Of a stretch of DNA of 64,000 nucleotides, positions 1-64,000 are shown one piece after another. This stretch comes from Parvularcula maris (GTDB lineage: Bacteria > Pseudomonadota > Alphaproteobacteria > Caulobacterales > Parvularculaceae). How positions within the stretch are numbered: the first letter of the stretch is position 1; each line of letters starts with the position of its first letter. The notes under the pieces were generated by a model that worked only from the letters and a program-made list of their open reading frames with translations, was not told the origin of the DNA and ran no database searches. The stretch covers positions 248,001 through 312,000 of the forward strand of contig NZ_JANIBC010000001.1 of the NCBI RefSeq assembly GCF_024505085.1, written 5' to 3'. The translations under genes were made by a program, and so were the position numbers.

Positions 1-1
1 G

Positions 2-409
2 CCCACCCCCGAGGACGCCGCTGCCGCCGCGGAGACGGAAGGCTGGGCGAGCCCCGCATGGGAGGCGGAGGAGCTGGTCCGAGCCGAGGTGATCGGGCGT
101 GCCCTCGAAGTGGTCTCCGAGGAGGCGCTGGAGATCGCCATCAAGCTGGTCGGCGCCAAGGCCGGGGAGAGCGCCAAGCTCGCCATGGAGGAGGAGGGCG
201 CGATCTGGGACATCGAGGACGAGGCGGTGAAGACCCTGGCCGTGGGCGCTGCGGTGCAGGCGGCGACCTCCGCCGCCCTCACCCTTCTGGCCGTCGAGGC
301 CGATCCCGAGATCGAGCTTTCCGACCACCTCTTCACCCACAAGCTCAAGCTGTTCGAGCTCGGCCGCTGGCCGGTCTCGGTGGTGGGCCAGAGCTTCTCG
401 CTATTCTGA
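2..409 (+). CDS. Unknown protein, 5'-truncated by the window edge
   Basis: The reading frame is open from base 2 and ends at TGA 407-409, so the N-terminus lies outside the window. The visible 135 residues begin with an Ala/Glu-rich stretch and continue as a probably alpha-helical segment rich in Ala, Glu and Val. They end in a more hydrophobic tail with the pattern LGRWPVSVVGQSFSLF. I do not recognise the family. The last 9 bases overlap the end of the convergent TauE/SafE gene. A GTG at base 89 could be an internal start, but the codon pattern runs through it without a break, so a longer gene is more likely. Function is unknown. Confidence 0.6.
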   Translation, partial: PTPEDAAAAAETEGWASPAWEAEELVRAEVIGRALEVVSEEALEIAIKLVGAKAGESAKLAMEEEGAIWDIEDEAVKTLAVGAAVQAATSAALTLLAVEADPEIELSDHLFTHKLKLFELGRWPVSVVGQSFSLF

Positions 410-1150
410 GGAGAGCATGGCGCCGACGGCGAGGGCGATGAGCCACAGCGCCAGCGCCGTCAGTACCCATTTGAGGGCGGCGCGGAAGAACTGCTCGTCG
501 AAGCGCTTCAGGAGGCGGGTACCGAGGAACGTGCCTGCGAAACCGGCTGCGAGCGCCGCTCCCATCAGCGGCAGCCAGCTCCCGTAGTCGAAGCCCTGCA
601 GGCCGAAGATCGCGACTTTCCCCCCGTGCTGGAGGGTCATGCAGGCTCCCGCCGTCGAGATGAGAGCGAGGCGGGAGAAGCTCGGGATCTTCGCCAGGAT
701 CGCGGTGATGAACGGCCCCGACGCGCCCACGAACAGGGTCAGGAACATGGAGAGCCCGCCCGCTAGGCTGTAGAAGGGCGCACCGAGCGGCAGCGACACC
801 TTCGGCCCCCACTGGGTGAAGAGGATGAACCCTGCCACCGCCAGGCGCAGCATCTCGGGCGGGAGGGTGACCAGGACCTGCGCCCCGATCGTACCGCCGA
901 CAAGAGCACCAAGCGCGAACCAGCCGATGATCGGCCAGGCCACATGGGGCAGGAGAAGGGCGGAGCGGGAGGCGTTGCTGCCGGTCATCACCACCGCATG
1001 GACCGGGATCACCGCAAGGGGCGGCAGAAGCGCGCTCATCGTGCCGATCAGCAAGAGCCCCCCGCCAATGGAGAAAGCCGCGGTGATCGCAGCCCCAAGG
1101 AAGCTGATCAGCGTGATGATGAGGAAGGAGACGAGGGAGAGCTCTGCCAT
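401..1150 (-). CDS. TauE/SafE family membrane permease
   Basis: This 249-residue protein is almost entirely hydrophobic, with about seven or eight predicted membrane segments. It fits the TauE/SafE (DUF81) family, whose members are proposed to export sulfite, sulfoacetate or other organosulfur anions across the inner membrane. The glycine-rich N-terminal helix pair (FLGAAITAAFSIGGG) and the second-half repeat (LFVGASGPFITAIL) fit the family's internal duplication. I start at ATG 1150 (MAELSLVSF). The longer frame to 1219 adds a non-hydrophobic, Arg/Cys-containing leader. The gene stands alone, converging on the truncated gene to its left, so the substrate cannot be inferred from neighbours. 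Confidence 0.8.
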   Translation of the reverse strand: MAELSLVSFLIITLISFLGAAITAAFSIGGGLLLIGTMSALLPPLAVIPVHAVVMTGSNASRSALLLPHVAWPIIGWFALGALVGGTIGAQVLVTLPPEMLRLAVAGFILFTQWGPKVSLPLGAPFYSLAGGLSMFLTLFVGASGPFITAILAKIPSFSRLALISTAGACMTLQHGGKVAIFGLQGFDYGSWLPLMGAALAAGFAGTFLGTRLLKRFDEQFFRAALKWVLTALALWLIALAVGAMLSSE

Positions 1151-1263
1151 GGCGGGCTTCTCGCCGCACCGGCAGGCCGCGTCAAAGCCTCGCGGCAGGG
1201 TGAAGAGGGTTGGTTTCAACCGACGAAGAGGAAAGCGTGGATGAAGGAGCGCACCGTCTCATT

Positions 1264-1389
1264 CCTCCCTCCGGGAGAGATCGACATCTTCGATGTCGAG
1301 TGAGGGCGAGTAGAGAGTTAAGCTAGGTACAAAGAACGCCCTCACCCGAAGCCTGCCATGCAGTCTTTGATCTCTCCCGGAGGGAGAGG
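1264..1389. repeat. Repeat family A, copy 1 (long imperfect palindrome)
   Basis: The left arm starts CTCCCTCCGGGAGAGATCGA and ends GTGAGGGCG. The right arm (from about 1337) begins CGCCCTCACCCG and ends with CTCTCCCGGAGGGAGAGG, its approximate reverse complement. The left arm contains its own small hairpin (GACATC-TTC-GATGTC). The same unit recurs at 18717-18838 and 63202-63330, always between genes. It resembles REP/MITE-like intergenic palindromes; no transposase was seen. Confidence 0.85.
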
Positions 1390-1579
1390 TAGGAGCGATG
1401 CCGACCTCTTGGACGACTATTCGAATGGGGCGGCTGTCCCCAAAGAGAAGACCGTTCCGCTCGTTTGCCACAACGTAAGACTGCGGCTTGGGCCTTCGCT
1501 CAACCCTGTATTCACTACCCCCGCACCCGGTTTGGCTGTGAACACAAGCCCCTACACACCGTTCGTGAACTCCGTGACC

Positions 1580-1605
1580 GGAACGTCGGGCGCTAGGGCA
1601 GAGTT
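1580..1605 (+). promoter_or_regulatory. Possible EcfG-type promoter for the response regulator
   Basis: GGAAC (1580-1584) is followed by 17 bases and then AGTT (1602-1605). This resembles the alphaproteobacterial general-stress sigma factor EcfG consensus (GGAAC, 16-17 bp, cGTT). It ends 29 bp upstream of the GTG of the response regulator at 1635. A match this short can arise by chance. Confidence 0.3.
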
Positions 1606-1634
1606 GGTCAGGTCGAAGCGAGTTCGAGGTTCAC

Positions 1635-1991
1635 GTGCGGGTTCTCATTGCAGAAGACGAGCCGATCATTGGCGGCGCCATCGCCGACCAGATGGAGGCG
1701 CTCGGCTGCGAGGTGCTCGGCGTGGTCCGCGACAGCGCCAGCGGCCGCCGTCTGATCGAGACCGGTCACCCCGACGTGCTGCTTCTCGACGTGGACCTGG
1801 AGGACGGGCCGACCGGTCCGCTTCTGGCCGATCGCAGTCTGTGCGGCGAGGCGGACGTGTTGTTCCTGACCGCCCGCGAGCAGGTGGAGCTGGAGGAGGG
1901 AACGGAGCCGAGGGACATCCTGACCAAGCCGTTCACCCCGCGCGAGCTCGAGCGGTGGGTCAACGGGGTGCGGTCGAGGCGCGTAGCTTAA
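1635..1991 (+). CDS. Single-domain response regulator
   Basis: This 118-residue protein is a bare CheY-like receiver domain with no output domain. The acidic pocket is IAEDEP near residues 5-10. The phospho-acceptor Asp lies in LLLDVDLEDG around residue 52, the Thr in LFLTARE near 81 and the conserved Lys in ILTKPFTP near 98. Such proteins relay phosphoryl groups or act by protein-protein contact. The start is GTG 1635, which places the first beta strand (MRVLIAEDE) at the N-terminus. A second lone receiver gene follows 186 bp downstream on the same strand. No cognate kinase is adjacent; the nearest kinase-like gene is 10 kb away at 12847. Confidence 0.85.
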   Translation: MRVLIAEDEPIIGGAIADQMEALGCEVLGVVRDSASGRRLIETGHPDVLLLDVDLEDGPTGPLLADRSLCGEADVLFLTAREQVELEEGTEPRDILTKPFTPRELERWVNGVRSRRVA

Positions 1992-2177
1992 CCTGGGATA
2001 AGATCACGTTTCCGCGCTTTAACAATGTGATCGCTTTGTCGCGCGTTTCCCACCGAGACGTGAAGCCCTTGAACGAATTCGACCTATTCAACGGACCGAC
2101 CCTCCAGCCATTCTGCTGGCGTTCCGAACCCGAACCTCTCGTACGGGCGATGGTCGAGTGTCCAAGGAGTGGTCCGT

Positions 2178-2588
2178 ATGGGTAGTAAGGAATCAAGGCA
2201 GAGCCGCATCCTGTTCTTGGAAGACGAGATCATTCTCACCCTGACCTTCGAGGATGTTCTGCACCATCTCGATCTAGGCGAGGTGGTGACGGCCCACTCT
2301 CTTCGCGAGGCTTACGAGGCCATGGATCAGGACCCGTTCGACATCGCGATCCTGGACTTCAACATCGACGGCGCCACCTCTGTGGAGGTCGCCGAGCGGG
2401 TGGTGAAGAGCGGCGGGAGGGTGATCTTCGCCACGGGCCACGCTCCCGACGAACTCAACGTGTCGGGCTTCCCCTACGACGTGGTGACCAAACCCTACCA
2501 GGAAGACAGCCTGCGCAGCGCCGTGCTGCTCGCCCATCGCGAGCTGCAGGAGGCGCTGTCCACGAGCAAAAAAGCGGCGGGCTTCTAG
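2178..2588 (+). CDS. Single-domain response regulator
   Basis: A second stand-alone receiver domain, 136 residues. The acidic pair is in LFLEDEI, the phospho-acceptor Asp in IAILDFNIDG, the switch Thr in VIFATGH and the Lys in DVVTKPYQ. I start at ATG 2178 because AAGGAG (2164-2169) lies 8 bp upstream; the in-frame GTG at 2169 overlaps that site. The receiver is followed by a short helical tail (LAHRELQEALSTSKK) with no output domain. It differs clearly from the receiver at 1635, so this is not a recent tandem duplicate. It resembles the small receivers common in alphaproteobacterial phosphorelays. Confidence 0.85.
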   Translation: MGSKESRQSRILFLEDEIILTLTFEDVLHHLDLGEVVTAHSLREAYEAMDQDPFDIAILDFNIDGATSVEVAERVVKSGGRVIFATGHAPDELNVSGFPYDVVTKPYQEDSLRSAVLLAHRELQEALSTSKKAAGF

Positions 2589-2622
2589 ACCCGCCGTATA
2601 GCTCTCATCGACCTGAGACGTT

Positions 2623-4725
2623 TCAGCCTTCGGCCTTGAACCGGATGGCCGCACCGCCGCCTGCGCCCAAGCTAAGGTCCATCGTATCCTCGGACGTCAC
2701 CTCGCGGCTCTCCCGCTCGAAGGCGTAGGGGTTGGTCTCCCAATGGGCATCGGCGCCGTCGCGGTAGATCTCCGCCGTGTAGGTCTTGCCCTCTTCGAGG
2801 AAGGAGAGGTCGAAGCTGACCTCGCGGGCCTCCTCATCGGTCAGGGCACCGACGAACCAGTCGTCCGAGTCCCAGTCCTTCCGCGCCTGGACGATATAGT
2901 CGCCGACCTCGCCCTCGAGCGCGATGGACTCCTCCCAGTTGGTGGGGACCTCCTTGATGAACTGGAACGCCTCGGGGCGGGCGAGGTAGTTCTGGGGCAG
3001 GTCGGCCGCCATCTGGATGGGTGAGTAGATCACCACATAGAGGGCGAGCTGCTTGGCGAGCGTGGTCTCAGTGCGCGCTTCGGGGCTGTTCTCCGAAGCG
3101 CGGTCGTAGTCGGGGTTCTCGTTCGGACGAAGGTCGAAGATGCCCGGCGTGTAGTCCATCGGGCCCGACAGCATGCGCGTGTACGGAAGGATAGCCGTGT
3201 GCTCGGGAATGTTCGGCGGCACGCCCCATGCAGAGTACTCCATGCCCCTCGCGCCCTCGCGGCTGATCCAGTTGGGATAGGTGCGGCGTAGCCCCGTATC
3301 CTTGATCGGCTCGTGGGGGTTCAGCGCAATGTTGCGCTTCGCCGCTTCGGTCACCGCCGTGATGTGGTGCTCGGCGTTGCGCTGTCCGTCATGGTACTCG
3401 AAGCGCTCCACCCCGTTGCGGTCGGTCCACTTGATGTTGCCCGCATCGGCCACGTAGCCGGTCTTCACCTGGGTGATGCCGTGCTTCTCGTAGAGGTCGT
3501 AGGCCGCCTCCATCTGGTCCTCGTAGCGGCCGATATTGCCCACGGTCTCGTGGTGGCCGATGACCCGCACGCCCTTAGAGATCGCATAGGCAGCGACCTC
3601 TTCGAGGTCGAAATCAGGGTAGGGAGTGGTGAAGTCCATGACGTCGCCGGCATTGTACCAATCGCCGTCCCAGCCCTCGTTCCAGCCTTCGATCAGCACA
3701 CCCTTCATGTTGTTCTCGGCGGCGAAGTCGATCATCTCCTTCGCATACTCCGTGGTCGCACCATGGTAGGGGCCGGAACCCCAGGTCTTGGTGCGGATAT
3801 GCATGTCCCACCAGATGCCCGTATAGACGCCGAGGTCCTCGTTCACCCAGGAGACGTCGCCGAGCACGTTGGGCTCGTTGAGGTTGAGGTAGATATCCGT
3901 GCCGTTGACGAGGCCGGGGGCGTCCTCGGCGATCTGCACCGTGCGCCAGGGGGTCTCGAACGGCGCGCGGGTCTTCACCTTCGGCCCGTCCGAACGCGGA
4001 GCGAGCTCCGCTTCGAGAATGTTGCCCCGCTTGAGAAGCAGCGCCATGCCGGAATAGTCCGTGAGCGCTGCTTCGTGGATGGCAATGTGGGTGCCCTCCG
4101 CAAGCTCCAGCGTGACGGGCGTGTGCACCATGTGCATGCCGGAGACGTCGGTGGTGTCGTAGAGGTACTCGTAGCGATTCCAGAGCCTTGCCGGAATGTG
4201 GTAGGCGGTGGCATCGGTGGCCGGGACGGCGAACTCGGTCAGCTCGTCGACGATCGAGACATTGCCGCGAAGGCCCTTTTGCTTAGGAAACTCGTAGCGG
4301 AAGCCGATGCCGTCATCAAAGGCGCGGAAGCGCACATCGAAGCGGCGCGCCTCGTCCTCGGCGTCCCGGAAGGTGACCACCATCTCGTTGTGGTTGTCGC
4401 GCACGAAGCGGCGCTCGCCCCAGGGCTGCTCCCAGGTTTCGTCCTTGCTCGAACGGCTTTTCTCCTCGACGACGAGGCCGTTCTTGAACTGGCCGTGGGC
4501 GGCGAAGCGCATGCCGAGGCGAGAGGGTTCGATGGCGGGCTCGCCGTCGAAGCTCACCTCGTACATCGGCTCGCCGTAAGTGTTGGTGAAGGTGGTGATC
4601 TCGATCCCGCCGTCCGGCGAGGCGACACTGAAGGTCACTTCGCGGTCGGTGGATACGGGGGGGATCTCGTCGGCAGCGTGGGCAAAACCCATCGCCGCGC
4701 CGAAGAGAAGGGCGGTACGGAACAT
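2623..4725 (-). CDS. Secreted GH97 family alpha-glucosidase (SusB-like)
   Basis: This 700-residue protein starts at ATG 4725 behind AGGGAGAGA and begins with a signal peptide (MFRTALLFGAAMGFAHA). An N-terminal beta-sandwich precedes a catalytic barrel carrying IEGWNEGWDG near residue 346, HHET (Glu393), NPHE (Glu472) and RGMEY (Glu496). The 24-residue spacing of the last two, and the motifs, match the bases Glu439/Glu508 and acid Glu532 of Bacteroides SusB as I recall them. That indicates the inverting alpha-glucosidase branch rather than the retaining alpha-galactosidase branch. It probably releases glucose from maltodextrins in the periplasm. It diverges from the GH13 amylase across 163 bp. 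Confidence 0.92.
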   Translation of the reverse strand: MFRTALLFGAAMGFAHAADEIPPVSTDREVTFSVASPDGGIEITTFTNTYGEPMYEVSFDGEPAIEPSRLGMRFAAHGQFKNGLVVEEKSRSSKDETWEQPWGERRFVRDNHNEMVVTFRDAEDEARRFDVRFRAFDDGIGFRYEFPKQKGLRGNVSIVDELTEFAVPATDATAYHIPARLWNRYEYLYDTTDVSGMHMVHTPVTLELAEGTHIAIHEAALTDYSGMALLLKRGNILEAELAPRSDGPKVKTRAPFETPWRTVQIAEDAPGLVNGTDIYLNLNEPNVLGDVSWVNEDLGVYTGIWWDMHIRTKTWGSGPYHGATTEYAKEMIDFAAENNMKGVLIEGWNEGWDGDWYNAGDVMDFTTPYPDFDLEEVAAYAISKGVRVIGHHETVGNIGRYEDQMEAAYDLYEKHGITQVKTGYVADAGNIKWTDRNGVERFEYHDGQRNAEHHITAVTEAAKRNIALNPHEPIKDTGLRRTYPNWISREGARGMEYSAWGVPPNIPEHTAILPYTRMLSGPMDYTPGIFDLRPNENPDYDRASENSPEARTETTLAKQLALYVVIYSPIQMAADLPQNYLARPEAFQFIKEVPTNWEESIALEGEVGDYIVQARKDWDSDDWFVGALTDEEAREVSFDLSFLEEGKTYTAEIYRDGADAHWETNPYAFERESREVTSEDTMDLSLGAGGGAAIRFKAEG

Positions 4726-4888
4726 CGAACGTCTCTCCCTGGACTGGTTCTTATAGGAGGGGGTGTAGCCCGCCGAAAGCCGCGAGACCAGCGCGGGACG
4801 CTGCTGGGCGCTCTGGGGTGCAGCCAGCGGTTGACGAGCTTCGTGACGCCGGTCCACCAAAGGGCTCTTTCGTGCCAAGGGCCTAGCC
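4726..4888. promoter_or_regulatory. Divergent promoter region between GH97 and GH13 genes
   Basis: This 163-bp interval must hold the promoters of both glucan-hydrolase genes. On the lower strand the ribosome binding site AGGGAGAGA precedes the GH97 ATG. On the upper strand TTGACG (4831-4836) could be a -35 element for the amylase, but no convincing -10 follows at 17 bp. I see no clear operator palindrome. Confidence 0.4.
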
Positions 4889-6709
4889 ATGATCAAACCG
4901 CTCCTCACCGCAGTTTTGCTCGCAGCCGCTGCCTTGTCTTCGGCGCTCGCTCAGCAGCAGCCCTCCTTCGACCGCCCGGCGGAGGAGGACGTGATCTACT
5001 TCCTCCTGCCCGACCGGTTCGAGAACGGCGACGAGAGCAACGATCTCGGCGGGATCGAGGGGGGTAGGCTCGACCACGGCTTCGACCCTACCCACAAGGG
5101 CTTCTACCATGGCGGCGACCTGCAGGGGCTGATCTCGCGCCTCGACTACCTTGAGGAGCTCGGCGTCAACGCCATCTGGCTTGGACCCATCTACCAGAAC
5201 AAGGCGGTGCAGGGCGGCCCCGGTCAGGAAAGCGCGGGCTATCACGGCTACTGGATCACCGATTTCACCCGCGTCGACCGGCACTTCGGCAGCAATGACG
5301 ACATGAAGGCCTTCGTGGACGCAGCCCACGCTCGCGGGATGAAGGTGATCCTCGACATCATCACCAACCACACCGCCGACGTCATCGCCTACAGAGAGTG
5401 CCACGACGAGGAGGCGGAGGACTATACCGGCGGTCCCTGCCCCTACCGCTACGAGGCGGACTACCCCTACATCACCCGCGGCGAGGCGACCGGGCGCCGC
5501 ATCAACCAGGGCTTTCTCGGCACAGGCGTGGGCACGGAGGAGAACTTCACCAAGCTCACCCGCCCCGACTGGGCGTACACGCCCTATCTGCCCGAGGGGG
5601 AGGAGCAGTTGAAGCGCCCCGCCTGGCTCAACAACCCGATCTACTACCACAACAGAGGCGACTTCACGACGGAAGGCGAGACCTTCCTCGGCGGTGACTT
5701 CTTCGGCCTCGACGATCTGATGACGGAGCACCCGCGCGTGCGCCAGGGCATGGTCGACATCTTCGCGGACTGGATCGAGACCTACGGCATTGACGGCTTC
5801 CGCGTGGACACGGCGCGCCATGTGGAGCCTGCCTTCTGGCGCGCGTTCATCCCCGCCATGCGGGAGAAGGCGAGGGAGGCGGGGCGCCCCAACTTCGTCA
5901 TCTTCGGCGAGGTGTTCGACCCCGACCCCGCGGCGCTGGCGAGGCACACCTGGGACGACGGCTTCCCCACCGTGCTCGACTTCGCCTTCCAAGACGCCGC
6001 CAGGCGGGTGATCGCCGAGGGCGAGCCGAGCTTCGAGCTGACCAAGCTCTTCCGGGCCGACACCAACTACAAGGGCGGCAGGGCAGGGGCGCGTCGCCTG
6101 CCGACCTTCCTTGGCAACCACGATATGGGCCGCTTCTCCCAGTTCGTGCGCGATGCGAACCCGGACGCCTCCCAGGACGAGATCACCCAGCGCACGCTCC
6201 TCGGCCATGTCCTCTTGATGACCGCTCGCGGCGTGCCGACCCTCTATTACGGCGACGAGCAGGGTTTTATCAGCGACGAGGGCGACCAGGGCGCCCGCGA
6301 GGACATGTTCGAGAGCCGCACGGACATCTACAATGATAACGACCTCCTGGGTACGGACAGCACGACGGCGGAGGACAATTTCGACACCGGCCACCCGCTC
6401 TACCAGGAGCTCCAGGAGCTGATCGCCCTGCGCAAGGGCCAGCTCGCGCTGAAGACGGGCGCACAGATCACCCGCTTCGACGAGACCGAGGGCGGCCTCT
6501 TCGCCTTCTCCCGATTGGCGAGCGACGGCACGGAGATATTGGTGGTCATCAATGCCGAAGAGGAGGCGCGGGAGGAGAACATCCTCACCGAGGCCTATTC
6601 GAACCGCTGGCAGAGCCTTCGCGGCACCTGCCCCGAGACCAGCACGGTGCCGGGCTCTACCAGGGTCTCGGTGCCCCCGCTTTCGGCTGTGGTTTGTTTG
6701 TCACAGTGA
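4889..6709 (+). CDS. Secreted GH13 alpha-amylase family enzyme
   Basis: A 606-residue glycoside hydrolase with an N-terminal signal peptide ending near SALAQ. The GH13 regions are all visible: DIITNHT (region I), GFRVDTARH with nucleophile Asp307, IFGEVFD with acid/base Glu341, and FLGNHDMG with transition-state Asp412. A C-terminal beta domain ends in VVCLSQ. It would cleave alpha-1,4-glucans such as starch or maltodextrin in the periplasm or outside the cell. Product specificity (alpha-amylase, neopullulanase or cyclomaltodextrinase type) cannot be read from the motifs. It is 118 bp upstream of the TonB receptor on the same strand and divergent from GH97, making one glucan-use unit. Confidence 0.93.
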   Translation: MIKPLLTAVLLAAAALSSALAQQQPSFDRPAEEDVIYFLLPDRFENGDESNDLGGIEGGRLDHGFDPTHKGFYHGGDLQGLISRLDYLEELGVNAIWLGPIYQNKAVQGGPGQESAGYHGYWITDFTRVDRHFGSNDDMKAFVDAAHARGMKVILDIITNHTADVIAYRECHDEEAEDYTGGPCPYRYEADYPYITRGEATGRRINQGFLGTGVGTEENFTKLTRPDWAYTPYLPEGEEQLKRPAWLNNPIYYHNRGDFTTEGETFLGGDFFGLDDLMTEHPRVRQGMVDIFADWIETYGIDGFRVDTARHVEPAFWRAFIPAMREKAREAGRPNFVIFGEVFDPDPAALARHTWDDGFPTVLDFAFQDAARRVIAEGEPSFELTKLFRADTNYKGGRAGARRLPTFLGNHDMGRFSQFVRDANPDASQDEITQRTLLGHVLLMTARGVPTLYYGDEQGFISDEGDQGAREDMFESRTDIYNDNDLLGTDSTTAEDNFDTGHPLYQELQELIALRKGQLALKTGAQITRFDETEGGLFAFSRLASDGTEILVVINAEEEAREENILTEAYSNRWQSLRGTCPETSTVPGSTRVSVPPLSAVVCLSQ

Positions 6710-6827
6710 GCGACTAAGCCACCCGCTCCTGCCGATCTTGCTTGTCGGCATGTAACCTTTTCGGGCACAGCTTCTCGTTGGTAGTCCCGGCACACATAAG
6801 CCGGGCGCGCATACCAGGGAGGAATCT
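6710..6827 (+). promoter_or_regulatory. Leader of the TonB-receptor gene
   Basis: This 118-bp gap contains a short hairpin, CCCGGC (6786-6791) and GCCGGG (6800-6805). A good ribosome binding site, AGGGAGG, follows just before ATG 6828. No convincing -35/-10 pair was found, so read-through from the amylase gene is possible. Confidence 0.35.
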
Positions 6828-9623
6828 ATGCGTAACCCTAGCCGCAAGGCTATGCTGCTTTGCTGTGCCGCTCTTCCAGCTCTCGCCATCTCCAGCGCCT
6901 TCGCGCAGGACGCGGCCGACGAGGAAGAAGACGTCATCGTCGTCCGCGGTATCAAGAAGTCCATCGCCGACTCGCTCGATACCAAGAAAAACGCCAGCTC
7001 CATCGTGGAAGCGGTGTCCGCCGAAGACATCGGCAAGCTCCCCGACCTGACCATCGCCGACTCGCTGGCCCGCCTTCCCGGCGTGACCGTGCAGCGCGTC
7101 CAGGGCCGTGCACAGCTCGTCAGCATCCGCGGCCTAGGCCCGAACTTCTCGATCTCGCTCCTCAACGGGCGTGAGCAGGTCTCGACCAACGACAACCGCT
7201 CGATCGAGTTCGACGCCTACCCTGCCGAGCTCTTCACCCAGGGCATCGTCTACAAGACGCCCGACGCCACCCTCGCCGCCAACGGCATCGCCGGTACGGT
7301 GGACCTGCGCACGGCGCGTCCCCTCGACTACAGCGACCGCCAGGTCACCCTCTCGGGCCGCTACGTCCTCAACGACAGCGACGAGCTGAACCCCGAATAC
7401 GGCAATGACGGCTACCGCATCTTCGGTTCGTACATCGATCAGTTCGCCAACGATACGATCGGCATCGTCCTCTCGGTCACCGACCAGAGCAACCCGACCC
7501 AGACCATCCGCCGTCAGCTCAAGCCTCAGGGCAACGCGGTCGTCGACAACCGGCTCGTCTTCGCAGACAACCCGGCCTCCGGCGTGATCTCGCGTGAGTT
7601 CGAGCGGACATCGGCTTCCGGTACGCTGCAGTGGCAACCCACCGAGCGTTTCGACGCCACCTTTGACGCCTTCTACAGTGAGTACACGGACGGCGGTATC
7701 AACCGCGGCATCGAGACGCCCATCGCGTCCTGGGACGGCGTCAACGCCACGAACGTTCAGGGTCCGGCTGGCGGCATCGCCGAAAGCGTCACCTATACCG
7801 ATGTCGGCCCGGCGGTGAAGACCCAGGAGCTGCAGCGCGACGCCGAGCTCTTCTCCTACGGTCTCAACCTCGCCTACGACCTGACCGACCGTCTCGAGCT
7901 GGTGGCGGACTTCTCCCGCTCCACCGTGGACCGCCAGGACCTCGACTACGAGTCCTTCGGCGAGCCGCGCGATGCCGAGGGGAACCTCGTCCGCGAGGAC
8001 GCGCTGTTCACCTATGATGGCGACGGCGCCTACGGCCTCGTGATCGATGCTGGTCTGACCGACCCCTCGCGCATGGTCCTCACGGATATCCGAGGCTGGG
8101 GCACGGCGGCCTATGTCAAGGAGTTCGACGTCGAGGACGAGCTCGACCAGATCCGTCTGGAGGCGAACTACACGCTCGACACGCCCTTCATCAACCGCAT
8201 CACAGCGGGCTGGCTCTTCACCGAGCGTCAGAAGACCAAGGCGGTCGATGAGGCCTTCGGCATCGTTCAAGGCGGCCGCGCCGTTCCCATCCCCGCCAAC
8301 CTGATCGAAGGCATCGCCGATGCCGGTGACATCGGCTTCCAGCTTCTCGCCTGGACGCCGACCGCTCTCGAAGAGGCCGGTATCTACGTCCGCGAAGCGA
8401 ACGTGAACTCGGACATCCTCGCCAAGACGTTCGACGTCTCGGAGGAGATCTCCACCTTCTACCTGCAGGGCGACATCGACATGAACCTGCTCGGTCTCCC
8501 GCTGACCGGCAATGCAGGCGTGCGCTTCGTCGACACCCAGCAGGAATCGACGGGTCTGAACCTTCTCAGCGGCGCCACCGGCGGCGGTACCGCCACCGGC
8601 CTGCGGACGCTGGAAGAGGATTTCGACGACATCCTGCCGAACCTCAACCTGTCTTGGGAGATCAGCGACAACCTCTTCCTGCGCTTCGGCGCGGCGAAGA
8701 CGTCCACCCGTCCGCGTATGGATGATCTGGCTGCCAACCAAACGCTGAACCGCAATGGCGGCGTCTGCCCGGATGCGGACAATGACGGCATTCCGGACAG
8801 CTTCAACGAGGAAGGCGGCGCCGGCGGCGAGGGTTACGATCCGAGCCTGCAGCGCTTCTGCTACACCTCCTCGGGCGGCAACACCTTCCTGCGCAATATC
8901 GAATCGACCTCCTACGACCTGTCGCTGGAGAAGTATTTCGGCAGCGCGGGCGCCTTCTCGATCGCCATTTTCGAGAAGAACCTCGACGGCTTCGTGGCCA
9001 CCGAGACCGTCCGTGTGGACCTCGGTGCCGAGGTGGCGGAGATCGCCGGTGCAGGCTTCGTCTCGGCCAACCCGCTGGCGGCTGACGGCACCTACAGCCG
9101 TCCGGTCAATCTGGGCGAGGGCAGCATCCGCGGCATCGAAGCGACCCTTCGCCTGCCCTTCGACGACTTCCTTCCCCAGCGTCTGGAAGGCTTCGGCACG
9201 AACCTCACCTACTCGCAGTCGATCAGCGAGATTCCGGACCTTCGCAACCCCGGTGAGACGATCGAGATTCCCGGCCTCTCGAAAGAGATCTGGAACGCGG
9301 ATCTCTACTACGAGAACTTTGGCTTCCGTGCACGGATCGCAGCCAACTATCGGAGCGACTACCTGGCCGAGGTGATCGGTTTCGGCGGTAACTTCGAGAA
9401 CGTTCGTGCCGACGAGCGGACCACCGTGGACGGCCAGATCGGCTATACCTTTCAGAGCGGTCGCCTCGAAGGCTTCACCGTTCTCTTCGAGGGCTACAAC
9501 CTGACCGACGAGCCGTTCCGTACCTTCCGCGAGGTCGACAATGGCGGCATCAACGTGAACGCCTCCGACCGTCACGAGCTCTACGGCCGCACCTACACCT
9601 TCGCGCTGATGAAGACCTTCTAA
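6828..9623 (+). CDS. TonB-dependent outer-membrane receptor
   Basis: A 931-residue protein with a signal peptide (MRNPSRKAMLL to AFAQ). A candidate TonB box (EEDVIVVRG) lies near residues 33-41. A plug follows (IADSLARLPGVTVQR, SIRGLGPNFS), then a long beta barrel ending in the aromatic C-terminus ALMKTF. The size and the plug match the large Caulobacter/sphingomonad receptors that import oligosaccharides rather than short siderophore receptors. Sitting between GH13 and halogenase-like genes, it probably imports maltodextrins across the outer membrane using TonB-ExbBD energy. No inner-membrane sugar transporter or LacI regulator is in the window. A strong terminator follows. Confidence 0.93.
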   Translation: MRNPSRKAMLLCCAALPALAISSAFAQDAADEEEDVIVVRGIKKSIADSLDTKKNASSIVEAVSAEDIGKLPDLTIADSLARLPGVTVQRVQGRAQLVSIRGLGPNFSISLLNGREQVSTNDNRSIEFDAYPAELFTQGIVYKTPDATLAANGIAGTVDLRTARPLDYSDRQVTLSGRYVLNDSDELNPEYGNDGYRIFGSYIDQFANDTIGIVLSVTDQSNPTQTIRRQLKPQGNAVVDNRLVFADNPASGVISREFERTSASGTLQWQPTERFDATFDAFYSEYTDGGINRGIETPIASWDGVNATNVQGPAGGIAESVTYTDVGPAVKTQELQRDAELFSYGLNLAYDLTDRLELVADFSRSTVDRQDLDYESFGEPRDAEGNLVREDALFTYDGDGAYGLVIDAGLTDPSRMVLTDIRGWGTAAYVKEFDVEDELDQIRLEANYTLDTPFINRITAGWLFTERQKTKAVDEAFGIVQGGRAVPIPANLIEGIADAGDIGFQLLAWTPTALEEAGIYVREANVNSDILAKTFDVSEEISTFYLQGDIDMNLLGLPLTGNAGVRFVDTQQESTGLNLLSGATGGGTATGLRTLEEDFDDILPNLNLSWEISDNLFLRFGAAKTSTRPRMDDLAANQTLNRNGGVCPDADNDGIPDSFNEEGGAGGEGYDPSLQRFCYTSSGGNTFLRNIESTSYDLSLEKYFGSAGAFSIAIFEKNLDGFVATETVRVDLGAEVAEIAGAGFVSANPLAADGTYSRPVNLGEGSIRGIEATLRLPFDDFLPQRLEGFGTNLTYSQSISEIPDLRNPGETIEIPGLSKEIWNADLYYENFGFRARIAANYRSDYLAEVIGFGGNFENVRADERTTVDGQIGYTFQSGRLEGFTVLFEGYNLTDEPFRTFREVDNGGINVNASDRHELYGRTYTFALMKTF

Positions 9624-9660
9624 GCGCCGCCGGGCTTCGGTCCGGTAGGTACCATGTACT

Positions 9661-9697
9661 GCCCGCCGGAAGGTCGCACCTTCCGGCGGGCTTTTTT
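9661..9697 (+). terminator. Intrinsic terminator after the TonB receptor
   Basis: A perfect 14-bp stem, GCCCGCCGGAAGGT (9661-9674) with ACCTTCCGGCGGGC (9678-9691), has a 3-base loop and is followed directly by TTTTTT. It separates the receptor transcript from the halogenase gene, which starts 38 bp further on. Confidence 0.95.
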
Positions 9698-9734
9698 ATG
9701 CTAGCTTACAAAAGAAAAGGCCCTTTCGGAGCGG

Positions 9735-11237
9735 ATGATGGAACCGGTCGAGAACGTACTGATCGTGGGCGGCGGCACCGCCGGGTGGATCACCGCGGCT
9801 GCCATGGCGAAGCTGCTGCCGAAGCAGGTGCAGGTGACCCTGGTCGAAAGCGACGCGATCGGAACGGTGGGCGTCGGCGAGGCGACCATCCCTCAGATCC
9901 GCAGGCTGAACATGCTCCTCGGCATCGACGAGATGGAGTTCCTTCGCGAGACCAAGGGCACCTTCAAGCTCGGCATCGAGTTCAACAACTGGGGCAGGGT
10001 GGGCGACAGCTACATTCACACCTTCGGCGAGGTCGGCATGCCGCTCGGTGCGCTCCCCTTCCACCACTACTGGCTCCGCGCGAGGCAGGGGGGAAGCAAC
10101 GCCGATCTCTGGCGCTATTCGCTGCACCGTCAGGCCTCGGACGAGAACAGGTTCGGCCTTCTGGAGCGGGTCGGCAACACGAAGATGGAGGGACTCGCCT
10201 TCGCCTTCCACTTCGATGCCGGGCTCTACGCACAGTATCTACGCCGCTACGCCGAAGCGCGGGGCGTCAAGCGTATTGAGGGCAAGGTGCAGGACGTCTC
10301 TCTTCATTCGGAGAACGGCCGTATCGAGACGATCAGTCTGGAGAGCAGCGAAGAGCTGTCGGCAGACCTCTTCATCGACTGCTCCGGCTTTCGTGGTCTG
10401 CTGATCGGCGAGGCGCTCGGTGTGGGGTATGAGGACTGGTCGCAATGGCTGCCCTGCGACCGCGCGGTGGCGGTGCCTTGCGAGCGGACGGAGCCGCTTC
10501 TTCCCTACACAAAGGCCACGGCGCGCGATGCGGGATGGCAGTGGCGCATCCCGCTGCAGCACCGCACCGGCAACGGGCATGTCTATTGCAGCAAGTATCT
10601 CAGCGACGACGAAGCAGTCGGAACGCTTCTCTCCAATCTAGACGGGCAGCCCACTGCTGACCCCAAACCGCTCCGCTTCACCACCGGAAGGCGGGAGCGG
10701 TTCTGGCACAAGAACTGCGTCTCCATCGGCCTTGCCAGCGGGTTCCTCGAGCCGCTGGAATCCACCTCCATCCACCTCATCCAGTCCAATGTCAGCAGGC
10801 TGCTGGAGCTGTTCCCCAATAAGAGCTTCGACGAGGCCACCATCGGTGAGTACAACCGGCTGGTGGGTATCGAGTACGAGCTGATCCGAGACTTCCTGGT
10901 GCTGCACTACCACCAGACCGAACGTGAGGACACGGAGTTCTGGCGCTACTGCCGACATATGAGTGTGCCGGAGACCCTCCGTGAGAAGATGGAGCTCTTC
11001 GGTGAGGCGGGCATTCTCTACCGCAACCTCGACGACCTCTTCCGAGAGGCGAGCTGGCTGCAGGTCATGCTGGGGCAGGGGATCACGCCGAAGCGCTACC
11101 ACCCTATGGCGGACCGCCTGTCAGACGATCAGCTCAGGGACTTTCTCTCTCAAGTCGAGCGCCTCGTGCAGCATGCCGTCTCAGGCCTGCCTCGGCACGA
11201 GGAGTTCATCGCTCAGCGCTGCGCCGCGGCGGCGTAG
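9735..11237 (+). CDS. Tryptophan halogenase family flavoprotein
   Basis: A 500-residue FAD-dependent protein. The dinucleotide-binding motif is VGGGTAGW near residue 11, the signature WxWxIP appears as WQWRIP, and the candidate catalytic Lys is in GTFKLGI at Lys78. The LEPLEST motif carries the conserved Glu. True family members chlorinate or brominate tryptophan using FADH2 from a partner reductase. Homologues beside sugar TonB receptors are common in Caulobacter-like and Xanthomonas genomes and their substrates are unproven. ATG 9738 is better spaced from GGAG (9728-9731) than ATG 9735, so the first Met may not be used. It ends 25 bp inside its convergent paralogue. Confidence 0.9.
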   Translation: MMEPVENVLIVGGGTAGWITAAAMAKLLPKQVQVTLVESDAIGTVGVGEATIPQIRRLNMLLGIDEMEFLRETKGTFKLGIEFNNWGRVGDSYIHTFGEVGMPLGALPFHHYWLRARQGGSNADLWRYSLHRQASDENRFGLLERVGNTKMEGLAFAFHFDAGLYAQYLRRYAEARGVKRIEGKVQDVSLHSENGRIETISLESSEELSADLFIDCSGFRGLLIGEALGVGYEDWSQWLPCDRAVAVPCERTEPLLPYTKATARDAGWQWRIPLQHRTGNGHVYCSKYLSDDEAVGTLLSNLDGQPTADPKPLRFTTGRRERFWHKNCVSIGLASGFLEPLESTSIHLIQSNVSRLLELFPNKSFDEATIGEYNRLVGIEYELIRDFLVLHYHQTEREDTEFWRYCRHMSVPETLREKMELFGEAGILYRNLDDLFREASWLQVMLGQGITPKRYHPMADRLSDDQLRDFLSQVERLVQHAVSGLPRHEEFIAQRCAAAA

Positions 11238-12718
11238 CGGGCGACGAAGTCCTCATGCATCGGCATGTCGTTCGCAGCCGCCTCGATGGCGCGGCGCACG
11301 TCTTCGATCCGCTCGGCTGAGGGCACGCCACTTCTCAGCTTGGTCACCGCAGGTGCCTTTCGCGGCACCACGCCCTGTCCGAGATAGACTGCCAGCCAGC
11401 TTGGGTTGCGGAACAGCTCGCCGTCCTCTGCGCTCAACACGCCGTGGCGCCTGAACTGCTCCATCTTGTAGGTCAGCGTATCGGGCACCTCCGTCTGTGC
11501 GCAGTAGCGCCAAAGCTCCGTATCGCGCCTTTCGGTGGCGACATAGTGCAGCACCAGAAAATCGCGGATGCGCTCGTACTCCTGTGCCGTGAGACGGTTG
11601 TACTCAGCCGCTAGGAAGGGGTCCATGTCTTGGTCGGGGAGAAGGGCGAGAAGCCTGAGAATACCGTACTGAATCAAGTGAAGGCTGGTCGATTCGAGCG
11701 GCTCCATGAAGCCTGCCGACAGACCGATCGCGACGACGTTCCGATGCCAGAACTTCCGCCTGCGTCCCGTGGTGAAGCGCAAGGTGCGCACATCCGCCAG
11801 CGGCTCGCCGTCGAGGTTCGACAGCAGCGTCTCGGTCGCCTGCTCCTCGCTGATGAAGGCATCGCAGTGAACATAGCCGTTGCCGGTGCGGTGCTGGAGG
11901 GGGATGCGCCACTGCCACCCCGCCTCCCTTGCGGTGGAACGTGTGTAGGGCAGCATCGGCCCCGTCTTCTCGCAGGGCACGGCCACGGCCCGGTTGCAGG
12001 GCAGCCAGTGGGACCAGTCCTCATACCCCGTATGCAGCGCCTTCTCGATCAGAAGACCGCCGAAACCCGAGCAGTCGATGAAGAGGTCCCCCTCGATGGT
12101 GCGACCGTCTTCGAGACGTGCCGAGGCTACCGAACCCGTCTCCGGATCGAGCTGTGCGCTGCCGATGCGCCCCTCGGTACGCACGGCGCCCCGTTCCTCG
12201 GCATACCGCCGGAGGAAGGCCGCATAGAGGGTGGCATCGAAGTGGTAGGCGTAGTCGAAGGTGGACGCCATGTTGGCCCGGTCGCGGGAGGGGTGGCAGA
12301 AGCGCCCCTTCTTTGCTGCGCCCCAGGCCATGGAGTAGTCGTCGATCCGGCCCACCCGGCCCGCCAGGTGCTCGGCCAGCCAGAACTGATAGAACGGGGT
12401 CTGATCGAACTCGGCGCCGAACTGGCCGAAGGGGTGGAAGTAGCTGTCCGAACCCGTCCGCCAGCCGACGAACTCGATACCGAGTTTGTAGGAACCCTGC
12501 GTCTCTTTCAGGAACGTCCGCTCGTCGATGCCGAGCCTCGTATTGAAGTGACGGATGGGGGGGATGGTCGCCTCGCCCACGCCCACCGTGCCGATCGCCT
12601 CGCTTTCGACGAGCTCGATGGCGACAGTGCTCCCCACGGCCTCCGCTAGGGCTGCCGCCGTCATCCATCCGGCAGAGCCTCCGCCCACGATGACGATGCG
12701 TCTGATCGGTTCGCCCAC
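11213..12718 (-). CDS. Tryptophan halogenase family flavoprotein (paralogue)
   Basis: A 501-residue protein closely similar to the preceding halogenase. It has the same FAD motif (VGGGSAGW), Lys78 in GSYKLGI, WQWRIPLQHRTGNG and the FMEPLEST motif. I start at GTG 12718, 7 bp after AAGGAG and in line with the paralogue's N-terminus; a longer frame to 12811 adds a low-complexity leader. The two genes are tail to tail with a 25-bp coding overlap. Both keep the catalytic residues, so neither looks degenerate. The duplication suggests two substrates or two expression modes; the partner flavin reductase is not in the window. Confidence 0.9.
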   Translation of the reverse strand: MGEPIRRIVIVGGGSAGWMTAAALAEAVGSTVAIELVESEAIGTVGVGEATIPPIRHFNTRLGIDERTFLKETQGSYKLGIEFVGWRTGSDSYFHPFGQFGAEFDQTPFYQFWLAEHLAGRVGRIDDYSMAWGAAKKGRFCHPSRDRANMASTFDYAYHFDATLYAAFLRRYAEERGAVRTEGRIGSAQLDPETGSVASARLEDGRTIEGDLFIDCSGFGGLLIEKALHTGYEDWSHWLPCNRAVAVPCEKTGPMLPYTRSTAREAGWQWRIPLQHRTGNGYVHCDAFISEEQATETLLSNLDGEPLADVRTLRFTTGRRRKFWHRNVVAIGLSAGFMEPLESTSLHLIQYGILRLLALLPDQDMDPFLAAEYNRLTAQEYERIRDFLVLHYVATERRDTELWRYCAQTEVPDTLTYKMEQFRRHGVLSAEDGELFRNPSWLAVYLGQGVVPRKAPAVTKLRSGVPSAERIEDVRRAIEAAANDMPMHEDFVARYAAAAQR

Positions 12719-12846
12719 CGCCGTTCTCCTTCGTGCAGGTGCGGGCACTTTGCGGCAGCCCCCGGTCTTCGGCAAGCCGAGGAGGAGTGAGGAACACCTT
12801 AACCCTTGCAACCTATGGTCGTGCTGTGTCCAGTTCGGGGGTGTCG

Positions 12847-13665
12847 ATGATTTGGTGGGTGGCAGCGGTCGTGGCGGTGAGCGTAGGAGCCGCCGCGTTT
12901 CTATGGCGGCGTTTTGCAGAGCGTGGCGGGGCTCCCGACAACATGTCGCTCCGCTCGGAAGCCGCTGGTCTTCTGGTGGAGACCGTGACCGGGCTCAGGG
13001 AGCCCCTCGTCGTTCTCTGTGCGGAGGAGGAGGCCATCAGGCGCAGCAGCGATACGCGCACCCCGGTTCCTCTCCGAACCGCCGGAGAGCTCGGCAGTGC
13101 CCTTCATCAGATCAGGCATGTGCTGACGCAGGTTATGGACCTTGCCGAGCTGGCTGGGGGCGCATCACCTAAGCGTCGCGAGCCTACGGACCCCTGCGAG
13201 GTGAGCCGCGCGGTGGCGAAAGAAATCAATGCAGCCCTACGCTGCAGCGGTTCGGCGGTGAAGGTCAGCCTCTCCTCCACCCAGAGCTCCATGGTGTTTC
13301 TCGATGCTCAGAAGTATACGGAGTGCCTGAAGGCGATCTTGGCCTTCGCTGTCAGCAGCGATACCGAGGAAGGCCCGATCCGCATGCGGCTTCACGGCGA
13401 GCCGAGCTTCGACGGCGGCGAGAAGCTCAGCATACTGGTGGAGCTGCCCAGTCTGTCGGCGACGGAGGTGGCGGATCTCTTCCGTAGCGAGCCCTGCCCG
13501 AGGCGCTTGCCGCTCAAGGTGGCGTCGATCCTGGCGGCCGCCATGGGGGGCAGGCTGAGCTCCGTTATCCTGCCCCACGGCACGCCGGCGCTCTCCCTTC
13601 AGATCACCACCGAGAGGGCCGCGGAGAGGCCTGACCTGCCCGACCTTTTGGGGGAGGCGGCCTAG
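12847..13665 (+). CDS. Membrane-anchored histidine-kinase-like protein
   Basis: This 272-residue protein opens with one membrane helix (MIWWVAAVVAVSVGAAAFLW). A DHp-like helix follows, in which the usual H-E/D-x-x-x-P appears as GLREPLVVL, without the phospho-acceptor His. A second helix carries HQIRHVLTQVMDLAELAGG. The C-terminal half ends as HATPase domains do (LPLKVASILAAAMGGRLSS, then GTPALSLQIT), but clear N, G1 and G2 boxes are not visible. I read it as a degenerate kinase or a scaffold. GTG 12841 is an alternative start. It converges on the nitronate monooxygenase with a 4-bp overlap. Confidence 0.5.
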   Translation: MIWWVAAVVAVSVGAAAFLWRRFAERGGAPDNMSLRSEAAGLLVETVTGLREPLVVLCAEEEAIRRSSDTRTPVPLRTAGELGSALHQIRHVLTQVMDLAELAGGASPKRREPTDPCEVSRAVAKEINAALRCSGSAVKVSLSSTQSSMVFLDAQKYTECLKAILAFAVSSDTEEGPIRMRLHGEPSFDGGEKLSILVELPSLSATEVADLFRSEPCPRRLPLKVASILAAAMGGRLSSVILPHGTPALSLQITTERAAERPDLPDLLGEAA

Positions 13666-14615
13666 GAGGTCAGCGCGGCCTTCGCCTCCCGGTACTCGGC
13701 GGCTAGGCGGTCCACCAGGCTCTTGGCCGTGCCGACCTCGTGCACCGAGCCGATGCCCTGGCCCGCCCCCCAGATATCCTTCCACAGCTTCGCCTCGCTG
13801 TCGCCTCCAGACTTGAAGCTCATCTTGGAGGGGTCGCTTTCAGGCAGGTTGTCCGGGTCGAGGCCAGCGGTCTTGATGGAGGACTTCATGTAGTTGCCGT
13901 GCACGCCGGAGAAGTAGTTCGTGTAGACGATATCCTCCATGCCGCCCTCTACGATACCCTCCTTGTAAGGGTCCGGCGCGTTCGCCTCAGCGGTGGCGAT
14001 GAAGGCCGAGCCTATATAGGCGGCGTCCGCTCCTGCCGCCTGAGCCGCCAGCACGCCTCTCCCCGTGGCGATGGCGCCGGAGAGGAGGATCGGACCATCG
14101 AACCACTCCCGCACCTCGGCGAGGAAGGCGAAGGGCGAGATGGTGCCCGCATGGCCGCCCGCGCCGGCCGCCACCAGGATGAGCCCGTCAGCGCCCTTCT
14201 CCACGGCCTTCTTGGCGAAGCTGTTGTTGATGACGTCGTGGAAGCAGAGGCCGCCATAGCTCTGGGTGGCCTCGAAGACTTCGGGCCGTGCCCCGAGCGA
14301 GGTGATGGCCAAGGGCACTTGGTGCCTCACCGTGGTCTCGAGGTCCGCCATCAGCCGGTCGTTGGAGCGGTGGACGATGTGGTTCACGGCGAAGGGCCTG
14401 CCCGCCTCCTTGATCTCGTCGAGCCACTCGGTCAGCGCCTCCTGCGGCCTAGCGTTCAGGGCCGGGAAGGAGCCGATCACCCCCGCCTCGCACTCGGCGC
14501 GGACCAGTTTGGGGCCGGAGACGATGAACATCGGCGCCGCCACCACGGGCAGGCTTTGCGGGGCGAGCAGCTCTTTGAACTTGGCGCGGGCGTCTTGCGG
14601 GGAGAGTTTGGGCAT
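13662..14615 (-). CDS. Nitronate monooxygenase family protein
   Basis: A 317-residue FMN-dependent TIM barrel of the nitronate monooxygenase (2-nitropropane dioxygenase) family. Typical segments are an N-terminal barrel strand (VVAAPMFIVSG), VEKGADGLILVAAGAGGHAG and the phosphate-binding region ILLSGAIATGRGVLAAQAAGADAAYIGSAF. The family oxidises alkyl nitronates, and relatives include enoyl-ACP reductase FabK-like enzymes. The N-terminal length and the AGAGGHAG segment favour the monooxygenase. Its physiological substrate is unknown, and detoxification of nitronates is the usual inference. It is transcribed away from rplU. Confidence 0.85.
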   Translation of the reverse strand: MPKLSPQDARAKFKELLAPQSLPVVAAPMFIVSGPKLVRAECEAGVIGSFPALNARPQEALTEWLDEIKEAGRPFAVNHIVHRSNDRLMADLETTVRHQVPLAITSLGARPEVFEATQSYGGLCFHDVINNSFAKKAVEKGADGLILVAAGAGGHAGTISPFAFLAEVREWFDGPILLSGAIATGRGVLAAQAAGADAAYIGSAFIATAEANAPDPYKEGIVEGGMEDIVYTNYFSGVHGNYMKSSIKTAGLDPDNLPESDPSKMSFKSGGDSEAKLWKDIWGAGQGIGSVHEVGTAKSLVDRLAAEYREAKAALTS

Positions 14616-14706
14616 AGGCCGTCCTTACAGTCTTCCGTCGCCTTGAGGTGTCGCAGAAACCGCCGCTCTTCGCCATAGAGCGAAGCGGCGCAATGCCAGC
14701 TTGTTC

Positions 14707-14735
14707 TTGACTTCGCGCCGCCGCTTCCCTAGCTG
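14707..14735 (+). promoter_or_regulatory. Candidate sigma-70-type promoter for rplU-rpmA
   Basis: TTGACT (14707-14712), 17 bases, then TAGCTG (14730-14735). The spacing is ideal, the -35 is near consensus and the -10 is weak. Downstream, CCGGGG and CCCCGG (about 14754-14773) could pair in the leader of the L21 mRNA. Confidence 0.5.
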
Positions 14736-14812
14736 CCATCCTCCGCCGGGGCACCAGAACCCCGGACCAAAAAGGCAAGTCCTCCACCCTTTGAGAGCTT
14801 AGCGAGAGAGAT

Positions 14813-15124
14813 ATGAGCTACGCAGTCATCAAGACAGGCGGTAAACAGTACCGCGTGAAGTCCGGCGATGTCATCCATGTGGAAAAACTGGAAGGCGAAG
14901 CGGGCGACAAGGTTTCCCTCGGTGAGGTGCTGATGCTGGGCGGTGACAGCCCCAAGGTCGGTGCCCCCCTGATCGAAGGCGCCTCGGTCGATGCCGAGAT
15001 CGTCGAGCAGGCGCGCGACAAGAAGATCGTGGTCTTCAAGAAGCGCCGCCGCCAGAACTACCGCCGCAAGAAGGGCCATCGTCAGCACATGACGGTCCTG
15101 AAGATCGGCGCCATCAACGCGTAG
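14813..15124 (+). CDS. rplU: 50S ribosomal protein L21
   Basis: This 103-residue protein has the hallmark N-terminus [15 protein letters not shown] and a basic C-terminal region ([16 protein letters not shown]) that contacts 23S rRNA. The length matches bacterial L21. It is followed 17 bp later by rpmA, the standard order. The start ATG 14813 follows a purine-rich GCGAGAGAGAT. Confidence 0.98.
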
Positions 15125-15141
15125 AGAGCTGGAGAGCAACC

Positions 15142-15408
15142 ATGGCACATAAGAAAGCAGGCGGCTCGTCCAGAAACGGCCGCGACTCCGCAGGCCGCCG
15201 CCTCGGCGTCAAGAAGTTCGGCGGCGAAGCCGTCATCCCCGGCAACATCATCGTCCGCCAGCGCGGCACGAAGATCTTCCCCGGCGACAATGTCGGCCTC
15301 GGCAAGGACCACACGATCTTCTCGAAGATCGCCGGCAAGGTGACCTTCCGCACGACCAAGGACGACCGCAAGATCGTCTCCGTCGAACCGGCCCAGGCTG
15401 CCGAGTAA
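15142..15408 (+). CDS. rpmA: 50S ribosomal protein L27
   Basis: An 88-residue L27 beginning [16 protein letters not shown], with the invariant [22 protein letters not shown] core. The N-terminus reaches the peptidyl transferase centre and needs no processing here, since it begins directly with the AHKKAGGS form. GGAGAG lies 6 bp upstream of the ATG. It probably forms an operon with rplU. Repeat family B begins 12 bp after the stop. Confidence 0.98.
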
Positions 15409-15420
15409 CCCGCTCCAGTC

Positions 15421-15550
15421 CGTCATCCCGGCCGGAGCGCGGAGCGCGAGAGAGCCGGGACCCATGGACTGGAACAAGCGGCACGTGCTGCGCTTCACCT
15501 GAAGTCCGGTCCCTGGGTCCCGGATAAGCCTTCGGCTTTCCGGGATGACG
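15421..15550. repeat. Repeat family B, copy 1 (130-bp palindromic unit)
   Basis: The outer arms CGTCATCCCGG (15421-15431) and CCGGGATGACG (15540-15550) are perfect inverted repeats. Inner arms GCCGGGACCCATGG and CCTGGGTCCCGG pair in the same sense. It lies between rpmA and the GNAT gene and could fold into a long hairpin in their transcript. Related copies are at 38045-38176 and, as a half unit, at 63072-63117. Confidence 0.85.
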
Positions 15551-15562
15551 AGCGAGAGGACC

Positions 15563-17142
<1,580 letters not shown>

Positions 17143-17251
17143 CCCCCTCCGCCCTTCGGGCACCTCCTCCATTAGTGGGGGAGGGAAGGAGAACCGCCGC
17201 TGCTCTCTATATCGCTCCCCCACGCGTGGGGGAGCTGCCGGTAGGCTGAGG
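17143..17251. repeat. Repeat family C in reverse orientation, with a 20-bp palindrome
   Basis: CCCCCTCCGCCCTTCGGGCA followed by CCTCCTCC is the reverse of the family C unit at 40801 and 46585. It is followed by the perfect palindrome CTCCCCCACGCGTGGGGGAG (17215-17234) and a distal GGCTGAGGGGG. It fills the gap between the convergent obgE and permease genes and may serve as a bidirectional terminator. Confidence 0.7.
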
Positions 17252-17261
17252 GGGCTGCGGC

Positions 17262-18617
17262 CTACCCATCCTGCAGCACGGGAAACGCTAGGGTCACGCT
17301 GAAGATCGCCACCAGCACGACCACGACACCGACCGCGAAGTTCCGCCTGCGATGTTCCAGATCGTCCTCCGGCTTGGAGAAGGCGAAGACCGCCACCGGC
17401 ACCATCACGGCGTTGATGACCAGGGTGAAGATCATGAAGCTCGTGGTCGGGAAGAGTTCGGCGAAGCTGACATGCTCGCCTGACACGGCCCGCGCGATGA
17501 AGGGCAGGCCCACGGCCAGGTCGATGGAGATGACGATGCCGATGAAGGCCTTGGCGATGTCCTCCGCCGTGTCGATCACGGCACGGACCAGCCGCACGCT
17601 CTTCCGGGTCAGGGCGAAGCCGTACTCGCGGCCCGCGATCAGTCCCAGGAACACCCAGGTGGTGCTCATGGGGATGTCGGATAGCTCCTTGAAGAAGAAG
17701 AGCAGCGAGGCATAGGTGAAGTCGATGATGGTGGCCGAGCGGATGTCCACCACGTTCGTCTTGGTGCGAAGGATGCGCTGCACCGGTCCGCCCGACCAGG
17801 CGAAGGTGATGGCCAGGAACCCTAGGATCAGGGCCATGGCGCCGAAGGCTTGGAGGGCCGAGAGCTCACGCGGCAGAAAGACGAAGATGTTGGCGAAGTC
17901 CTGGATCAGCCAGACCGACCAGAGATAGCCCGTCGTGGTCCACTGAACGATCACCCAGTAGAGGCCGCGGCTCCGCAGCATGGCCGCCGCGACCGCGACC
18001 CCCTCCACCACCACCGAGATGGCGATGCCGGTCCACATGACCCCCTGGTCCTCGATGGTGCCGAACAGGAAGAACTGCGCCGCGAAGAAGCCGCCGCCGA
18101 CGACGGTGATGAGGCCGAAGGGCACGAAGCTCGACAGCTCGGACCCCTCGAACCACTTCTCCAAGGTCCGCCCGATGACCAGCCACAGGCCAAGCCCCAC
18201 GGCGAAGGCGAGGCCGTAGCCGATCAGCGATTTCTCGATCATGGAGCCGAGGCCCCCGATCGTCGCGAAGATCGTCAGCACCATGAAGGAGGTCGACACC
18301 GGGATGCCGAGCCTCGTGATGATCAGGAGCACGAGGGGCGGCAGGGTGTGGTACCAGCGCACGTCGATGGGCGGGTACTTCGCCTCGTTGGTCAGGCGCC
18401 CGAAGGAGGGGTCGCCGCCATTGGCGATCCAGCCATAGGTGAAGGTGAGGAGCAGCACGGCGCCTGCGAAGCCGAAGAGCACCGCCCAGTGCACCTGCCG
18501 GTTCGAGTTGATGAACGTACCAAGGGTCTGCAGCGCGTCGTTGCCGACCACGGCATAGGCCGCGAACGCAAAACCGATGATCGCCCAGATCTCTAAACCC
18601 AGCACAGAACAGCCCAC
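17262..18617 (-). CDS. Divergent PiT-like inorganic phosphate permease
   Basis: A 451-residue polytopic membrane protein with about ten hydrophobic segments. Two motif pairs recall the PiT family: VGNDALQTLGTFINSN near residue 24 resembles GANDVANAFGT, and IPVSTSFMVL and IPMSTTWVFLG resemble the two P-x-STTH-like repeats in each half. Sodium- or proton-coupled phosphate uptake is therefore a plausible role, but the motifs are degenerate and the substrate could differ. The start is GTG 18617, or GTG 18605, with no strong ribosome binding site for either. It stands alone between two repeat-filled gaps. Confidence 0.6.
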   Translation of the reverse strand: MGCSVLGLEIWAIIGFAFAAYAVVGNDALQTLGTFINSNRQVHWAVLFGFAGAVLLLTFTYGWIANGGDPSFGRLTNEAKYPPIDVRWYHTLPPLVLLIITRLGIPVSTSFMVLTIFATIGGLGSMIEKSLIGYGLAFAVGLGLWLVIGRTLEKWFEGSELSSFVPFGLITVVGGGFFAAQFFLFGTIEDQGVMWTGIAISVVVEGVAVAAAMLRSRGLYWVIVQWTTTGYLWSVWLIQDFANIFVFLPRELSALQAFGAMALILGFLAITFAWSGGPVQRILRTKTNVVDIRSATIIDFTYASLLFFFKELSDIPMSTTWVFLGLIAGREYGFALTRKSVRLVRAVIDTAEDIAKAFIGIVISIDLAVGLPFIARAVSGEHVSFAELFPTTSFMIFTLVINAVMVPVAVFAFSKPEDDLEHRRRNFAVGVVVVLVAIFSVTLAFPVLQDG

Positions 18618-18716
18618 CCGTTATCGAAAGACCCGCCGCCCCTACGCATGGGACGCAACGGTTTTGTGACGATGGATCTGCGGTCGCGTGTCGAAAGGGA
18701 GATGGAAGGCTCTCAT

Positions 18717-18838
18717 CTCTCCCTCCGGGAGAGATCGACATCTTTGATGTCGAGTGAGGGCGAGTGATGAGAGAGGCTTTATCCTAAGTACGCCCTCACC
18801 CGAAATCAGTAGATTTCGACCTCTCCCGAGGGAGAGGT
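18717..18838. repeat. Repeat family A, copy 2
   Basis: The left arm (from 18717) reads CTCTCCCTCCGGGAGAGATC and continues through the hairpin GACATC-TTT-GATGTC to GTGAGGGCGAG. The right arm starts CGCCCTCACCCG at 18791 and ends CTCTCCCGAGGGAGAGGT at 18838. Its outer arms match the copies at 1264 and 63202; the unpaired middle differs. Confidence 0.85.
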
Positions 18839-18852
18839 AAGAGCGTAGGTCC

Positions 18853-19383
18853 TCAGCGTTTGACCTTGGGAGCCTTCAGAAACACGTAGAACGCGCCCCG
18901 ACCGCCGTGCTTCTGGTGGGCGGGTTTCACCGAGGCGATGCGGCTGCCGTAGAGGCCGAATTCCATCCCGTCGAGGAAGCGCTTGCGCAGGACCCCGCGG
19001 CCCTCGCTTCCCTCCTTCGAGCCCTTGCCCGTGATGACGAGGAGTACCCGGTGCTTCAGCGTTACGGCTCGGGCGATGAAGGCGGCGGTGGCGCGGTCCG
19101 CCTCGTCCTGCCGCATGCCGTGGAGGTCGAGCACCGCGTCGATCTGAAGGCTGCCCCTGGCCACCCTTCGCTCCCGCCGAGGATCACCGCCGAGAAGGGG
19201 TGAGACGGGAGGCGGTGCAGGCTGTGGCGCGATGCTGCGCAGATCGAGCGGGGCAGGGGGCGGCAGGGGGGTATCGGGCACTTTTGGCGGCACCGGCTTC
19301 AACGGTGCCATCGGCGAGACCGAGCGCGCCACGTGGTTCCAAAGCCTCTTCTCCTCCGGGCTCAGCTCGCGGCGCCTCTTCAT
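18853..19383 (-). CDS. Smr domain protein
   Basis: This 176-residue protein has a charged, proline-rich N-terminal third and a C-terminal Smr (small MutS-related) domain. The domain shows VLDLHGM near residue 85, LLVITGKGSK and the glycine-rich end PAHQKHGGRGAFYVFLK. Smr domains are nicking endonucleases, and some act on collided ribosomes or mRNA. The alphaproteobacterial stand-alone form has no assigned role. Its ATG overlaps the mltA stop as ATGA, so tim44, mltA and smr form one operon. That order is conserved in the class. Confidence 0.88.
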   Translation of the reverse strand: MKRRRELSPEEKRLWNHVARSVSPMAPLKPVPPKVPDTPLPPPAPLDLRSIAPQPAPPPVSPLLGGDPRRERRVARGSLQIDAVLDLHGMRQDEADRATAAFIARAVTLKHRVLLVITGKGSKEGSEGRGVLRKRFLDGMEFGLYGSRIASVKPAHQKHGGRGAFYVFLKAPKVKR

Positions 19384-20510
19384 GCGCCTGGGGCGGCGTC
19401 GCCGGGCAGACGGGCGGTCTTGGGCAGGAGCACGTAGAGGTTGGCTTCGAGCTTGAGGCGGCCAGCCACCTCGCCAGCCTCGTCGCCTCGGCCTAAAAAG
19501 AGGTCGGCTCGGTTCTCCCCGCGAATGGCCCCGCCCGTGTCCTGGGCGGCGGCGAGCCCGGTGAAGCCGAGCTCCTCGCTCTCTCCTGCAATATAGATCA
19601 GCGTGCCCAGGGGCGTCACCGTCCGGTCCACCGCCACCGAGGCGAGGGGGGTGAGGGGGACGCCTGCCGTGCCCAGGGGACCCTCGTCATCCTCGGCCTC
19701 GCCGCGGTCGGTGAAGAACACATAGGAGGGGTTCGTCGCCCGGACCCTTGCCGCGTCCTCGGCGCTGGCGGCTTCCAGCCAGGCCCTGATCGACTGCATG
19801 GTAACTTCTTCGAGGGGCATGGCGCCCTCCTCGACCAGGGTCTTGCCGATGGCCTTGTAGGGGTGGCCGTTCTGGGCGGCGTAGCCGATGCGCCGCTCCT
19901 CGCCCGCGAAGTCGAGAACACCGGAGCCTTGGATCTGCAGGAAGAAGAGGTCGTCGGGCTGCATGTAGCCGAGCACCTCGATCTCCTCGGGCGGCGCAGC
20001 TTCCAGGGCCGCGCGGTCGTCATAGGGTACGAGCCGCCCGCCCTTGACCCGGCCTGCGATGCGGCGGCCTTTGAGGTCGTCGCGGAAGCTGCCAAGATCG
20101 ACGCTGACCAGGTCCTCGGGCGCGGCGAGTACGGGTGCGGTGTAGATGCCCTCCGGCTCGGCGCGGGCCGCGAAGACGGGCTCGTAATAGCCGGTGACCA
20201 GGCCCTTTCCATCGCCCACGCGCACGGCGACGAAGTGGTCCTCGACGAACCGGCGAGCGTCAGCTTCCTGCGCAACAGAAGGCGCCTCCGCGCAAGGCTC
20301 AGCGAAGTCCTCCGCTCTTCCGAGGGGCAGGTCGTCGCGCCCCAGCCAGCGGCAGCTCGAAGCGAACGCCCTCACGGCAGGCAGTATCTCCGCCTCAGCG
20401 AAACCAGGAAGCTCGCTCAAGCTCACCCGCTCGTAGCGGCTCTCGTCCTCGACAGGCGGCGAACAGGCGGCGGCGATCAGAAGACCGGTCAGGGCGAGAA
20501 CACGGCGCAT
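19380..20510 (-). CDS. mltA: Membrane-bound lytic murein transglycosylase A
   Basis: A 376-residue protein with a short hydrophobic leader (MRRVLALTGLLIAAACS) whose Cys may be lipidated, although the lipobox is weak. The MltA barrel shows VTGYYEPVFAA, GYMQPDDLFFLQIQGSG and NPSYVFF. The C-terminal 3D-type domain ends around FLGRGDEA and contains TAAQDTGGAI-like residues with the catalytic Asp. It cleaves the MurNAc-GlcNAc bond to form 1,6-anhydroMurNAc. I start at ATG 20510, which has GGGAG 5 bp upstream; the longer frame starts at a TTG. It is 17 bp from tim44 and overlaps smr. Confidence 0.93.
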   Translation of the reverse strand: MRRVLALTGLLIAAACSPPVEDESRYERVSLSELPGFAEAEILPAVRAFASSCRWLGRDDLPLGRAEDFAEPCAEAPSVAQEADARRFVEDHFVAVRVGDGKGLVTGYYEPVFAARAEPEGIYTAPVLAAPEDLVSVDLGSFRDDLKGRRIAGRVKGGRLVPYDDRAALEAAPPEEIEVLGYMQPDDLFFLQIQGSGVLDFAGEERRIGYAAQNGHPYKAIGKTLVEEGAMPLEEVTMQSIRAWLEAASAEDAARVRATNPSYVFFTDRGEAEDDEGPLGTAGVPLTPLASVAVDRTVTPLGTLIYIAGESEELGFTGLAAAQDTGGAIRGENRADLFLGRGDEAGEVAGRLKLEANLYVLLPKTARLPGDAAPGA

Positions 20511-20527
20511 GGCGGCTCCCGGTGGGC

Positions 20528-21166
20528 TCAAGCGGCGGAGGTGGCGACCAGGGTCCAGTTGGGATCGTTGGTGTCGATGGGCCTGGTGAAGGTCCAGGTA
20601 TCGACCACGGTGACCACCTGCTCGGGATTACCCTCGACCACCTCGCCGGCCTCGTTCCGCACGGCGCGGACCTGCTCGGAGCGGAAGCGCACCTCGGCGC
20701 TCAGATGCTCGCTCTCGCGGACCACGGTCATCACCTCGGGCTGCTCGGCGCCGACAAAGGTGAAGTCGACCTTCTGGCCTGCCTGCTGCCGCCCATCGAT
20801 GGCGACCTCGAAGCTGTGAATGACATCCGGGGCCACGAAGCCGCGCACATCGCCGAGGTCGCCCGAGGCATAGGCCTCGACCACCATCTCATAGGCGGCC
20901 TTGGCGCCTTCGAGGAAAGGCTTGGGCTCGAAATCGGCCACATGCTCGCGCGCCTCCTTGGCCCAGAGGGGCAGCTTCTCCACCGGGGTGAGGTTGCTCT
21001 GGGCAGGGGCGGCGTTCGCCTCGATCTCGTCGGCGGTGGGGACGGGACGCAGGATGGGCCGGTCGGCCTCGTCGGGCTCGTGCCCGCCCCTGGTGCCCAG
21101 CACGTTGAACAGGCGGTAGCTCAGAAACAAAGCCAGGGCCGCGAAGATGATAAGCGACAGATCCAT
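20528..21166 (-). CDS. Tim44/TimA domain protein
   Basis: This 212-residue protein starts with one membrane helix (MDLSLIIFAALALFLSYRLF). An acidic linker follows, then a Tim44-like C-terminal domain (FLEGAKAAYEMVVEAYASGDL, RGFVAPDVIHSFEVAI and VVTVVDTWTFTR). Bacterial homologues of mitochondrial Tim44 sit at the inner membrane next to mltA and smr. They have been linked to protein translocation by homology, but their activity is not established. It lies head to head with fxsA and secB, so genes with protein-export themes are grouped here. Confidence 0.85.
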   Translation of the reverse strand: MDLSLIIFAALALFLSYRLFNVLGTRGGHEPDEADRPILRPVPTADEIEANAAPAQSNLTPVEKLPLWAKEAREHVADFEPKPFLEGAKAAYEMVVEAYASGDLGDVRGFVAPDVIHSFEVAIDGRQQAGQKVDFTFVGAEQPEVMTVVRESEHLSAEVRFRSEQVRAVRNEAGEVVEGNPEQVVTVVDTWTFTRPIDTNDPNWTLVATSAA

Positions 21167-21352
21167 GGATTACCCTTCGGTCTCGGCGGCCCACTGCCAC
21201 AACGGAACACCCGAAGACCAGCAGCGGTTGCTCCTTAGTTAGGCAGCACATACAGCCCTGCCAGATGAACCCTCGTGGCGGTCTTTGCAACGGCGGCCAG
21301 ACATCCCACTTGGTAAGGCCGTGCTACCCTACGAAGAGAGTGTGACCTGCCT

Positions 21353-21757
21353 GTGGCCTTGATCCTGTTTTTTCTTCTCATCGTGATGCCGATCGTCGAG
21401 ATCTTCCTCCTGATCCAGGGGGCGATCGCCTTCGGCGTGGTGCCGGTGATCCTCCTGACCATCGGCACGGCCGCGCTAGGCACGTTCCTGATCAAGCGGC
21501 AGGGGCTGAAGGCGCTGCAGGAGCTGCGCGCCGATATGGGGGAGGGCCGCCCGCCTGTCGGCTCGGTGGTGGACGGCGCGGCGCTTCTGGTTGCGGCGCC
21601 GCTTCTGATGACGCCCGGTTTCGTCACCGACGGTTTCGGCTTTCTGCTTCTCGTCCCCTTCGTCCGGCGGGAGGCGGCCAGGATGGCGCTGCGGCGACTG
21701 AAGAAGATGCACGCCAACGGGCAGGTCGTCATCCACACTCGGCGCGGCGGTTTCTGA
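21353..21757 (+). CDS. fxsA: FxsA family membrane protein
   Basis: A 134-residue protein matching FxsA: MALILFFLLIVMPIVEIFLL, then two further hydrophobic segments (VVPVILLTIGTAALGTFLI and LLMTPGFVTDGFGFLLLVP) and a basic cytoplasmic tail. FxsA overproduction relieves F-plasmid exclusion of phage T7 in E. coli, and its normal role is unknown. The start is GTG 21353. A GGAAC-N17-GGTT pattern at 21204-21229 could be an EcfG-type promoter (weak). secB follows 79 bp later on the same strand. Confidence 0.88.
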   Translation: MALILFFLLIVMPIVEIFLLIQGAIAFGVVPVILLTIGTAALGTFLIKRQGLKALQELRADMGEGRPPVGSVVDGAALLVAAPLLMTPGFVTDGFGFLLLVPFVRREAARMALRRLKKMHANGQVVIHTRRGGF

Positions 21758-21836
21758 GCCCTCTAAGCATTGCAGGAGGGCTGCCCCCCGTGTAGCCCGG
21801 CGCCTTCTTTTCAGCTTCCCAAAGAAGGCCCGCCCC

Positions 21837-22349
21837 ATGTCCGACACGCCGCAAGAGCCGCAGAACCCCGAAGCCCCCGTCCAAGGAGAGGGCGGTCAGC
21901 CGATGATGCGGGTCCTGACCCAGTACCTGAAGGACCTCTCCTTCGAGAGCCCCGCCGCGCCCCAGAGCCTCGCCGCGGGGGCCACGAGCCCAAACATGGA
22001 GGTCGCCGTCGACGTCAACGCCCGCGCGCTGGGCGAGAACCGCTACGAGGTGGAGCTCTCCTGCTCGGCGACGGCGCGCCGCGAGGGCAACATCATCTAT
22101 GTCTGCGAGGCGAACTACGCAGGCCTCTTCCAGATCGAGAACGTGCCCCAGGAGCGCATGGAGCCGGTGCTCCTGGTGGACGCGCCCTACATGCTGTTTC
22201 CGTTCGTGCGTCAGGTCGTGGCCCAGTCCACCCGTGACGGGGGCTTCCTGCCGCTGCTCCTCGAGCCTCTCGACTTCATGGGCATGTACCAGCAGCAGCG
22301 CGCTGCCGCGGCCCAGCAGGGCGGTCAGGCACCCATCGCCGACGCCTGA
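21837..22349 (+). CDS. secB: Protein-export chaperone SecB
   Basis: A 170-residue SecB. Recognisable segments are VLTQYLKDLSFESP near the N-terminus, VEVAVDVNARAL-like strands, VCEANYAGLFQIENV and the late LLVDAPYMLFPFVRQVVAQSTRDGGFLPLLLEPLDF. The tetrameric chaperone keeps precursors unfolded and hands them to SecA. The N-terminal acidic extension (MSDTPQEPQNPEA) is typical of alphaproteobacterial SecB. It is downstream of fxsA and divergent from the tim44 operon. A palindromic repeat follows the stop. Confidence 0.96.
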   Translation: MSDTPQEPQNPEAPVQGEGGQPMMRVLTQYLKDLSFESPAAPQSLAAGATSPNMEVAVDVNARALGENRYEVELSCSATARREGNIIYVCEANYAGLFQIENVPQERMEPVLLVDAPYMLFPFVRQVVAQSTRDGGFLPLLLEPLDFMGMYQQQRAAAAQQGGQAPIADA

Positions 22350-22371
22350 AGTCGTAACTTCTACCGACGCC

Positions 22372-22469
22372 TTCCCACGGTCCGCAGAGCGGATCCGTGG
22401 GACCCATCAGCTGAGGCGGGTAGATCATACTGACGATGGAAGATGGATCCCACGGACAAGCCGTGGGAA
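22372..22469. repeat. Repeat family E (98-bp palindromic unit)
   Basis: The outer arms TTCCCACGG (22372-22380) and CCGTGGGAA (22461-22469) are perfect. Inner arms GATCCGTGGGACCCAT and ATGGATCCCACGGAC pair imperfectly. The design parallels family B but the sequence differs. It fills the gap between convergent secB and the kinase-like gene. Confidence 0.75.
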
Positions 22470-22527
22470 AGCGCTCTTGGACCGGAATAGCTTCTCTGGG
22501 AGACTGCCGTCCCGAAGAAAACTCCCT

Positions 22528-23418
22528 TCAGTCCGCCGTCTTCGCGTTGGCGACGCCCTTGGCCTTGTTGAGGATGGCGCAGAGCATCTTGTCCTGGGGC
22601 ACGAGCGAGGCGGCCTCTTCGATCTCCGGGAAGGTGCTCTGACCGGCCTCGGCCACCATCACCACGCCGTCGAGTTGAGGCATGATGGTCATCACGTCGT
22701 CCGTGCCGAGGATCGGCGGCAGGTTGAGGATGACCACGGTCTCGTCGGCCACCTCCTTGAACGCCTTCAGCGCGTGGTTGAGGCGGGCGGAGGCCAGAAG
22801 CTCGGCGCTCTGCGAGGTAGCACGGTCCGACAGGAACAGCAGCAGATTGCTGGCGGGGACGCGGGTCAGATAGTCATCGACCCGGCCTTCGCCGCGGAAG
22901 AAACCGATCCCCGAGCGGAAGTCGCGGGCGTCGAGGTAGCCTGCCAGTAGAGGCCGCTGCAGGTTGAGATCGGCCAGCACCACGGTCTGCTCGGCCCTGC
23001 GCGCGCAGGCACGGGCGAGGTGGATGGAGCTCACCGTCTTGCCGTTGCGGGCGGTCGGGGAGGTCACACCGACGACCTTGCCGCCCTTCTCGGAGAGGCG
23101 CTGCAGCACGTTGGTCCGCACGATGCGGAAGGCGCTGTCGAAGGCGGTACGCTGGCCGGGACCCATGCCGAAGCGCTCTTCGAAACGGGCGAAGTCGGCG
23201 TCGGAGACACGGAACCGCGACAGGTCGCGGTCGCGGTCGCTGGCCCGGCGCTGGGGTTTGACGGCGCTGAACCCCTCCGATGTCACCACCTCGGCCGTGC
23301 GACCGGCAACGGGCCGCTCCTTGGCGAAGGGGGCGTTGAGGGCGCCGAAATCGGGACGCGCGACCTTGGCGAGCGCGTCCTCGAGAGGGCTCGAGCTGCC
23401 GGAAGAATTATCAGTCAT
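22528..23418 (-). CDS. CpsD/CapB-like tyrosine-kinase family ATPase
   Basis: A 296-residue cytoplasmic P-loop protein of the BY-kinase type. The Walker A region is SPTARNGKT (residues 120-128). The A' motif reads VVLADLNLQRP, and a later hydrophobic strand with Asp (LPPILGTDDVM) fits Walker B. The first 95 residues are charged and disordered-looking. I see no C-terminal tyrosine cluster, so autophosphorylation of the usual tail is doubtful. Partner Wzz-type protein genes normally sit next to it, as here (23462). Role: control of exopolysaccharide or capsule chain polymerisation and export. No glycosyltransferases are adjacent. Confidence 0.8.
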   Translation of the reverse strand: MTDNSSGSSSPLEDALAKVARPDFGALNAPFAKERPVAGRTAEVVTSEGFSAVKPQRRASDRDRDLSRFRVSDADFARFEERFGMGPGQRTAFDSAFRIVRTNVLQRLSEKGGKVVGVTSPTARNGKTVSSIHLARACARRAEQTVVLADLNLQRPLLAGYLDARDFRSGIGFFRGEGRVDDYLTRVPASNLLLFLSDRATSQSAELLASARLNHALKAFKEVADETVVILNLPPILGTDDVMTIMPQLDGVVMVAEAGQSTFPEIEEAASLVPQDKMLCAILNKAKGVANAKTAD

Positions 23419-23461
23419 GAACTACCACCTCACCGGCAAGTGCAACCGGCTCCTACGCTCA

Positions 23462-25093
23462 CTATAACAGAACTCTGTAAGCAATATACCCGCAAAGCGC
23501 CGCCAAAAGCACCGAAACGAGGACCAACGCGATCATCACGGTGCGCCGGAACTTCTGTTCTTCTTCGTCGACGATCTCGGGGACTTCGACCACGGTGACA
23601 CCGGGCAGCGAAAGCCCCATCTGGCGACCGCTATCCACCTTGGGCATCAGCAGCACCGGCAGGAGGCCGATGGCGGCGGCGAGGCCTCCAGAGGCGCCGG
23701 CCAGCATAATGGCCACCGCCGGCTTGTCGGGCGCGGTGGGGGTATCGGGAAGGACGGCCGATTCGAGGATCTCGACACGCTCCGCCTTCTGCTGGGCCTC
23801 CAGGCTCTCCGACTGCTCTGCCGTGGCCAGTTTCCCTTGGGTGCGTTCGAGAAGCCTGAGAATGCGCTCCTCCTCGGTTTCGAGGACGTCGAGCCGCGCT
23901 GCGACGCGGGGCATGCGGGCGATCCGGTCCTCCGCCTCGTCGAGTTCGGTGCGCAGCTCTTCCAGCCGCGCCTCGTCGCTTTCGATCCGCTGCATGAGCT
24001 GCTGTTCGTTGGTCTCGAACTGGAGCCTGGCGAGGGAGGACTGACCGCCCTGGGCGCGGGCGTCGGCAAGCTGCGCGCGCAGATCCTGACGGCGCTCTTC
24101 GAGTTCCGCCCGTTGGCTGTCGCTGAGGTCGTCGCTCCGCAACCGGGTGTTGAGGCCGCTGATGAGCGACTGCGAGCGCCTTTCGAAGGCCCTCGGGTCG
24201 AGGCGGGCTTCGAGCTCCAGCACCTCGCCGGTCAGGGCGATCACGCCGGGATAGGTCTCGGTGAACTGGCTCTTGAGAGAGAGAAGCTGGCGGCGCTTCT
24301 CGTTCAGGGTCACCCGCTCCAGATCGCTGCGCTCATTGGCGTCGATGATCAGCGGCTGCTGCACCCGCATCAAAGCGAGGCTCTGATTGCTGCTCTCGAC
24401 GCGCTCTTCGAGGCGCTGCATCTCGTCCCGAAGCCGCTCATAGACCGACTGGTTGTAGCTCAGGCTCTCCGGGGTGAGGCCGGCATTCTCGTTGCGGACA
24501 TCGGCGATCTCGCGGCGGATGTCGTCCAGGCGGCGCTGCTGATCGCGGGCCTCGGTGCGGAAGAACTCGGCGGTGCCTTCCGCCGCTTCGATCCTCGCCT
24601 CGACGTTCTCGGCCAGGAAGTCAGTCACCACCTGGTTGGCGACCCGGAAGGCCGTCTGGGGGTTCTCGTGCACGAAGCCGATCTCGAAGGTGATGGTGCT
24701 CGGCTCGTCGCTGCGCCTGCGGCGGTTGTCGATCTTCTCGATGGAGATGCGGATGTCGTCGCGGACATCGACCACCTGTGCGGAGAACGGCTTTTTGCTG
24801 TCCCGGTCGAAGAGGTCGAACTTCCGGGCCAGCTCCACCACATTGTCCCGCGCCCTGATCTCGGCCTTGATCGTTTCGAGCCGGTCCTGGGCGATGGCCT
24901 GAACCGCGGAAGGGACGAGGTCCTGGGACACCTGCTGATCGGTGACGATGAGGAGCGCCCTGGAATGGTAGCGCTCGGGAATGGTGCCCAGCACGACGAG
25001 CCCGATCGTCAGAGCGACCAGAAACGGGATGAGCATCCAGAAGAAGCGGCGCAAGCCGATCCTGATGAAGTCGCCGATGTCGTAGCGTTCCAT
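23462..25093 (-). CDS. Wzz/GumC-type polysaccharide chain-length determinant
   Basis: This 543-residue protein has membrane helices at both ends (FFWMLIPFLVALTIGLVVLG and a C-terminal MIALVLVSVLLAALCGYIAY). Between them lies a long periplasmic coiled coil with many Glu/Arg/Leu heptads. The N-terminal Wzz domain includes YHSRALLIV. A proline-rich motif before the last helix (VLPDTPTAPDKPAVAIML) is characteristic of the polysaccharide co-polymerase family. It sets polymer length and recruits the tyrosine kinase encoded 43 bp downstream. ATG 25093 is preferred over GTG 25105; the ribosome binding site does not decide between them. Confidence 0.85.
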   Translation of the reverse strand: MERYDIGDFIRIGLRRFFWMLIPFLVALTIGLVVLGTIPERYHSRALLIVTDQQVSQDLVPSAVQAIAQDRLETIKAEIRARDNVVELARKFDLFDRDSKKPFSAQVVDVRDDIRISIEKIDNRRRRSDEPSTITFEIGFVHENPQTAFRVANQVVTDFLAENVEARIEAAEGTAEFFRTEARDQQRRLDDIRREIADVRNENAGLTPESLSYNQSVYERLRDEMQRLEERVESSNQSLALMRVQQPLIIDANERSDLERVTLNEKRRQLLSLKSQFTETYPGVIALTGEVLELEARLDPRAFERRSQSLISGLNTRLRSDDLSDSQRAELEERRQDLRAQLADARAQGGQSSLARLQFETNEQQLMQRIESDEARLEELRTELDEAEDRIARMPRVAARLDVLETEEERILRLLERTQGKLATAEQSESLEAQQKAERVEILESAVLPDTPTAPDKPAVAIMLAGASGGLAAAIGLLPVLLMPKVDSGRQMGLSLPGVTVVEVPEIVDEEEQKFRRTVMIALVLVSVLLAALCGYIAYRVLL

Positions 25094-25328
25094 GTCCACC
25101 TGCACCTTACTGGGTCTCTAGCCCGAACCATGCAGCACCCGTGCCATCCATGGTTGTCCCGCCAGCCCAAACGCGAAAGCACGCCTAGCCGCAGACGCAT
25201 GAAGGTCGCGTCTACGGCCAGCCGGTCTTCTATACTCGAGAACTATGTAGAGGCGTAGCCGGAGTGGCGAGAACTTAGCTCTGCGGCTTTACCATACTCA
25301 CAGAAACGTGAACTCGGTCGCGCCCTCG

Positions 25329-25958
25329 CTAGCGGATGCGGACCGAGCCGCCGCTCGATGTCTTCGTGTCGACCTTGTCCGGGTCGCCGCCCACCTGGAC
25401 CGAGCCGCCGCTGGAGGCTCTGGCCTTGATGCGGTCGGTGGTGTGAACCCGCACCGAGGCGCCGCTGGAGACGCTGGCCTCGCCGCTGTCGCAGACGAGG
25501 TTGCCCGCGTTGAGATCGGCACCGGACGATGCGCCCGCCTCCACTTGGTCACAGGTGCCCTCGATCTCGAGGTTGGCGCCGGAGCTGGCCTTCAGCTCGA
25601 TACTGCCGCCGGAGACCCCTTCCACGCGAAGCTCGGAGCCCGACGAGGCGGACCCGTCCTCGAACTCGGGCATGGTCACCGTGAAGTTGAGCCTGTTGCG
25701 GCTGCCGAGCCTGATGCCGCGGCTGCGCTCCCTGGAGAGGACCAGCGTGTCGCCATCCATCCGCACCACGGCCTCGTCGGTATCACCGTTGGTCTCGAGG
25801 GTGATCGAGTAGTCCGAACCGACGGTGACCTCGACATAGACACCGGCGCTGGAGGACACGCTGTCGAAGCCGGAGAGATCGTAGCTCTTCGTCTCCGCCG
25901 AGGCGGTGCCTCCTGCGAGGGCCACGGCGGCTACGGTGGTAAGTGCGGTGCGGAACAT
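25329..25958 (-). CDS. Secreted DUF2807 (GIN head domain) protein
   Basis: A 209-residue protein with a signal peptide (MFRTALTTVAAVALAGGTASA). It is a parallel beta-helix-like domain of the DUF2807 'putative auto-transporter adhesin, head GIN' type. SSG[AGS] tracts recur at each turn (SSAG, ASSGSE, ASSGAN, ASSGAD, VSSGAS, ASSGGS, TSSGGS). The two Cys in GTCDQ and LVCDSG could form a disulfide. Family members are secreted or surface proteins without a known ligand. A second, larger repeat protein of similar design is encoded at 62015. It stands alone between the chain-length gene and the baeRF gene. Confidence 0.8.
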   Translation of the reverse strand: MFRTALTTVAAVALAGGTASAETKSYDLSGFDSVSSSAGVYVEVTVGSDYSITLETNGDTDEAVVRMDGDTLVLSRERSRGIRLGSRNRLNFTVTMPEFEDGSASSGSELRVEGVSGGSIELKASSGANLEIEGTCDQVEAGASSGADLNAGNLVCDSGEASVSSGASVRVHTTDRIKARASSGGSVQVGGDPDKVDTKTSSGGSVRIR

Positions 25959-26025
25959 GAACGGCCTCCCTTATCGTTATGTAAGAGGGTGGTGGTCCAT
26001 GTGCCGCAGTTCAAGAGATGTCCTG

Positions 26026-27156
26026 TCAGAACCTCGTCGTCGCGAGCGGCCCGTCGCCGGTATGCTCACGGGTGATCATCAGCCGGGCGCCGTTGCGAAG
26101 TGCGTAGGCCACCGCCTTCGACCGCTCGGCGAAGCGGGGATCGGGGTCCTCGCCTAGCTTCAGGCGCTCGTCGTCTCCTTGCAGGAAGCCGCAATGGTCC
26201 GGATGGATCAGCACCGTATCGACCCGCCCCTGGATCGCGGCCGGGACGATCTCGGCCGCCGAACGAAGGGCGCTCGAGGGATCGACGTCTTCGAGGGTCT
26301 TGCGGGAGGTTTCCCGAAGATGTTCCTCCACCACATCCGCCGCGTCCTTCAGGAGACCGTCCAGCTCGAGCCCTTCGCCTGCAGCTTTGAGGTCGTGCTC
26401 CAGAAGGTTCTGGTGGCTGAAGCTCTCGCGGAAGTGGCCGATGCGGCTCGGGCCGCCAGCCAGGACCAGCGGGTCGCTGCCGGTGACGATGTCGCCGACC
26501 TGGCGACCGAACGCAGCTAGCACGCGAGTGATCTCGTCCTTGCGCAGGTCCTCGGTCGCCGTGCCGAGGGCGTGGAACTTGGCCGGAGCGCCGGAGCGCC
26601 GGACGCTGCCCGAGGAGTGGAACACCACGGCGTCCATCGGATGGTACTGCTCCATGGTGGAGGTGAGCGTCTGCACCTCGCTGGGCGTCTTGTCGTGAAG
26701 GTAGCCGTCGCTGACATGGAAGAGGCGGGGCTGCTCCACATCGAGGATGGCGAGCCAGAAACGCGAGGAAAGATGGGCGTCGGCCAGCACCGGCAGCGCC
26801 AGCGCAGCTCCCCCTAGCCTCATCCGAGGGTAGGGACGCTGCTGCAGGGCGAAATAGTTGGTGTCCTCGCCATTGGTGAAGACGGCGAAGCCGCCGGGCG
26901 GCAGGTCGGACTGGTCGAGGCTGGTCACGATGGAGCGGATGCGGTCGCGCATCCCGGCGGGGCCGCGGGCCTCGTCTTCGAGCTCCTGAAGGAGGTTCTT
27001 GCGCACGAGATCGAACTTCTCGGCATTGCCCGCAGCGTCGGGGCTCGGATAGATCAGCGACATCACCCTGTCGTCTTCGAGGGTCCCGTCCTCCGTCGGG
27101 TCGGGAAGGTAGGTACCCAACTGCTCGAGCACGGTTTCGAGAAGGGTCTGCTTCAT
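26026..27156 (-). CDS. Bacterial eRF1-like (baeRF family) protein
   Basis: This 376-residue soluble protein resembles the baeRF families, bacterial relatives of archaeo-eukaryotic release factor 1. Supporting segments are VMSLIYPSP with a following FDLVRKNLLQELEDEA helix, GGFAVFTNGEDTNYFALQQRPYP, a central ALPVLADAHLSSRFWLAILDVEQPRLFHV and a C-terminal GRVDTVLIHPDHCGFLQG. No GGQ peptidyl-hydrolysis motif is visible. baeRF proteins are proposed to act in ribosome rescue or rRNA-directed conflict systems; their biochemistry is largely untested. Of three consecutive ATG codons, 27156 is 6 bp after GGAGAG. It is monocistronic and divergent from the bkd operon. Confidence 0.6.
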   Translation of the reverse strand: MKQTLLETVLEQLGTYLPDPTEDGTLEDDRVMSLIYPSPDAAGNAEKFDLVRKNLLQELEDEARGPAGMRDRIRSIVTSLDQSDLPPGGFAVFTNGEDTNYFALQQRPYPRMRLGGAALALPVLADAHLSSRFWLAILDVEQPRLFHVSDGYLHDKTPSEVQTLTSTMEQYHPMDAVVFHSSGSVRRSGAPAKFHALGTATEDLRKDEITRVLAAFGRQVGDIVTGSDPLVLAGGPSRIGHFRESFSHQNLLEHDLKAAGEGLELDGLLKDAADVVEEHLRETSRKTLEDVDPSSALRSAAEIVPAAIQGRVDTVLIHPDHCGFLQGDDERLKLGEDPDPRFAERSKAVAYALRNGARLMITREHTGDGPLATTRF

Positions 27157-27378
27157 CATCATCTCTCCGGAAGGCGTCATGGAATCAACACGGGTTAAGC
27201 CCTGCCGGTTCGTGCTGCGTTGCGGGGGCCTTTTGTGCTGCTGAGGCGGCGGGAGGCGGCGCGAAAGTCGCTGTGATCGCGCATATTTCACAAGGCTGCG
27301 CCGCTGACGGACGGCCTACGATCTGGCAAGGGAGCATCAAAAAGAGACGAGCACGCGCGCAGGAAAGGCCTGGAACAG

Positions 27379-28638
27379 ATGGACGGTTTCCAAAGAAGCG
27401 GTGAGGCGGAGAGCGGCGCAAGGCGCGGGCTCCGCGTGCCTCAGCCGCCAGCCCGCCCCGGCGAGGCGCCCGACTTCTCGAACGTCGCCTTGGGGGAGCC
27501 CGGCAAGCTCGGGCTGCCGCCGCTGGACGCAGAGGCTTCCGCCTTCGGCGTCTTCCACCACGACCTCTTCCGTGTGCTGGGCGAGGACGGCGCGGCGAAA
27601 GGTCCCCATGCCGGTGACGTGAGCGATCAGGAACTGAAGAGCGCGCTCCTCGCCATGATCCGCACCCGCGCGTTCGACACGCGCATGCTCCGCGCACAGC
27701 GCCAGGGCAAGACCAGCTTCTACATGACCTGCACCGGGGAGGAGGCCATCGGCGTCGGCTGCGCGCTGGCCGCTCAAGACGGGGACATGCACTTCCCCAC
27801 CTACCGCCAGCAGGGCATTCTGTTCGCCAACAGCATCGACCCCGAAGCTATGATGAACCAGATCTACTCCAACAAGAAGGACCCGCTGGAGGGCAAGCAG
27901 CTCCCCGTGCTCTACTCCTTCCGCGAGCAAGGCTTCTTCACCATCTCAGGAAACTTGGGCACCCAGTGGCCCCAGGCCGTGGGCTGGGGCATGGCCTCGG
28001 CGATCAAGGGCGATGACAAGATCGCCATCGCCTATATCGGCGACGGCGCCACCGCCGAGGGCGACTGGCACCAGGGCAACCTCTTCGCTGCGGTGTATAA
28101 GGCGCCGGTGCTGCTCTGCGTGATCAACAACCAGTGGGCGATCTCGACGACCAACGCTTTCGCGGGTGCCGACCTCAACACCTTTGCCGCGCGGATGGGC
28201 AGCTACGGGCTGCCCGCTTTGCGCGTGGACGGCAACGACCTTCTCGCCGTCATGGCCGCGTGCCGCTACGCGGCGGCGCGTGCACGGGCAGGGCACGGCG
28301 CGGTGGCGATCGAGTTCCTGACCTATCGCGGCGGCGCCCATTCGACCTCGGACGACCCGACCAAGTACCGGGCCAAGGAAGAGCTCGAAGCCTGGCCCCT
28401 GGGCGATCCCATCGACCGGCTCAAGGCTCATGTCATCGCGAAGGGCATTCTGTCGGCTGACGAGATCGAGGCCATCGAGAAGGACGCCGAGACCGAGATG
28501 CGCGAGGCGGAGAACCGGGCCGAGGAGAACGGTCTCGTCCACGCAGGCCAGGGCGCACCGGGCGAAGCCATGTTCGATGATGTCTATGCGGAGCTTCCGG
28601 GCCGACTGATCGAGCAGAAGAAAGAGGCGGGGTTCTAA
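27379..28638 (+). CDS. bkdA1: Branched-chain 2-oxoacid dehydrogenase E1 alpha subunit
   Basis: A 419-residue thiamine-diphosphate enzyme subunit. The TPP motif is AYIGDGATAEGDWHQGNL to VINNQWAIST. FYMTCTGEEAIGVGCAL and FLTYRGGAHSTSDDPTKYR are characteristic of the branched-chain rather than the pyruvate type. With E1 beta it decarboxylates 4-methyl-2-oxopentanoate, 3-methyl-2-oxobutanoate and related acids and acylates E2. The long polar N-terminus (about 90 residues before the catalytic region) is normal for this subunit. The start ATG 27379 has GGAAAGG about 10 bp upstream. The E1 beta gene begins 1 bp after the stop. Confidence 0.93.
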   Translation: MDGFQRSGEAESGARRGLRVPQPPARPGEAPDFSNVALGEPGKLGLPPLDAEASAFGVFHHDLFRVLGEDGAAKGPHAGDVSDQELKSALLAMIRTRAFDTRMLRAQRQGKTSFYMTCTGEEAIGVGCALAAQDGDMHFPTYRQQGILFANSIDPEAMMNQIYSNKKDPLEGKQLPVLYSFREQGFFTISGNLGTQWPQAVGWGMASAIKGDDKIAIAYIGDGATAEGDWHQGNLFAAVYKAPVLLCVINNQWAISTTNAFAGADLNTFAARMGSYGLPALRVDGNDLLAVMAACRYAAARARAGHGAVAIEFLTYRGGAHSTSDDPTKYRAKEELEAWPLGDPIDRLKAHVIAKGILSADEIEAIEKDAETEMREAENRAEENGLVHAGQGAPGEAMFDDVYAELPGRLIEQKKEAGF

Positions 28639-28639
28639 G

Positions 28640-29677
28640 ATGTCCGAGACGCTTTCCAACACCCGCAAAATGAACATGATCGAGGCGATCCGCGACGCCC
28701 ACGACGTCGCCATGGAGCGCGACGACGATGTCGTGGTCTTCGGCGAGGACGCGGGCTTTTTCGGCGGCGTGTTCCGCTGCACGGCTGGCCTGCAGGAGAA
28801 GTACGGCACCTCTCGCTGTTTCGACAGCCCCATCGCCGAGAGCGGCATCGTCGGCACCGGCATCGGCATGGCAGCCTACGGCCTGAAGCCTGTGATCGAG
28901 ATTCAGTTTGCGGACTATATCACCCCCGCCTACGACCAGATCAGTCAGGAGGCGGCACGGATCCGCTACCGCTCCAACGGCCAGTTCACCTGCCCCATCG
29001 TCATCCGCACACCGACCGGCGGCGGCATCTATGGCGGCCAGACCCACAGCCAGTCACCCGAGGCGATCTTCACCCATGTCAGTGGGCTGAAGGTGGTGAT
29101 CCCGTCCAACCCCTACGATGCCAAGGGCCTCCTCATCGCCGCCATCGAGGACCCGGACCCCGTCATCTTCCTGGAGCCCAAGCGCCTCTATAACGGCCCC
29201 TTCGAGGGCTATCACGACCGCGCGCTGAAGGGTTGGAAGGACCACGAGGACGGCAAGGTCCCCGAGGGCTACTACACCATCCCCCTAGGCGAGGCGAAGA
29301 CCGTCCGCGGGGGGAACGCCGTCACGGTGCTCGCCTACGGCAACATGGTCCATGTCTGCCAAGCCGCGCAGGCTGAGAGCGGCGTCGATGCAGAGATCAT
29401 CGACATGCGCTCCCTCATCCCCCTCGACCTCGACGCCATCGAGCGTTCGGTGAAGAAGACCGGCCGCTGCGTCATCGTGCACGAGGCGACCAAGACTTCC
29501 GGCTTCGGCGGTGAGCTGATGGCCCTGGTGCAGGAGCGCTGCTTCTACCACCTCGAAGCGCCGATCGTCCGCGTCACCGGCTGGGACACGCCCTATCCCC
29601 ACGCGCAGGAGTGGGACTATTTCCCAGGCCCGGCGCGGGTGGCGAAGGCGCTGAAGAAGGTGGTGGAGGCGGTTTGA
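28640..29677 (+). CDS. bkdA2: Branched-chain 2-oxoacid dehydrogenase E1 beta subunit
   Basis: A 345-residue transketolase-like beta subunit. Markers are MIEAIRDAHDVAMERDDDVVVFGEDAGFFGG, PIAESGIVGTGIGMAAYG, IRTPTGGGIYGGQTHSQSPE and the C-terminal VTGWDTPYPHAQEWDYFPGP. The GGVF and HSQSPE forms are those of the branched-chain complex. It forms the alpha2beta2 E1 with the preceding gene. Its TGA overlaps a possible TTG start of a small membrane-protein gene, and E2 begins 241 bp downstream. Confidence 0.94.
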   Translation: MSETLSNTRKMNMIEAIRDAHDVAMERDDDVVVFGEDAGFFGGVFRCTAGLQEKYGTSRCFDSPIAESGIVGTGIGMAAYGLKPVIEIQFADYITPAYDQISQEAARIRYRSNGQFTCPIVIRTPTGGGIYGGQTHSQSPEAIFTHVSGLKVVIPSNPYDAKGLLIAAIEDPDPVIFLEPKRLYNGPFEGYHDRALKGWKDHEDGKVPEGYYTIPLGEAKTVRGGNAVTVLAYGNMVHVCQAAQAESGVDAEIIDMRSLIPLDLDAIERSVKKTGRCVIVHEATKTSGFGGELMALVQERCFYHLEAPIVRVTGWDTPYPHAQEWDYFPGPARVAKALKKVVEAV

Positions 29678-29895
29678 GGCTGAAGCTCCCTCCATTTCTC
29701 TTCTCGGTGCTGTTGTTACTGTCAGTCTTGGTTTTAACTGGCGCAGACTTTCTTAGTGGATCGAGCCTAGCGGTGCAGCGGGTTGCCTTGGTTACCTCGG
29801 TTCTATCTACTGGAGCCATGTTCGTCCGTGCTGGGTGGAACTCGAGTAAGCGTAAGCCTGACGGCCACAAGGTTCCTGAACGAACGATCTACTAA
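29674..29895 (+). CDS. Small membrane protein inside the bkd operon
   Basis: This open frame encodes 73 residues starting at TTG 29674, which overlaps the E1 beta stop as TTGA and has GGAGG 4 bp upstream. It reads as a hydrophobic hairpin: LPPFLFSVLLLLSVLVLTGA, a short turn, then VALVTSVLSTGAMFVRAG, and a basic tail. An alternative ATG at 29611 would overlap E1 beta by 67 bp. Base composition is visibly less GC-rich than the flanking genes, which argues for a recent insertion or a relaxed non-coding stretch. I recognise no family. Confidence 0.4.
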   Translation: MRLKLPPFLFSVLLLLSVLVLTGADFLSGSSLAVQRVALVTSVLSTGAMFVRAGWNSSKRKPDGHKVPERTIY

Positions 29896-29918
29896 ACGTT
29901 GGAAGTGAGCGTTTCGCT

Positions 29919-31646
29919 ATGACCATCCACACCATCAAACTGCCCGATGTCGGCGAAGGCGTGACCGAGGCGGAGTTCGTCGAGCTTCACGTCAAGGTTG
30001 GCGACATGGTCGAGCCTGACCAGAACCTGGTCGATGTGATGACCGATAAGGCCACGGTGGAGGTGCCCTCTCCGCGCAAGGGCAAGGTGGTGTGGATCGG
30101 CGCCGAGCCTGGCGAGGTGGTGGCCGTCGGTGCCGAGATCATCAAGATCGAGATGGAGGGCGGCGCGTCCGACACCGTCTCCGCCCCTGAGCCTGAGCCG
30201 CGCGCCAATGTGGCGCAGTCTGACGAAATTGCTCAGTCCGCCGCCGTCAAAGGCGCCGCTGACGCCGAGGGCCACGGCGGCGCGGTGCCCGCCGATCCGG
30301 GCAAGACGAACGGCGCGGCCCCGGCTAGCGGCAGCTCCACCTATACGATCAAGCTCCCCGATGTGGGTGAGGGGGTCACCGAAGCCGAGTTCGTGGAGCT
30401 GCACGTCAAGGTCGGCGACACGGTCGAGCCCGATCAGAACCTCGCCGACGTGATGACCGACAAGGCCACGGTCGAGATTCCCAGCCCTAGAGCAGGCAAG
30501 GTCACCTGGATCGGGGCCTCGGTCGGCGAGACGATCGCTGTGGGAGCCGAGATCATCAAGCTGGAGGTTGCGGGCGGCGCAGGCGCCGAACCCGCTTCTC
30601 AGGCATCTCAGTCTGCGGAAGATGCACCCGCTGCTCCGAAAGCTGCCGCCCCCGCGCCTACCTCCTCACCACAGACTTCTTCAAGCCAGCCTGCGGACCG
30701 CAAGGCCCTCGCCAGAAGCGCAGCGCGCCAGGCCCTCACTGGCGGCGCTGCGCCCGCGCCTACCCAGGCCCGCCGCCCGGTGACCCGCCAGGGCAAGCCG
30801 CTCGCCTCTCCGGCGGTGCGCGGCCGTGCCAGGGATCAGGGCATCGACCTCCACCAGGTCGAGGGCACCGGCCCCGAGGGACGCATCCTCGACGCGGACC
30901 TTCACGCCTTCCAGAGCGCTCCGGCTGGCGCTGCTCCGCAAGCGGACGACAGCGTCGAGAAGATCAAGGTCATAGGCCTCAGGCGCAAGATCGCCGAGAA
31001 GATGCAGGAGGCCAAGCGCCACATCCCCCACATCACCTATGTGGACGAGGTCGATATGACGGCGCTCGAAGAGCTTCGTCAGCATATGAACAAAACCAAG
31101 GGAAAGGACCAGCCCAAGCTGACCATCCTGCCCTTCATCACCACCGCCATCGTCCGCGCGGTGGAGGACTTCCCCCAGATGAACGCCCGCTACGACGACG
31201 AGGCGGGGGTGATCCAGCGCTTCAAAGCGGCCCATATCGGCATTGCGACGCAGACGGATAACGGCCTCATGGTCCCCGTCATGCGCCACGCCGAGACGAT
31301 GGACGTCTACCACATGGCCGACGAAGTCGTCCGTCTGTCGGGCGCTGCCCGCGACGGCTCGGCCAAGCGGGAGGAGCTTTCAGGCTCCACCATCACCATC
31401 ACCTCGCTCGGCCCGATCGGCGGGGTCACCACCACGCCGATCATCAACCGCCCCGAAGTGGCGATCGTCGGCCCGAACAAGATCCAGACCCTGCCCCGTT
31501 TCAACGCCCACGGACAGGTCGAGGCGAGGAAGATCATGAACCTCTCCTCCAGCTTCGACCACCGCATCATCGACGGCTACGAGGCCGCCGAGTTCGTGCA
31601 GAAGATCAAGGGCTATCTGGAGTTCCCGGCGACCTTGTTCGTCTGA
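29919..31646 (+). CDS. bkdB: Branched-chain 2-oxoacid dehydrogenase E2 with two lipoyl domains
   Basis: A 575-residue dihydrolipoamide acyltransferase. Two nearly identical lipoyl domains sit at residues about 3-78 and 144-219, each with the lipoylated Lys in VMTDKATVE. Ala/Pro-rich linkers, a peripheral-subunit-binding domain (LASPAVRGRARDQGIDL) and the catalytic domain with SSSFDHRIIDGYEAAEF follow. It transfers the acyl group from E1 to CoA. Most bkd E2 chains carry one lipoyl domain, so the duplication is notable. The E3 lipoamide dehydrogenase is not in the window. The last 34 bp overlap the convergent sulfotransferase gene. Confidence 0.93.
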   Translation: MTIHTIKLPDVGEGVTEAEFVELHVKVGDMVEPDQNLVDVMTDKATVEVPSPRKGKVVWIGAEPGEVVAVGAEIIKIEMEGGASDTVSAPEPEPRANVAQSDEIAQSAAVKGAADAEGHGGAVPADPGKTNGAAPASGSSTYTIKLPDVGEGVTEAEFVELHVKVGDTVEPDQNLADVMTDKATVEIPSPRAGKVTWIGASVGETIAVGAEIIKLEVAGGAGAEPASQASQSAEDAPAAPKAAAPAPTSSPQTSSSQPADRKALARSAARQALTGGAAPAPTQARRPVTRQGKPLASPAVRGRARDQGIDLHQVEGTGPEGRILDADLHAFQSAPAGAAPQADDSVEKIKVIGLRRKIAEKMQEAKRHIPHITYVDEVDMTALEELRQHMNKTKGKDQPKLTILPFITTAIVRAVEDFPQMNARYDDEAGVIQRFKAAHIGIATQTDNGLMVPVMRHAETMDVYHMADEVVRLSGAARDGSAKREELSGSTITITSLGPIGGVTTTPIINRPEVAIVGPNKIQTLPRFNAHGQVEARKIMNLSSSFDHRIIDGYEAAEFVQKIKGYLEFPATLFV

Positions 31647-32530
31647 GTGCGCAAGAGTTCGTAGTCCGGGCCGAAGGCTTGACGGAGAAGCGCCTTCGCC
31701 TCCGGATAGGCTTCGATGGTCGCCGTGGTGACCATCGGCGCGGTGCCGTGCCAAGGAAGTCCCGCCCCCTCGTTCATCATGCGCCTGAAACCTTCCGCGT
31801 CCTCCCTTTTGGGAACACGGTGACCGGCATGCCCAAAGCCTTCGATCTCGCTGTTGCTCGATAAGGGTAGACCGAGACTTTCCTCCACCCGGCGAATGTC
31901 GGGCCCGAACTCCTCGAGGCGTAGCACCGCAGGCAAGCCGCGGGGCAGGTTCTTCTCGTAGAGGTTCGCCTGCCGCGCCTCATGCCCCTCGAGATAGCGG
32001 TGGTCCGCCTGCGCCAGGAACCGCAGAAAATCGGCGAAGGGGAGGGGGGTGTCGTAGGTGCTGCCCAGCCCCATCTCCTGAACAATCCGCTCACGGACCG
32101 CCCTTCGGTGGTCGCGGGGATCGTCGGCGACTTCGGCATTGTGAAGCTGAAGATAGCTAGCGAAGGCCCGCTCGCCCGGATCACGCATCAGTTTGTAGAC
32201 GGGTTTGTCGCGCAGAGCCTGCTCCAGGCCGTCCAGGTAACCCGTCCGCCTGAAGAGGATATCCTGCTCGTAGCGGTGGACGAACGGATCGTAGTCCTTC
32301 GCCCGATCGAGCAGCCCGGCATGGTGAAGAAACCAGGCCGTACCGAGGGTCGAGCCTGCCCGCTGCGAAGTGATCAGAACGAAGGGCGCGTTCTCGTGCC
32401 ACAGAGGCACGCGGTGGTGCTCCCTATACCCCTCATGGGGAAAGCGCATGCGCCACCGCGCCGACAGCGCGTTGAGGCGGTTCGCCGGAACGCCGAGCCG
32501 CGCGGCAATCTTCGAAAGGCGGCCCGGCAA
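31613..32530 (-). CDS. Sulfotransferase family protein
   Basis: A 305-residue cytosolic-type sulfotransferase. The PAPS 5'-phosphosulfate loop is ITSQRAGSTLGTAWFL near residue 53, and the 3'-phosphate motif KLMRDPGERAFASYL lies near residue 113. The acceptor is unknown; carbohydrate or lipid sulfation is usual for the family. The frame opens at a TTG at 32530, 5 bp after the isovaleryl-CoA dehydrogenase stop. ATG 32452 (MRFPHEGY) is an alternative, and neither has a strong ribosome binding site. It shares a strand with ivd, but its biochemistry does not fit leucine catabolism. Confidence 0.75.
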   Translation of the reverse strand: MPGRLSKIAARLGVPANRLNALSARWRMRFPHEGYREHHRVPLWHENAPFVLITSQRAGSTLGTAWFLHHAGLLDRAKDYDPFVHRYEQDILFRRTGYLDGLEQALRDKPVYKLMRDPGERAFASYLQLHNAEVADDPRDHRRAVRERIVQEMGLGSTYDTPLPFADFLRFLAQADHRYLEGHEARQANLYEKNLPRGLPAVLRLEEFGPDIRRVEESLGLPLSSNSEIEGFGHAGHRVPKREDAEGFRRMMNEGAGLPWHGTAPMVTTATIEAYPEAKALLRQAFGPDYELLRTQTNKVAGNSR

Positions 32531-32534
32531 GGGG

Positions 32535-33704
32535 TCAGGCCGTCGCTTTGTAAAGCTCGCGGCCGATCAGCATGCGGCGTACCTCGGAGGTGCCAGCACC
32601 GATCTCGTAGAGCTTGGCGTCGCGCAGCAGGCGGCCCGTCGGGTACTCGTTAATATAGCCGTTGCCGCCGAGGATCTGGATGGCATCGAGCGCCACCTGA
32701 GTCGCCTTCTCCGCCGCGTACAGAATGACGCCCGCCGCATCCTGCCGCGTGGTCTCGCCCCGGTCGCAGGCGGCGTTCACCGCGTAAACGTAGGCACGGC
32801 AAGCATTCATCGTGGAGTACATGTCGGCCACCTTACCCTGGATGAGCTGGAACTCGCCGATGGGCGTGCCGAACTGCTTGCGTTCGTGGATATAGGGCAG
32901 GACCACGTCCATGGCCGCCTGCATGATGCCGATGGAGCCCGCGGCCAGCACGGCGCGTTCGTAGTCCAGACCGCTCATCAGCACGCGGACGCCTTGGCCG
33001 ACGCCGCCCATGACGTTCTCCTCGGGCACCTCGCAGTCCTCGAAGACCAGCTCGCAGGTGTTCGAGCCGCGCATGCCGAGCTTGTCGAGCTTCTGAGCGG
33101 TGGAGAATCCTTTCATGCCGCGCTCGATCAGGAAGGCCGTGATGCCCTTGGGGCCGAGATCCGGGTCGGTCTTGGCGTAGACCACCAGCGTGTCGGCGTT
33201 GGGACCGTTCGTGATCCACATCTTGTTGCCGTTGAGGACGTAGTGGTCGCCCTTCTTCTCCGCCTTGAGCCGCATAGAGACGACGTCGGACCCCGCGCCC
33301 GGCTCGGACATGGCGAGCGCCCCTACGTGCTCGCCGGAGATGAGCTTGGGCAGGTACTTCGCCTTCTGCTCCGGGCTTCCGTTGAGGTTGATCTGGTTCA
33401 CGCAGAGGTTCGAGTGCGCGCCGTAGGAGAGGCCGATGGATGCCGAGCCCCGGCTCACCTCTTCCATGACGACAGCATGGGCGAGATAGCCCATCCCAGC
33501 GCCGCCATACTCTTCCGAGGCGGTGATACCGAGGATGCCGATGTCCCCCATCTCCTTCCAGAGATGGGCGGGGAAGTCGTTCTTCTCGTCGGTCTCGGCG
33601 GCGATGGGGGCCACGCGGTCGTCCACGAAGCGGGCGACCATGTCGCGCACTTCCCTGATCTCCTCGGGCAGGCCGAAATCGAGGCCTCTGAAGCTGTTCT
33701 GCAT
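32535..33704 (-). CDS. ivd: Isovaleryl-CoA dehydrogenase
   Basis: A 389-residue acyl-CoA dehydrogenase. FAD/substrate motifs are [43 protein letters not shown] and the C-terminal [19 protein letters not shown]. The catalytic base is Glu249 in [14 protein letters not shown], the internal position characteristic of isovaleryl-CoA dehydrogenases rather than the C-terminal Glu of most relatives. It oxidises isovaleryl-CoA to 3-methylcrotonyl-CoA, feeding the carboxylase encoded at 34455-38043. AGGAGG is 7 bp before ATG 33704. It is divergent from mccB, with the toxin-antitoxin genes in between. Confidence 0.93.
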
Positions 33705-33779
33705 GGGGCGTCCTCCTGGAGGCTTATTATTCTGAGCGCTTGTGCAGGGTTAGGGCGAAGGGTGCAATGCGGTGGGGGG

Positions 33780-33974
33780 TCAGAAGCGTTTGTCGATACC
33801 AGCCTGTTTCATGGTCTCGTTGGCCGTGTGTCGGGACTTCGATCGAGAGACGAGCACCACCTTGCGGTCGCTATCTCTGATCCACTTCTCGTGCGAGCCT
33901 TTACCAGGTTTCCAGTAGCGAAAACCTTCGTCCCGAAGCGCCGCGATCATCTGTTTGTAGAAGCCTTCGACCAT
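33780..33974 (-). CDS. hicA: HicA-type toxin (mRNA interferase fold)
   Basis: A 64-residue protein with a double-stranded-RNA-binding-like HicA fold. MIAALRDEGFRYWKPGKGSHEKWIRD contains the GSH motif with the catalytic His. It is followed by VVLVSRSKSRHTANETMKQAGI, the conserved C-terminal helix. HicA cleaves mRNA without depending strongly on the ribosome and is neutralised by HicB. GGAG sits 8 bp before ATG 33974. The partner DUF1902 antitoxin gene lies upstream on the same strand, 100 bp away, which is a wide gap for a toxin-antitoxin pair. Confidence 0.78.
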   Translation of the reverse strand: MVEGFYKQMIAALRDEGFRYWKPGKGSHEKWIRDSDRKVVLVSRSKSRHTANETMKQAGIDKRF

Positions 33975-34074
33975 GCCCGGATCTCCAATCGAGCATATTC
34001 TACCTGCGGGTGTGGAAGGGCGACTAGAGCTAGTTCTCCACGCAATCGGGGAGAAATGCACAATCTGTGGATAG

Positions 34075-34323
34075 TTATGCAGCCTCAGCGGGCCGCTTGA
34101 ACACAATAGTCGGCATCAATTCCTGAAGGCTCCTGGTCGGGTCGATCCCGCCGCCCCAGTGATTGGCTACGATCAGATCGAATGCGGCATCAGCCAGCAC
34201 TTCTTCGAACTCGTCCAGCGTGTCCGTCTCGATCACGAGCCCGATGATGTCGCTGTTCGAGCACCAAACCTGGGCCTCAGGGTCCCAAAACGCTTCAACG
34301 GTGAACTTCGTCCTCTGGTCCAT
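34075..34323 (-). CDS. HicB-like antitoxin, DUF1902 family
   Basis: An 82-residue protein: [37 protein letters not shown] matches DUF1902, a HicB-like partial RNase H fold that binds HicA. It has no C-terminal DNA-binding domain, so autoregulation may need another factor. AGGAGG lies 7 bp before ATG 34323. It precedes the toxin gene, the reverse of the classical hicA-hicB order but usual for DUF1902 pairs. The locus occupies the ivd/mccB intergenic space. Confidence 0.75.
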
Positions 34324-34454
34324 CGAGCGCCTCCTATCGGATAATCCGCCTCCGTAGAGCATTATGCAAGTCGTATAAACAAGCTGTGTGTGCGGGCTGG
34401 CACTCTGCGGCAAAACCGTTACACCCCTGGCAAAACAAACCAAAGGGAGCGTCC

Positions 34455-36059
34455 GTGCCGATCATCGAGAGCAAGCTCGAGACCGCGAGCGAGGAGTACC
34501 GCCGCCGGTACGGTGAGATGCAGCCGCTCCTGGATGAGCTGCGCACCCGCGTCGCCGAGGCGAAGGAGGGCGGCGGGGAGGAGCGCAACGCTCGCCACAA
34601 AAAGCGCGGCAAGCTTCTCGCAAGGGAGCGGGTCAATGCGCTCCTCGACCCCGGTGCGGACTTCCTCGAGCTCGGCCAGCTAGCCGCCAACGGCATGTAT
34701 TCCGGCGACATCCACGCGGCGGGGATCGTTGCGGGCATCGGCACCGTGTCAGGTCGGCAGTGCCTGATCGCCGCCAACGACCCCACGGTGAAGGGCGGCA
34801 CCTACCACCCCATGACCGTGAAGAAGCACCTTCGCGCGCAAGAGATCGCCGAGGAGAACCGCCTGCCCTGCGTCTACCTCGTGGAATCGGGCGGCGCCTT
34901 CCTGCCGATGCAGGACGAGGTCTTTCCCGACAAGGACGATTTCGGGCGCATCTTCTACAACCAGGCCCGGATGAGCGCGCAGGGCATTCCCCAGATCTCC
35001 GTGGTGCACGGATCGTCCACTGCCGGCGGTGCCTATGTGCCTGCCATGTCCGACGAGACGGTGATCGTGAAAAAGCAGGGGACGATCTTCCTTGCCGGTC
35101 CGCCGCTCGTCAAGGCAGCCACCTCCGAAGTGGTGAGCGCCGAGGAGCTGGGCGGCGGCGATGTCCACACCCGCATCTCCGGCGTTTCGGACCACCTCGC
35201 CGATAATGATCGCCACGCGCTGGCCATTGCGCGGGAGATCGTTGCGACCCTACCGCAGGGGGCGAATGCCGACGAAGAGTTCGAGTTCGACGAGCCGCTC
35301 TACCCACAAGAAGAGCTGCGCGGCTGCGCCGAGACGGACCTTCGTATGCCCTTCGATGTCAAGGAGATCATCGCACGGATCATCGACGGCTCGCGCTTCA
35401 CCGAGTTCAAGGCTCGCTACGGCGAAACCCTGGTCTGCGGCTTCGCCGAGATCGAGGGGCAGAAGGTCGGCATCCTGGGCAATAACGGCGTGCTCTTCGC
35501 CGAAAGCGCGCAGAAGGGCGCGCACTTCATCGAGCTCTGTTGCGCCCGGAAGATACCGCTCCTCTTCCTACAGAACATCACCGGCTTCATGGTGGGCAAG
35601 GATGCGGAGCATGGCGGCATCGCCAAGCACGGTGCCAAGATGGTCACGGCTGTCTCCTGCGCCAACGTTCCAAAGGTGACGGTCATCGTCGGCGGCTCCT
35701 ACGGCGCCGGAAACTACGGCATGTGCGGCAGGGCCTACGGGCCGCGCTTCTTGTTTATGTGGCCGAACGCCCGCATCTCCGTCATGGGCGGCTCGGCGGC
35801 GGCCAACGTCCTCGCCACGGTGCGAGAGGGCGCGATGGAGGCCAAGGGCCAGTCGTGGACGGAGGAGGAGCGTGCCGTCTTCAAGCGCCCCATCGAGGAG
35901 CAGTTCGAGGAGCAGGGCTCGCCCTACTACTCCACCGCAAGGCTCTGGGACGACGGCATCATCGACCCCGCCGACACTCGCCGTGTGGTAGGCCTAGCCT
36001 TCCGCGCCGCCATGGGCGCACCGATCGAAGAAACACGCTTCGGCGTGTTCAGGATGTAG
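34455..36059 (+). CDS. mccB: Methylcrotonyl-CoA carboxylase, carboxyltransferase (beta) subunit
   Basis: A 534-residue crotonase-fold carboxyltransferase. Both halves are visible: the N-terminal [38 protein letters not shown] and the C-terminal [35 protein letters not shown]. The acyl-CoA site YHPMTVKKH is characteristic of the methylcrotonyl type. It transfers CO2 from biotin to 3-methylcrotonyl-CoA. I choose GTG 34455 with GGGAG 5 bp upstream; the longer frame adds a 23-residue extension that does not fit the family. It pairs with mccA 4 bp downstream. Confidence 0.94.
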
Positions 36060-36063
36060 GCTG

Positions 36064-38043
36064 ATGTTTAGCAAAATCCTTATCGCCAACAGAGGCGAGA
36101 TCGCTTGCCGCGTCATCAAGACCGCCCGTCGGTTGGGCGTGAAGACGGTCGCCGTCTACTCCGACGCCGACGCCAAGGCGCTCCATGTGCGCATCGCGGA
36201 CGAGGCTTACCGCATCGGCCCGCCGCCCGCGTCGGAGAGCTACCTCCTCGGCGATGAGATCATCCGTATCGCGAAGGAGGCAGAAGCGGAAGCGATCCAT
36301 CCCGGCTACGGCTTCCTGTCGGAGAACGCGGGCTTCTCCCGTGCCTGCGACGAGGCGGGCATCACCTTCATCGGGCCGAAACCCAAGACCGTAGAGCTGA
36401 TGGGCTCCAAGGCCCTCGCCAAGCAGCTTATGGAGGAGGCGGGCGTGCCGCTTCTTCCCGGCTATCAGGGTGAGGATCAGTCGCTGGCCACCTTCAAGGC
36501 CGAGGCTGAGCGTATCGGCTACCCTGTGCTGCTCAAGGCTGCGGCTGGCGGCGGCGGCAAGGGAATGCGGATCGTCGAACGGGCTGAGGACCTCGAAGGC
36601 GAGCTCGAAAGCGCCAAGCGCGAGGCCAAGTCCGCCTTCGGCGATGACCGCTTCATCGTGGAGAAGTTCCTCGCCGCCCCCCGCCACGTCGAGGTGCAGG
36701 TCTTCGGCGACACCCACGGCAACATCGTCCACCTCTTCGAGCGCGATTGCTCCGTTCAAAGGCGCTATCAGAAGGTGGTCGAGGAGGCTCCCGCGCCGGA
36801 CCTGCCGGACGATGTGCGGGCCGAGCTTCACCGCGCCGCTGTCGAGGCTGCCCGCAAGGTGGACTATATCGGTGCGGGTACGGTAGAGTTCCTCTATGAC
36901 GGCGCGAACGGCGTCTACTTCATGGAGATGAACACCCGGCTCCAGGTCGAGCACCCCGTCACCGAGGAGATCACTGGCCAGGACCTCGTCGAGTGGCAGC
37001 TCCGCGTCGCAGCAGGGGAGAAGCTGCCCCTCAGCCAAGACGAGCTGTCGGTTGAAGGGCACGCCGTCGAGGCTCGTCTTTACGCGGAAGACCCCTACCA
37101 GAACTACCTGCCGCAAACCGGCAGGCTGCTCGCCTTCGACGCCTTCGAGGAGGATTACGGCCTCCGCGTCGATACCGGCGTCGAGGCGGGGGATGCGATC
37201 ACCAGCTTCTACGACCCGATGATCGCCAAGGTCATCGCCTGGCGCGAGACCCGCGAGGAGGCCTGTGACGCCCTGGCGGTAGGTCTTGCCAGCCTCGAGT
37301 TCAAGGGTTTTGGGACCAACCGCGACCAGCTCGTCCGCATCTTACAGGACGAAGGCTTCGCGGAGAGCGTTCCGACCACGAAATTTCTGCCCGACCGGCC
37401 TGAGCTGTCCGAACCCGCCGAGCTCTCGAACCTGGAGCTTACCGCCGCGGCGGTCTTCTGCCACCTGGACGACGACTTCGCCATCACGAGCTTCTTTGGC
37501 GAGACCTTCGGCTTCCGCCTCAACGCGCCTTCGGCGGTTACCTATGTGCTCGAGAACCAAGGCGAGCCGGTGCCGGTCACCCTGCGCAGCGGGGCGGACG
37601 GCCAGACCGCGGAGATCGGTGAGCGGACGGTCTCCTTCGCCGTCACCGAGCCCGAAGAAGGCGTGGCGCGCATCGCGGTCGGCGGCGAGACGCTCGACCT
37701 CTATGCGGGTCGAGACGACGCGGAAGGAGAGGGCGGCGTCGCCCTCGAAACCTCCGTAGGCGTCTTCTATGTCCGAAGCTACGACCCGTTCGAGGGCGCC
37801 GGCGCTGCGGACGGCGCGGAGGCGGCGCTCTCCTCACCCATGCCCGCCACGGTGACGAACGTGCTGGTGTCGGAAGGGGATGAGGTTGAGGCGGGCCAGC
37901 CGCTTCTGACCCTGGAGGCAATGAAGATGGAGACGGTCATCAAGGCGCCCCACCGCGGCAAGGTCAGTAAGCTGCATTTTGGAAAGGGCGATAGTGCGGC
38001 CAAGGGTGCGCTGCTGCTAGATTTGGAAGAGGCATCCTCTTAA
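36064..38043 (+). CDS. mccA: Methylcrotonyl-CoA carboxylase, biotin-carrying (alpha) subunit
   Basis: A 659-residue biotin-dependent subunit. The N-terminal biotin carboxylase begins MFSKILIANRGEIACRV and carries the ATP-grasp loop GGGGKGMR and EMNTRLQVEHPVTE. A linker/BT domain follows. The C-terminal biotinyl domain has Lys621 in EAMKMET. With mccB it forms 3-methylglutaconyl-CoA, the third dedicated step of leucine breakdown. The next enzymes (methylglutaconyl-CoA hydratase and HMG-CoA lyase) are not in the window. Repeat family B begins right after the stop. Confidence 0.95.
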   Translation: MFSKILIANRGEIACRVIKTARRLGVKTVAVYSDADAKALHVRIADEAYRIGPPPASESYLLGDEIIRIAKEAEAEAIHPGYGFLSENAGFSRACDEAGITFIGPKPKTVELMGSKALAKQLMEEAGVPLLPGYQGEDQSLATFKAEAERIGYPVLLKAAAGGGGKGMRIVERAEDLEGELESAKREAKSAFGDDRFIVEKFLAAPRHVEVQVFGDTHGNIVHLFERDCSVQRRYQKVVEEAPAPDLPDDVRAELHRAAVEAARKVDYIGAGTVEFLYDGANGVYFMEMNTRLQVEHPVTEEITGQDLVEWQLRVAAGEKLPLSQDELSVEGHAVEARLYAEDPYQNYLPQTGRLLAFDAFEEDYGLRVDTGVEAGDAITSFYDPMIAKVIAWRETREEACDALAVGLASLEFKGFGTNRDQLVRILQDEGFAESVPTTKFLPDRPELSEPAELSNLELTAAAVFCHLDDDFAITSFFGETFGFRLNAPSAVTYVLENQGEPVPVTLRSGADGQTAEIGERTVSFAVTEPEEGVARIAVGGETLDLYAGRDDAEGEGGVALETSVGVFYVRSYDPFEGAGAADGAEAALSSPMPATVTNVLVSEGDEVEAGQPLLTLEAMKMETVIKAPHRGKVSKLHFGKGDSAAKGALLLDLEEASS

Positions 38044-38044
38044 A

Positions 38045-38176
38045 CCGTCATCCCGGAAAGCGCATCAGCGCTTATCCGAGACCCATGGCCTGCGGGTGGC
38101 CATGGAAACAACGGCATCACATGCTTGCGGCGTAGATCCATGGGTCCCGGATAGCCTTTGGCTTCCGGGATGACGG
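38045..38176. repeat. Repeat family B, copy 2
   Basis: Perfect 14-bp outer arms CCGTCATCCCGGAA (38045-38058) and TTCCGGGATGACGG (38163-38176) enclose inner arms GACCCATGG and CCATGGGTC. At 132 bp it is nearly the size of the copy at 15421. It separates convergent mccA and a small membrane-protein gene. Confidence 0.88.
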
Positions 38177-38183
38177 CCGGTGC

Positions 38184-38375
38184 CTACTCACACACTTTTT
38201 TCGTCGTCCGCGAGATGCTGCCGTCGGCCAGCACGACCCGTTGGCTCACATCCTCGCAGGCTGCCTCCTGCTGGTGGCGCCTAATTGCCAGGCTCGCGGC
38301 AAGAGCAATCGCGATGGTCAGCACGAGGACAGTACCGCGCCAGCCTTTGAAAAGGTCCGCCAGGCGTTCGGGCAT
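38184..38375 (-). CDS. Small membrane protein of unknown function
   Basis: A 63-residue protein starting at ATG 38375, just past the stop of the upstream membrane-protein gene; GGAG about 8 bp upstream lies in that gene's end. One hydrophobic helix (TVLVLTIAIALAASLAI) is followed by a basic RRHQQ turn and a short polar tail with two Cys (ACEDV and VCE). A longer frame to 38402 is possible. It is probably co-transcribed with the 394-residue membrane protein. I recognise no family. Confidence 0.55.
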   Translation of the reverse strand: MPERLADLFKGWRGTVLVLTIAIALAASLAIRRHQQEAACEDVSQRVVLADGSISRTTKKVCE

Positions 38376-38379
38376 CTCG

Positions 38380-39564
38380 CTACTCCAACCTGTTCCGGTC
38401 ACGGAAGGTGATGATCTGCAGCTTGTCCTCGCCTACATGCTCGGCGACGGCTCGGTCGAGCTCGATGCGGGAGAAGCGGAACCACTCATTGTCCTCTAGC
38501 ATGCGACACGTCTCGCCTGCGACCCCTGCCATGGCGAGGAGGTAGGTGATGATGGCGAAGGCGAGGCCCGAGCCCACGGCCAGCCAGAACTCCTCGGCCG
38601 CGCGCTCGGGGAAGAGCTGCGCCGAGGCGAAACCGCCGACCAGGACGATGGCGCAGGTCAGGACGAACCCGCCTGCGGAGTACAGCGTCGCGTTGCGGTT
38701 CGCCTGGTACATCTGGTTGCGCACCAGACGCTCGGACAGAAGAAGCCTTTGCGCCAGCCAGTGATAGGCGAGGGTCCAGGCGGCGGCTTCCTCCTTCAGC
38801 TCCTCGACCTGGTTCATGCGCTTGTTGCGCTCGACATTCAGGGCCTGGCGCTTGGCCACCTGAAAGTTCTGGTTGAGCTGCGAAAAGCGGCTGGTGATCG
38901 TGTTGTCGAAGCCCAGGAGGTTTCGCTGCTGCGCGAACTTGTAGGGCCACTGATAGATCAGCATCAGCACGAAGACGCCGAGGAGCGCCGCCAGCGGCCA
39001 TCCCAAGACGTCCGCCGAGCGCTCGCCGATCATCGGCAGCTCCACCGTATCCTTCGGCAGCATGTCGTGGATGAGCAGCGCCAGCCCCGCCGACAGCGAG
39101 GCCACCAGCGGCGTGTACCAGAGCAGTAGCCTACGCGCATTGTCGTTCAGCACCTTTCGGAACTCAGTCGTCCAGGCGGCAAAACCGGCATCCTCCGAAC
39201 CCTCCTGCACACCGAGCGCCGCTTCGAGCTCGGCCCGTTCCACCTCCTCGTAGAACAAGGAGCCGGGCGGGAAGAGGGTGAAGGGGCGTGAGAAATAGGT
39301 GTCCGACGCCCGCACTAGCTTCCTCGCCTCATCGACGTCGAACTCCGACGCCGAGACCACGGGCAGCTTGGGCCGGCCGATCTCGCGGAACAGGAACGTG
39401 TAGGGCCTGGCGGGTGTCACCTCGACCTTCGCGCTGCCCCCCGCGCTTGACGCCGCGTCCGCAAGAGCGTTCCCAGAGGCCTTGCGGACGGCCGTGCCGC
39501 TATAGCCGAAGAGCCGGGCGATGAGACGGGGAATGAAAAGAAGAATGCGAATAAGCGCTGCCAT
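38380..39564 (-). CDS. Polytopic membrane protein of unknown function
   Basis: A 394-residue protein with an N-terminal amphipathic/hydrophobic helix (LIRILLFIPRLIARLFGYSG) and four clear membrane segments at about 155-178, 196-216, 316-338 and 346-368. A cytoplasmic helical stretch between the second and third (NNTITSRF-like, QVAKRQALNVERNKRMNQVEELKEEA) could form a coiled coil. A soluble N-terminal region precedes the first strong helix. Motifs do not point to a transporter or enzyme. It is divergent from the SDR gene and followed by the small membrane-protein gene. Confidence 0.6.
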   Translation of the reverse strand: MAALIRILLFIPRLIARLFGYSGTAVRKASGNALADAASSAGGSAKVEVTPARPYTFLFREIGRPKLPVVSASEFDVDEARKLVRASDTYFSRPFTLFPPGSLFYEEVERAELEAALGVQEGSEDAGFAAWTTEFRKVLNDNARRLLLWYTPLVASLSAGLALLIHDMLPKDTVELPMIGERSADVLGWPLAALLGVFVLMLIYQWPYKFAQQRNLLGFDNTITSRFSQLNQNFQVAKRQALNVERNKRMNQVEELKEEAAAWTLAYHWLAQRLLLSERLVRNQMYQANRNATLYSAGGFVLTCAIVLVGGFASAQLFPERAAEEFWLAVGSGLAFAIITYLLAMAGVAGETCRMLEDNEWFRFSRIELDRAVAEHVGEDKLQIITFRDRNRLE

Positions 39565-39621
39565 GCTTAACAGATTGACATCTCACCGCCCAAACACAAG
39601 CCACGAGCGGAGGATAAGGCC

Positions 39622-40380
39622 ATGAGAACCAGTCTCGAAGGCAAAACGGCCCTTGTGACAGGCGCCACCTCCGGCATCGGTGCTGCTACGGCGGAGCGGC
39701 TGGTGGGCCTTGGCGCCAGGGTCATCGGGACGGGAAGGCGAGGCGAGCGGCTCGAAGCCATGCGGGCGCTTTTGGGAGAGGACTTCCGCCACGCCCGCCT
39801 GGACATGACCGACGCGAAGGCGATTAGGAACTTCGCGGGCGACCTCCCCCATGCTCCCGACATCCTGATCAACAATGCCGGTCTGGCGCTCGGTCTTTCG
39901 GGCGCCGACGAGGCGAGCCTTGAGGACTGGGACCGGATGATCGACACCAATATCCGCGGCCTCGTCCATTTGACCCGCGCGCTTCTGCCGGGGATGAAGG
40001 CGCTCGAGCGGGCGGACATCGTCAATATCTCGTCCGTGGCTGGAAGCTACCCCTATCCGGGCGCCAACGTCTACGGAGCGAGTAAGGCCTTCGTGACGCA
40101 GTTCTCCCTGAACCTCCGCTCGGACCTCGCCGGATCCAAGGTCCGGGTCTCCTCGGTGGAGCCGGGGCTCACCGAGACCGAGTTCTCCGAGGTGCGCTTC
40201 GCCGGGGACAAGGAGAAGGCTGCGAGGGTCTATGAAGGAACGGACAATCTGACGGCGGACGACATCTCCCTGGTCATCGCCGACCTCCTCACCCTGCCGC
40301 CGCACATCAACCTCAACCGTGTGGAGATCATGCCGGTGAGCCAGAGCTTCGGTCCGTTCCGCATCGCGCGGGAGGGCTGA
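39622..40380 (+). CDS. Short-chain dehydrogenase, YdfG-like
   Basis: A 252-residue classical SDR. Markers are TGATSGIGAATAERL (cofactor), DILINNAGLALG (NNAG), NISSVAGSYPYPGANVYGASKAFV (catalytic Ser, Tyr, Lys) and VEPGLTETEFSEVRF. The latter is typical of the YdfG branch, which oxidises L-allo-threonine, serine and 3-hydroxypropionate with NADP. The RR in GTGRRGERL after the second strand supports NADP preference. The stop is 1 bp from the next gene's ATG, so the pair is an operon. Confidence 0.88.
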   Translation: MRTSLEGKTALVTGATSGIGAATAERLVGLGARVIGTGRRGERLEAMRALLGEDFRHARLDMTDAKAIRNFAGDLPHAPDILINNAGLALGLSGADEASLEDWDRMIDTNIRGLVHLTRALLPGMKALERADIVNISSVAGSYPYPGANVYGASKAFVTQFSLNLRSDLAGSKVRVSSVEPGLTETEFSEVRFAGDKEKAARVYEGTDNLTADDISLVIADLLTLPPHINLNRVEIMPVSQSFGPFRIAREG

Positions 40381-40381
40381 C

Positions 40382-40795
40382 ATGCTGCAGGAGATCGCCC
40401 GCACTTTTTTCGCCGCCTCGATCTTCGGAGCGATCCTGGCCTTTGGCGGCGTCGTGGCGCCCACGGTGATGAAGTACCTGGAGGGGGACGAGGGCGCGAA
40501 CTTCCTCCGTAGGCTGGTGCCGCGCTACTACTTCTTCCTCGTGGTCACAGGGCTTCTCGGCGCGTTCTCGAGCTGGGAGGAGCCTGCCCAAGCCTTCGGC
40601 ATGGCGCTGATCGCCGCCACGAGCCTCTTCGTCAGGGAGGTGATGCTGCCCAAGCTCTTCGCCCTACGCGACCGGCAGATGGAGAGCGACCGCGAGGCCT
40701 CGGCCAAGTTCGTGCGTATGCGGAGACGGCTCGTCGTGCTGGCGGCAGCGCAGTTTCTGGTCGCAGGCGCGGTGCTGGCGACGATCGCGTGGTAG
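40382..40795 (+). CDS. DUF4149-like membrane protein
   Basis: A 137-residue protein with about four membrane helices. FGAILAFGGVVAPTVMKYLEGDEGANFLRRLVPRYYFF resembles the DUF4149 (TMEM205-like) pattern, in which a Phe/Pro-rich first helix is followed by a Tyr-rich turn. The function is unknown. A late REMRRR-type basic loop precedes the last helix. It is co-transcribed with the SDR. Confidence 0.6.
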   Translation: MLQEIARTFFAASIFGAILAFGGVVAPTVMKYLEGDEGANFLRRLVPRYYFFLVVTGLLGAFSSWEEPAQAFGMALIAATSLFVREVMLPKLFALRDRQMESDREASAKFVRMRRRLVVLAAAQFLVAGAVLATIAW

Positions 40796-40800
40796 CTACC

Positions 40801-40917
40801 TTCCTCCCCCTACCAGGGGGAGGTGCCCGAAGGGCGGAGGGGGACCATCAAGAAGCACCTTCGCAAGTTCCAGCTCCCCCTCGAACCCTAGGGTTCGGTC
40901 CCCCTGAAGGGGGACAG
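40801..40917. repeat. Repeat family C with nested palindromes
   Basis: The first 45 bp (40801-40845), starting TTCCTCCCCCTACCAGGGGG, are identical to 46585-46629. A distal part contains the perfect 16-bp palindrome CGAACCCTAGGGTTCG (40882-40897) and a GTCCCCCTGAAGGGGGAC hairpin. It lies between convergent genes and could end both transcripts. Confidence 0.8.
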
Positions 40918-40922
40918 GGTCT

Positions 40923-41735
<813 letters not shown>

Positions 41736-41854
41736 GGGCTGTCTCCTTCTGCTGGCCTCCCGTTACAGAGGTCCGCCACCAAATCCAAACACCTCTTCAG
41801 GGACCGCTTCGCTCACCCACGTGTTCGCCCCCCACGTCAAGCAGGAGGAGCGCC

Positions 41855-42922
41855 ATGTCCGCCGCGCCCCATCTCAGAAATCTCGCCCAGAAGGGCATCG
41901 CCGCCGCCGAACGCAGCATCGACCGGCTACGCTACGACATTCTCGGCAGAAAGGACGAGGAGGCCGAGCCGCACATTCTCGCCTATCACGGCTACCGCAA
42001 CGACAAGCGCCTCATCCTCAAGGGCCGCCTAGTGGAGAGCTGGCCCGGTCATGCGGGGGTCAGCGAGGCCAGCTTCGCCAAGGTGCGCAACATGCTGCGC
42101 CTCTATGAGAGCGACGAGCTGCCGGGCGAGAAGGTCGACATCAAGCTGATGGGCGAGACCCATCATCTGGAGAGCGACGGGGAGGGCTACTTTACCCTCG
42201 ACATCGCCATCGACCGCCCCCTGCCGGAGCGCAGCGAGTGGGAGAAGGCGGAGATCTCGACGCCAGCGCTCGGCGCTGCGACCGTCATCGCCGAGATCCT
42301 GGCACCGGGCCGCGAGGTGGGGCTCGCCGTCATCTCCGACATCGACGACACGGTGTTGGAGACGGGAGTGTCGAACTTCCTCGCCAACTGGAAGCGCATC
42401 CTGATGGAGATGCCCGAGGAGCGCGTCGTGGTCGAAGGCGCGCCGGAGCTCTACACCATGCTCACCGGCGAGGAGGGTCAGCGCGCGCCGATCTTCTACG
42501 TCTCGTCGAGCCCCTGGAACCTCTTCGGCTACCTCGCCCGGTTCATGCAGAAGAAGCAGCTTCCCCAGGGGCCGATGTTCCTTAAGGACTACGGGGTGGA
42601 CGATGCCAAGTTCATCGCCTCGGCGCATACGGAGCATAAGATCGAGGCCGTGCGCCATATCCTGGAGATGTACCCGAACATGCGTTTCCTATGCATCGGC
42701 GATGACGGCGAGAAGGACGTGGACGTCTATGCCGAGGCCTCGAAGGAGCACCCCGAACGGGTCGTCGGCGTCTTCATCCGCGACGTGCACGGAACGGGCC
42801 GCTCGGCCCGCCACGATGAGGCACTGCAGGAGCTTCAGGGCCGAGGGATCGAAGTCTATTTCGGCCAGACCCTGGGTGAGGCGCAGGAGGTGGCTGATAG
42901 GCTGGGCTTTGGAAGGACGTAG
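41855..42922 (+). CDS. App1-like (DUF2183) HAD-type phosphatase
   Basis: A 355-residue protein of the App1/DUF2183 family. A beta-rich N-terminal domain precedes a HAD-type catalytic half with ISDIDDTVLETGV (DxDxT nucleophile), FYVSSSPWNLFGYL (motif II), KLPQGPMFLKDYGV-like residues and FLCIGDDGEKDVDVY (motif IV). Yeast App1 is a Mg-dependent phosphatidate phosphatase. The bacterial substrate is unproven, but a lipid phosphate fits the nearby fatty-acid genes. It is divergent from fabI. The start is ATG 41855, after a GAGGAG element. Confidence 0.85.
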   Translation: MSAAPHLRNLAQKGIAAAERSIDRLRYDILGRKDEEAEPHILAYHGYRNDKRLILKGRLVESWPGHAGVSEASFAKVRNMLRLYESDELPGEKVDIKLMGETHHLESDGEGYFTLDIAIDRPLPERSEWEKAEISTPALGAATVIAEILAPGREVGLAVISDIDDTVLETGVSNFLANWKRILMEMPEERVVVEGAPELYTMLTGEEGQRAPIFYVSSSPWNLFGYLARFMQKKQLPQGPMFLKDYGVDDAKFIASAHTEHKIEAVRHILEMYPNMRFLCIGDDGEKDVDVYAEASKEHPERVVGVFIRDVHGTGRSARHDEALQELQGRGIEVYFGQTLGEAQEVADRLGFGRT

Positions 42923-42976
42923 GGCGGCTCCCCTCTGACTGTCTAGGTACGTAGCAACCCCGGCAGCCGCGATGCA

Positions 42977-43125
42977 GTAGGGTGGACGCGAGCAGCGGCC
43001 ACCTCGCAGCGGTGGTGCCTGGGGAAGGTGGCCGCCTGCCGGCGTCCACCCTACGGGCTTATCTCCTGCTTACAACTCAACGAAGACCACTTCGTAGGGC
43101 GGCCAGCTTCGCTGACCGCCCTACG
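42977..43125. repeat. Repeat family D: two adjacent hairpins
   Basis: GTAGGGTGGACGC (42977-42989) and GCGTCCACCCTAC (43042-43054) are perfect arms, with an inner pair GCGGCCACCT and AGGTGGCCGC. Then CGTAGGGCGGCCAGC (43093-43107), TTC, and GCTGACCGCCCTACG (43111-43125) make a second hairpin with one mismatch. Both sit between the convergent App1 and PRC-barrel genes. Confidence 0.8.
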
Positions 43126-43135
43126 CTGTTTGGAA

Positions 43136-44473
43136 CTAGTTCCGCTCGCGGTCCGTCCGACGTTCTTGACGCTCCTGCATCCGCAGGCGGAGGACCTGAT
43201 CGTCGTCGAGGTTGTAGTTCTCGTCGATCTCCTGGTCGGAGAGCTCCTCGAGCCTTGCCTCGGTCAGGTTGTCGGCCACCAGACGGTCGCCTTCCATGCT
43301 GAGGGAGGAGAGGGGGAGGGGCACCTCCTTCTCGCCCATGCCGAGGACGCCGCCATGTTCGAGAACGGCGTAGACGGAGGAGCCGAGCTGGACGACCCGG
43401 CCGATCTCACCGATCTTCTCACCGTCCTGTCCGTAGACGGTCTTGCCGGAGAGGTCCGCGACCTTGGCTTCGGAGGATTCAGTGTTCTGACGGAACTCGA
43501 CCCTAGGCTCGCCGACGCGTTTGAACTCGATCTTGGGCTCGCCCTCGATCTTCACCTCAGGCTCGGCGCCGGTGAAGCGGATCGTCGGCTCGGAGCGTTC
43601 GACACGGATCTGCGGCTGGGCGCCCGCGCCGGTGCGCTGAACCTCCGCCTCGGGATGACGGACATAGACGTTCGCTTCCGCATCCTGGCCGTCGCGGGCT
43701 ACCAGGGTCATGCCGTCACGCGCCTCGGGGTTGGAGCGGGCCTTGCGGATGCGGGTCTGGATCTCGCCGCCATCCTCACCGACGGGAGCGGCGTTGAGGT
43801 CGAGGTCGATCCGGGGCTCGGGCACGGCCACGCGGACACGGGGCTGGCCCTGGCGCACGGTGATCTTCGGTTCGGCGTTCTCAACACTGACATTGGGGTC
43901 TGGCATCACCACCTCAATGATCGGGGCGGGCTGCTCGATGGTGATGGTCGGCATCTGCATGGTGATGATCGGCGCTTGCTCGCGCACCAGGATCTCCGGC
44001 TGACCGCCCGAGACGGTGACCTGGGGAGCGCTCTCCTCGACCATCACGGTGGAGGGCTCGTGGTCGATCTCGACGGAAGGCGCGCCGGTCAGAACATCGA
44101 CCACGCCCTGCACGGCGACGGTCTCGCGCAGGGTCACCTCCTCGCGGACCTGGCGGGTACGCCGATCGACCTCGACCGCCTGGCCGTCCTCTTCGAGCTC
44201 CATCTCGTCATCGTCCATGGCGGGCTGTGTGCGCACGGAGCTACCCTCGCGCTGCAGCTCGGTCAGGCGAGCGCGGCAGGCGCGGTCGTCGCCGCGGTTC
44301 ACGATGGCGAGGATTTCCGGCTCTTCCTGCACCTCATAGGCGTCGGAGCGGTCGACGAAGGTGAAGAGTTCCAGACAGGTATCGGTGACCTGCTGGGGGG
44401 TGATCTGGGGCGCGACGGTGGGCTGCGCCGCCGTTAGGGCGGAGCTCAAGAGAGCGGTGGTCAGTAGGGACAT
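43136..44473 (-). CDS. Secreted protein with beta-repeats and a PRC-barrel domain
   Basis: This 445-residue protein starts with a signal peptide (MSLLTTALLSSALTAAQP). From about residue 125 to 315 it carries irregular repeats of roughly 11 residues with an x-P-x-I-x-V core (EPKITVRQGQPRVRVAVPEP, QPQIRVERSEPTIRF). These suggest a repetitive extended beta structure. The C-terminal third has a PRC-barrel-like domain (GKTVYGQDGEKIGEIGRVVQL, VPLPLSSLSMEGDRLV). The tail is acidic, then rich in Arg and Gln. PRC barrels in secreted alphaproteobacterial proteins are common but uncharacterised. It stands alone downstream of fabB. Confidence 0.65.
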   Translation of the reverse strand: MSLLTTALLSSALTAAQPTVAPQITPQQVTDTCLELFTFVDRSDAYEVQEEPEILAIVNRGDDRACRARLTELQREGSSVRTQPAMDDDEMELEEDGQAVEVDRRTRQVREEVTLRETVAVQGVVDVLTGAPSVEIDHEPSTVMVEESAPQVTVSGGQPEILVREQAPIITMQMPTITIEQPAPIIEVVMPDPNVSVENAEPKITVRQGQPRVRVAVPEPRIDLDLNAAPVGEDGGEIQTRIRKARSNPEARDGMTLVARDGQDAEANVYVRHPEAEVQRTGAGAQPQIRVERSEPTIRFTGAEPEVKIEGEPKIEFKRVGEPRVEFRQNTESSEAKVADLSGKTVYGQDGEKIGEIGRVVQLGSSVYAVLEHGGVLGMGEKEVPLPLSSLSMEGDRLVADNLTEARLEELSDQEIDENYNLDDDQVLRLRMQERQERRTDRERN

Positions 44474-44591
44474 GGCTTCCTCCGTTGGAACACGCCAGGG
44501 GCGGAAGCGCCCCCGCGCATCTGCAGGAAGAATGGCCCTGGCGGGCCGCCTGTTCCCTCACGAGAAAGGGAAAGAGGCCGGGGCGCTGCTG

Positions 44592-45812
44592 CTAGCCCTG
44601 GTACTTCGCCACGGCGAGGGAGGCGTTGGTGCCGCCAAAGCCGAAGCTGTTGGTCAGGACCGCCTCGAGGTCCATGCCCTCGCGAAGCTCGCGGATCACG
44701 GGCAGATGGGCGAACTCGTCGCCGATCTTCTCGATATGGGCGGAGGCCGCCAGGAAGCGCTCCTTCATCTGGAGGAGGCTGAAGATCAGCTCCTGGGCGC
44801 CGACCGCGCCGAGGGAGTGGCCCGTGAGGGACTTGGTGGAGGCGAAGGGCGGCATGTCCTGGCCGAACACCTCCTCCAACGCGCCCGCCTCGCGGGTGTC
44901 GCCAATGGGTGTCGAGGTGCCGTGGGTGTTGATGTAGCCGATTTTCTCGCGGACCGTCTCCAGCGCCTTCCGCATGCAGCGCGCCGCGCCCTCGCCGGAG
45001 GGGGCGACCATGTCGTAGCCGTCGGAGTTCGCAGCATAGCCGACGATCTCGCCCCAGATCTTAGCGCCCCTCGCCAGCGCCCGGTCGAGGGTCTCGACCA
45101 CCACCGTGGCGGCGCCGCCCGCGATCACGAAGCCGTCGCGGTCCGCGTCATAGGCGCGTGATGCCGTCTCGGGGGTGTCGTTGTACTTGGTCGACATGGC
45201 GCCCATGGCGTCGAACATGTTGCAGAGGGTCCAGTCGAGGTCCTCGCCGCCGCCGGCGAAGATCACGTCCTGCTTGCCCATCGCCACCTGCTCGTAGGCG
45301 TGGCCGATGCAGTGAACGGAGGTCGCGCAGGCCGAGCTGATCGAGTAGTTGAGGCCCTTGATCTTGTACGGGACAGCCAGGCAGGCCGAGTTGGTGGAGC
45401 TCATCGCCTTGGGCACCGCCGTCGGGCCGATCTTGCGCGGGCTCCCCGTCTCGCGAGTCTTGTCGGCGGCCATGACGATGGTCTCCGTCGAGGGGCCGCC
45501 GGAGCCCATGACGATGCCGGTCATCTCGTGGCTGACCTCGTCCTCGGTGAGCCCAGCGTCCTTGATGGCGTCGCGCATGGCGAGGTAGTTCCAGGCCGCG
45601 CCCTCGCCCATGAAGCGCCTCGTCTTGCGGTCGAGCACCTCCTCCACATCCACCTTGGGCTTACCCCAGACCTGCGACTTGAAGCCCAGCTCCGCCATTT
45701 GTTCGGAAAAGGTGATGCCGGAGATGCTCTCCTTCAGGCTCTTGGTGACCTCGTCCAGCGTGTCCCCGATCGAGGAGACGATACCCATTCCAGTGATGAC
45801 GACTCGGCGCAT
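44592..45812 (-). CDS. fabB: Beta-ketoacyl-ACP synthase I
   Basis: A 406-residue condensing enzyme. The nucleophile is Cys162 in SISSACATSVH. The two catalytic His lie in YINTHGTSTPIGD and STKSLTGHSLGAVG, and the glycine-rich C-terminus is NSFGFGGTNASL. The length and Cys position match E. coli FabB (163). It elongates saturated and unsaturated acyl-ACP and is required with FabA for anaerobic-type unsaturated fatty acid synthesis. It lies 77 bp downstream of fabA on the same strand. GGGAGAG precedes ATG 45812. Confidence 0.96.
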   Translation of the reverse strand: MRRVVITGMGIVSSIGDTLDEVTKSLKESISGITFSEQMAELGFKSQVWGKPKVDVEEVLDRKTRRFMGEGAAWNYLAMRDAIKDAGLTEDEVSHEMTGIVMGSGGPSTETIVMAADKTRETGSPRKIGPTAVPKAMSSTNSACLAVPYKIKGLNYSISSACATSVHCIGHAYEQVAMGKQDVIFAGGGEDLDWTLCNMFDAMGAMSTKYNDTPETASRAYDADRDGFVIAGGAATVVVETLDRALARGAKIWGEIVGYAANSDGYDMVAPSGEGAARCMRKALETVREKIGYINTHGTSTPIGDTREAGALEEVFGQDMPPFASTKSLTGHSLGAVGAQELIFSLLQMKERFLAASAHIEKIGDEFAHLPVIRELREGMDLEAVLTNSFGFGGTNASLAVAKYQG

Positions 45813-45889
45813 AGCCTCTCCCTTTCGAGGGGTTATGGGGCTTACCGCCCCTTTTTATTCGTTACGGATGCGGCAGGTGAGCCGCCGGA

Positions 45890-46423
45890 TCAGCCGAGGA
45901 CCGAGCCTTCGAGCTGTTCCATGGAGAAGAGGCCCACGCGCAGATCCTTGGCCTCGTAGATCTTCTTGTCGTCCACGAACATGGTGCCGTCGGCGATGGC
46001 GAGGACAAGTTTCCCCCGCATCGCTCGGCGGATGTCGATCTCGTAGCGGACGAGCTTGTTCTGAGGCCGCACCTGACCGGTGAACTTGACCTGGCCTGCA
46101 CCGAGCGCCCGGCCGTGGCCAGGGCTGCCGCCCCAGGTCAGGAAGAACCCGGTGAGCTGCCACAGCGCATCGAGGCCGAGGCACCCCGGCATCACTGGGT
46201 CGCCCGGAAAATGGCACTCGAAGAACCAGAGGTCCGGCGTGATGTCGAGCTCGGCGACGATCTGCCCCTTGCCGTAGGCCCCGCCCTCATCGGCGATATG
46301 GGTGATGCGGTCCATCATCAGCATGGGCGGCACGGGAAGCTGCGCCGTACCGGGGCCGCGCAGCCCGTTCCGGCCGCATTCGAGGAGCTCTTCTTTGGAG
46401 AAGGAGGACTTGCGTTCGGTCAT
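45890..46423 (-). CDS. fabA: 3-hydroxydecanoyl-ACP dehydratase/isomerase
   Basis: A 177-residue hot-dog-fold enzyme. The catalytic His71 is in [14 protein letters not shown] and Asp85 in [15 protein letters not shown], as in E. coli FabA (70 and 84). [10 protein letters not shown] near residue 35 and the late [10 protein letters not shown] are family-typical. It dehydrates 3-hydroxydecanoyl-ACP and isomerises trans-2 to cis-3-decenoyl-ACP, opening the unsaturated branch. It is first in the fabA-fabB operon. Confidence 0.96.
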
Positions 46424-46584
46424 GGGAGGGGCAGTAGCGGCGGCAGGCGGGGGCGGTCAACTTTGCTTGGCGCTGAGTTTTTTGCTCGGCGCTACCGGCT
46501 CGCTGCCCGCGAGCCTATTTGAGCGCCGGCTCGACTTCGCTCCGCTACGCTCGCGTTCTTCGGGGGCAGGGGTTCGCGCGCTGC

Positions 46585-46630
46585 TTCCTCCCCCTACCAG
46601 GGGGAGGTGCCCGAAGGGCGGAGGGGGACT
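46585..46630. repeat. Repeat family C, short copy
   Basis: TTCCTCCCCCTACCAGGGGG followed by AGGTGCCCGAAGGGCGGAGG is identical over 45 bp to 40801-40845. It contains a CTCCCCCTACCAGGGGGAG hairpin. The TolC-type gene ends 32 bp downstream, so it may act in termination of that operon. Confidence 0.8.
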
Positions 46631-46661
46631 TTCCACTAGCGAAACCCCCCAAGGGTAAAGG

Positions 46662-48059
46662 TCAGTTCCCGCCCGCCGAAAGGCGTTCGAGGTCGAGCGT
46701 TGCCGCCTGGTAGGCGATAGCGGCGCTGGCGAGGGTCTGCTGGGCTTCGATGAGGCGGATGGAGGCGTTGGCCAGGGTCTGCTCGCGCAGATTGACGAGG
46801 AAGAAGTCGCTGGCGCCGCCTTGGAACTGCTGCTCTTCCGCTTCCAACAGGCGTTCCGCTTGCTGACGTTCCAGCTTCGTCAGCTCGAGAATGTCCGAGG
46901 CCGCATCGAGGCTGACCTGGAGATCGGCGAGCTCGCGGGCGATCTGGTCGCGGGCGAGCCGCTGACGCTGTTCGAGGCCTTCCAAAGCCGCCTCGGCGCT
47001 GCGGACACGGCCCCTCGCGGCGCGGCGTCCAAAGGGGACGGAGAAGGTCACGCCTGCTTTGAGTTCCGCAGCATCCCGGCTCGGGCCACCCGGAGCGATG
47101 GCGCCGTAATCGTCCGAGCCCTCGACGGAGAATTTGAGGTCAGGCTGAAGATCGTTCCGTGCCAGACGCATATCGAGTTCGAGCTGCTCACGGGCGATCT
47201 CGAAGAGCTGGAGGTCGGGCCTAGCATTGAGGTCGATCAGGGCGGCGCCGGTGCGCATCGGCATGCCGATCTCCTCGGGGAGCTGCGTTCGATCCGGCGC
47301 GGAAGGCTGGCCTTCTTCGTCGCGGTAGAAGAGGGCGAGGGCGTTCGCCGCCGTCTGCAGATCGCGCTCGGCACGCCTGACGAGCTCCTTCCGGCGAGTC
47401 AGGTTCTGAAGGTTCTCGGTGATGTCGATTGCGGCCCGCGCACCCGATTCGACCTCCCGGCGGAGGGCGGTGTCGCGGTTCGCCGCGATGCCGAGGAGCT
47501 CCTCATAGACCGTCAGAACACGTCCCGCCGCCACCCAACGCCAGTAGGCGAGAAGCGCATCCTGCTGCACTTCAATACGGGTCAGGAGGATATCGAGCTC
47601 GGCAGCGCTCACCTGCAGCCCCGCCCGCTCAATGCCGGCTCTTCGCGCGTCGATGGCGCGGTTTCGGAGGAGGTTGAAGATGACCCCGACCCTGATCTCG
47701 CCGCCCTGATCGGTGTAGTCGTAGTCCTCGTAGATCGGCAGCGTGCCCTGGGAGATGCGGTAGCCGCCATAGACCTCCGTGCCCAGAGGGCCGAGCGCCC
47801 GTCTCGCGCCGACTTCCGCCACGTCTCCCGACCAGAAGCCTTCAAGGCGGCTGGTGGCTCGGCTCCTCACCACCGTGTCGAAGACGCCCCTGGCGGAGAG
47901 CTGCTCGCCCAGCGCCTCGCGTCTTGCGGCCCTTGCCTCAAGCACCGCCGGGTAGTTGTCCGTGGCCGAACGGGCGACATCGCGGGGCAGGAGAACGTCC
48001 TGGGCCGCAGCGCTGCCGACGCTCAGCAGGCAGAGAAGAGCAAAAAGGAAGGCCCTCAC
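46662..48059 (-). CDS. TolC-family outer-membrane efflux channel
   Basis: A 465-residue protein with a signal peptide (MRAFLFALLCLLSVGSAAAQ). The two-repeat TolC architecture shows long helical hairpins ([63 protein letters not shown]) and short barrel strands such as GVTFSVPFGRR. Its GTG start overlaps the HlyD stop as GTGA. It would be the outer-membrane exit for the exporter formed with the two upstream genes. Being dedicated to one operon is typical of type I secretion-like sets. Repeat C follows. Confidence 0.9.
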   Translation of the reverse strand: MRAFLFALLCLLSVGSAAAQDVLLPRDVARSATDNYPAVLEARAARREALGEQLSARGVFDTVVRSRATSRLEGFWSGDVAEVGARRALGPLGTEVYGGYRISQGTLPIYEDYDYTDQGGEIRVGVIFNLLRNRAIDARRAGIERAGLQVSAAELDILLTRIEVQQDALLAYWRWVAAGRVLTVYEELLGIAANRDTALRREVESGARAAIDITENLQNLTRRKELVRRAERDLQTAANALALFYRDEEGQPSAPDRTQLPEEIGMPMRTGAALIDLNARPDLQLFEIAREQLELDMRLARNDLQPDLKFSVEGSDDYGAIAPGGPSRDAAELKAGVTFSVPFGRRAARGRVRSAEAALEGLEQRQRLARDQIARELADLQVSLDAASDILELTKLERQQAERLLEAEEQQFQGGASDFFLVNLREQTLANASIRLIEAQQTLASAAIAYQAATLDLERLSAGGN

Positions 48060-49090
48060 CGGGTCTGCGCTCCCGAGCTCGGCTGCTGCGTGAGGGTGGG
48101 GGGGAAGTTGTTGAGCTGGCGCCAGAGCTCAAAGCCCAGGGGCACGGTCTCGAACAAAACCCAGCCCCGCACCTTGGCGCCGAAGCGGATGAAGCGCTCG
48201 GAGGGCCAGGGCTCGTCGGTCTCCTCTGGCTCGGCGATCAGCACGCGGAACTGGCCGTTGGCCTGGGCAGTGGGGTCGACGGAGAGCACCTCGCCGGGGA
48301 AGGTGCCGAAGGCGATGGACGGCCAGCCGGAGAACTGCACCACGGGCCAGCCTTCGAAGACAAGGCGGACCTTCGAGCCAGGATGGACCAGCGCCACGTC
48401 GCGCCCGTCGATATAGAGCTCGACGACCCGCTTGGCGCCCTCCGGCTGGAAGGTGGCCACCGGGTCGCCCACCGAGACAGTAGTGGAGGAGGCGCCCGCA
48501 TTGATCCGCAGGATGGTGCCGTCGCGGGGCGCGTGGACGATCTGCTGGGCTTGGCGGGAGAGGTCCACCTGCTGGCGGGCGATAGCAGCCTCGGCGCTGG
48601 CGAGGTCCGAACGCAGCCCTTCGACGCGGATACGGGCCTGCTCGTAGGTGCGTCTGGCCGCAAGCCCGCTGTCGAAGAGGTCCCTCGTGCGCTGGAGGTC
48701 GATCCTGGCAGTGGAGAGCGCCGCGGCCGCCGCGTCGCGGGCGTTGAGGAGCTGGCGCTGCTCGGCGTTCAGACGCTCGATCAGGTTGGCGTCGTTGTCG
48801 GCGATCTTGAGGATGGGATCGCCCTCCTCGACCCTCGCGCCGTCCCGCACATACCAACGCTCGATCCGCCCCGAGACGAGGGCGTTGATCTCCTGCACCC
48901 GGTCGTTGGGATCGAGGGTGGTGACCGTTCCCGCCCCCACGGTGGTCTGTACCCAGGGCGTGAAGGTCAGGAAGACCAGCGCCGCGGTCAGCGTCAGGGC
49001 GATCATCGAGCCTGTCACCCGCATGACCCTTGGCATACGGATCGACTGAAGCGTGGTGAAGTACTGAAGGTGCTGCTCGCGAAGGGGCAT
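48056..49090 (-). CDS. HlyD-family periplasmic adaptor (membrane fusion protein)
   Basis: A 344-residue adaptor. There is one membrane helix near residues 27-46 (SMIALTLTAALVFLTFTPWV), a lipoyl-like half (INALVSGRIERWYVRDGARVEEGDPIL) and a helical hairpin (LNAEQRQLLNARDAAAAALSTARIDLQRTRDLF). The second lipoyl half is VHAPRDGTILRINAGASSTTV, and a beta-barrel domain follows. It bridges inner-membrane exporter and outer-membrane channel. The start is 1 bp after the stop of the ABC gene and the end overlaps the TolC gene, so all three are one translational unit. Confidence 0.9.
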   Translation of the reverse strand: MPLREQHLQYFTTLQSIRMPRVMRVTGSMIALTLTAALVFLTFTPWVQTTVGAGTVTTLDPNDRVQEINALVSGRIERWYVRDGARVEEGDPILKIADNDANLIERLNAEQRQLLNARDAAAAALSTARIDLQRTRDLFDSGLAARRTYEQARIRVEGLRSDLASAEAAIARQQVDLSRQAQQIVHAPRDGTILRINAGASSTTVSVGDPVATFQPEGAKRVVELYIDGRDVALVHPGSKVRLVFEGWPVVQFSGWPSIAFGTFPGEVLSVDPTAQANGQFRVLIAEPEETDEPWPSERFIRFGAKVRGWVLFETVPLGFELWRQLNNFPPTLTQQPSSGAQTR

Positions 49091-49091
49091 A

Positions 49092-50828
49092 TCAGGCGTC
49101 CTCCACCGCGCGCACGGGCTCGAGCTTCGTCATGGCGCTCCGCATACCCAGGATGGCGGGGTCGTCCGAGATGGTCTGCTTCTGCGCGCCGATGCAGAGG
49201 TAGCGGTCGAAATGCATTTGCGGCTCGGCGGAGGAGAAGATGATGAGCGTGGTCGGCTCGTCGCAGGTGACGCAGAGCCTGTCCACCGCACGCTGAAGGA
49301 AGGCCGAGGGCAGGGTGTCGAAGAGCTGGTTCAGGATGAGCACCTTCGGTCTGGCGAGGATCGCCGCGGCCAGCTTGAGGCGCATGGTTTCGCTCACTGA
49401 CAAAGGCCAGCCTGTCACCGAGAGCTGGGTGTCGAGCCCGTCCTCGAGCTCCTCCATCACCTCGTCGAGACCGACGCAGGCGAGGGTGTCGAGCATCTCC
49501 GCGGAGGTGGCCTCCTCGCGGGCCAGGGTCAGGTAGTTCCTGATCGACATCTCCACCACGGTGGGCCGGTCGAGGACGATGACGAAGCGGCGAAGGGTCA
49601 GAACCTCGATCGAGGTGATGTCGTAGCCGCCCAGGGTCAGCGTCCCCCCCTTCGGGCTCTCGAAGCGCTTGAGGAGGTTGGTGAAGAGGCGCTGCACGCC
49701 GTGGCTCTGCGCCCTGGCATAGACGATCTGGCCGGCGGGAATCTCCACATCGAAGACCGCAGGCGCACCCCTGGCATGACCCTTGACCGCGTCGAAGACG
49801 AGGGAGCCGTGGGGCAGGTCGGGGACCTCCTCTCCGGTCGGCTCCTCCAGGACGATCCCGTCGAGGAGGGAGAGCTCCTCAGCGGCCGCGCAGAGGTCGT
49901 AGAAGTAGTTGAGGTAGCTGCCGAGCTGACTCACCCCGTAGAAGGCTACGGAGAGGACGAGCTCGGCCGCGACGAGCTGGCCTAGGGTGAGCTGTCCCTG
50001 GATGACCAGCCAGCCGCCTAGGCCCAGAAGCGCGGCGCTCGCGGTGGCGTAGAGGAGGAGGAAGCCGATGGTCTGGGAGAAATGGCGGCGGAAGTGGCGC
50101 CGATGCGCCATGACGTAGTCGTTGGTCTCCTGATCGGTGCGCTTCAGGGCGTAGGCGATGTGCTCGTGGCTCTTGAAGTAGCCGTTGGAGCCCGCCAGGG
50201 ACTGGAGCCACGCGGCGGTCTCGTGCTTCTCCTGGGACAGCTTGACCGCGGTCTTGATCGCGCCTCCCCCCCAGACGAGCCAGATCAGCCAGATCAGCGC
50301 GATGACCACCACGTTGAAGGCGAGAAAGAGCGGGTGGTAGAAGGATGTCAGGATGAAGCCCACCGCCGCCTGCAAAAGCACCGTGAAGCCGCCGATCAGA
50401 AGGATCGGCAGGGCCTTCACCACGTTGAGGATGTCGAAGTAGCGGTTGAACAGGACCGAGCGTCCATCGTCCTGGAAGAACGGCTTCTGGGCGTAGAGCG
50501 CCTTGAGAGCGATGGCGGAGGTCAGCCGCGCGTAGAAGCGCCTGGCGAAGATCTCCATCAGGTGCACGCGCATGGCGTTGAGAAGACCCGAGGCCAGAAG
50601 AAGCCCGAAAAGCGTCAGCGACAGCACCACGAGGGGCACGGCAAGCCCGGTGAAACCGACCGAGTTGATCAGCACCTGCACCGCGATCGGGGTGGCGAGG
50701 GAGAGGACACTGATGCCGATGCCGTAGATGACGGCGAGCCCCAGATACCCGGTCTCCGGCCTCAGAAGATCGGCCACCAGCTTGATGACATGGCGAGCCG
50801 AGGGGCTAGCAGACGGGTCTGCACTCAC
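49092..50828 (-). CDS. ABC exporter subunit with a degenerate (pseudo-ATPase) nucleotide-binding domain
   Basis: This 578-residue protein has an N-terminal transmembrane domain (helices between about 30 and 310) and a C-terminal cassette-like domain. Every expected ATPase motif is altered. Walker A is ARAQSHGVQR (371-380) with no GKS/T. The Q-loop region reads FVIVLDRPTVVE (415-426). The signature is PLSVSETMR (475-483) instead of LSGGQ. Walker B is VLILNQLFD, with Asn500-Gln501 in place of Asp-Glu, and the H-loop is IIFSSAEP with no His. The frame is intact and the operon tight, so it is not an obvious pseudogene. It probably cannot hydrolyse ATP. GTG 50828 follows GGAG. Confidence 0.85.
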   Translation of the reverse strand: MSADPSASPSARHVIKLVADLLRPETGYLGLAVIYGIGISVLSLATPIAVQVLINSVGFTGLAVPLVVLSLTLFGLLLASGLLNAMRVHLMEIFARRFYARLTSAIALKALYAQKPFFQDDGRSVLFNRYFDILNVVKALPILLIGGFTVLLQAAVGFILTSFYHPLFLAFNVVVIALIWLIWLVWGGGAIKTAVKLSQEKHETAAWLQSLAGSNGYFKSHEHIAYALKRTDQETNDYVMAHRRHFRRHFSQTIGFLLLYATASAALLGLGGWLVIQGQLTLGQLVAAELVLSVAFYGVSQLGSYLNYFYDLCAAAEELSLLDGIVLEEPTGEEVPDLPHGSLVFDAVKGHARGAPAVFDVEIPAGQIVYARAQSHGVQRLFTNLLKRFESPKGGTLTLGGYDITSIEVLTLRRFVIVLDRPTVVEMSIRNYLTLAREEATSAEMLDTLACVGLDEVMEELEDGLDTQLSVTGWPLSVSETMRLKLAAAILARPKVLILNQLFDTLPSAFLQRAVDRLCVTCDEPTTLIIFSSAEPQMHFDRYLCIGAQKQTISDDPAILGMRSAMTKLEPVRAVEDA

Positions 50829-51031
50829 TGATCGTTCTCCAAGGCAAGCGGCGTCGGGGCGGGGCCGCCCGAACCGGCGCTCATGTAGCTACCACGCAAC
50901 CCTATACAAGACCGAAACGGTCGGGATTGCTGCGCCGCAGAAGGCCCTGAGGACGGCAAGCTGCGGGGTTTGCTTGCGGAGCGCGGCGCGGGCGAGCAGG
51001 GCATAGGGAAAAACTAGCGCGAGGCTTCCCG

Positions 51032-51649
51032 ATGGCTATCAAACTTCACCACCTGCGCGTCGGCCGCAGCGTCTTCACGGCTTTCCTGATGGAGGAACTG
51101 GGCGTTCCCTACGAGCTCGAGATCTACGAGCGCAACGAGATGGGCCGTGCGCCGCCCGAGCTGAAGAAGGCGCATCCCCTGGGCAAGTCGCCGGTGATCG
51201 AGATCGACGGATCGGTCCTCTCCGAGAGCGGCGCCATCGCGATGGTTCTGACCGAGCGCTACGCGGGGGACGGCCCACTCGCCCCGCCGATCGATGGCGC
51301 TGCGCGGGCGGAGTGGATGCAGTGGCTTCACTACCCCGAGGGCTCAGGCTTTCTGCCGCTTTTCCTCAAGTTGCTTCTTAGCCGCGAGCAGGAGCCCAAA
51401 CCCATGCTGATCTCCATGTTTGCCGAGGGGGAGGTGCAGCTCCATCTCGGCTATCTGGAGAAGCGCTTCGAGGGCCGCGACTATGTTCTCGGCGACCACT
51501 TCACCATCCCCGATGTGGGGGTGGGCTATGTCGCCAACATGGCGAAGCGCCTGGGGCTTCTGGGCGGCTATCCCAAGCTCGCCGCCTATGCTGAGCGGAT
51601 CACCTCCCGCGAAGCGTTCCAGCGGGCTGCGGAGAAGACAGGGGGCTGA
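51032..51649 (+). CDS. Glutathione S-transferase
   Basis: A 205-residue GST. The thioredoxin-like N-terminal domain contains HPLGKSPVIEIDG with the cis-Pro and LSESGAIAMVL (Glu-Ser glutathione-binding pair). The all-alpha C-terminal domain carries VLGDHFTIPDVGVGYV with the N-capping box Asp. The first catalytic residue is probably Ser13 or Thr16 in RVGRSVFTAFL. The substrate is unknown. It stands alone, divergent from the exporter operon. Confidence 0.9.
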   Translation: MAIKLHHLRVGRSVFTAFLMEELGVPYELEIYERNEMGRAPPELKKAHPLGKSPVIEIDGSVLSESGAIAMVLTERYAGDGPLAPPIDGAARAEWMQWLHYPEGSGFLPLFLKLLLSREQEPKPMLISMFAEGEVQLHLGYLEKRFEGRDYVLGDHFTIPDVGVGYVANMAKRLGLLGGYPKLAAYAERITSREAFQRAAEKTGG

Positions 51650-51666
51650 GGGTTGCCCCTCGGGGC

Positions 51667-53328
51667 CTAGGCGGTCTTCGCCACCATGACCTCTCGTTCG
51701 CGGGGGAGGAAGGCCGGGCGGTCTTCCGTCCCCTCGTCCAGGCGGCTGGCGGCGTGCAGCATCGCCTCCCTTCCCCGGCAGTGAATGTCCCAGGCGGTCG
51801 ACGGGTCGGGCGCCTTGAAAAGGAACCGCACCTCCATGCCGTCGCGGCTATGGCCGACGACCTGCACCTTGGCCTCGTCGAGCTCGATCACCTCTTCTTC
51901 CCCCTCGACGAAGCGGCTCCACTCATGCCGGAGAGCCTCCACATTCGCCCGGTGGTCGAGGGTCAGAAGGACATACTTGCTCATCGAGCTGTCGGTCTTG
52001 GTCCAGTTCTCGAAGGTCTCGCCGACAAAGTTCAGGACCGGCGCCATGAGCCGCCGGTCGTCCCAGGTCCTGAGCCGCACATGGGTGAAGCCGATCTTCT
52101 CCACATAGGCGAGCTCGCCCTCGAAGATCACGGCATCGCCGATCCGCGCTGTCTTGGCGAAGGCGATCTGCAGGCTGGCCATGATGTTGCCGAGGGCCTC
52201 CCTGGCGGCAAAGGCCAGGACGAGACCGATCGCTCCTGCCGACCCCAGAAGGGACAGGCCGAGGGTCTGGTCGAGGTTCGACTGGAGCAGGACGAAGGCC
52301 GTGCCGACGAGCAGCATCAGCACGAGGAAGAAGCGCCTGACGGCCGATAGGGTCGTGTAGTAGGCGCGGTCCGCCTCGGCGTCGGGCTGGGTGGGGTCGC
52401 TGCCTTCGGTGTTCGAGACCCGCTCGATCACGGCGTCCATGATCGAGACCACGAGGGCCGCGGCGGCCAGCACCACGGCGGCGGTGGTGATCGGGTCGAT
52501 GACTGAGTTGACGGTGTTGGAGAAGGTGAACGCCACCGCCTGGGCGACCGAGAACGCTGCCGCGAAAACCAGAAGCGCCGCCGGTGTCCGCACCGCACGG
52601 ACGATCCAGGGGATGAGCGCCACCTCGCCCACCCCTGCGGCGGCCTTGCTCATCGCCCAGTAGGCCAGTGCCGCCAGGCCGAACGCTGCCAGCAGAAGGA
52701 GGGGAAGGGCGATCACCTCCCACCAGGAGAGGGTCCAGAAGGCCTGCTGGCGAAGCGCGGAGGGAAGAGCCCGCTCGATCGGGCCGGGCGCGAAATGCGC
52801 GTAGAGATCGGGAATGTTCTCGGTGGTCTGGCGCGGGAACACCCAGACGGGGTCCTCCCCCTCGATCTGCAACCTGGCCAGCCTGATCGCCACGGGCCGG
52901 TCCGGCAGCGTGACCAGGGCGAGGCGGAGGCTGCGCCGCTCCTCCCCCGCCACCGGATCGTTGCCGCTGGTGCGAACGGCCCTCGCGTCGGGCCGGTCCG
53001 GCAGCGTTGCCCAGTCGAGAAGGATGGCCCGCTCGATGACGAGGTGGAGCTGCTCGGCCAGAACCGGACCAAGGCGCTCCTGCTCGGCCTCAGGGAGGTA
53101 GCTCAGTTCCAGCGCCTGCGCGGCGCGGACCCAGTCCTCGCGCTGCGCTGCGGCCAGGAAGGTCTCGATGCTCGCCTGCGGGGTTTCCAGATTGACCGCA
53201 CGGTCGGTACTGGGAAGCTGCGGGTTGATGCTGTCTACGGCATAGACATAGGGACCGCTGCTCTGCGCACATGCCACCCCCATGAGAAGCACGGCGAGGA
53301 CGGCGGCCAGGGCAGCGAGGCGGTGCAT
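51667..53328 (-). CDS. MscS-family mechanosensitive channel
   Basis: A 553-residue protein with a signal peptide (MHRLAALAAVLAVLLMGVACAQ), a periplasmic domain of about 170 residues and about five membrane helices. The MscS pore helix and beta domain are LGLSLLGSAGAIGLVLAFAAREALGNIMASLQIAF and FEGELAYVEKIGFTHVRLRTWDDRRLMAPVLNF. It opens under membrane tension to release solutes. The periplasmic extension makes it a larger MscS variant than the classical 286-residue protein. It is convergent with GST and downstream of galU. Confidence 0.9.
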   Translation of the reverse strand: MHRLAALAAVLAVLLMGVACAQSSGPYVYAVDSINPQLPSTDRAVNLETPQASIETFLAAAQREDWVRAAQALELSYLPEAEQERLGPVLAEQLHLVIERAILLDWATLPDRPDARAVRTSGNDPVAGEERRSLRLALVTLPDRPVAIRLARLQIEGEDPVWVFPRQTTENIPDLYAHFAPGPIERALPSALRQQAFWTLSWWEVIALPLLLLAAFGLAALAYWAMSKAAAGVGEVALIPWIVRAVRTPAALLVFAAAFSVAQAVAFTFSNTVNSVIDPITTAAVVLAAAALVVSIMDAVIERVSNTEGSDPTQPDAEADRAYYTTLSAVRRFFLVLMLLVGTAFVLLQSNLDQTLGLSLLGSAGAIGLVLAFAAREALGNIMASLQIAFAKTARIGDAVIFEGELAYVEKIGFTHVRLRTWDDRRLMAPVLNFVGETFENWTKTDSSMSKYVLLTLDHRANVEALRHEWSRFVEGEEEVIELDEAKVQVVGHSRDGMEVRFLFKAPDPSTAWDIHCRGREAMLHAASRLDEGTEDRPAFLPREREVMVAKTA

Positions 53329-53397
53329 AGGAGGTTCCCTTCCGCGCCCCTAACGCAGGGAACTTGCCCTTCGTTCGGTTCCGCGCTGCAGCACACA

Positions 53398-54267
53398 TCA
53401 GCGAAGGGCGGCGACTGCCTCCTTGATACCCTCGCCGTATTGAGGGTGGTCCATGCCGAAGGCGATGTTTGCCTTCACGAAGCCCTCGATGGAGCCGCAG
53501 TCATGGCTCTCACCGGTGAAGGTGACGGCCAGGAACTTCTGCCTATCGAGGAGGCTGGCCATCGAGTCGGTGAGCTGGATCTCGTTGCCGGCGCCCGGTC
53601 CCTGCTTCTCCAGCAGGCCGAAGATCTCCGGCTGAAGGATGTAGCGCCCGGTGATGGAGTAGTTGGAGGGTGCCTCGGAGGGGTCGGGCTTCTCGACCAT
53701 GCCGGACATCTCCACCGCGCCGTTCGACCAGTCGCCCTTCGGCGCGATGACGCCGTACTTATTCGTCTCCTGCATCGGGACTTCCTCCACCGCGAGGAGG
53801 TTCGCGCCGTCCTCGTAGCGGTCCATCATCTCCTTGAGGGCCTTGGGCTTGCCCTTGATGATGACGTCGGGAAGCAGCACCGCAAAGGGCTCGTCGCCGA
53901 CGATGTCGCGTGCGCACCAGACGGCGTGGCCGAGACCGAGGGCCTTCTGCTGGCGGGTGAAGGAGGTGGCGCCCGCTTCCAGCACGCTCTCCATGGTGGC
54001 CGAAAGGATGTCCTTCTTGTTCTTTTTCTCCAGCGCCTGTTCGAGCTCGACCTGGTGGTCGAAATAGTCCTCGATGGCTGACTTGCCGCGACCGGTGACG
54101 AAGCAGAGATGCTCGATCCCGGCCTCCAGCGCCTCCTCCATGATGTAGTGGATCAGCGGCCGGTCCACGACGGGCAGAAGCTCCTTGGGGATCGCTTTGG
54201 AGGCGGGGAGGACCCGCGTGCCAAAACCGGCGACGGGGATGACGGCTTTTCTGGGGCGTGTGCTCAT
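53398..54267 (-). CDS. galU: UTP-glucose-1-phosphate uridylyltransferase
   Basis: A 289-residue nucleotidyltransferase. Markers are AVIPVAGFGTRVLPASKAIPKELLP (nucleotide-binding loop and Lys), YIMEEALEAGIEHLCFVTGRGKSAIEDYFD and QKALGLGHAVWCARDIVGDEPFAVLLPDVI. It makes UDP-glucose for polysaccharides, lipopolysaccharide and glucan. I start at ATG 54267, 4 bp after AAGGG; the 10-residue extension to 54297 lacks conservation features. It sits between the MscS gene and the 54.3-kb leader locus. Confidence 0.95.
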   Translation of the reverse strand: MSTRPRKAVIPVAGFGTRVLPASKAIPKELLPVVDRPLIHYIMEEALEAGIEHLCFVTGRGKSAIEDYFDHQVELEQALEKKNKKDILSATMESVLEAGATSFTRQQKALGLGHAVWCARDIVGDEPFAVLLPDVIIKGKPKALKEMMDRYEDGANLLAVEEVPMQETNKYGVIAPKGDWSNGAVEMSGMVEKPDPSEAPSNYSITGRYILQPEIFGLLEKQGPGAGNEIQLTDSMASLLDRQKFLAVTFTGESHDCGSIEGFVKANIAFGMDHPQYGEGIKEAVAALR

Positions 54268-54377
54268 GGCGCCCTTGTAACCGCCAGAGCGCCGCACTCA
54301 ACGTTTTTCCCCTTGCGCACGAAGCGAGAACACCTCACCTTCTCGTCAGTGGAAGCAACTGAAAAGGAGGTGATCGG

Positions 54378-54452
54378 ATGTCGAGTCAGATGATCCGTCG
54401 TTCGTGTGGGGTTCGTGGACAAGGCGCAAGCGCCGGGCGGTCCCGAGGCTGA
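54378..54452 (+). CDS. 24-residue leader peptide or small protein
   Basis: ATG 54378 follows AAAAGGAGGTGATC (54362-54375), an almost complete complement of the 16S rRNA 3' end. The ORF encodes an Arg- and Gly-rich peptide beginning MSSQMIRRSCGVRG, with five Arg in 24 residues. The ORF itself contains GGCG-CAAG-CGCC and its stop lies in the hairpin GAGGC-TGAC-GCCTC (54445-54458). A CCTCCCACCTT stretch just downstream could pair with the ribosome binding site. An intrinsic terminator follows 58 bp after the stop. It may be a regulatory leader peptide or a small stand-alone transcript. I do not recognise it. Confidence 0.5.
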   Translation: MSSQMIRRSCGVRGQGASAGRSRG

Positions 54453-54509
54453 CGCCTCCCACCTTCTGATGTTTTTGTTGGAAGTCCCTCGCGGACGACG
54501 ACACTGACG

Positions 54510-54540
54510 CCGCGGAGCCCTAGGCTCCGCGGTTTTTTTT
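54510..54540 (+). terminator. Intrinsic terminator after the small leader ORF
   Basis: CCGCGGAGCC (54510-54519), loop CTA, GGCTCCGCGG (54523-54532), then eight T. The stem is perfect. It would end a transcript of roughly 200-240 nt starting after galU, or act as an attenuator ahead of the methyltransferase gene. Confidence 0.92.
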
Positions 54541-54706
54541 ATTTGTCCTCCCCTTTAGGGGAGGTACAACGGCGAAGCATGTTCTTGAAAGACCGGCAGT
54601 GCCGCGGGAAGGCACTCGACCGGGTGCCCGAGCCGTATGGCTCGCCCCGCCGGAGGCGCTGCGCGCCGTGAGGCAAGAGAAGACTCTACCAACACTTTTA
54701 AACGGC

Positions 54707-54738
54707 CCGTAAAGCCTCGCTTGACTCTAACTTTACGG
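54707..54738 (+). promoter_or_regulatory. Operator-like inverted repeat around a -35 box
   Basis: CCGTAAAG (54707-54714) and CTTTACGG (54731-54738) are perfect 8-bp arms flanking TTGACT (54721-54726). A weak -10 (TGCATA, 54745-54750) follows at 18 bp. This arrangement suggests a repressible promoter for the methyltransferase gene, whose ATG is 58 bp downstream of the repeat. Confidence 0.45.
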
Positions 54739-54795
54739 CTCTCGTGCATACCGGCGGTTCAGGACACACAACGTCGAAGAGCGCGGGGAACGATC

Positions 54796-56103
54796 ATGGG
54801 AAAAGCGGCAGCCATCAGCTATTGCCGGGCTTGTCACGGGACCACGCTGACCCATGCCTTCGAGGTGGGCGAGGGGGTGACCTGGGTCACCTGCGGCGAC
54901 GAGCACGGAAAATCCGGCTGCGGACTTCTTCAGCGGGCCGACGTGTTCGAGGAGCGCCCTGCTGCGCTCCCCTTCGAGCCGAGCTGGACCGACGAGCACC
55001 GCCTCAAGGCCGCCGCTCACCAGGTGCTGGAGATGCTGACCACCCGCGAGGGGACGGCCCTGGACATTGGCTGCGGCTCGGGTGCTCTCGCCAAGGCCTA
55101 TCCGCGCTGGATCGTGCCTATCGGCCTCGACCCGTCCCTCCCTGAGACCGGACCCCAGGACTGGGGCGTGGGCATCAAAGAGGAGTTCACCTCCGCCGAT
55201 GGCCAGGCCGCCCTCAAGAAGATGGGCGTCAAGAAGTTCGACATCATCACCGCGATCTCCGTCCTCGGAGAGCTCGACGACCCGCTCGCCTTCTTCCTCC
55301 GTGCCAAGAGCTGGCTCGCCAAGGACGGGGTGATGGTGGTGGAGACGCCCTATGCCGCACTCGCCCTTACCCGTACACTGACGAGCACCTTCAACGCGCG
55401 GTCCGAGGCGGTCTACACCCTCGCTGTCCTGCAGCGCATCGCCCAGGCGACAGGCTTCAACATCGTGCGCGGCTCGATGACCGAGACGGCGGGCGGCTCC
55501 ATCCGCCTGTTTCTGACCCATGAGGACTATCACGGCCATGACTACGCCCCCTGGCGCGAGCAGCTCGCCCGCCTATGGGACGAGGAGGCAGCGCTCAGCC
55601 TGGTCGGATCGTCCGCCTACAGAGCCTTCCAGATGCGGGTCGAGCGCCGCTCGGCCGACGTCTACGCCTTCGCCTCGGCCCTCAAGCGCCACGAGCTTCA
55701 CGCCTATGTCCACGGCACCGGCCCGCGCAGCCAGATGATGCTGGAGGCCAACGGCTTCGACCCGGAGATCATCTTCGGCGCCATCGGGCAGGCCCATGTC
55801 GCCACCACCTTTGATGTCATGACCGAGGACGAGGCCAAGCACACCGCCCCCGACGTCCTGATCGGCGACGGCGCCTATAAGCGCGAGATCCTGGAGGGCT
55901 GGCACCAGTTCATCATGGATGGCGGGCGCATCGCCTTCTTAGAGCCCGAGTTCCTGGTGGTGGACGGCACCAACTACGCCCGCGAGCTGGGCCGCACCCT
56001 AGCCGTCACCGACGGTCCCGGCAGCGTCGAGACGCTCCGCGCTGCCCTATCCGCGATGCGCCAGCCCCATCGCCTGGTGGTGCTGAACCAGAAGGAAGCC
56101 TAG
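54796..56103 (+). CDS. Class I SAM methyltransferase, sugar C-methyltransferase-like
   Basis: A 435-residue three-part protein. The N-terminal region contains a CRAC pair and further Cys (ISYCRACHGTTLTHAF, CGDEHGKSGCG) that could bind zinc. The central SAM domain shows ALDIGCGSGALAKAYP and FDIITAISVLGELDDPLAFF. The C-terminal Rossmann-like part has AYVHGTGPRSQMMLEANGF. This order recalls NDP-sugar C-methyltransferases (TylC3 type). The C-terminal GxGxxx loop is atypical, so substrate assignment is tentative. I start at ATG 54796 after GGGGAACG. It is convergent with the YbjN gene. Confidence 0.65.
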   Translation: MGKAAAISYCRACHGTTLTHAFEVGEGVTWVTCGDEHGKSGCGLLQRADVFEERPAALPFEPSWTDEHRLKAAAHQVLEMLTTREGTALDIGCGSGALAKAYPRWIVPIGLDPSLPETGPQDWGVGIKEEFTSADGQAALKKMGVKKFDIITAISVLGELDDPLAFFLRAKSWLAKDGVMVVETPYAALALTRTLTSTFNARSEAVYTLAVLQRIAQATGFNIVRGSMTETAGGSIRLFLTHEDYHGHDYAPWREQLARLWDEEAALSLVGSSAYRAFQMRVERRSADVYAFASALKRHELHAYVHGTGPRSQMMLEANGFDPEIIFGAIGQAHVATTFDVMTEDEAKHTAPDVLIGDGAYKREILEGWHQFIMDGGRIAFLEPEFLVVDGTNYARELGRTLAVTDGPGSVETLRAALSAMRQPHRLVVLNQKEA

Positions 56104-56113
56104 CGCCCAGACC

Positions 56114-56806
56114 CTAGCGCTTCCCCTGTTCGGCCTCGACCATGGCTTTCGCGGCGCTGGTCAGGAAGCTCATATCCTCCTGACCGATCCGCGGCGCCGT
56201 GAGGTCGATCAGCCTGCCATAGGTGATAGACTGCAGATAGCCGGACTGGGGACCGGCGAAGAGCGGTCCGAAGTCGGACTGCACGCCCACCGACTGGCTG
56301 AGGCCTGCATTGGCTACCCAGCCCTCGTAGAAATCACCGACATCCTGCAGGAACAGCGCGATGTAGAGCTTCACCGTGTCCCGGCTGACGCCCTCTTGGG
56401 TGAGGAGCTTGGCCAGGACGATGCCCTGGTTGTTCCCGACACGGATGGCGGTGGCGAGCTTGGCCTTGGTGCTGTGAAACTCGTTGAGCCTCGGATAGCT
56501 CACATTGAAGGGCTCGAAGCCCACCGCCAGGCTGGTGAGGCGGCAGCCCTCGATGGCCACGGGGTCGGCGCAGCCCCGCGGCTCGATGACGAAGGCGTTG
56601 CCGCTCGGCAGCTCGCCCCGGATCAGCGTGGCCGTGCCGTCCGGCGAGAAGACCTGGGGCGTGATCTGCATCTCGGTGAGGATCGAGAAGTAGTCCGCGC
56701 GCGACATCAGCTTCATGGTGGGCGAGGGCATCAGCTCGTTCTGCGCCTTCGCCGCTCCCGCCATGCTGAGAAGGGCCGCCATGGCCATCAGTAGTCTGTT
56801 CATCAT
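56114..56806 (-). CDS. Secreted YbjN-domain protein
   Basis: This 230-residue protein has a signal peptide (MNRLLMAMAALLSMAGAAKAQ) and a YbjN-like type III secretion chaperone fold. LNEFHSTKAKLATAIRVGNNQGIVLAKLLTQEGVSRDTVKLYIALFLQDVGDF follows the family pattern of helix, paired strands and helix. Two Cys (RGCADP and IEGCRL) probably form a periplasmic disulfide. YbjN relatives affect motility and exopolysaccharide in enterobacteria, with no defined mechanism. Start codons 56806 and 56803 are both plausible. Confidence 0.6.
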   Translation of the reverse strand: MMNRLLMAMAALLSMAGAAKAQNELMPSPTMKLMSRADYFSILTEMQITPQVFSPDGTATLIRGELPSGNAFVIEPRGCADPVAIEGCRLTSLAVGFEPFNVSYPRLNEFHSTKAKLATAIRVGNNQGIVLAKLLTQEGVSRDTVKLYIALFLQDVGDFYEGWVANAGLSQSVGVQSDFGPLFAGPQSGYLQSITYGRLIDLTAPRIGQEDMSFLTSAAKAMVEAEQGKR

Positions 56807-56977
56807 GGGGCGCCCCTAGCCTGTCTTTATCCTGCGTCCGAAAGAGCAAGCGTAGCGGTACTTTAACGAAAGGGTAAGGGGGTGAGCCGTCGGCCTGACC
56901 AGCTTTTATGGAACTTCCCTTCCCCTCCTCGCGAAAGAAGTGATAGTTGTGACCTTGTACCTCCGAAGGGATCTTGG

Positions 56978-57793
56978 GTGAGGCTTCTCTATCTTGGCGA
57001 CATTATGGGGCGATCCGGCCGCAAGGCTGTGATGGACCAGCTCCCCGGCCTGCGGCGGGACCTCGCCTTGGACTTCATTGTCGTCAACGCCGAGAACGCC
57101 GCCGGGGGCTTCGGCATCAACGCCGACATCGCTGTCGACCTCTTCAGTGCCGGAGCCGACTGCCTGGTCACCGGCAATCACGCCTTCGACCAGCGCGAGA
57201 GCTACGAGCTCTTCGACGACGAGCGGCGCCTTTTGCGGCCTGCCAACTTCCCCGCCAACAACCCGGGCCGCGGCGCGGGTCTCTATGAGAGCCGCTCAGG
57301 GCACCGGGTCCTGGTGATCCAGCTCCAGGGCCAGGTCTTCATGGGACCTGTCGATGATCTCCCCCCCGCTATCGAGCGTGAGCTCGAGGGGGTGGAGCTC
57401 GGCCGCGAGGTGGACGCCATCATCGTCGATGTCCATGCCGAGGCGTGCTCCGAGAAGTACTCCGTCGGCCACTATCTCGACGGGCGGGTGTCCATGGTGG
57501 TTGGCTCGCACACCCATATCCCCACCGCCGATGCCCAGGTGCTGCCCTTAGGCACCGCCTTCCAGTCCGACGCCGGCATGTGCGGCGACTATGACAGCGT
57601 GATCGGCATGGAGAAGGGCACCATCCTCGAGCGCTTCACCACCAAGATGAAGGTGGGCCGGATGCAGCCCGCCGCAGGCGAGGCCACGATCTGCGGCCTC
57701 CTCGTCGAGACCGACCCGCGAACTGGCCTCGCCCTCACTGCCGAGCCCCTGCGGATCGGCGGCCGGTTGAGCGAGGCTCGGCCCCAGCTCTAA
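56978..57793 (+). CDS. ymdB: TIGR00282/YmdB-family metallophosphoesterase
   Basis: A 271-residue calcineurin-fold phosphodiesterase. MRLLYLGDIMGRSGRKAV, VVNAENAAGGFG, VTGNHAFDQRE, VDVHAEACSEK and VGSHTHIPTADAQVLP carry the Asp, Asn and His metal ligands. Bacillus YmdB hydrolyses 2',3'-cyclic nucleotides and steers developmental choices; its role here is unknown. I choose GTG 56978, 8 bp after GAAGGGA, giving the family N-terminus. The open frame from 56882 adds 32 unrelated residues. Confidence 0.9.
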   Translation: MRLLYLGDIMGRSGRKAVMDQLPGLRRDLALDFIVVNAENAAGGFGINADIAVDLFSAGADCLVTGNHAFDQRESYELFDDERRLLRPANFPANNPGRGAGLYESRSGHRVLVIQLQGQVFMGPVDDLPPAIERELEGVELGREVDAIIVDVHAEACSEKYSVGHYLDGRVSMVVGSHTHIPTADAQVLPLGTAFQSDAGMCGDYDSVIGMEKGTILERFTTKMKVGRMQPAAGEATICGLLVETDPRTGLALTAEPLRIGGRLSEARPQL

Positions 57794-57832
57794 CCTCAAC
57801 CCCTCACGCAGACACCAACCGGGAGACTTTCC

Positions 57833-58288
57833 ATGCTGTTGCCGCTCTTGCTCGCCCTTACCGCCTCGCCGGACCCTATGAGCGTGGAGGGGGTCTGGTG
57901 GACCGAGGGGCGCAACAGCCAGGTGACCATCGAGCGGGAAGGCGAGAGCGTGACCGGGCGCATCACCTGGTATGTCGGCATCGAGGAGGAGCAGGTCTTC
58001 GACGAGCAGAACCCCGACGAGGCGATGCGCGGGCGCGAGCTTCTCGACATGCCGATCATCGAGGGCTTCGAGGCGGGCAGGAACCAGTGGAAGCGCGGCG
58101 TCATCTACGATCCCACCGAGGGCAAGAGCTACCGCTCCGCTATCTTCCGCATGGACGAGGACACGCTGGGGGTGAAGGGCTGTGTCGCCGTGGTCTGCCT
58201 GACCCAGAAGTGGGAGAGGGTGGCGCCTGGGGAGGTGGTGACCATGGAACGCGCGCCAATGCTGCGCAGCGAGACCGCCTCGGACTGA
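57833..58288 (+). CDS. DUF2147 family secreted protein, copy 1
   Basis: A 151-residue protein with a short signal-like leader (MLLPLLLALTAS) and a DUF2147 lipocalin-like domain. Markers are GVWWTEGRNSQVTIER, DEQNPDEAMRGRELLDMPII, WKRGVIYDPTEGKSYRS and LGVKGCVAVVCLTQKW. The two Cys of GCVAVVC probably pair. The family is periplasmic and of unknown ligand. A divergent paralogue follows at 58461, and ymdB ends 39 bp upstream. Confidence 0.8.
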   Translation: MLLPLLLALTASPDPMSVEGVWWTEGRNSQVTIEREGESVTGRITWYVGIEEEQVFDEQNPDEAMRGRELLDMPIIEGFEAGRNQWKRGVIYDPTEGKSYRSAIFRMDEDTLGVKGCVAVVCLTQKWERVAPGEVVTMERAPMLRSETASD

Positions 58289-58460
58289 CGCAGATGAGAG
58301 TGGCGTAACAGCAACGCTCAGCGGAAACCGTTGTTGGTACAGCCGATGCAAGACTGGTTTGCCTTGCGATCCGCGAGGCGGAACGCACATTGCAGGGTCT
58401 GCGCCGTACCGCCTGATCGTTTGTAGCGGTGCACCTAAGCTGATTGAGGTTGTTTTCGCC

Positions 58461-58913
58461 GTGTTGTTTGCCGTTTTTCTGCTCCAGTCCATGAACCCGC
58501 TCGATATCGAAGGCGTGTGGTGGACACGCGGCGGCAATGCTCAGGTGGAGATCGAGGAGACCGGCTCCTCCGTGCGCGGCACCATCATCTGGACCAGCGC
58601 CGCCGCCGAGGTGGCGGCGGGCCGCATGGTCAAGAAGGACGACCTTCCCGACGTCTACCGCATCGGCAAGGTGCTGTTCGAGGACTACGACCGCGGCGCC
58701 GACCGCTGGGAGAACGGCACCATCTACAGCCTCGAGGACGGCAAGGCCTACGCCTCGTCCCTGCGCCGCGTCGACGAGGAGACCCTGGCTGTCGAAGGCT
58801 GCCTCGGCATCTTCTGCCGCACCCAGCTCTTCACCCGCGCTAGCGACGACGAGATCGAACGTCTGCAGCTCGTGCGCAGCGCAGCGGTTTTAGTGGAGCG
58901 TCCTGCGCCGTAG
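58461..58913 (+). CDS. DUF2147 family secreted protein, copy 2
   Basis: A 150-residue paralogue: GVWWTRGGNAQVEIEE, ADRWENGTIYSLEDGKAYAS and LAVEGCLGIFCRTQLF repeat the pattern of copy 1. The middle segment differs (VAAGRMVKKDDLPDVYR in place of the NPDE region). The start is uncertain. GTG 58461 gives a hydrophobic leader (VLFAVFLLQS) of the same length as copy 1; upstream TTG 58359 would add 34 residues. GAGG lies 11 bp before the GTG. The LysR gene begins 9 bp after the stop. Confidence 0.7.
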   Translation: MLFAVFLLQSMNPLDIEGVWWTRGGNAQVEIEETGSSVRGTIIWTSAAAEVAAGRMVKKDDLPDVYRIGKVLFEDYDRGADRWENGTIYSLEDGKAYASSLRRVDEETLAVEGCLGIFCRTQLFTRASDDEIERLQLVRSAAVLVERPAP

Positions 58914-58922
58914 AAGCCTCCC

Positions 58923-59822
58923 ATGGATGCTGCACGCGACATGGCCACGTTTCAGGCGCTGGCCCGAACAGGAACGATCTCCGCCGCCGCCCATGAGCTG
59001 GGCGTCGCTCCTTCCGCCGTCTCCCGCCGCCTCAAGGCGCTGGAGGCGCGGCTTGGCACTGAGCTGGTGCGCCGCTCGACGAGAGCCCTGGTGCTGACCC
59101 CCGCGGGAGAGGCCTATCTGGAGCGCTCCAAGAAGCTCCTCTCCTCCATCGACGCCCTCGAGGAGGAGATGCGGGAGGAGAGCCTCGGCATCGCAGGTCC
59201 CATCAAACTGGCAGCGCCGCTCTCCTTCGGCCTCGGCGAGCTGCCCGGCCCCATCGAGCGCTTCCTCACTGAGCACCCCGCCGTCACCTTGGAGCTCGAC
59301 CTGCGCGACGATCAGGTGGACCTGGTCCGCGAGGGCTTCGACCTCGCCTTGAGGATCGGCGAGCTGCCCGCCTCCAGCCTGATCGCCAAACGCATCTGCT
59401 CCATCCCTATCCAGGTGGGCGCCTCGGAGAGCTTTCTGAAACAGCACGGCGAGCCAAAGAGCCCGGCCGATCTCGATGGCCTGCCGGGCCTCGTCTACGC
59501 CAACGCGCAGCGCGGCGATGTCCTGCGCTATACCGGCGAGGACGGTGAGGAGGGCCGGGTGCAGCTCACCCGCCGGGTGGTGGCGAACAATGGCGACATG
59601 CTGGCGAGCCTCGCCGCCGGGGGCCACGGCATCTACCACGCCCCCGACTTCATCATGCGCCGCTACTTCGAGGACCGGTCCCTGGTGCACCTTTTCCCTG
59701 AGCAGGACTGGGGCGAGGTGACCCTTCAGGCCGTCTGGCCGCCGACCCATCACCAGCCCATCAGGGTCAGGACCCTCATCAATTTTCTGGCAATGGAACT
59801 TACGCGCTCGCCAAAAGCTTAA
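58923..59822 (+). CDS. LysR-family transcriptional regulator
   Basis: A 299-residue LysR protein. The N-terminal winged helix reads MATFQALARTGTISAAAHELGVAPSAVSRRLKALEARLGTELVRR. The periplasmic-binding-like effector domain spans about residues 95-290 (GPIKLAAPLSFG, ANNGDMLASLAAGGHGI). Most members activate a divergent or adjacent gene; no divergent gene is close here, and the DUF2147 gene lies immediately upstream in the same direction. The effector cannot be inferred. Confidence 0.92.
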   Translation: MDAARDMATFQALARTGTISAAAHELGVAPSAVSRRLKALEARLGTELVRRSTRALVLTPAGEAYLERSKKLLSSIDALEEEMREESLGIAGPIKLAAPLSFGLGELPGPIERFLTEHPAVTLELDLRDDQVDLVREGFDLALRIGELPASSLIAKRICSIPIQVGASESFLKQHGEPKSPADLDGLPGLVYANAQRGDVLRYTGEDGEEGRVQLTRRVVANNGDMLASLAAGGHGIYHAPDFIMRRYFEDRSLVHLFPEQDWGEVTLQAVWPPTHHQPIRVRTLINFLAMELTRSPKA

Positions 59823-59866
59823 CGATCGGTTAGCGTTACTGTTGGGACAGACAGTAAGGGTACGAT

Positions 59867-60223
59867 ATGTCAGAACTCATGAACGACCTTCAGGGCGCAT
59901 TCGGCGGGGCAGCCGGCGCCGATCCTCTTCTCGTGCTCCTGCCGATCGCGCTCGTCGCGATCGCCCAGGGCCTACGCTCCGACGGCTTCGGCGAGGTGAT
60001 CGCGCGCTCGCTCAGCGGGATCTTCATCGCGGCGCTGCTGATCTTCCTGGTGGGGGGTCTTCTCGGCGCCGACCGTTTCAACCTCGGCATGTGGCAGGAC
60101 CGTGTCGGCGGCACCTGGGACAGCCTTCTCGGCATCCACTTCGTCGAGGTGCTGGGCTTCTGGCTCCTGATCCTCGTCGGTGCCTTCGCCGTCTTCTCGG
60201 TCAGGTCGCTGGTCCGCCGCTAA
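59867..60223 (+). CDS. Small membrane protein of unknown function
   Basis: A 118-residue protein with three hydrophobic segments: LLVLLPIALVAIAQGL, SLSGIFIAALLIFLVGGLL and EVLGFWLLILVGAFAVFSV. The ends are short and polar. No family is recognised. It is followed by an intrinsic terminator (60247-60280), and the LysR gene ends 44 bp upstream. Confidence 0.6.
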   Translation: MSELMNDLQGAFGGAAGADPLLVLLPIALVAIAQGLRSDGFGEVIARSLSGIFIAALLIFLVGGLLGADRFNLGMWQDRVGGTWDSLLGIHFVEVLGFWLLILVGAFAVFSVRSLVRR

Positions 60224-60246
60224 ACCCGGCATCGCATCTTCACAGA

Positions 60247-60280
60247 AGAGCTCCGGCGCCCTACACGCCGGGGCTCTTTT
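60247..60280 (+). terminator. Intrinsic terminator before yebC
   Basis: AGAGCTCCGGCG (60247-60258) pairs with CGCCGGGGCTCT (60266-60277) with one mismatch, followed by TTTT. It closes the transcript of the small membrane protein. yebC starts 19 bp later, so its promoter probably overlaps this hairpin or lies upstream. Confidence 0.8.
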
Positions 60281-60298
60281 CATATTCCGGAGGCATCC

Positions 60299-61045
60299 AT
60301 GGCAGGCCACTCCAAATGGGCCAACATCCAGCACCGCAAGGGCCGTCAGGACGCGAAGCGCTCGAAGCTGTTCTCGCGTCTCTCCAAGGAGATCACGGTG
60401 GCGGCCAAGATGGGCGCTCCCGATCCCGCCTTCAATCCGCGCCTGCGCCTGGCCATTGCCAACGCCAAGGGCCAGTCCATGCCCAAGGACAATATCGACC
60501 GCGCCATCAAGAAGGGCTCGGCGGGCGAGGGCGACGACTACGAAGAGATCCGCTACGAAGGCTTCGGCCCGGAAGGCATCGGCATCATCGTCGAGGCGCT
60601 GACCGACAACAGGAACCGCACCGCCTCCGAGGTCCGCTCCACCTTCTCCAAGAACGGCGGGAACCTGGGCGAAACAGGCTCGGTCAGCTTCGGCTACGAC
60701 CGCGTCGGCCAGATCGAGTACAAGGCCGAAGTGGGCTCCGAAGAGGACGTGCTGGAGGCCGCCATCGAGGCGGGCGCCGAGGATGTGGAGTCCGGTGAGG
60801 AGGCTCACACCATCTACACCGCAGCCGACGATTTCGCCGAGGTCCAGAAGGCCCTCGAGGAGAAGTACGGCGAGCCCGACAGCGCCAAGCTGGCTTGGCG
60901 TGCGCAGAACACGATCGAGGTGAGCTCGGAGAAGTCCGACACCATCGTCAAGCTCTACGACGCCCTCGACGACCTCGACGACGTGCAGCAGGTCTACGCC
61001 AACTTCGAGCTATCGGACGAGGACGCCGAGCGGCTCGCGGGGTGA
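60299..61045 (+). CDS. yebC: YebC/PmpR family protein
   Basis: A 248-residue Yeb[29 protein letters not shown] and the following ITVAAKMG are the conserved N-terminus; [48 protein letters not shown] is the central signature. Members are described as DNA-binding regulators and, more recently, as translation factors that ease proline stretches. Efp, encoded 2.4 kb downstream, has a related task. The stop overlaps the next gene as GTGA. ruvC, a frequent neighbour, is not present here. Confidence 0.95.
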
Positions 61046-61908
61046 GGCTCGTCTTCCTCGCTGCGGTGATCGGCCTGCTGACGGCCTGCGCCAACCTGCC
61101 CGCCGACCGGACCAAGACTTCGCCCATCGTCCTTGGTCAGAGCCACGCGCTGCCCTCTGAGGTCTACGGCACCGAGCGAGAGATCAACGTCTACGCGCCT
61201 GAGAAGCCCGACTGGGTGGAGGGGCCGTTACCCGTCCTCTTCGTGGTCGATGGCGGGCAGGAGCAGGATTTCGTGCATCTTGCCGGGCTCTCACATCTCA
61301 CCCTCGTCAATGGCGAGCGGGTGCCGATGATCGTCGTCGGCGTGCGCACCGAGGACCGCTACGGCGAGATCGTGCCGGACCCGCAGAATGAGCGCTTCGC
61401 GGCAGAGTTCGAGGGCTATGGCGGGGCGGACGGCTTCCGGCGTCACCTGACCGAGGAGGTGGTGCCCTTCATCGAGGCGCGCTTCGAGACGGGGCGCCAC
61501 GTCTTAACCGGGGAGAGCCTGGCTGGGCTGTTCGTGCTCGACACGGCTCTGAGGACGCCGGGCGCCTTCGACGACTACATCGCCATCAGCCCGAGCCTCT
61601 GGTGGGACGACCGCCGCCTGGCGCGCGAGGCGCCTGTGCTGCTCAAGGACTGGCAGGGAGAGGACAAGCGCCTCTACCTCACCATGGCCGACGAGGGCGG
61701 GGCCATGCAGCGCGGACTCGACGAGGTGCTTGCGGCCATCGAGACCGCCTCGCCTGAGGGGCTTGAGCTGCGCTATGTGGACCGTCGCGGCGAGGACAGC
61801 CACGCCACCATCTACCACGGCGCGGTGCGCGACGCGCTTCAGGGCATGTTCGGCTACCCGCCCTATGAGCAGGGGCCGCAGCCCTGGTGGAACGAGGTGA
61901 CCGACTGA
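61042..61908 (+). CDS. Lipoprotein esterase, IroE/Fes-like alpha/beta hydrolase
   Basis: A 288-residue protein with a lipoprotein signal ([16 protein letters not shown], lipobox LTAC). The Fes/IroE-type esterase fold shows [24 protein letters not shown], the nucleophile elbow [12 protein letters not shown] (Ser in GESLAG) and a late [13 protein letters not shown] with the catalytic His. Relatives hydrolyse siderophore esters or other acyl esters; the substrate here is unknown. I start at GTG 61042, overlapping the yebC stop as GTGA. The upstream extension is a yebC shadow. Confidence 0.82.
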
Positions 61909-62014
61909 AAGGAACCTCGCGGTTTGCGACGGACCCGCCGCTGAATCTGCAGCGCCTACAGTTGTAATTGTCGCACCCGCCCCCTATGTCGTTTTTCGAT
62001 AAGGAGGGACCACC

Positions 62015-63064
62015 ATGCTCAAGCTTCTCACCGGACTGCTCGCCGCCACCGCCATGACCGGCGCGGCCCATGCCCAATCGCCCAGCATCGAGATCGAGGA
62101 TTTCTACGGCACCATCGTCCTGGAGCTGCACAGCTCCGGGCCTGTCACGGCGATCAAGTCGGGGCCGGGCGCCGACGAGGTGGAGATCCGCGGCACGAAC
62201 CGCGTGCGCATCGACGGCGGCGACGAGATCGACCGCAAGGACTGGTGGAAGGAGTACCAGCGCGAGCGCAAGGGCTTCGGCAATCGCGGGTGGAACGACA
62301 CCGACAAGGCAGACCGCACCCTCGAGAAGATGCTCGAAGACCGCCCGACCTTGACCATCACGGCGCCGGAGGGGACCGACATCACCATTGGCGGCAGCGC
62401 TTTCAAACTGACCACCGAGGGCGATGCCGGGTCGGTGACGATCACGAACAACATCCACCTCTGGGCCAGGCTGAACGATGCCGAGGAGGCCGACGTCTCG
62501 GTGCACGGTTCGGGCTATCTGAAGATGGGTGACATCGCGCGCATGCTCGGCGCCAGCGTTCACGGCTCGGGCGACATCATCGCAGGCGCAGCGCAGAGCG
62601 CCGAGCTCAGCGTCCACGGCTCCGGCGACCTCGAGATGGACGGGGTCCGCGAGAGGCTGCGCGCGAGCGTTCACGGCTCGGGCGATCTCAACGTCAAGGA
62701 GGTGGGCGGCAGCGCCAAGGCGAACGTCCACGGCTCCGGCGACATCGAGCTCGGCTCGGTGGCCGGCGGGTTCGACGGCAAGGTCCACGGCTCGGGGGAC
62801 CTCAAGGTGCGTGAAGTGGCGGGCCGGGTGGACGCCGGTATCCACGGCTCCGGCGACCTCGACATCGACGGCGGCGAGGCGGACGAGCTCACCGTCTCGG
62901 TGCACGGCTCCGGCGAGTTCACCTTCCGCGGCACGGCGAAGACCGCCAAGCTACGGAGCTGGGGCAGCGGCGAGATCGAAGTCGCGGAAGTCTCCGGCAG
63001 GGTGGAAGCCAAGGGCAAGAACATCCGCGTCGACGGCCAAAGGATCGGCCGCGACAGCGACTAG
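62015..63064 (+). CDS. Secreted HGSGD-repeat (DUF2807-like) protein
   Basis: A 349-residue protein with a signal peptide (MLKLLTGLLAATAMTGAAHAQ). From about residue 163 to 310 it consists of regular turns of about 20 residues. Each turn contains HGSG[DYE] (VHGSGY, VHGSGD several times, IHGSGD, VHGSGE). This pattern suggests a right-handed beta solenoid with a stacked His/Ser/Asp ladder on one face. The N-terminal third has no such repeats. It resembles the GIN-type protein at 25329, with HGSG in place of SSG. AAGGAGG precedes ATG 62015. Confidence 0.75.
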   Translation: MLKLLTGLLAATAMTGAAHAQSPSIEIEDFYGTIVLELHSSGPVTAIKSGPGADEVEIRGTNRVRIDGGDEIDRKDWWKEYQRERKGFGNRGWNDTDKADRTLEKMLEDRPTLTITAPEGTDITIGGSAFKLTTEGDAGSVTITNNIHLWARLNDAEEADVSVHGSGYLKMGDIARMLGASVHGSGDIIAGAAQSAELSVHGSGDLEMDGVRERLRASVHGSGDLNVKEVGGSAKANVHGSGDIELGSVAGGFDGKVHGSGDLKVREVAGRVDAGIHGSGDLDIDGGEADELTVSVHGSGEFTFRGTAKTAKLRSWGSGEIEVAEVSGRVEAKGKNIRVDGQRIGRDSD

Positions 63065-63071
63065 TGCCGCC

Positions 63072-63117
63072 CCGTCATCCCGGAGAGCGCGTCAGCGCTC
63101 ATCTGGGACCATGGTCC
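63072..63117. repeat. Repeat family B, half unit
   Basis: CCGTCATCCCGGAGAGCGCG, then a stretch ending TGGGACCATGG, matches the left half of the 38045 unit. The matching right arm (GGGATGACGG) is missing, so this is a remnant. It follows the HGSGD-repeat gene directly. Confidence 0.7.
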
Positions 63118-63201
63118 ACTCCTCTACGCCTCGGAACGGCGGTGTGGGCCAGTTTGAATAAGGGGTTGCAGGTATCCCGCCGAAAGCGGCAGCTAACTCA
63201 T

Positions 63202-63330
63202 CTCTCCCTCCGGGAGAGATTGACATCTCCGATGTCGAGTGAGGGCGAGTAGGGAACTGAGTAAGGTCTCAAGAACGCCCTCACCCGAAGCCTGCTCACG
63301 CAGCCTTCGACCTCTCCCGGAGGGAGAGGT
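63202..63330. repeat. Repeat family A, copy 3
   Basis: CTCTCCCTCCGGGAGAGATT, the hairpin GACATC-TCC-GATGTC and GTGAGGGCGAG form the left arm (63202-63250). The right arm runs from CGCCCTCACCCG (near 63277) to CTCTCCCGGAGGGAGAGGT (63330). It is closest in layout to the copy at 1264. Confidence 0.85.
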
Positions 63331-63473
63331 GAGAAGAGCGCCGGTTCTCTCCAACGATGTTTGACCGACCCACTACCGAGATGACGGCGGTGTTGAAGAG
63401 GGTCGGCGTAAGTGGCAGAGGGCGCCTTCAGGTTCACTGCCGCCCCTGCGCGGCTTGCGCAGAAGGCACCCTC

Positions 63474-64000
63474 ATGAAGATCAACGGCAACGAGATCCGC
63501 CCCGGCAACACCATCCAGCACCAGAACACCCTCTGGCGCGCGGTCAAGGTCGAGGCGGTCAAGCCCGGTAAAGGCCCCGCCTACGCCCAGGTGGAGCTCA
63601 AGAACCTCCTCGACGGCAGGAAACTCAACGAGCGCTTCCGCTCTTCCGAGACCGTGGAGCGGGTGCGCCTCGAGCAGAAGGACCATACCTTCCTCTATGC
63701 CGAGGGCGACATGCTGACCTTCATGGACAGCGAGAGCTACGAGCAGGTGCAGATCGCCGAGGACATGATCGGCGACCAGCGCGTCTTCCTCCAGGACGGC
63801 ATGGCGGTCTCCGTCGAGATGCATGAGGGCCGCCCCATCGGCGTGGCCCTGCCCGAGCAGGTCACCCTCAACATCACTGAGACCGAGCCCACGGTGAAGG
63901 GTCAGACGGCGTCCTCCTCCTACAAGCCGGCGATCCTCGAGAACGGCCTGCGGGTCATGGTGCCGCCGCATATCTCATCGGACACGGCGATCATCGTGAA
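63474..64000 (+). CDS. efp: Elongation factor P, 3'-truncated by the window edge
   Basis: ATG 63474 opens a frame of 175 codons that continues past the window end; bacterial EF-P is about 188 residues. [21 protein letters not shown], the KOW-like first domain with [19 protein letters not shown], and the OB domains ([40 protein letters not shown]) are clear. Lys33 in the GKGPAY loop matches the position that is lysylated in E. coli EF-P (Lys34). It rescues ribosomes stalled at proline stretches. The family A repeat ends 143 bp upstream. Confidence 0.95.

Follow-up and report, generated by a model that had tools for sequence, protein, structure and literature searches.

A Natural Family of ABC Exporter-Like Proteins with Degenerate ATP Sites, Encoded with HlyD- and TolC-Type Partners

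Introduction

Type 1 secretion systems, such as HlyB-HlyD-TolC, bring together an ABC protein, an HlyD adaptor, and a TolC channel. The ATP site in an ABC dimer is formed by the Walker motifs of one half and the signature of the other. Tripartite export can also be driven by protons, as in EmrAB-TolC, where a proton-driven inner-membrane part of the MFS type is joined to an HlyD-type adaptor and TolC. The membrane domains of ABC exporters have themselves been reported to work without their cassettes. LmrA from which the cassette had been removed carried out proton-coupled transport, with a glutamate in TM6 required for the dependence on delta-pH (PMC2704374), and MsbA without its cassette transported ethidium driven by delta-pH (PMC4979069). 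So far, the case for ATP-free function of ABC exporter membrane domains rests on these two engineered proteins. A direct test would be offered by a family from nature that lacks both ATP sites, is under strong selection in two phyla, and is wired to HlyD and TolC partners; such a family is described here. We found no description of it in the literature covered by our searches (degenerate or inactive ABC proteins, HlyD/TolC, Riemerella, Sphingomonas, and Shewanella), a partial coverage with subscription papers mostly outside it.

Operon structure and gene content

The operon lies on the minus strand at positions 46662 to 50828 of the window, by which we mean the whole stretch of 64,000 nt that was analyzed, and consists of three tightly packed open frames in the order ABC, HlyD, TolC; all features given below are on the same strand. 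The first gene (49092..50828), with a predicted GTG start, encodes a 578-amino-acid protein with a type IV exporter fold, referred to here as pseudo-ABC. After a gap of 1 bp follows the gene for an HlyD-type periplasmic adaptor of 344 amino acids (48056..49090), in which the motifs QFSGWP and ELWRQLNNFPP, kept family-wide, were recognized. The third gene (46662..48059) encodes a TolC-type outer-membrane channel of 465 amino acids, and its predicted GTG start overlaps the adaptor stop codon by 4 bp (GTGA).

The adaptor and the outer-membrane protein matched the Pfam families HlyD_3 and OEP, respectively, so that the set of parts of a type 1 secretion system is complete at this locus. The adaptor scored highest with the RND adaptors (TIGR01730), below the cut-off of that model. 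In pseudo-ABC, the membrane half was over the Pfam cut-off for ABC_membrane (E value of 6e-7), and the cassette gave a sub-threshold ABC_tran score of 19.2 bits, against a cut-off of 25. The best curated transporter model in NCBIfam was HlyB, with 86.5 bits against a cut-off of 725.55, and the protein fell under the cut-offs of all four models HlyB, LssB, PrtD, and bacteriocin_ABC.

The operon is immediately followed on its strand by genes for a fabB-like ketoacyl synthase and a fabA-like dehydratase (44592 to 46423), with about 240 bp between the TolC-type gene and fabA. We abandoned the idea that the operon has a fixed position beside fabA-fabB, as this arrangement was not seen in the neighborhoods of relatives. 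Farther out, the window encodes a 445-amino-acid protein with a PRC-barrel domain and long imperfect repeats of the "EPxIxV" kind (43136 to 44473) and a 553-amino-acid protein in which a mechanosensitive-channel (MscS) domain is combined with a long N-terminal region (51667 to 53328).

Loss of the ATP-binding and hydrolysis motifs

The cassette of pseudo-ABC (residues 338 to 565; 49134..49817) is degenerate at every ATPase motif. In alignments with intact exporters, Walker A is replaced by AQSHGVQRL in place of GTSGAGKST (residues 373 to 381; 49686..49712), the signature reads LSVSE rather than LSGGE (residues 476 to 480; 49389..49403), and Walker B reads VLILNQ rather than VLVLDE (residues 496 to 501; 49326..49343), the DE pair at residues 500 and 501 having become NQ. 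The D-loop Asp is Pro, and the H-loop His is replaced by S533 (49230..49232). The Q-loop region reads LDRP (residues 419 to 422) and its replacement was placed at D420-R421 (49566..49571), although the residue that matches the Gln depends on the alignment.

This loss is common to all 45 aligned homologues from the Alphaproteobacteria and a second proteobacterial class, with scattered single residues surviving. In 44 of the 45, Gln, Glu, or Asp takes the place of the Walker A Lys. None has the Walker B Asp and 44 lack the Glu, the pair usually reading Asn-Gln or Ser-Gln; at the H-loop, Asn predominates. The first Gly of the signature was kept in none and the second in 7. The replacements are themselves conserved, with R421 and D504 invariant, E480 present in 42/45, and P507 in 34/45, and the cassette has a set of conserved residues of its own (K387, R421, P475, K485, and D504).

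In all three Bacteroidota homologues the signature and the H-loop are lost and Walker B is altered, and two of them retain a Walker A-like GKS or GKN, suggesting that nucleotide binding may matter there. The simplest order of events would be that the signature, Walker B, and the H-loop were lost first and Walker A later. Genes of Novosphingobium, Sphingomonas, and Riemerella that are annotated as "ABC transporter ATP-binding protein" probably carry the wrong name as far as ATP is concerned.

Predicted structure and conserved residues of the membrane half

An AlphaFold2 model of the pseudo-ABC monomer, built with eight sequences and of moderate quality (pLDDT 72.9, pTM 0.47), has six membrane helices followed by a cassette whose fold is kept; the membrane half corresponds to residues 31 to 320 (49869..50738). 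Matches to type IV exporters span residues 9 to 567. The first Foldseek match was PCAT1 (E value of 1.6e-21), and in structural comparison TmrB was at the top (Z 27.7), effectively tied with HlyB (8dck; Z 27.2) and CydDC (near 27). Pseudo-ABC therefore has the architecture of type IV ABC exporters, six membrane helices joined to a cassette, but not their ATP-binding and hydrolysis motifs. The first-pass annotation of this DNA had described an uninterrupted frame packed with HlyD and TolC homologues, a normal transmembrane half, a general cassette layout, and replacement of all ATPase motifs, and the open frames and their spacing, the Pfam match, the model, and the alignments bear out this description.

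The membrane half has conserved residues of its own. Every family member aligned, 45 from the Proteobacteria and 3 from the Bacteroidota, has Glu at the position of E289 in TM6 (49962..49964), and none of the 21 canonical exporters compared does; in the model, E289 lies about two turns into TM6 from the periplasmic end. Seventeen positions, including E289, H165, K201, Q51, and Q153, are identical in 26 full-length members of both phyla except for one Val and one Ile, and these residues were not found as a set in the 21 canonical exporters. The model places H165 at the short TM3-TM4 loop, K201 and W207 in a cytoplasmic extension, and Q51 and Q153 in hydrophobic stretches.

Distribution and phylogeny

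Within the window's genus, the gene was present in 7 of 10 genomes including the window's own, the six other copies being 60 to 68% identical, and as far as the search shows it was not found in the remaining 3. A scan with one genome per species recovered further contigs labeled Parvularcula, Parvularculaceae, Hyphomonadaceae, Caulobacterales, and Erythrobacteraceae. For wider searches, the adaptor alignment served as the query, and the counts include the window's own genome. The adaptor was recovered in 3/289 genomes of the class, 6/299 genomes of the phylum, and 12/60 of one further alphaproteobacterial family, and it was common in one genus of the second proteobacterial class (49/60 species). 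At all 35 loci fetched by these adaptor-led searches, the pseudo-ABC gene was located just upstream of the adaptor gene.

Carriers among plasmid records were Novosphingobium, Sphingobium, Sphingomonas, and Croceicoccus, together with Persicobacter, Aureibacter, and Riemerella of the Bacteroidota, a phylum sampled through plasmid records only. In Novosphingobium aromaticivorans DSM 12444, the family member is SARO_RS19820 and its adaptor SARO_RS19815. When the Aureibacter protein was compared with 72,556 plasmids (E value of 1e-12), matches were confined to genera carrying the family. In a maximum-likelihood tree, the 26 full-length members were separated from the 21 canonical exporters of many types with a support of 100/100, in an unrooted tree with a long branch between the two groups, and the Bacteroidota members adjoined the proteobacterial part of the family. 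The adaptor is likewise conserved across both phyla (QFSGWP and E.WR..N.FP); adaptor and pseudo-ABC thus appear to be inherited together.

Some individual loci have features of their own. The Riemerella anatipestifer operon (L072, 5657 to 10011) lies amid murB, an alanine racemase fusion, murA, and rplU, and the record is labeled a plasmid but looks chromosomal. On plasmid pHAL16 of Sphingobium sp. KCTC 72723 (L068, 1 to 8156), a DUF2309 gene immediately precedes the operon and a gene for carbonic anhydrase is close by, and homologues of the two genes upstream in pHAL16 occur near the operon copy of locus L036.

Selection versus decay

The dN/dS ratio in close gene pairs was 0 to 0.04 for the cassette and 0 to 0.015 for the membrane half. 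These pairs were taken from the second proteobacterial class because copies within the window's genus are too far apart. Decay had been named beforehand as the reading to be expected if close relatives had intact motifs or if dN/dS were raised in this copy alone, and the first-pass annotation had called for homologues to be collected beside HlyD and TolC genes. Among the homologues collected, the motif losses recur in 45/45 proteobacterial members; no close relative has intact motifs, and the dN/dS of the cassette is low in the close pairs of the second class. A single copy among dozens (locus L064, 2504 to 4008) is split into two frames, by a frameshift or a sequencing error, and could be taken to favor decay. 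Given the shared loss in 45 homologues, the defective cassettes in the Bacteroidota, and the open frames and constraint in two phyla, decay is refuted for the family and has next to no credibility as an explanation of this gene. Open frames and constraint likewise rule out an annotation error. Defective ATP sites in relatives from two phyla give the appearance of an old, selected pump that does not run on ATP.

Genomic neighborhood and regulator genes

Across the 25 neighborhoods compared, no further gene was conserved apart, often, from a LysR gene; neither an ATPase gene, nor one for an active ABC partner, inside the operon or close to it, nor one for an obvious protein substrate recurred. 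In one genus of the second class, a divergent LysR gene is located just upstream at 14/14 loci; it is missing at locus L029, from another genus. LysR genes were nearby in 11 of 27 alphaproteobacterial loci, and the window's own operon copy has no adjoining LysR gene. A seemingly conserved neighbor of no known family was rejected, as it is an antisense frame of LysR genes. The LysR regulator that accompanies many copies hints at a small molecule whose export is inducible.

Possible mechanisms of a tripartite exporter without ATP sites

Because the signature has been lost along with the Walker motifs, no complete ATP site would remain in either a homodimer or a mixed dimer, and, judging from its sequence, pseudo-ABC most likely no longer binds and hydrolyzes ATP productively. 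Together with the lack of a conserved linked ATPase gene, this leaves an outside ATPase with a small probability. The first-pass annotation had proposed an exporter energized by another ATPase, a passive or proton-driven conduit, or a structural envelope complex, and the first of these fares worst, as the signature is lost and no ATPase gene travels along with the operon. One form of it, in which another locus encodes an intact ABC half-transporter that dimerizes with pseudo-ABC and supplies ATP hydrolysis, as in TmrAB and CydDC, seems to us distinctly unlikely. Many heterodimeric exporters have one degenerate site (PMC8277102, PMC12038006), the genome has other intact fused exporters, and TmrB was the top, if tied, structural match; however, with the signature gone neither site would be complete, and no ABC partner gene is conserved nearby. 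In known heterodimers, a signature is retained by the half whose Walker B is weak, as the alignment shows for Escherichia coli MdlA. Strong constraint on the cassette, its own conserved residues, and the GKS or GKN of two Bacteroidota members could instead indicate that the cassette still binds and slowly hydrolyzes ATP through a non-standard site, but the near-universal replacement of the Walker A Lys and of the Walker B Asp and Glu makes this highly improbable.

Other readings dispense with ATP altogether. A gated dimer might join HlyD and TolC as a passive or substrate-gradient conduit through which an abundant metabolite exits downhill, with the cassette gating or sensing. A fold under strong selection despite the disappearance of every ATP motif would fit this, as would the LysR genes alongside, but the conserved TM6 Glu and the other polar residues of the membrane half exceed the needs of a simple pore, and an open path across both membranes would be leaky unless tightly gated; we regard such a conduit as unlikely. 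The constant linkage of the pseudo-ABC gene to its own adaptor is also what a non-transport envelope complex would show, with pseudo-ABC as an inner-membrane anchor or scaffold for HlyD-TolC, perhaps serving another pump. This we consider quite improbable, given that the operon has a TolC-type channel of its own and the membrane half is strongly conserved, both of which point to the passage of something.

The incomplete ATP sites and the precedent of LmrA and MsbA favor an ATP-independent exporter, either proton coupled or gradient driven. In this proposal, the inner-membrane subunit, the HlyD adaptor, and the TolC channel would form a tripartite exporter. The ABC exporter fold of the inner-membrane subunit comes closest to that of HlyB and the bacteriocin exporters, and selection would retain the cassette as a folded component of the dimer, where it probably holds the membrane halves together or gates them. 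The drive would most likely be the proton motive force or a substrate gradient, with E289 in TM6 as a candidate coupling site and a small molecule possibly exported upon induction. The analysis demonstrates the operon, the fold, the motif loss, its conservation, and the selection; we infer transport, its substrate and energy source, and the role of E289, and give the proposal as a whole a nearly even chance. Several points count against it: the model puts E289 close to the periplasmic end of TM6, where it might instead help to dock the adaptor, bind substrate, or support the structure; the precedents are engineered; two of the three Bacteroidota members have GKS or GKN; and the model is of moderate quality. 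More tentatively, we speculate that a natural and widespread ABC-fold family may have abandoned ATP to become proton-coupled tripartite pumps, with coupling through the TM6 Glu and the dead cassette as a structural or gating clamp. The family may be a case of a motor losing its engine and staying useful.

Comparison with known systems

Type 1 secretion systems such as HlyB-HlyD-TolC and the bacteriocin ABC exporters share with this locus the same three parts in one operon and an ABC fold that matches end to end, and HlyB and bacteriocin_ABC are the best NCBIfam matches of pseudo-ABC, far below cut-off. Unlike type 1 systems, pseudo-ABC has no ATPase motifs and no extra N-terminal peptidase-like domain, and no conserved substrate gene lies beside the operon. 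TmrAB, CydDC, BmrCD, and TM287/288 likewise have an exporter fold with a degenerate cassette, but they pair it with an active half and keep the motifs for one complete site. In contrast, pseudo-ABC has lost the motifs for both kinds of site, including the LSGGQ-like signature that completes a partner's site, and has no partner gene alongside.

EmrAB-TolC offers a parallel in its proton-driven architecture, although its inner-membrane fold is unrelated to that of pseudo-ABC. LmrA-MD and MsbA-MD are ABC exporter membrane domains that reportedly function in the absence of ATP through coupling to protons. Like E289, LmrA E314 is a TM6 glutamate, and the two are compared here at the level of the helix. 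LmrA-MD and MsbA-MD are laboratory truncations and are not tripartite, whereas pseudo-ABC represents a natural family.
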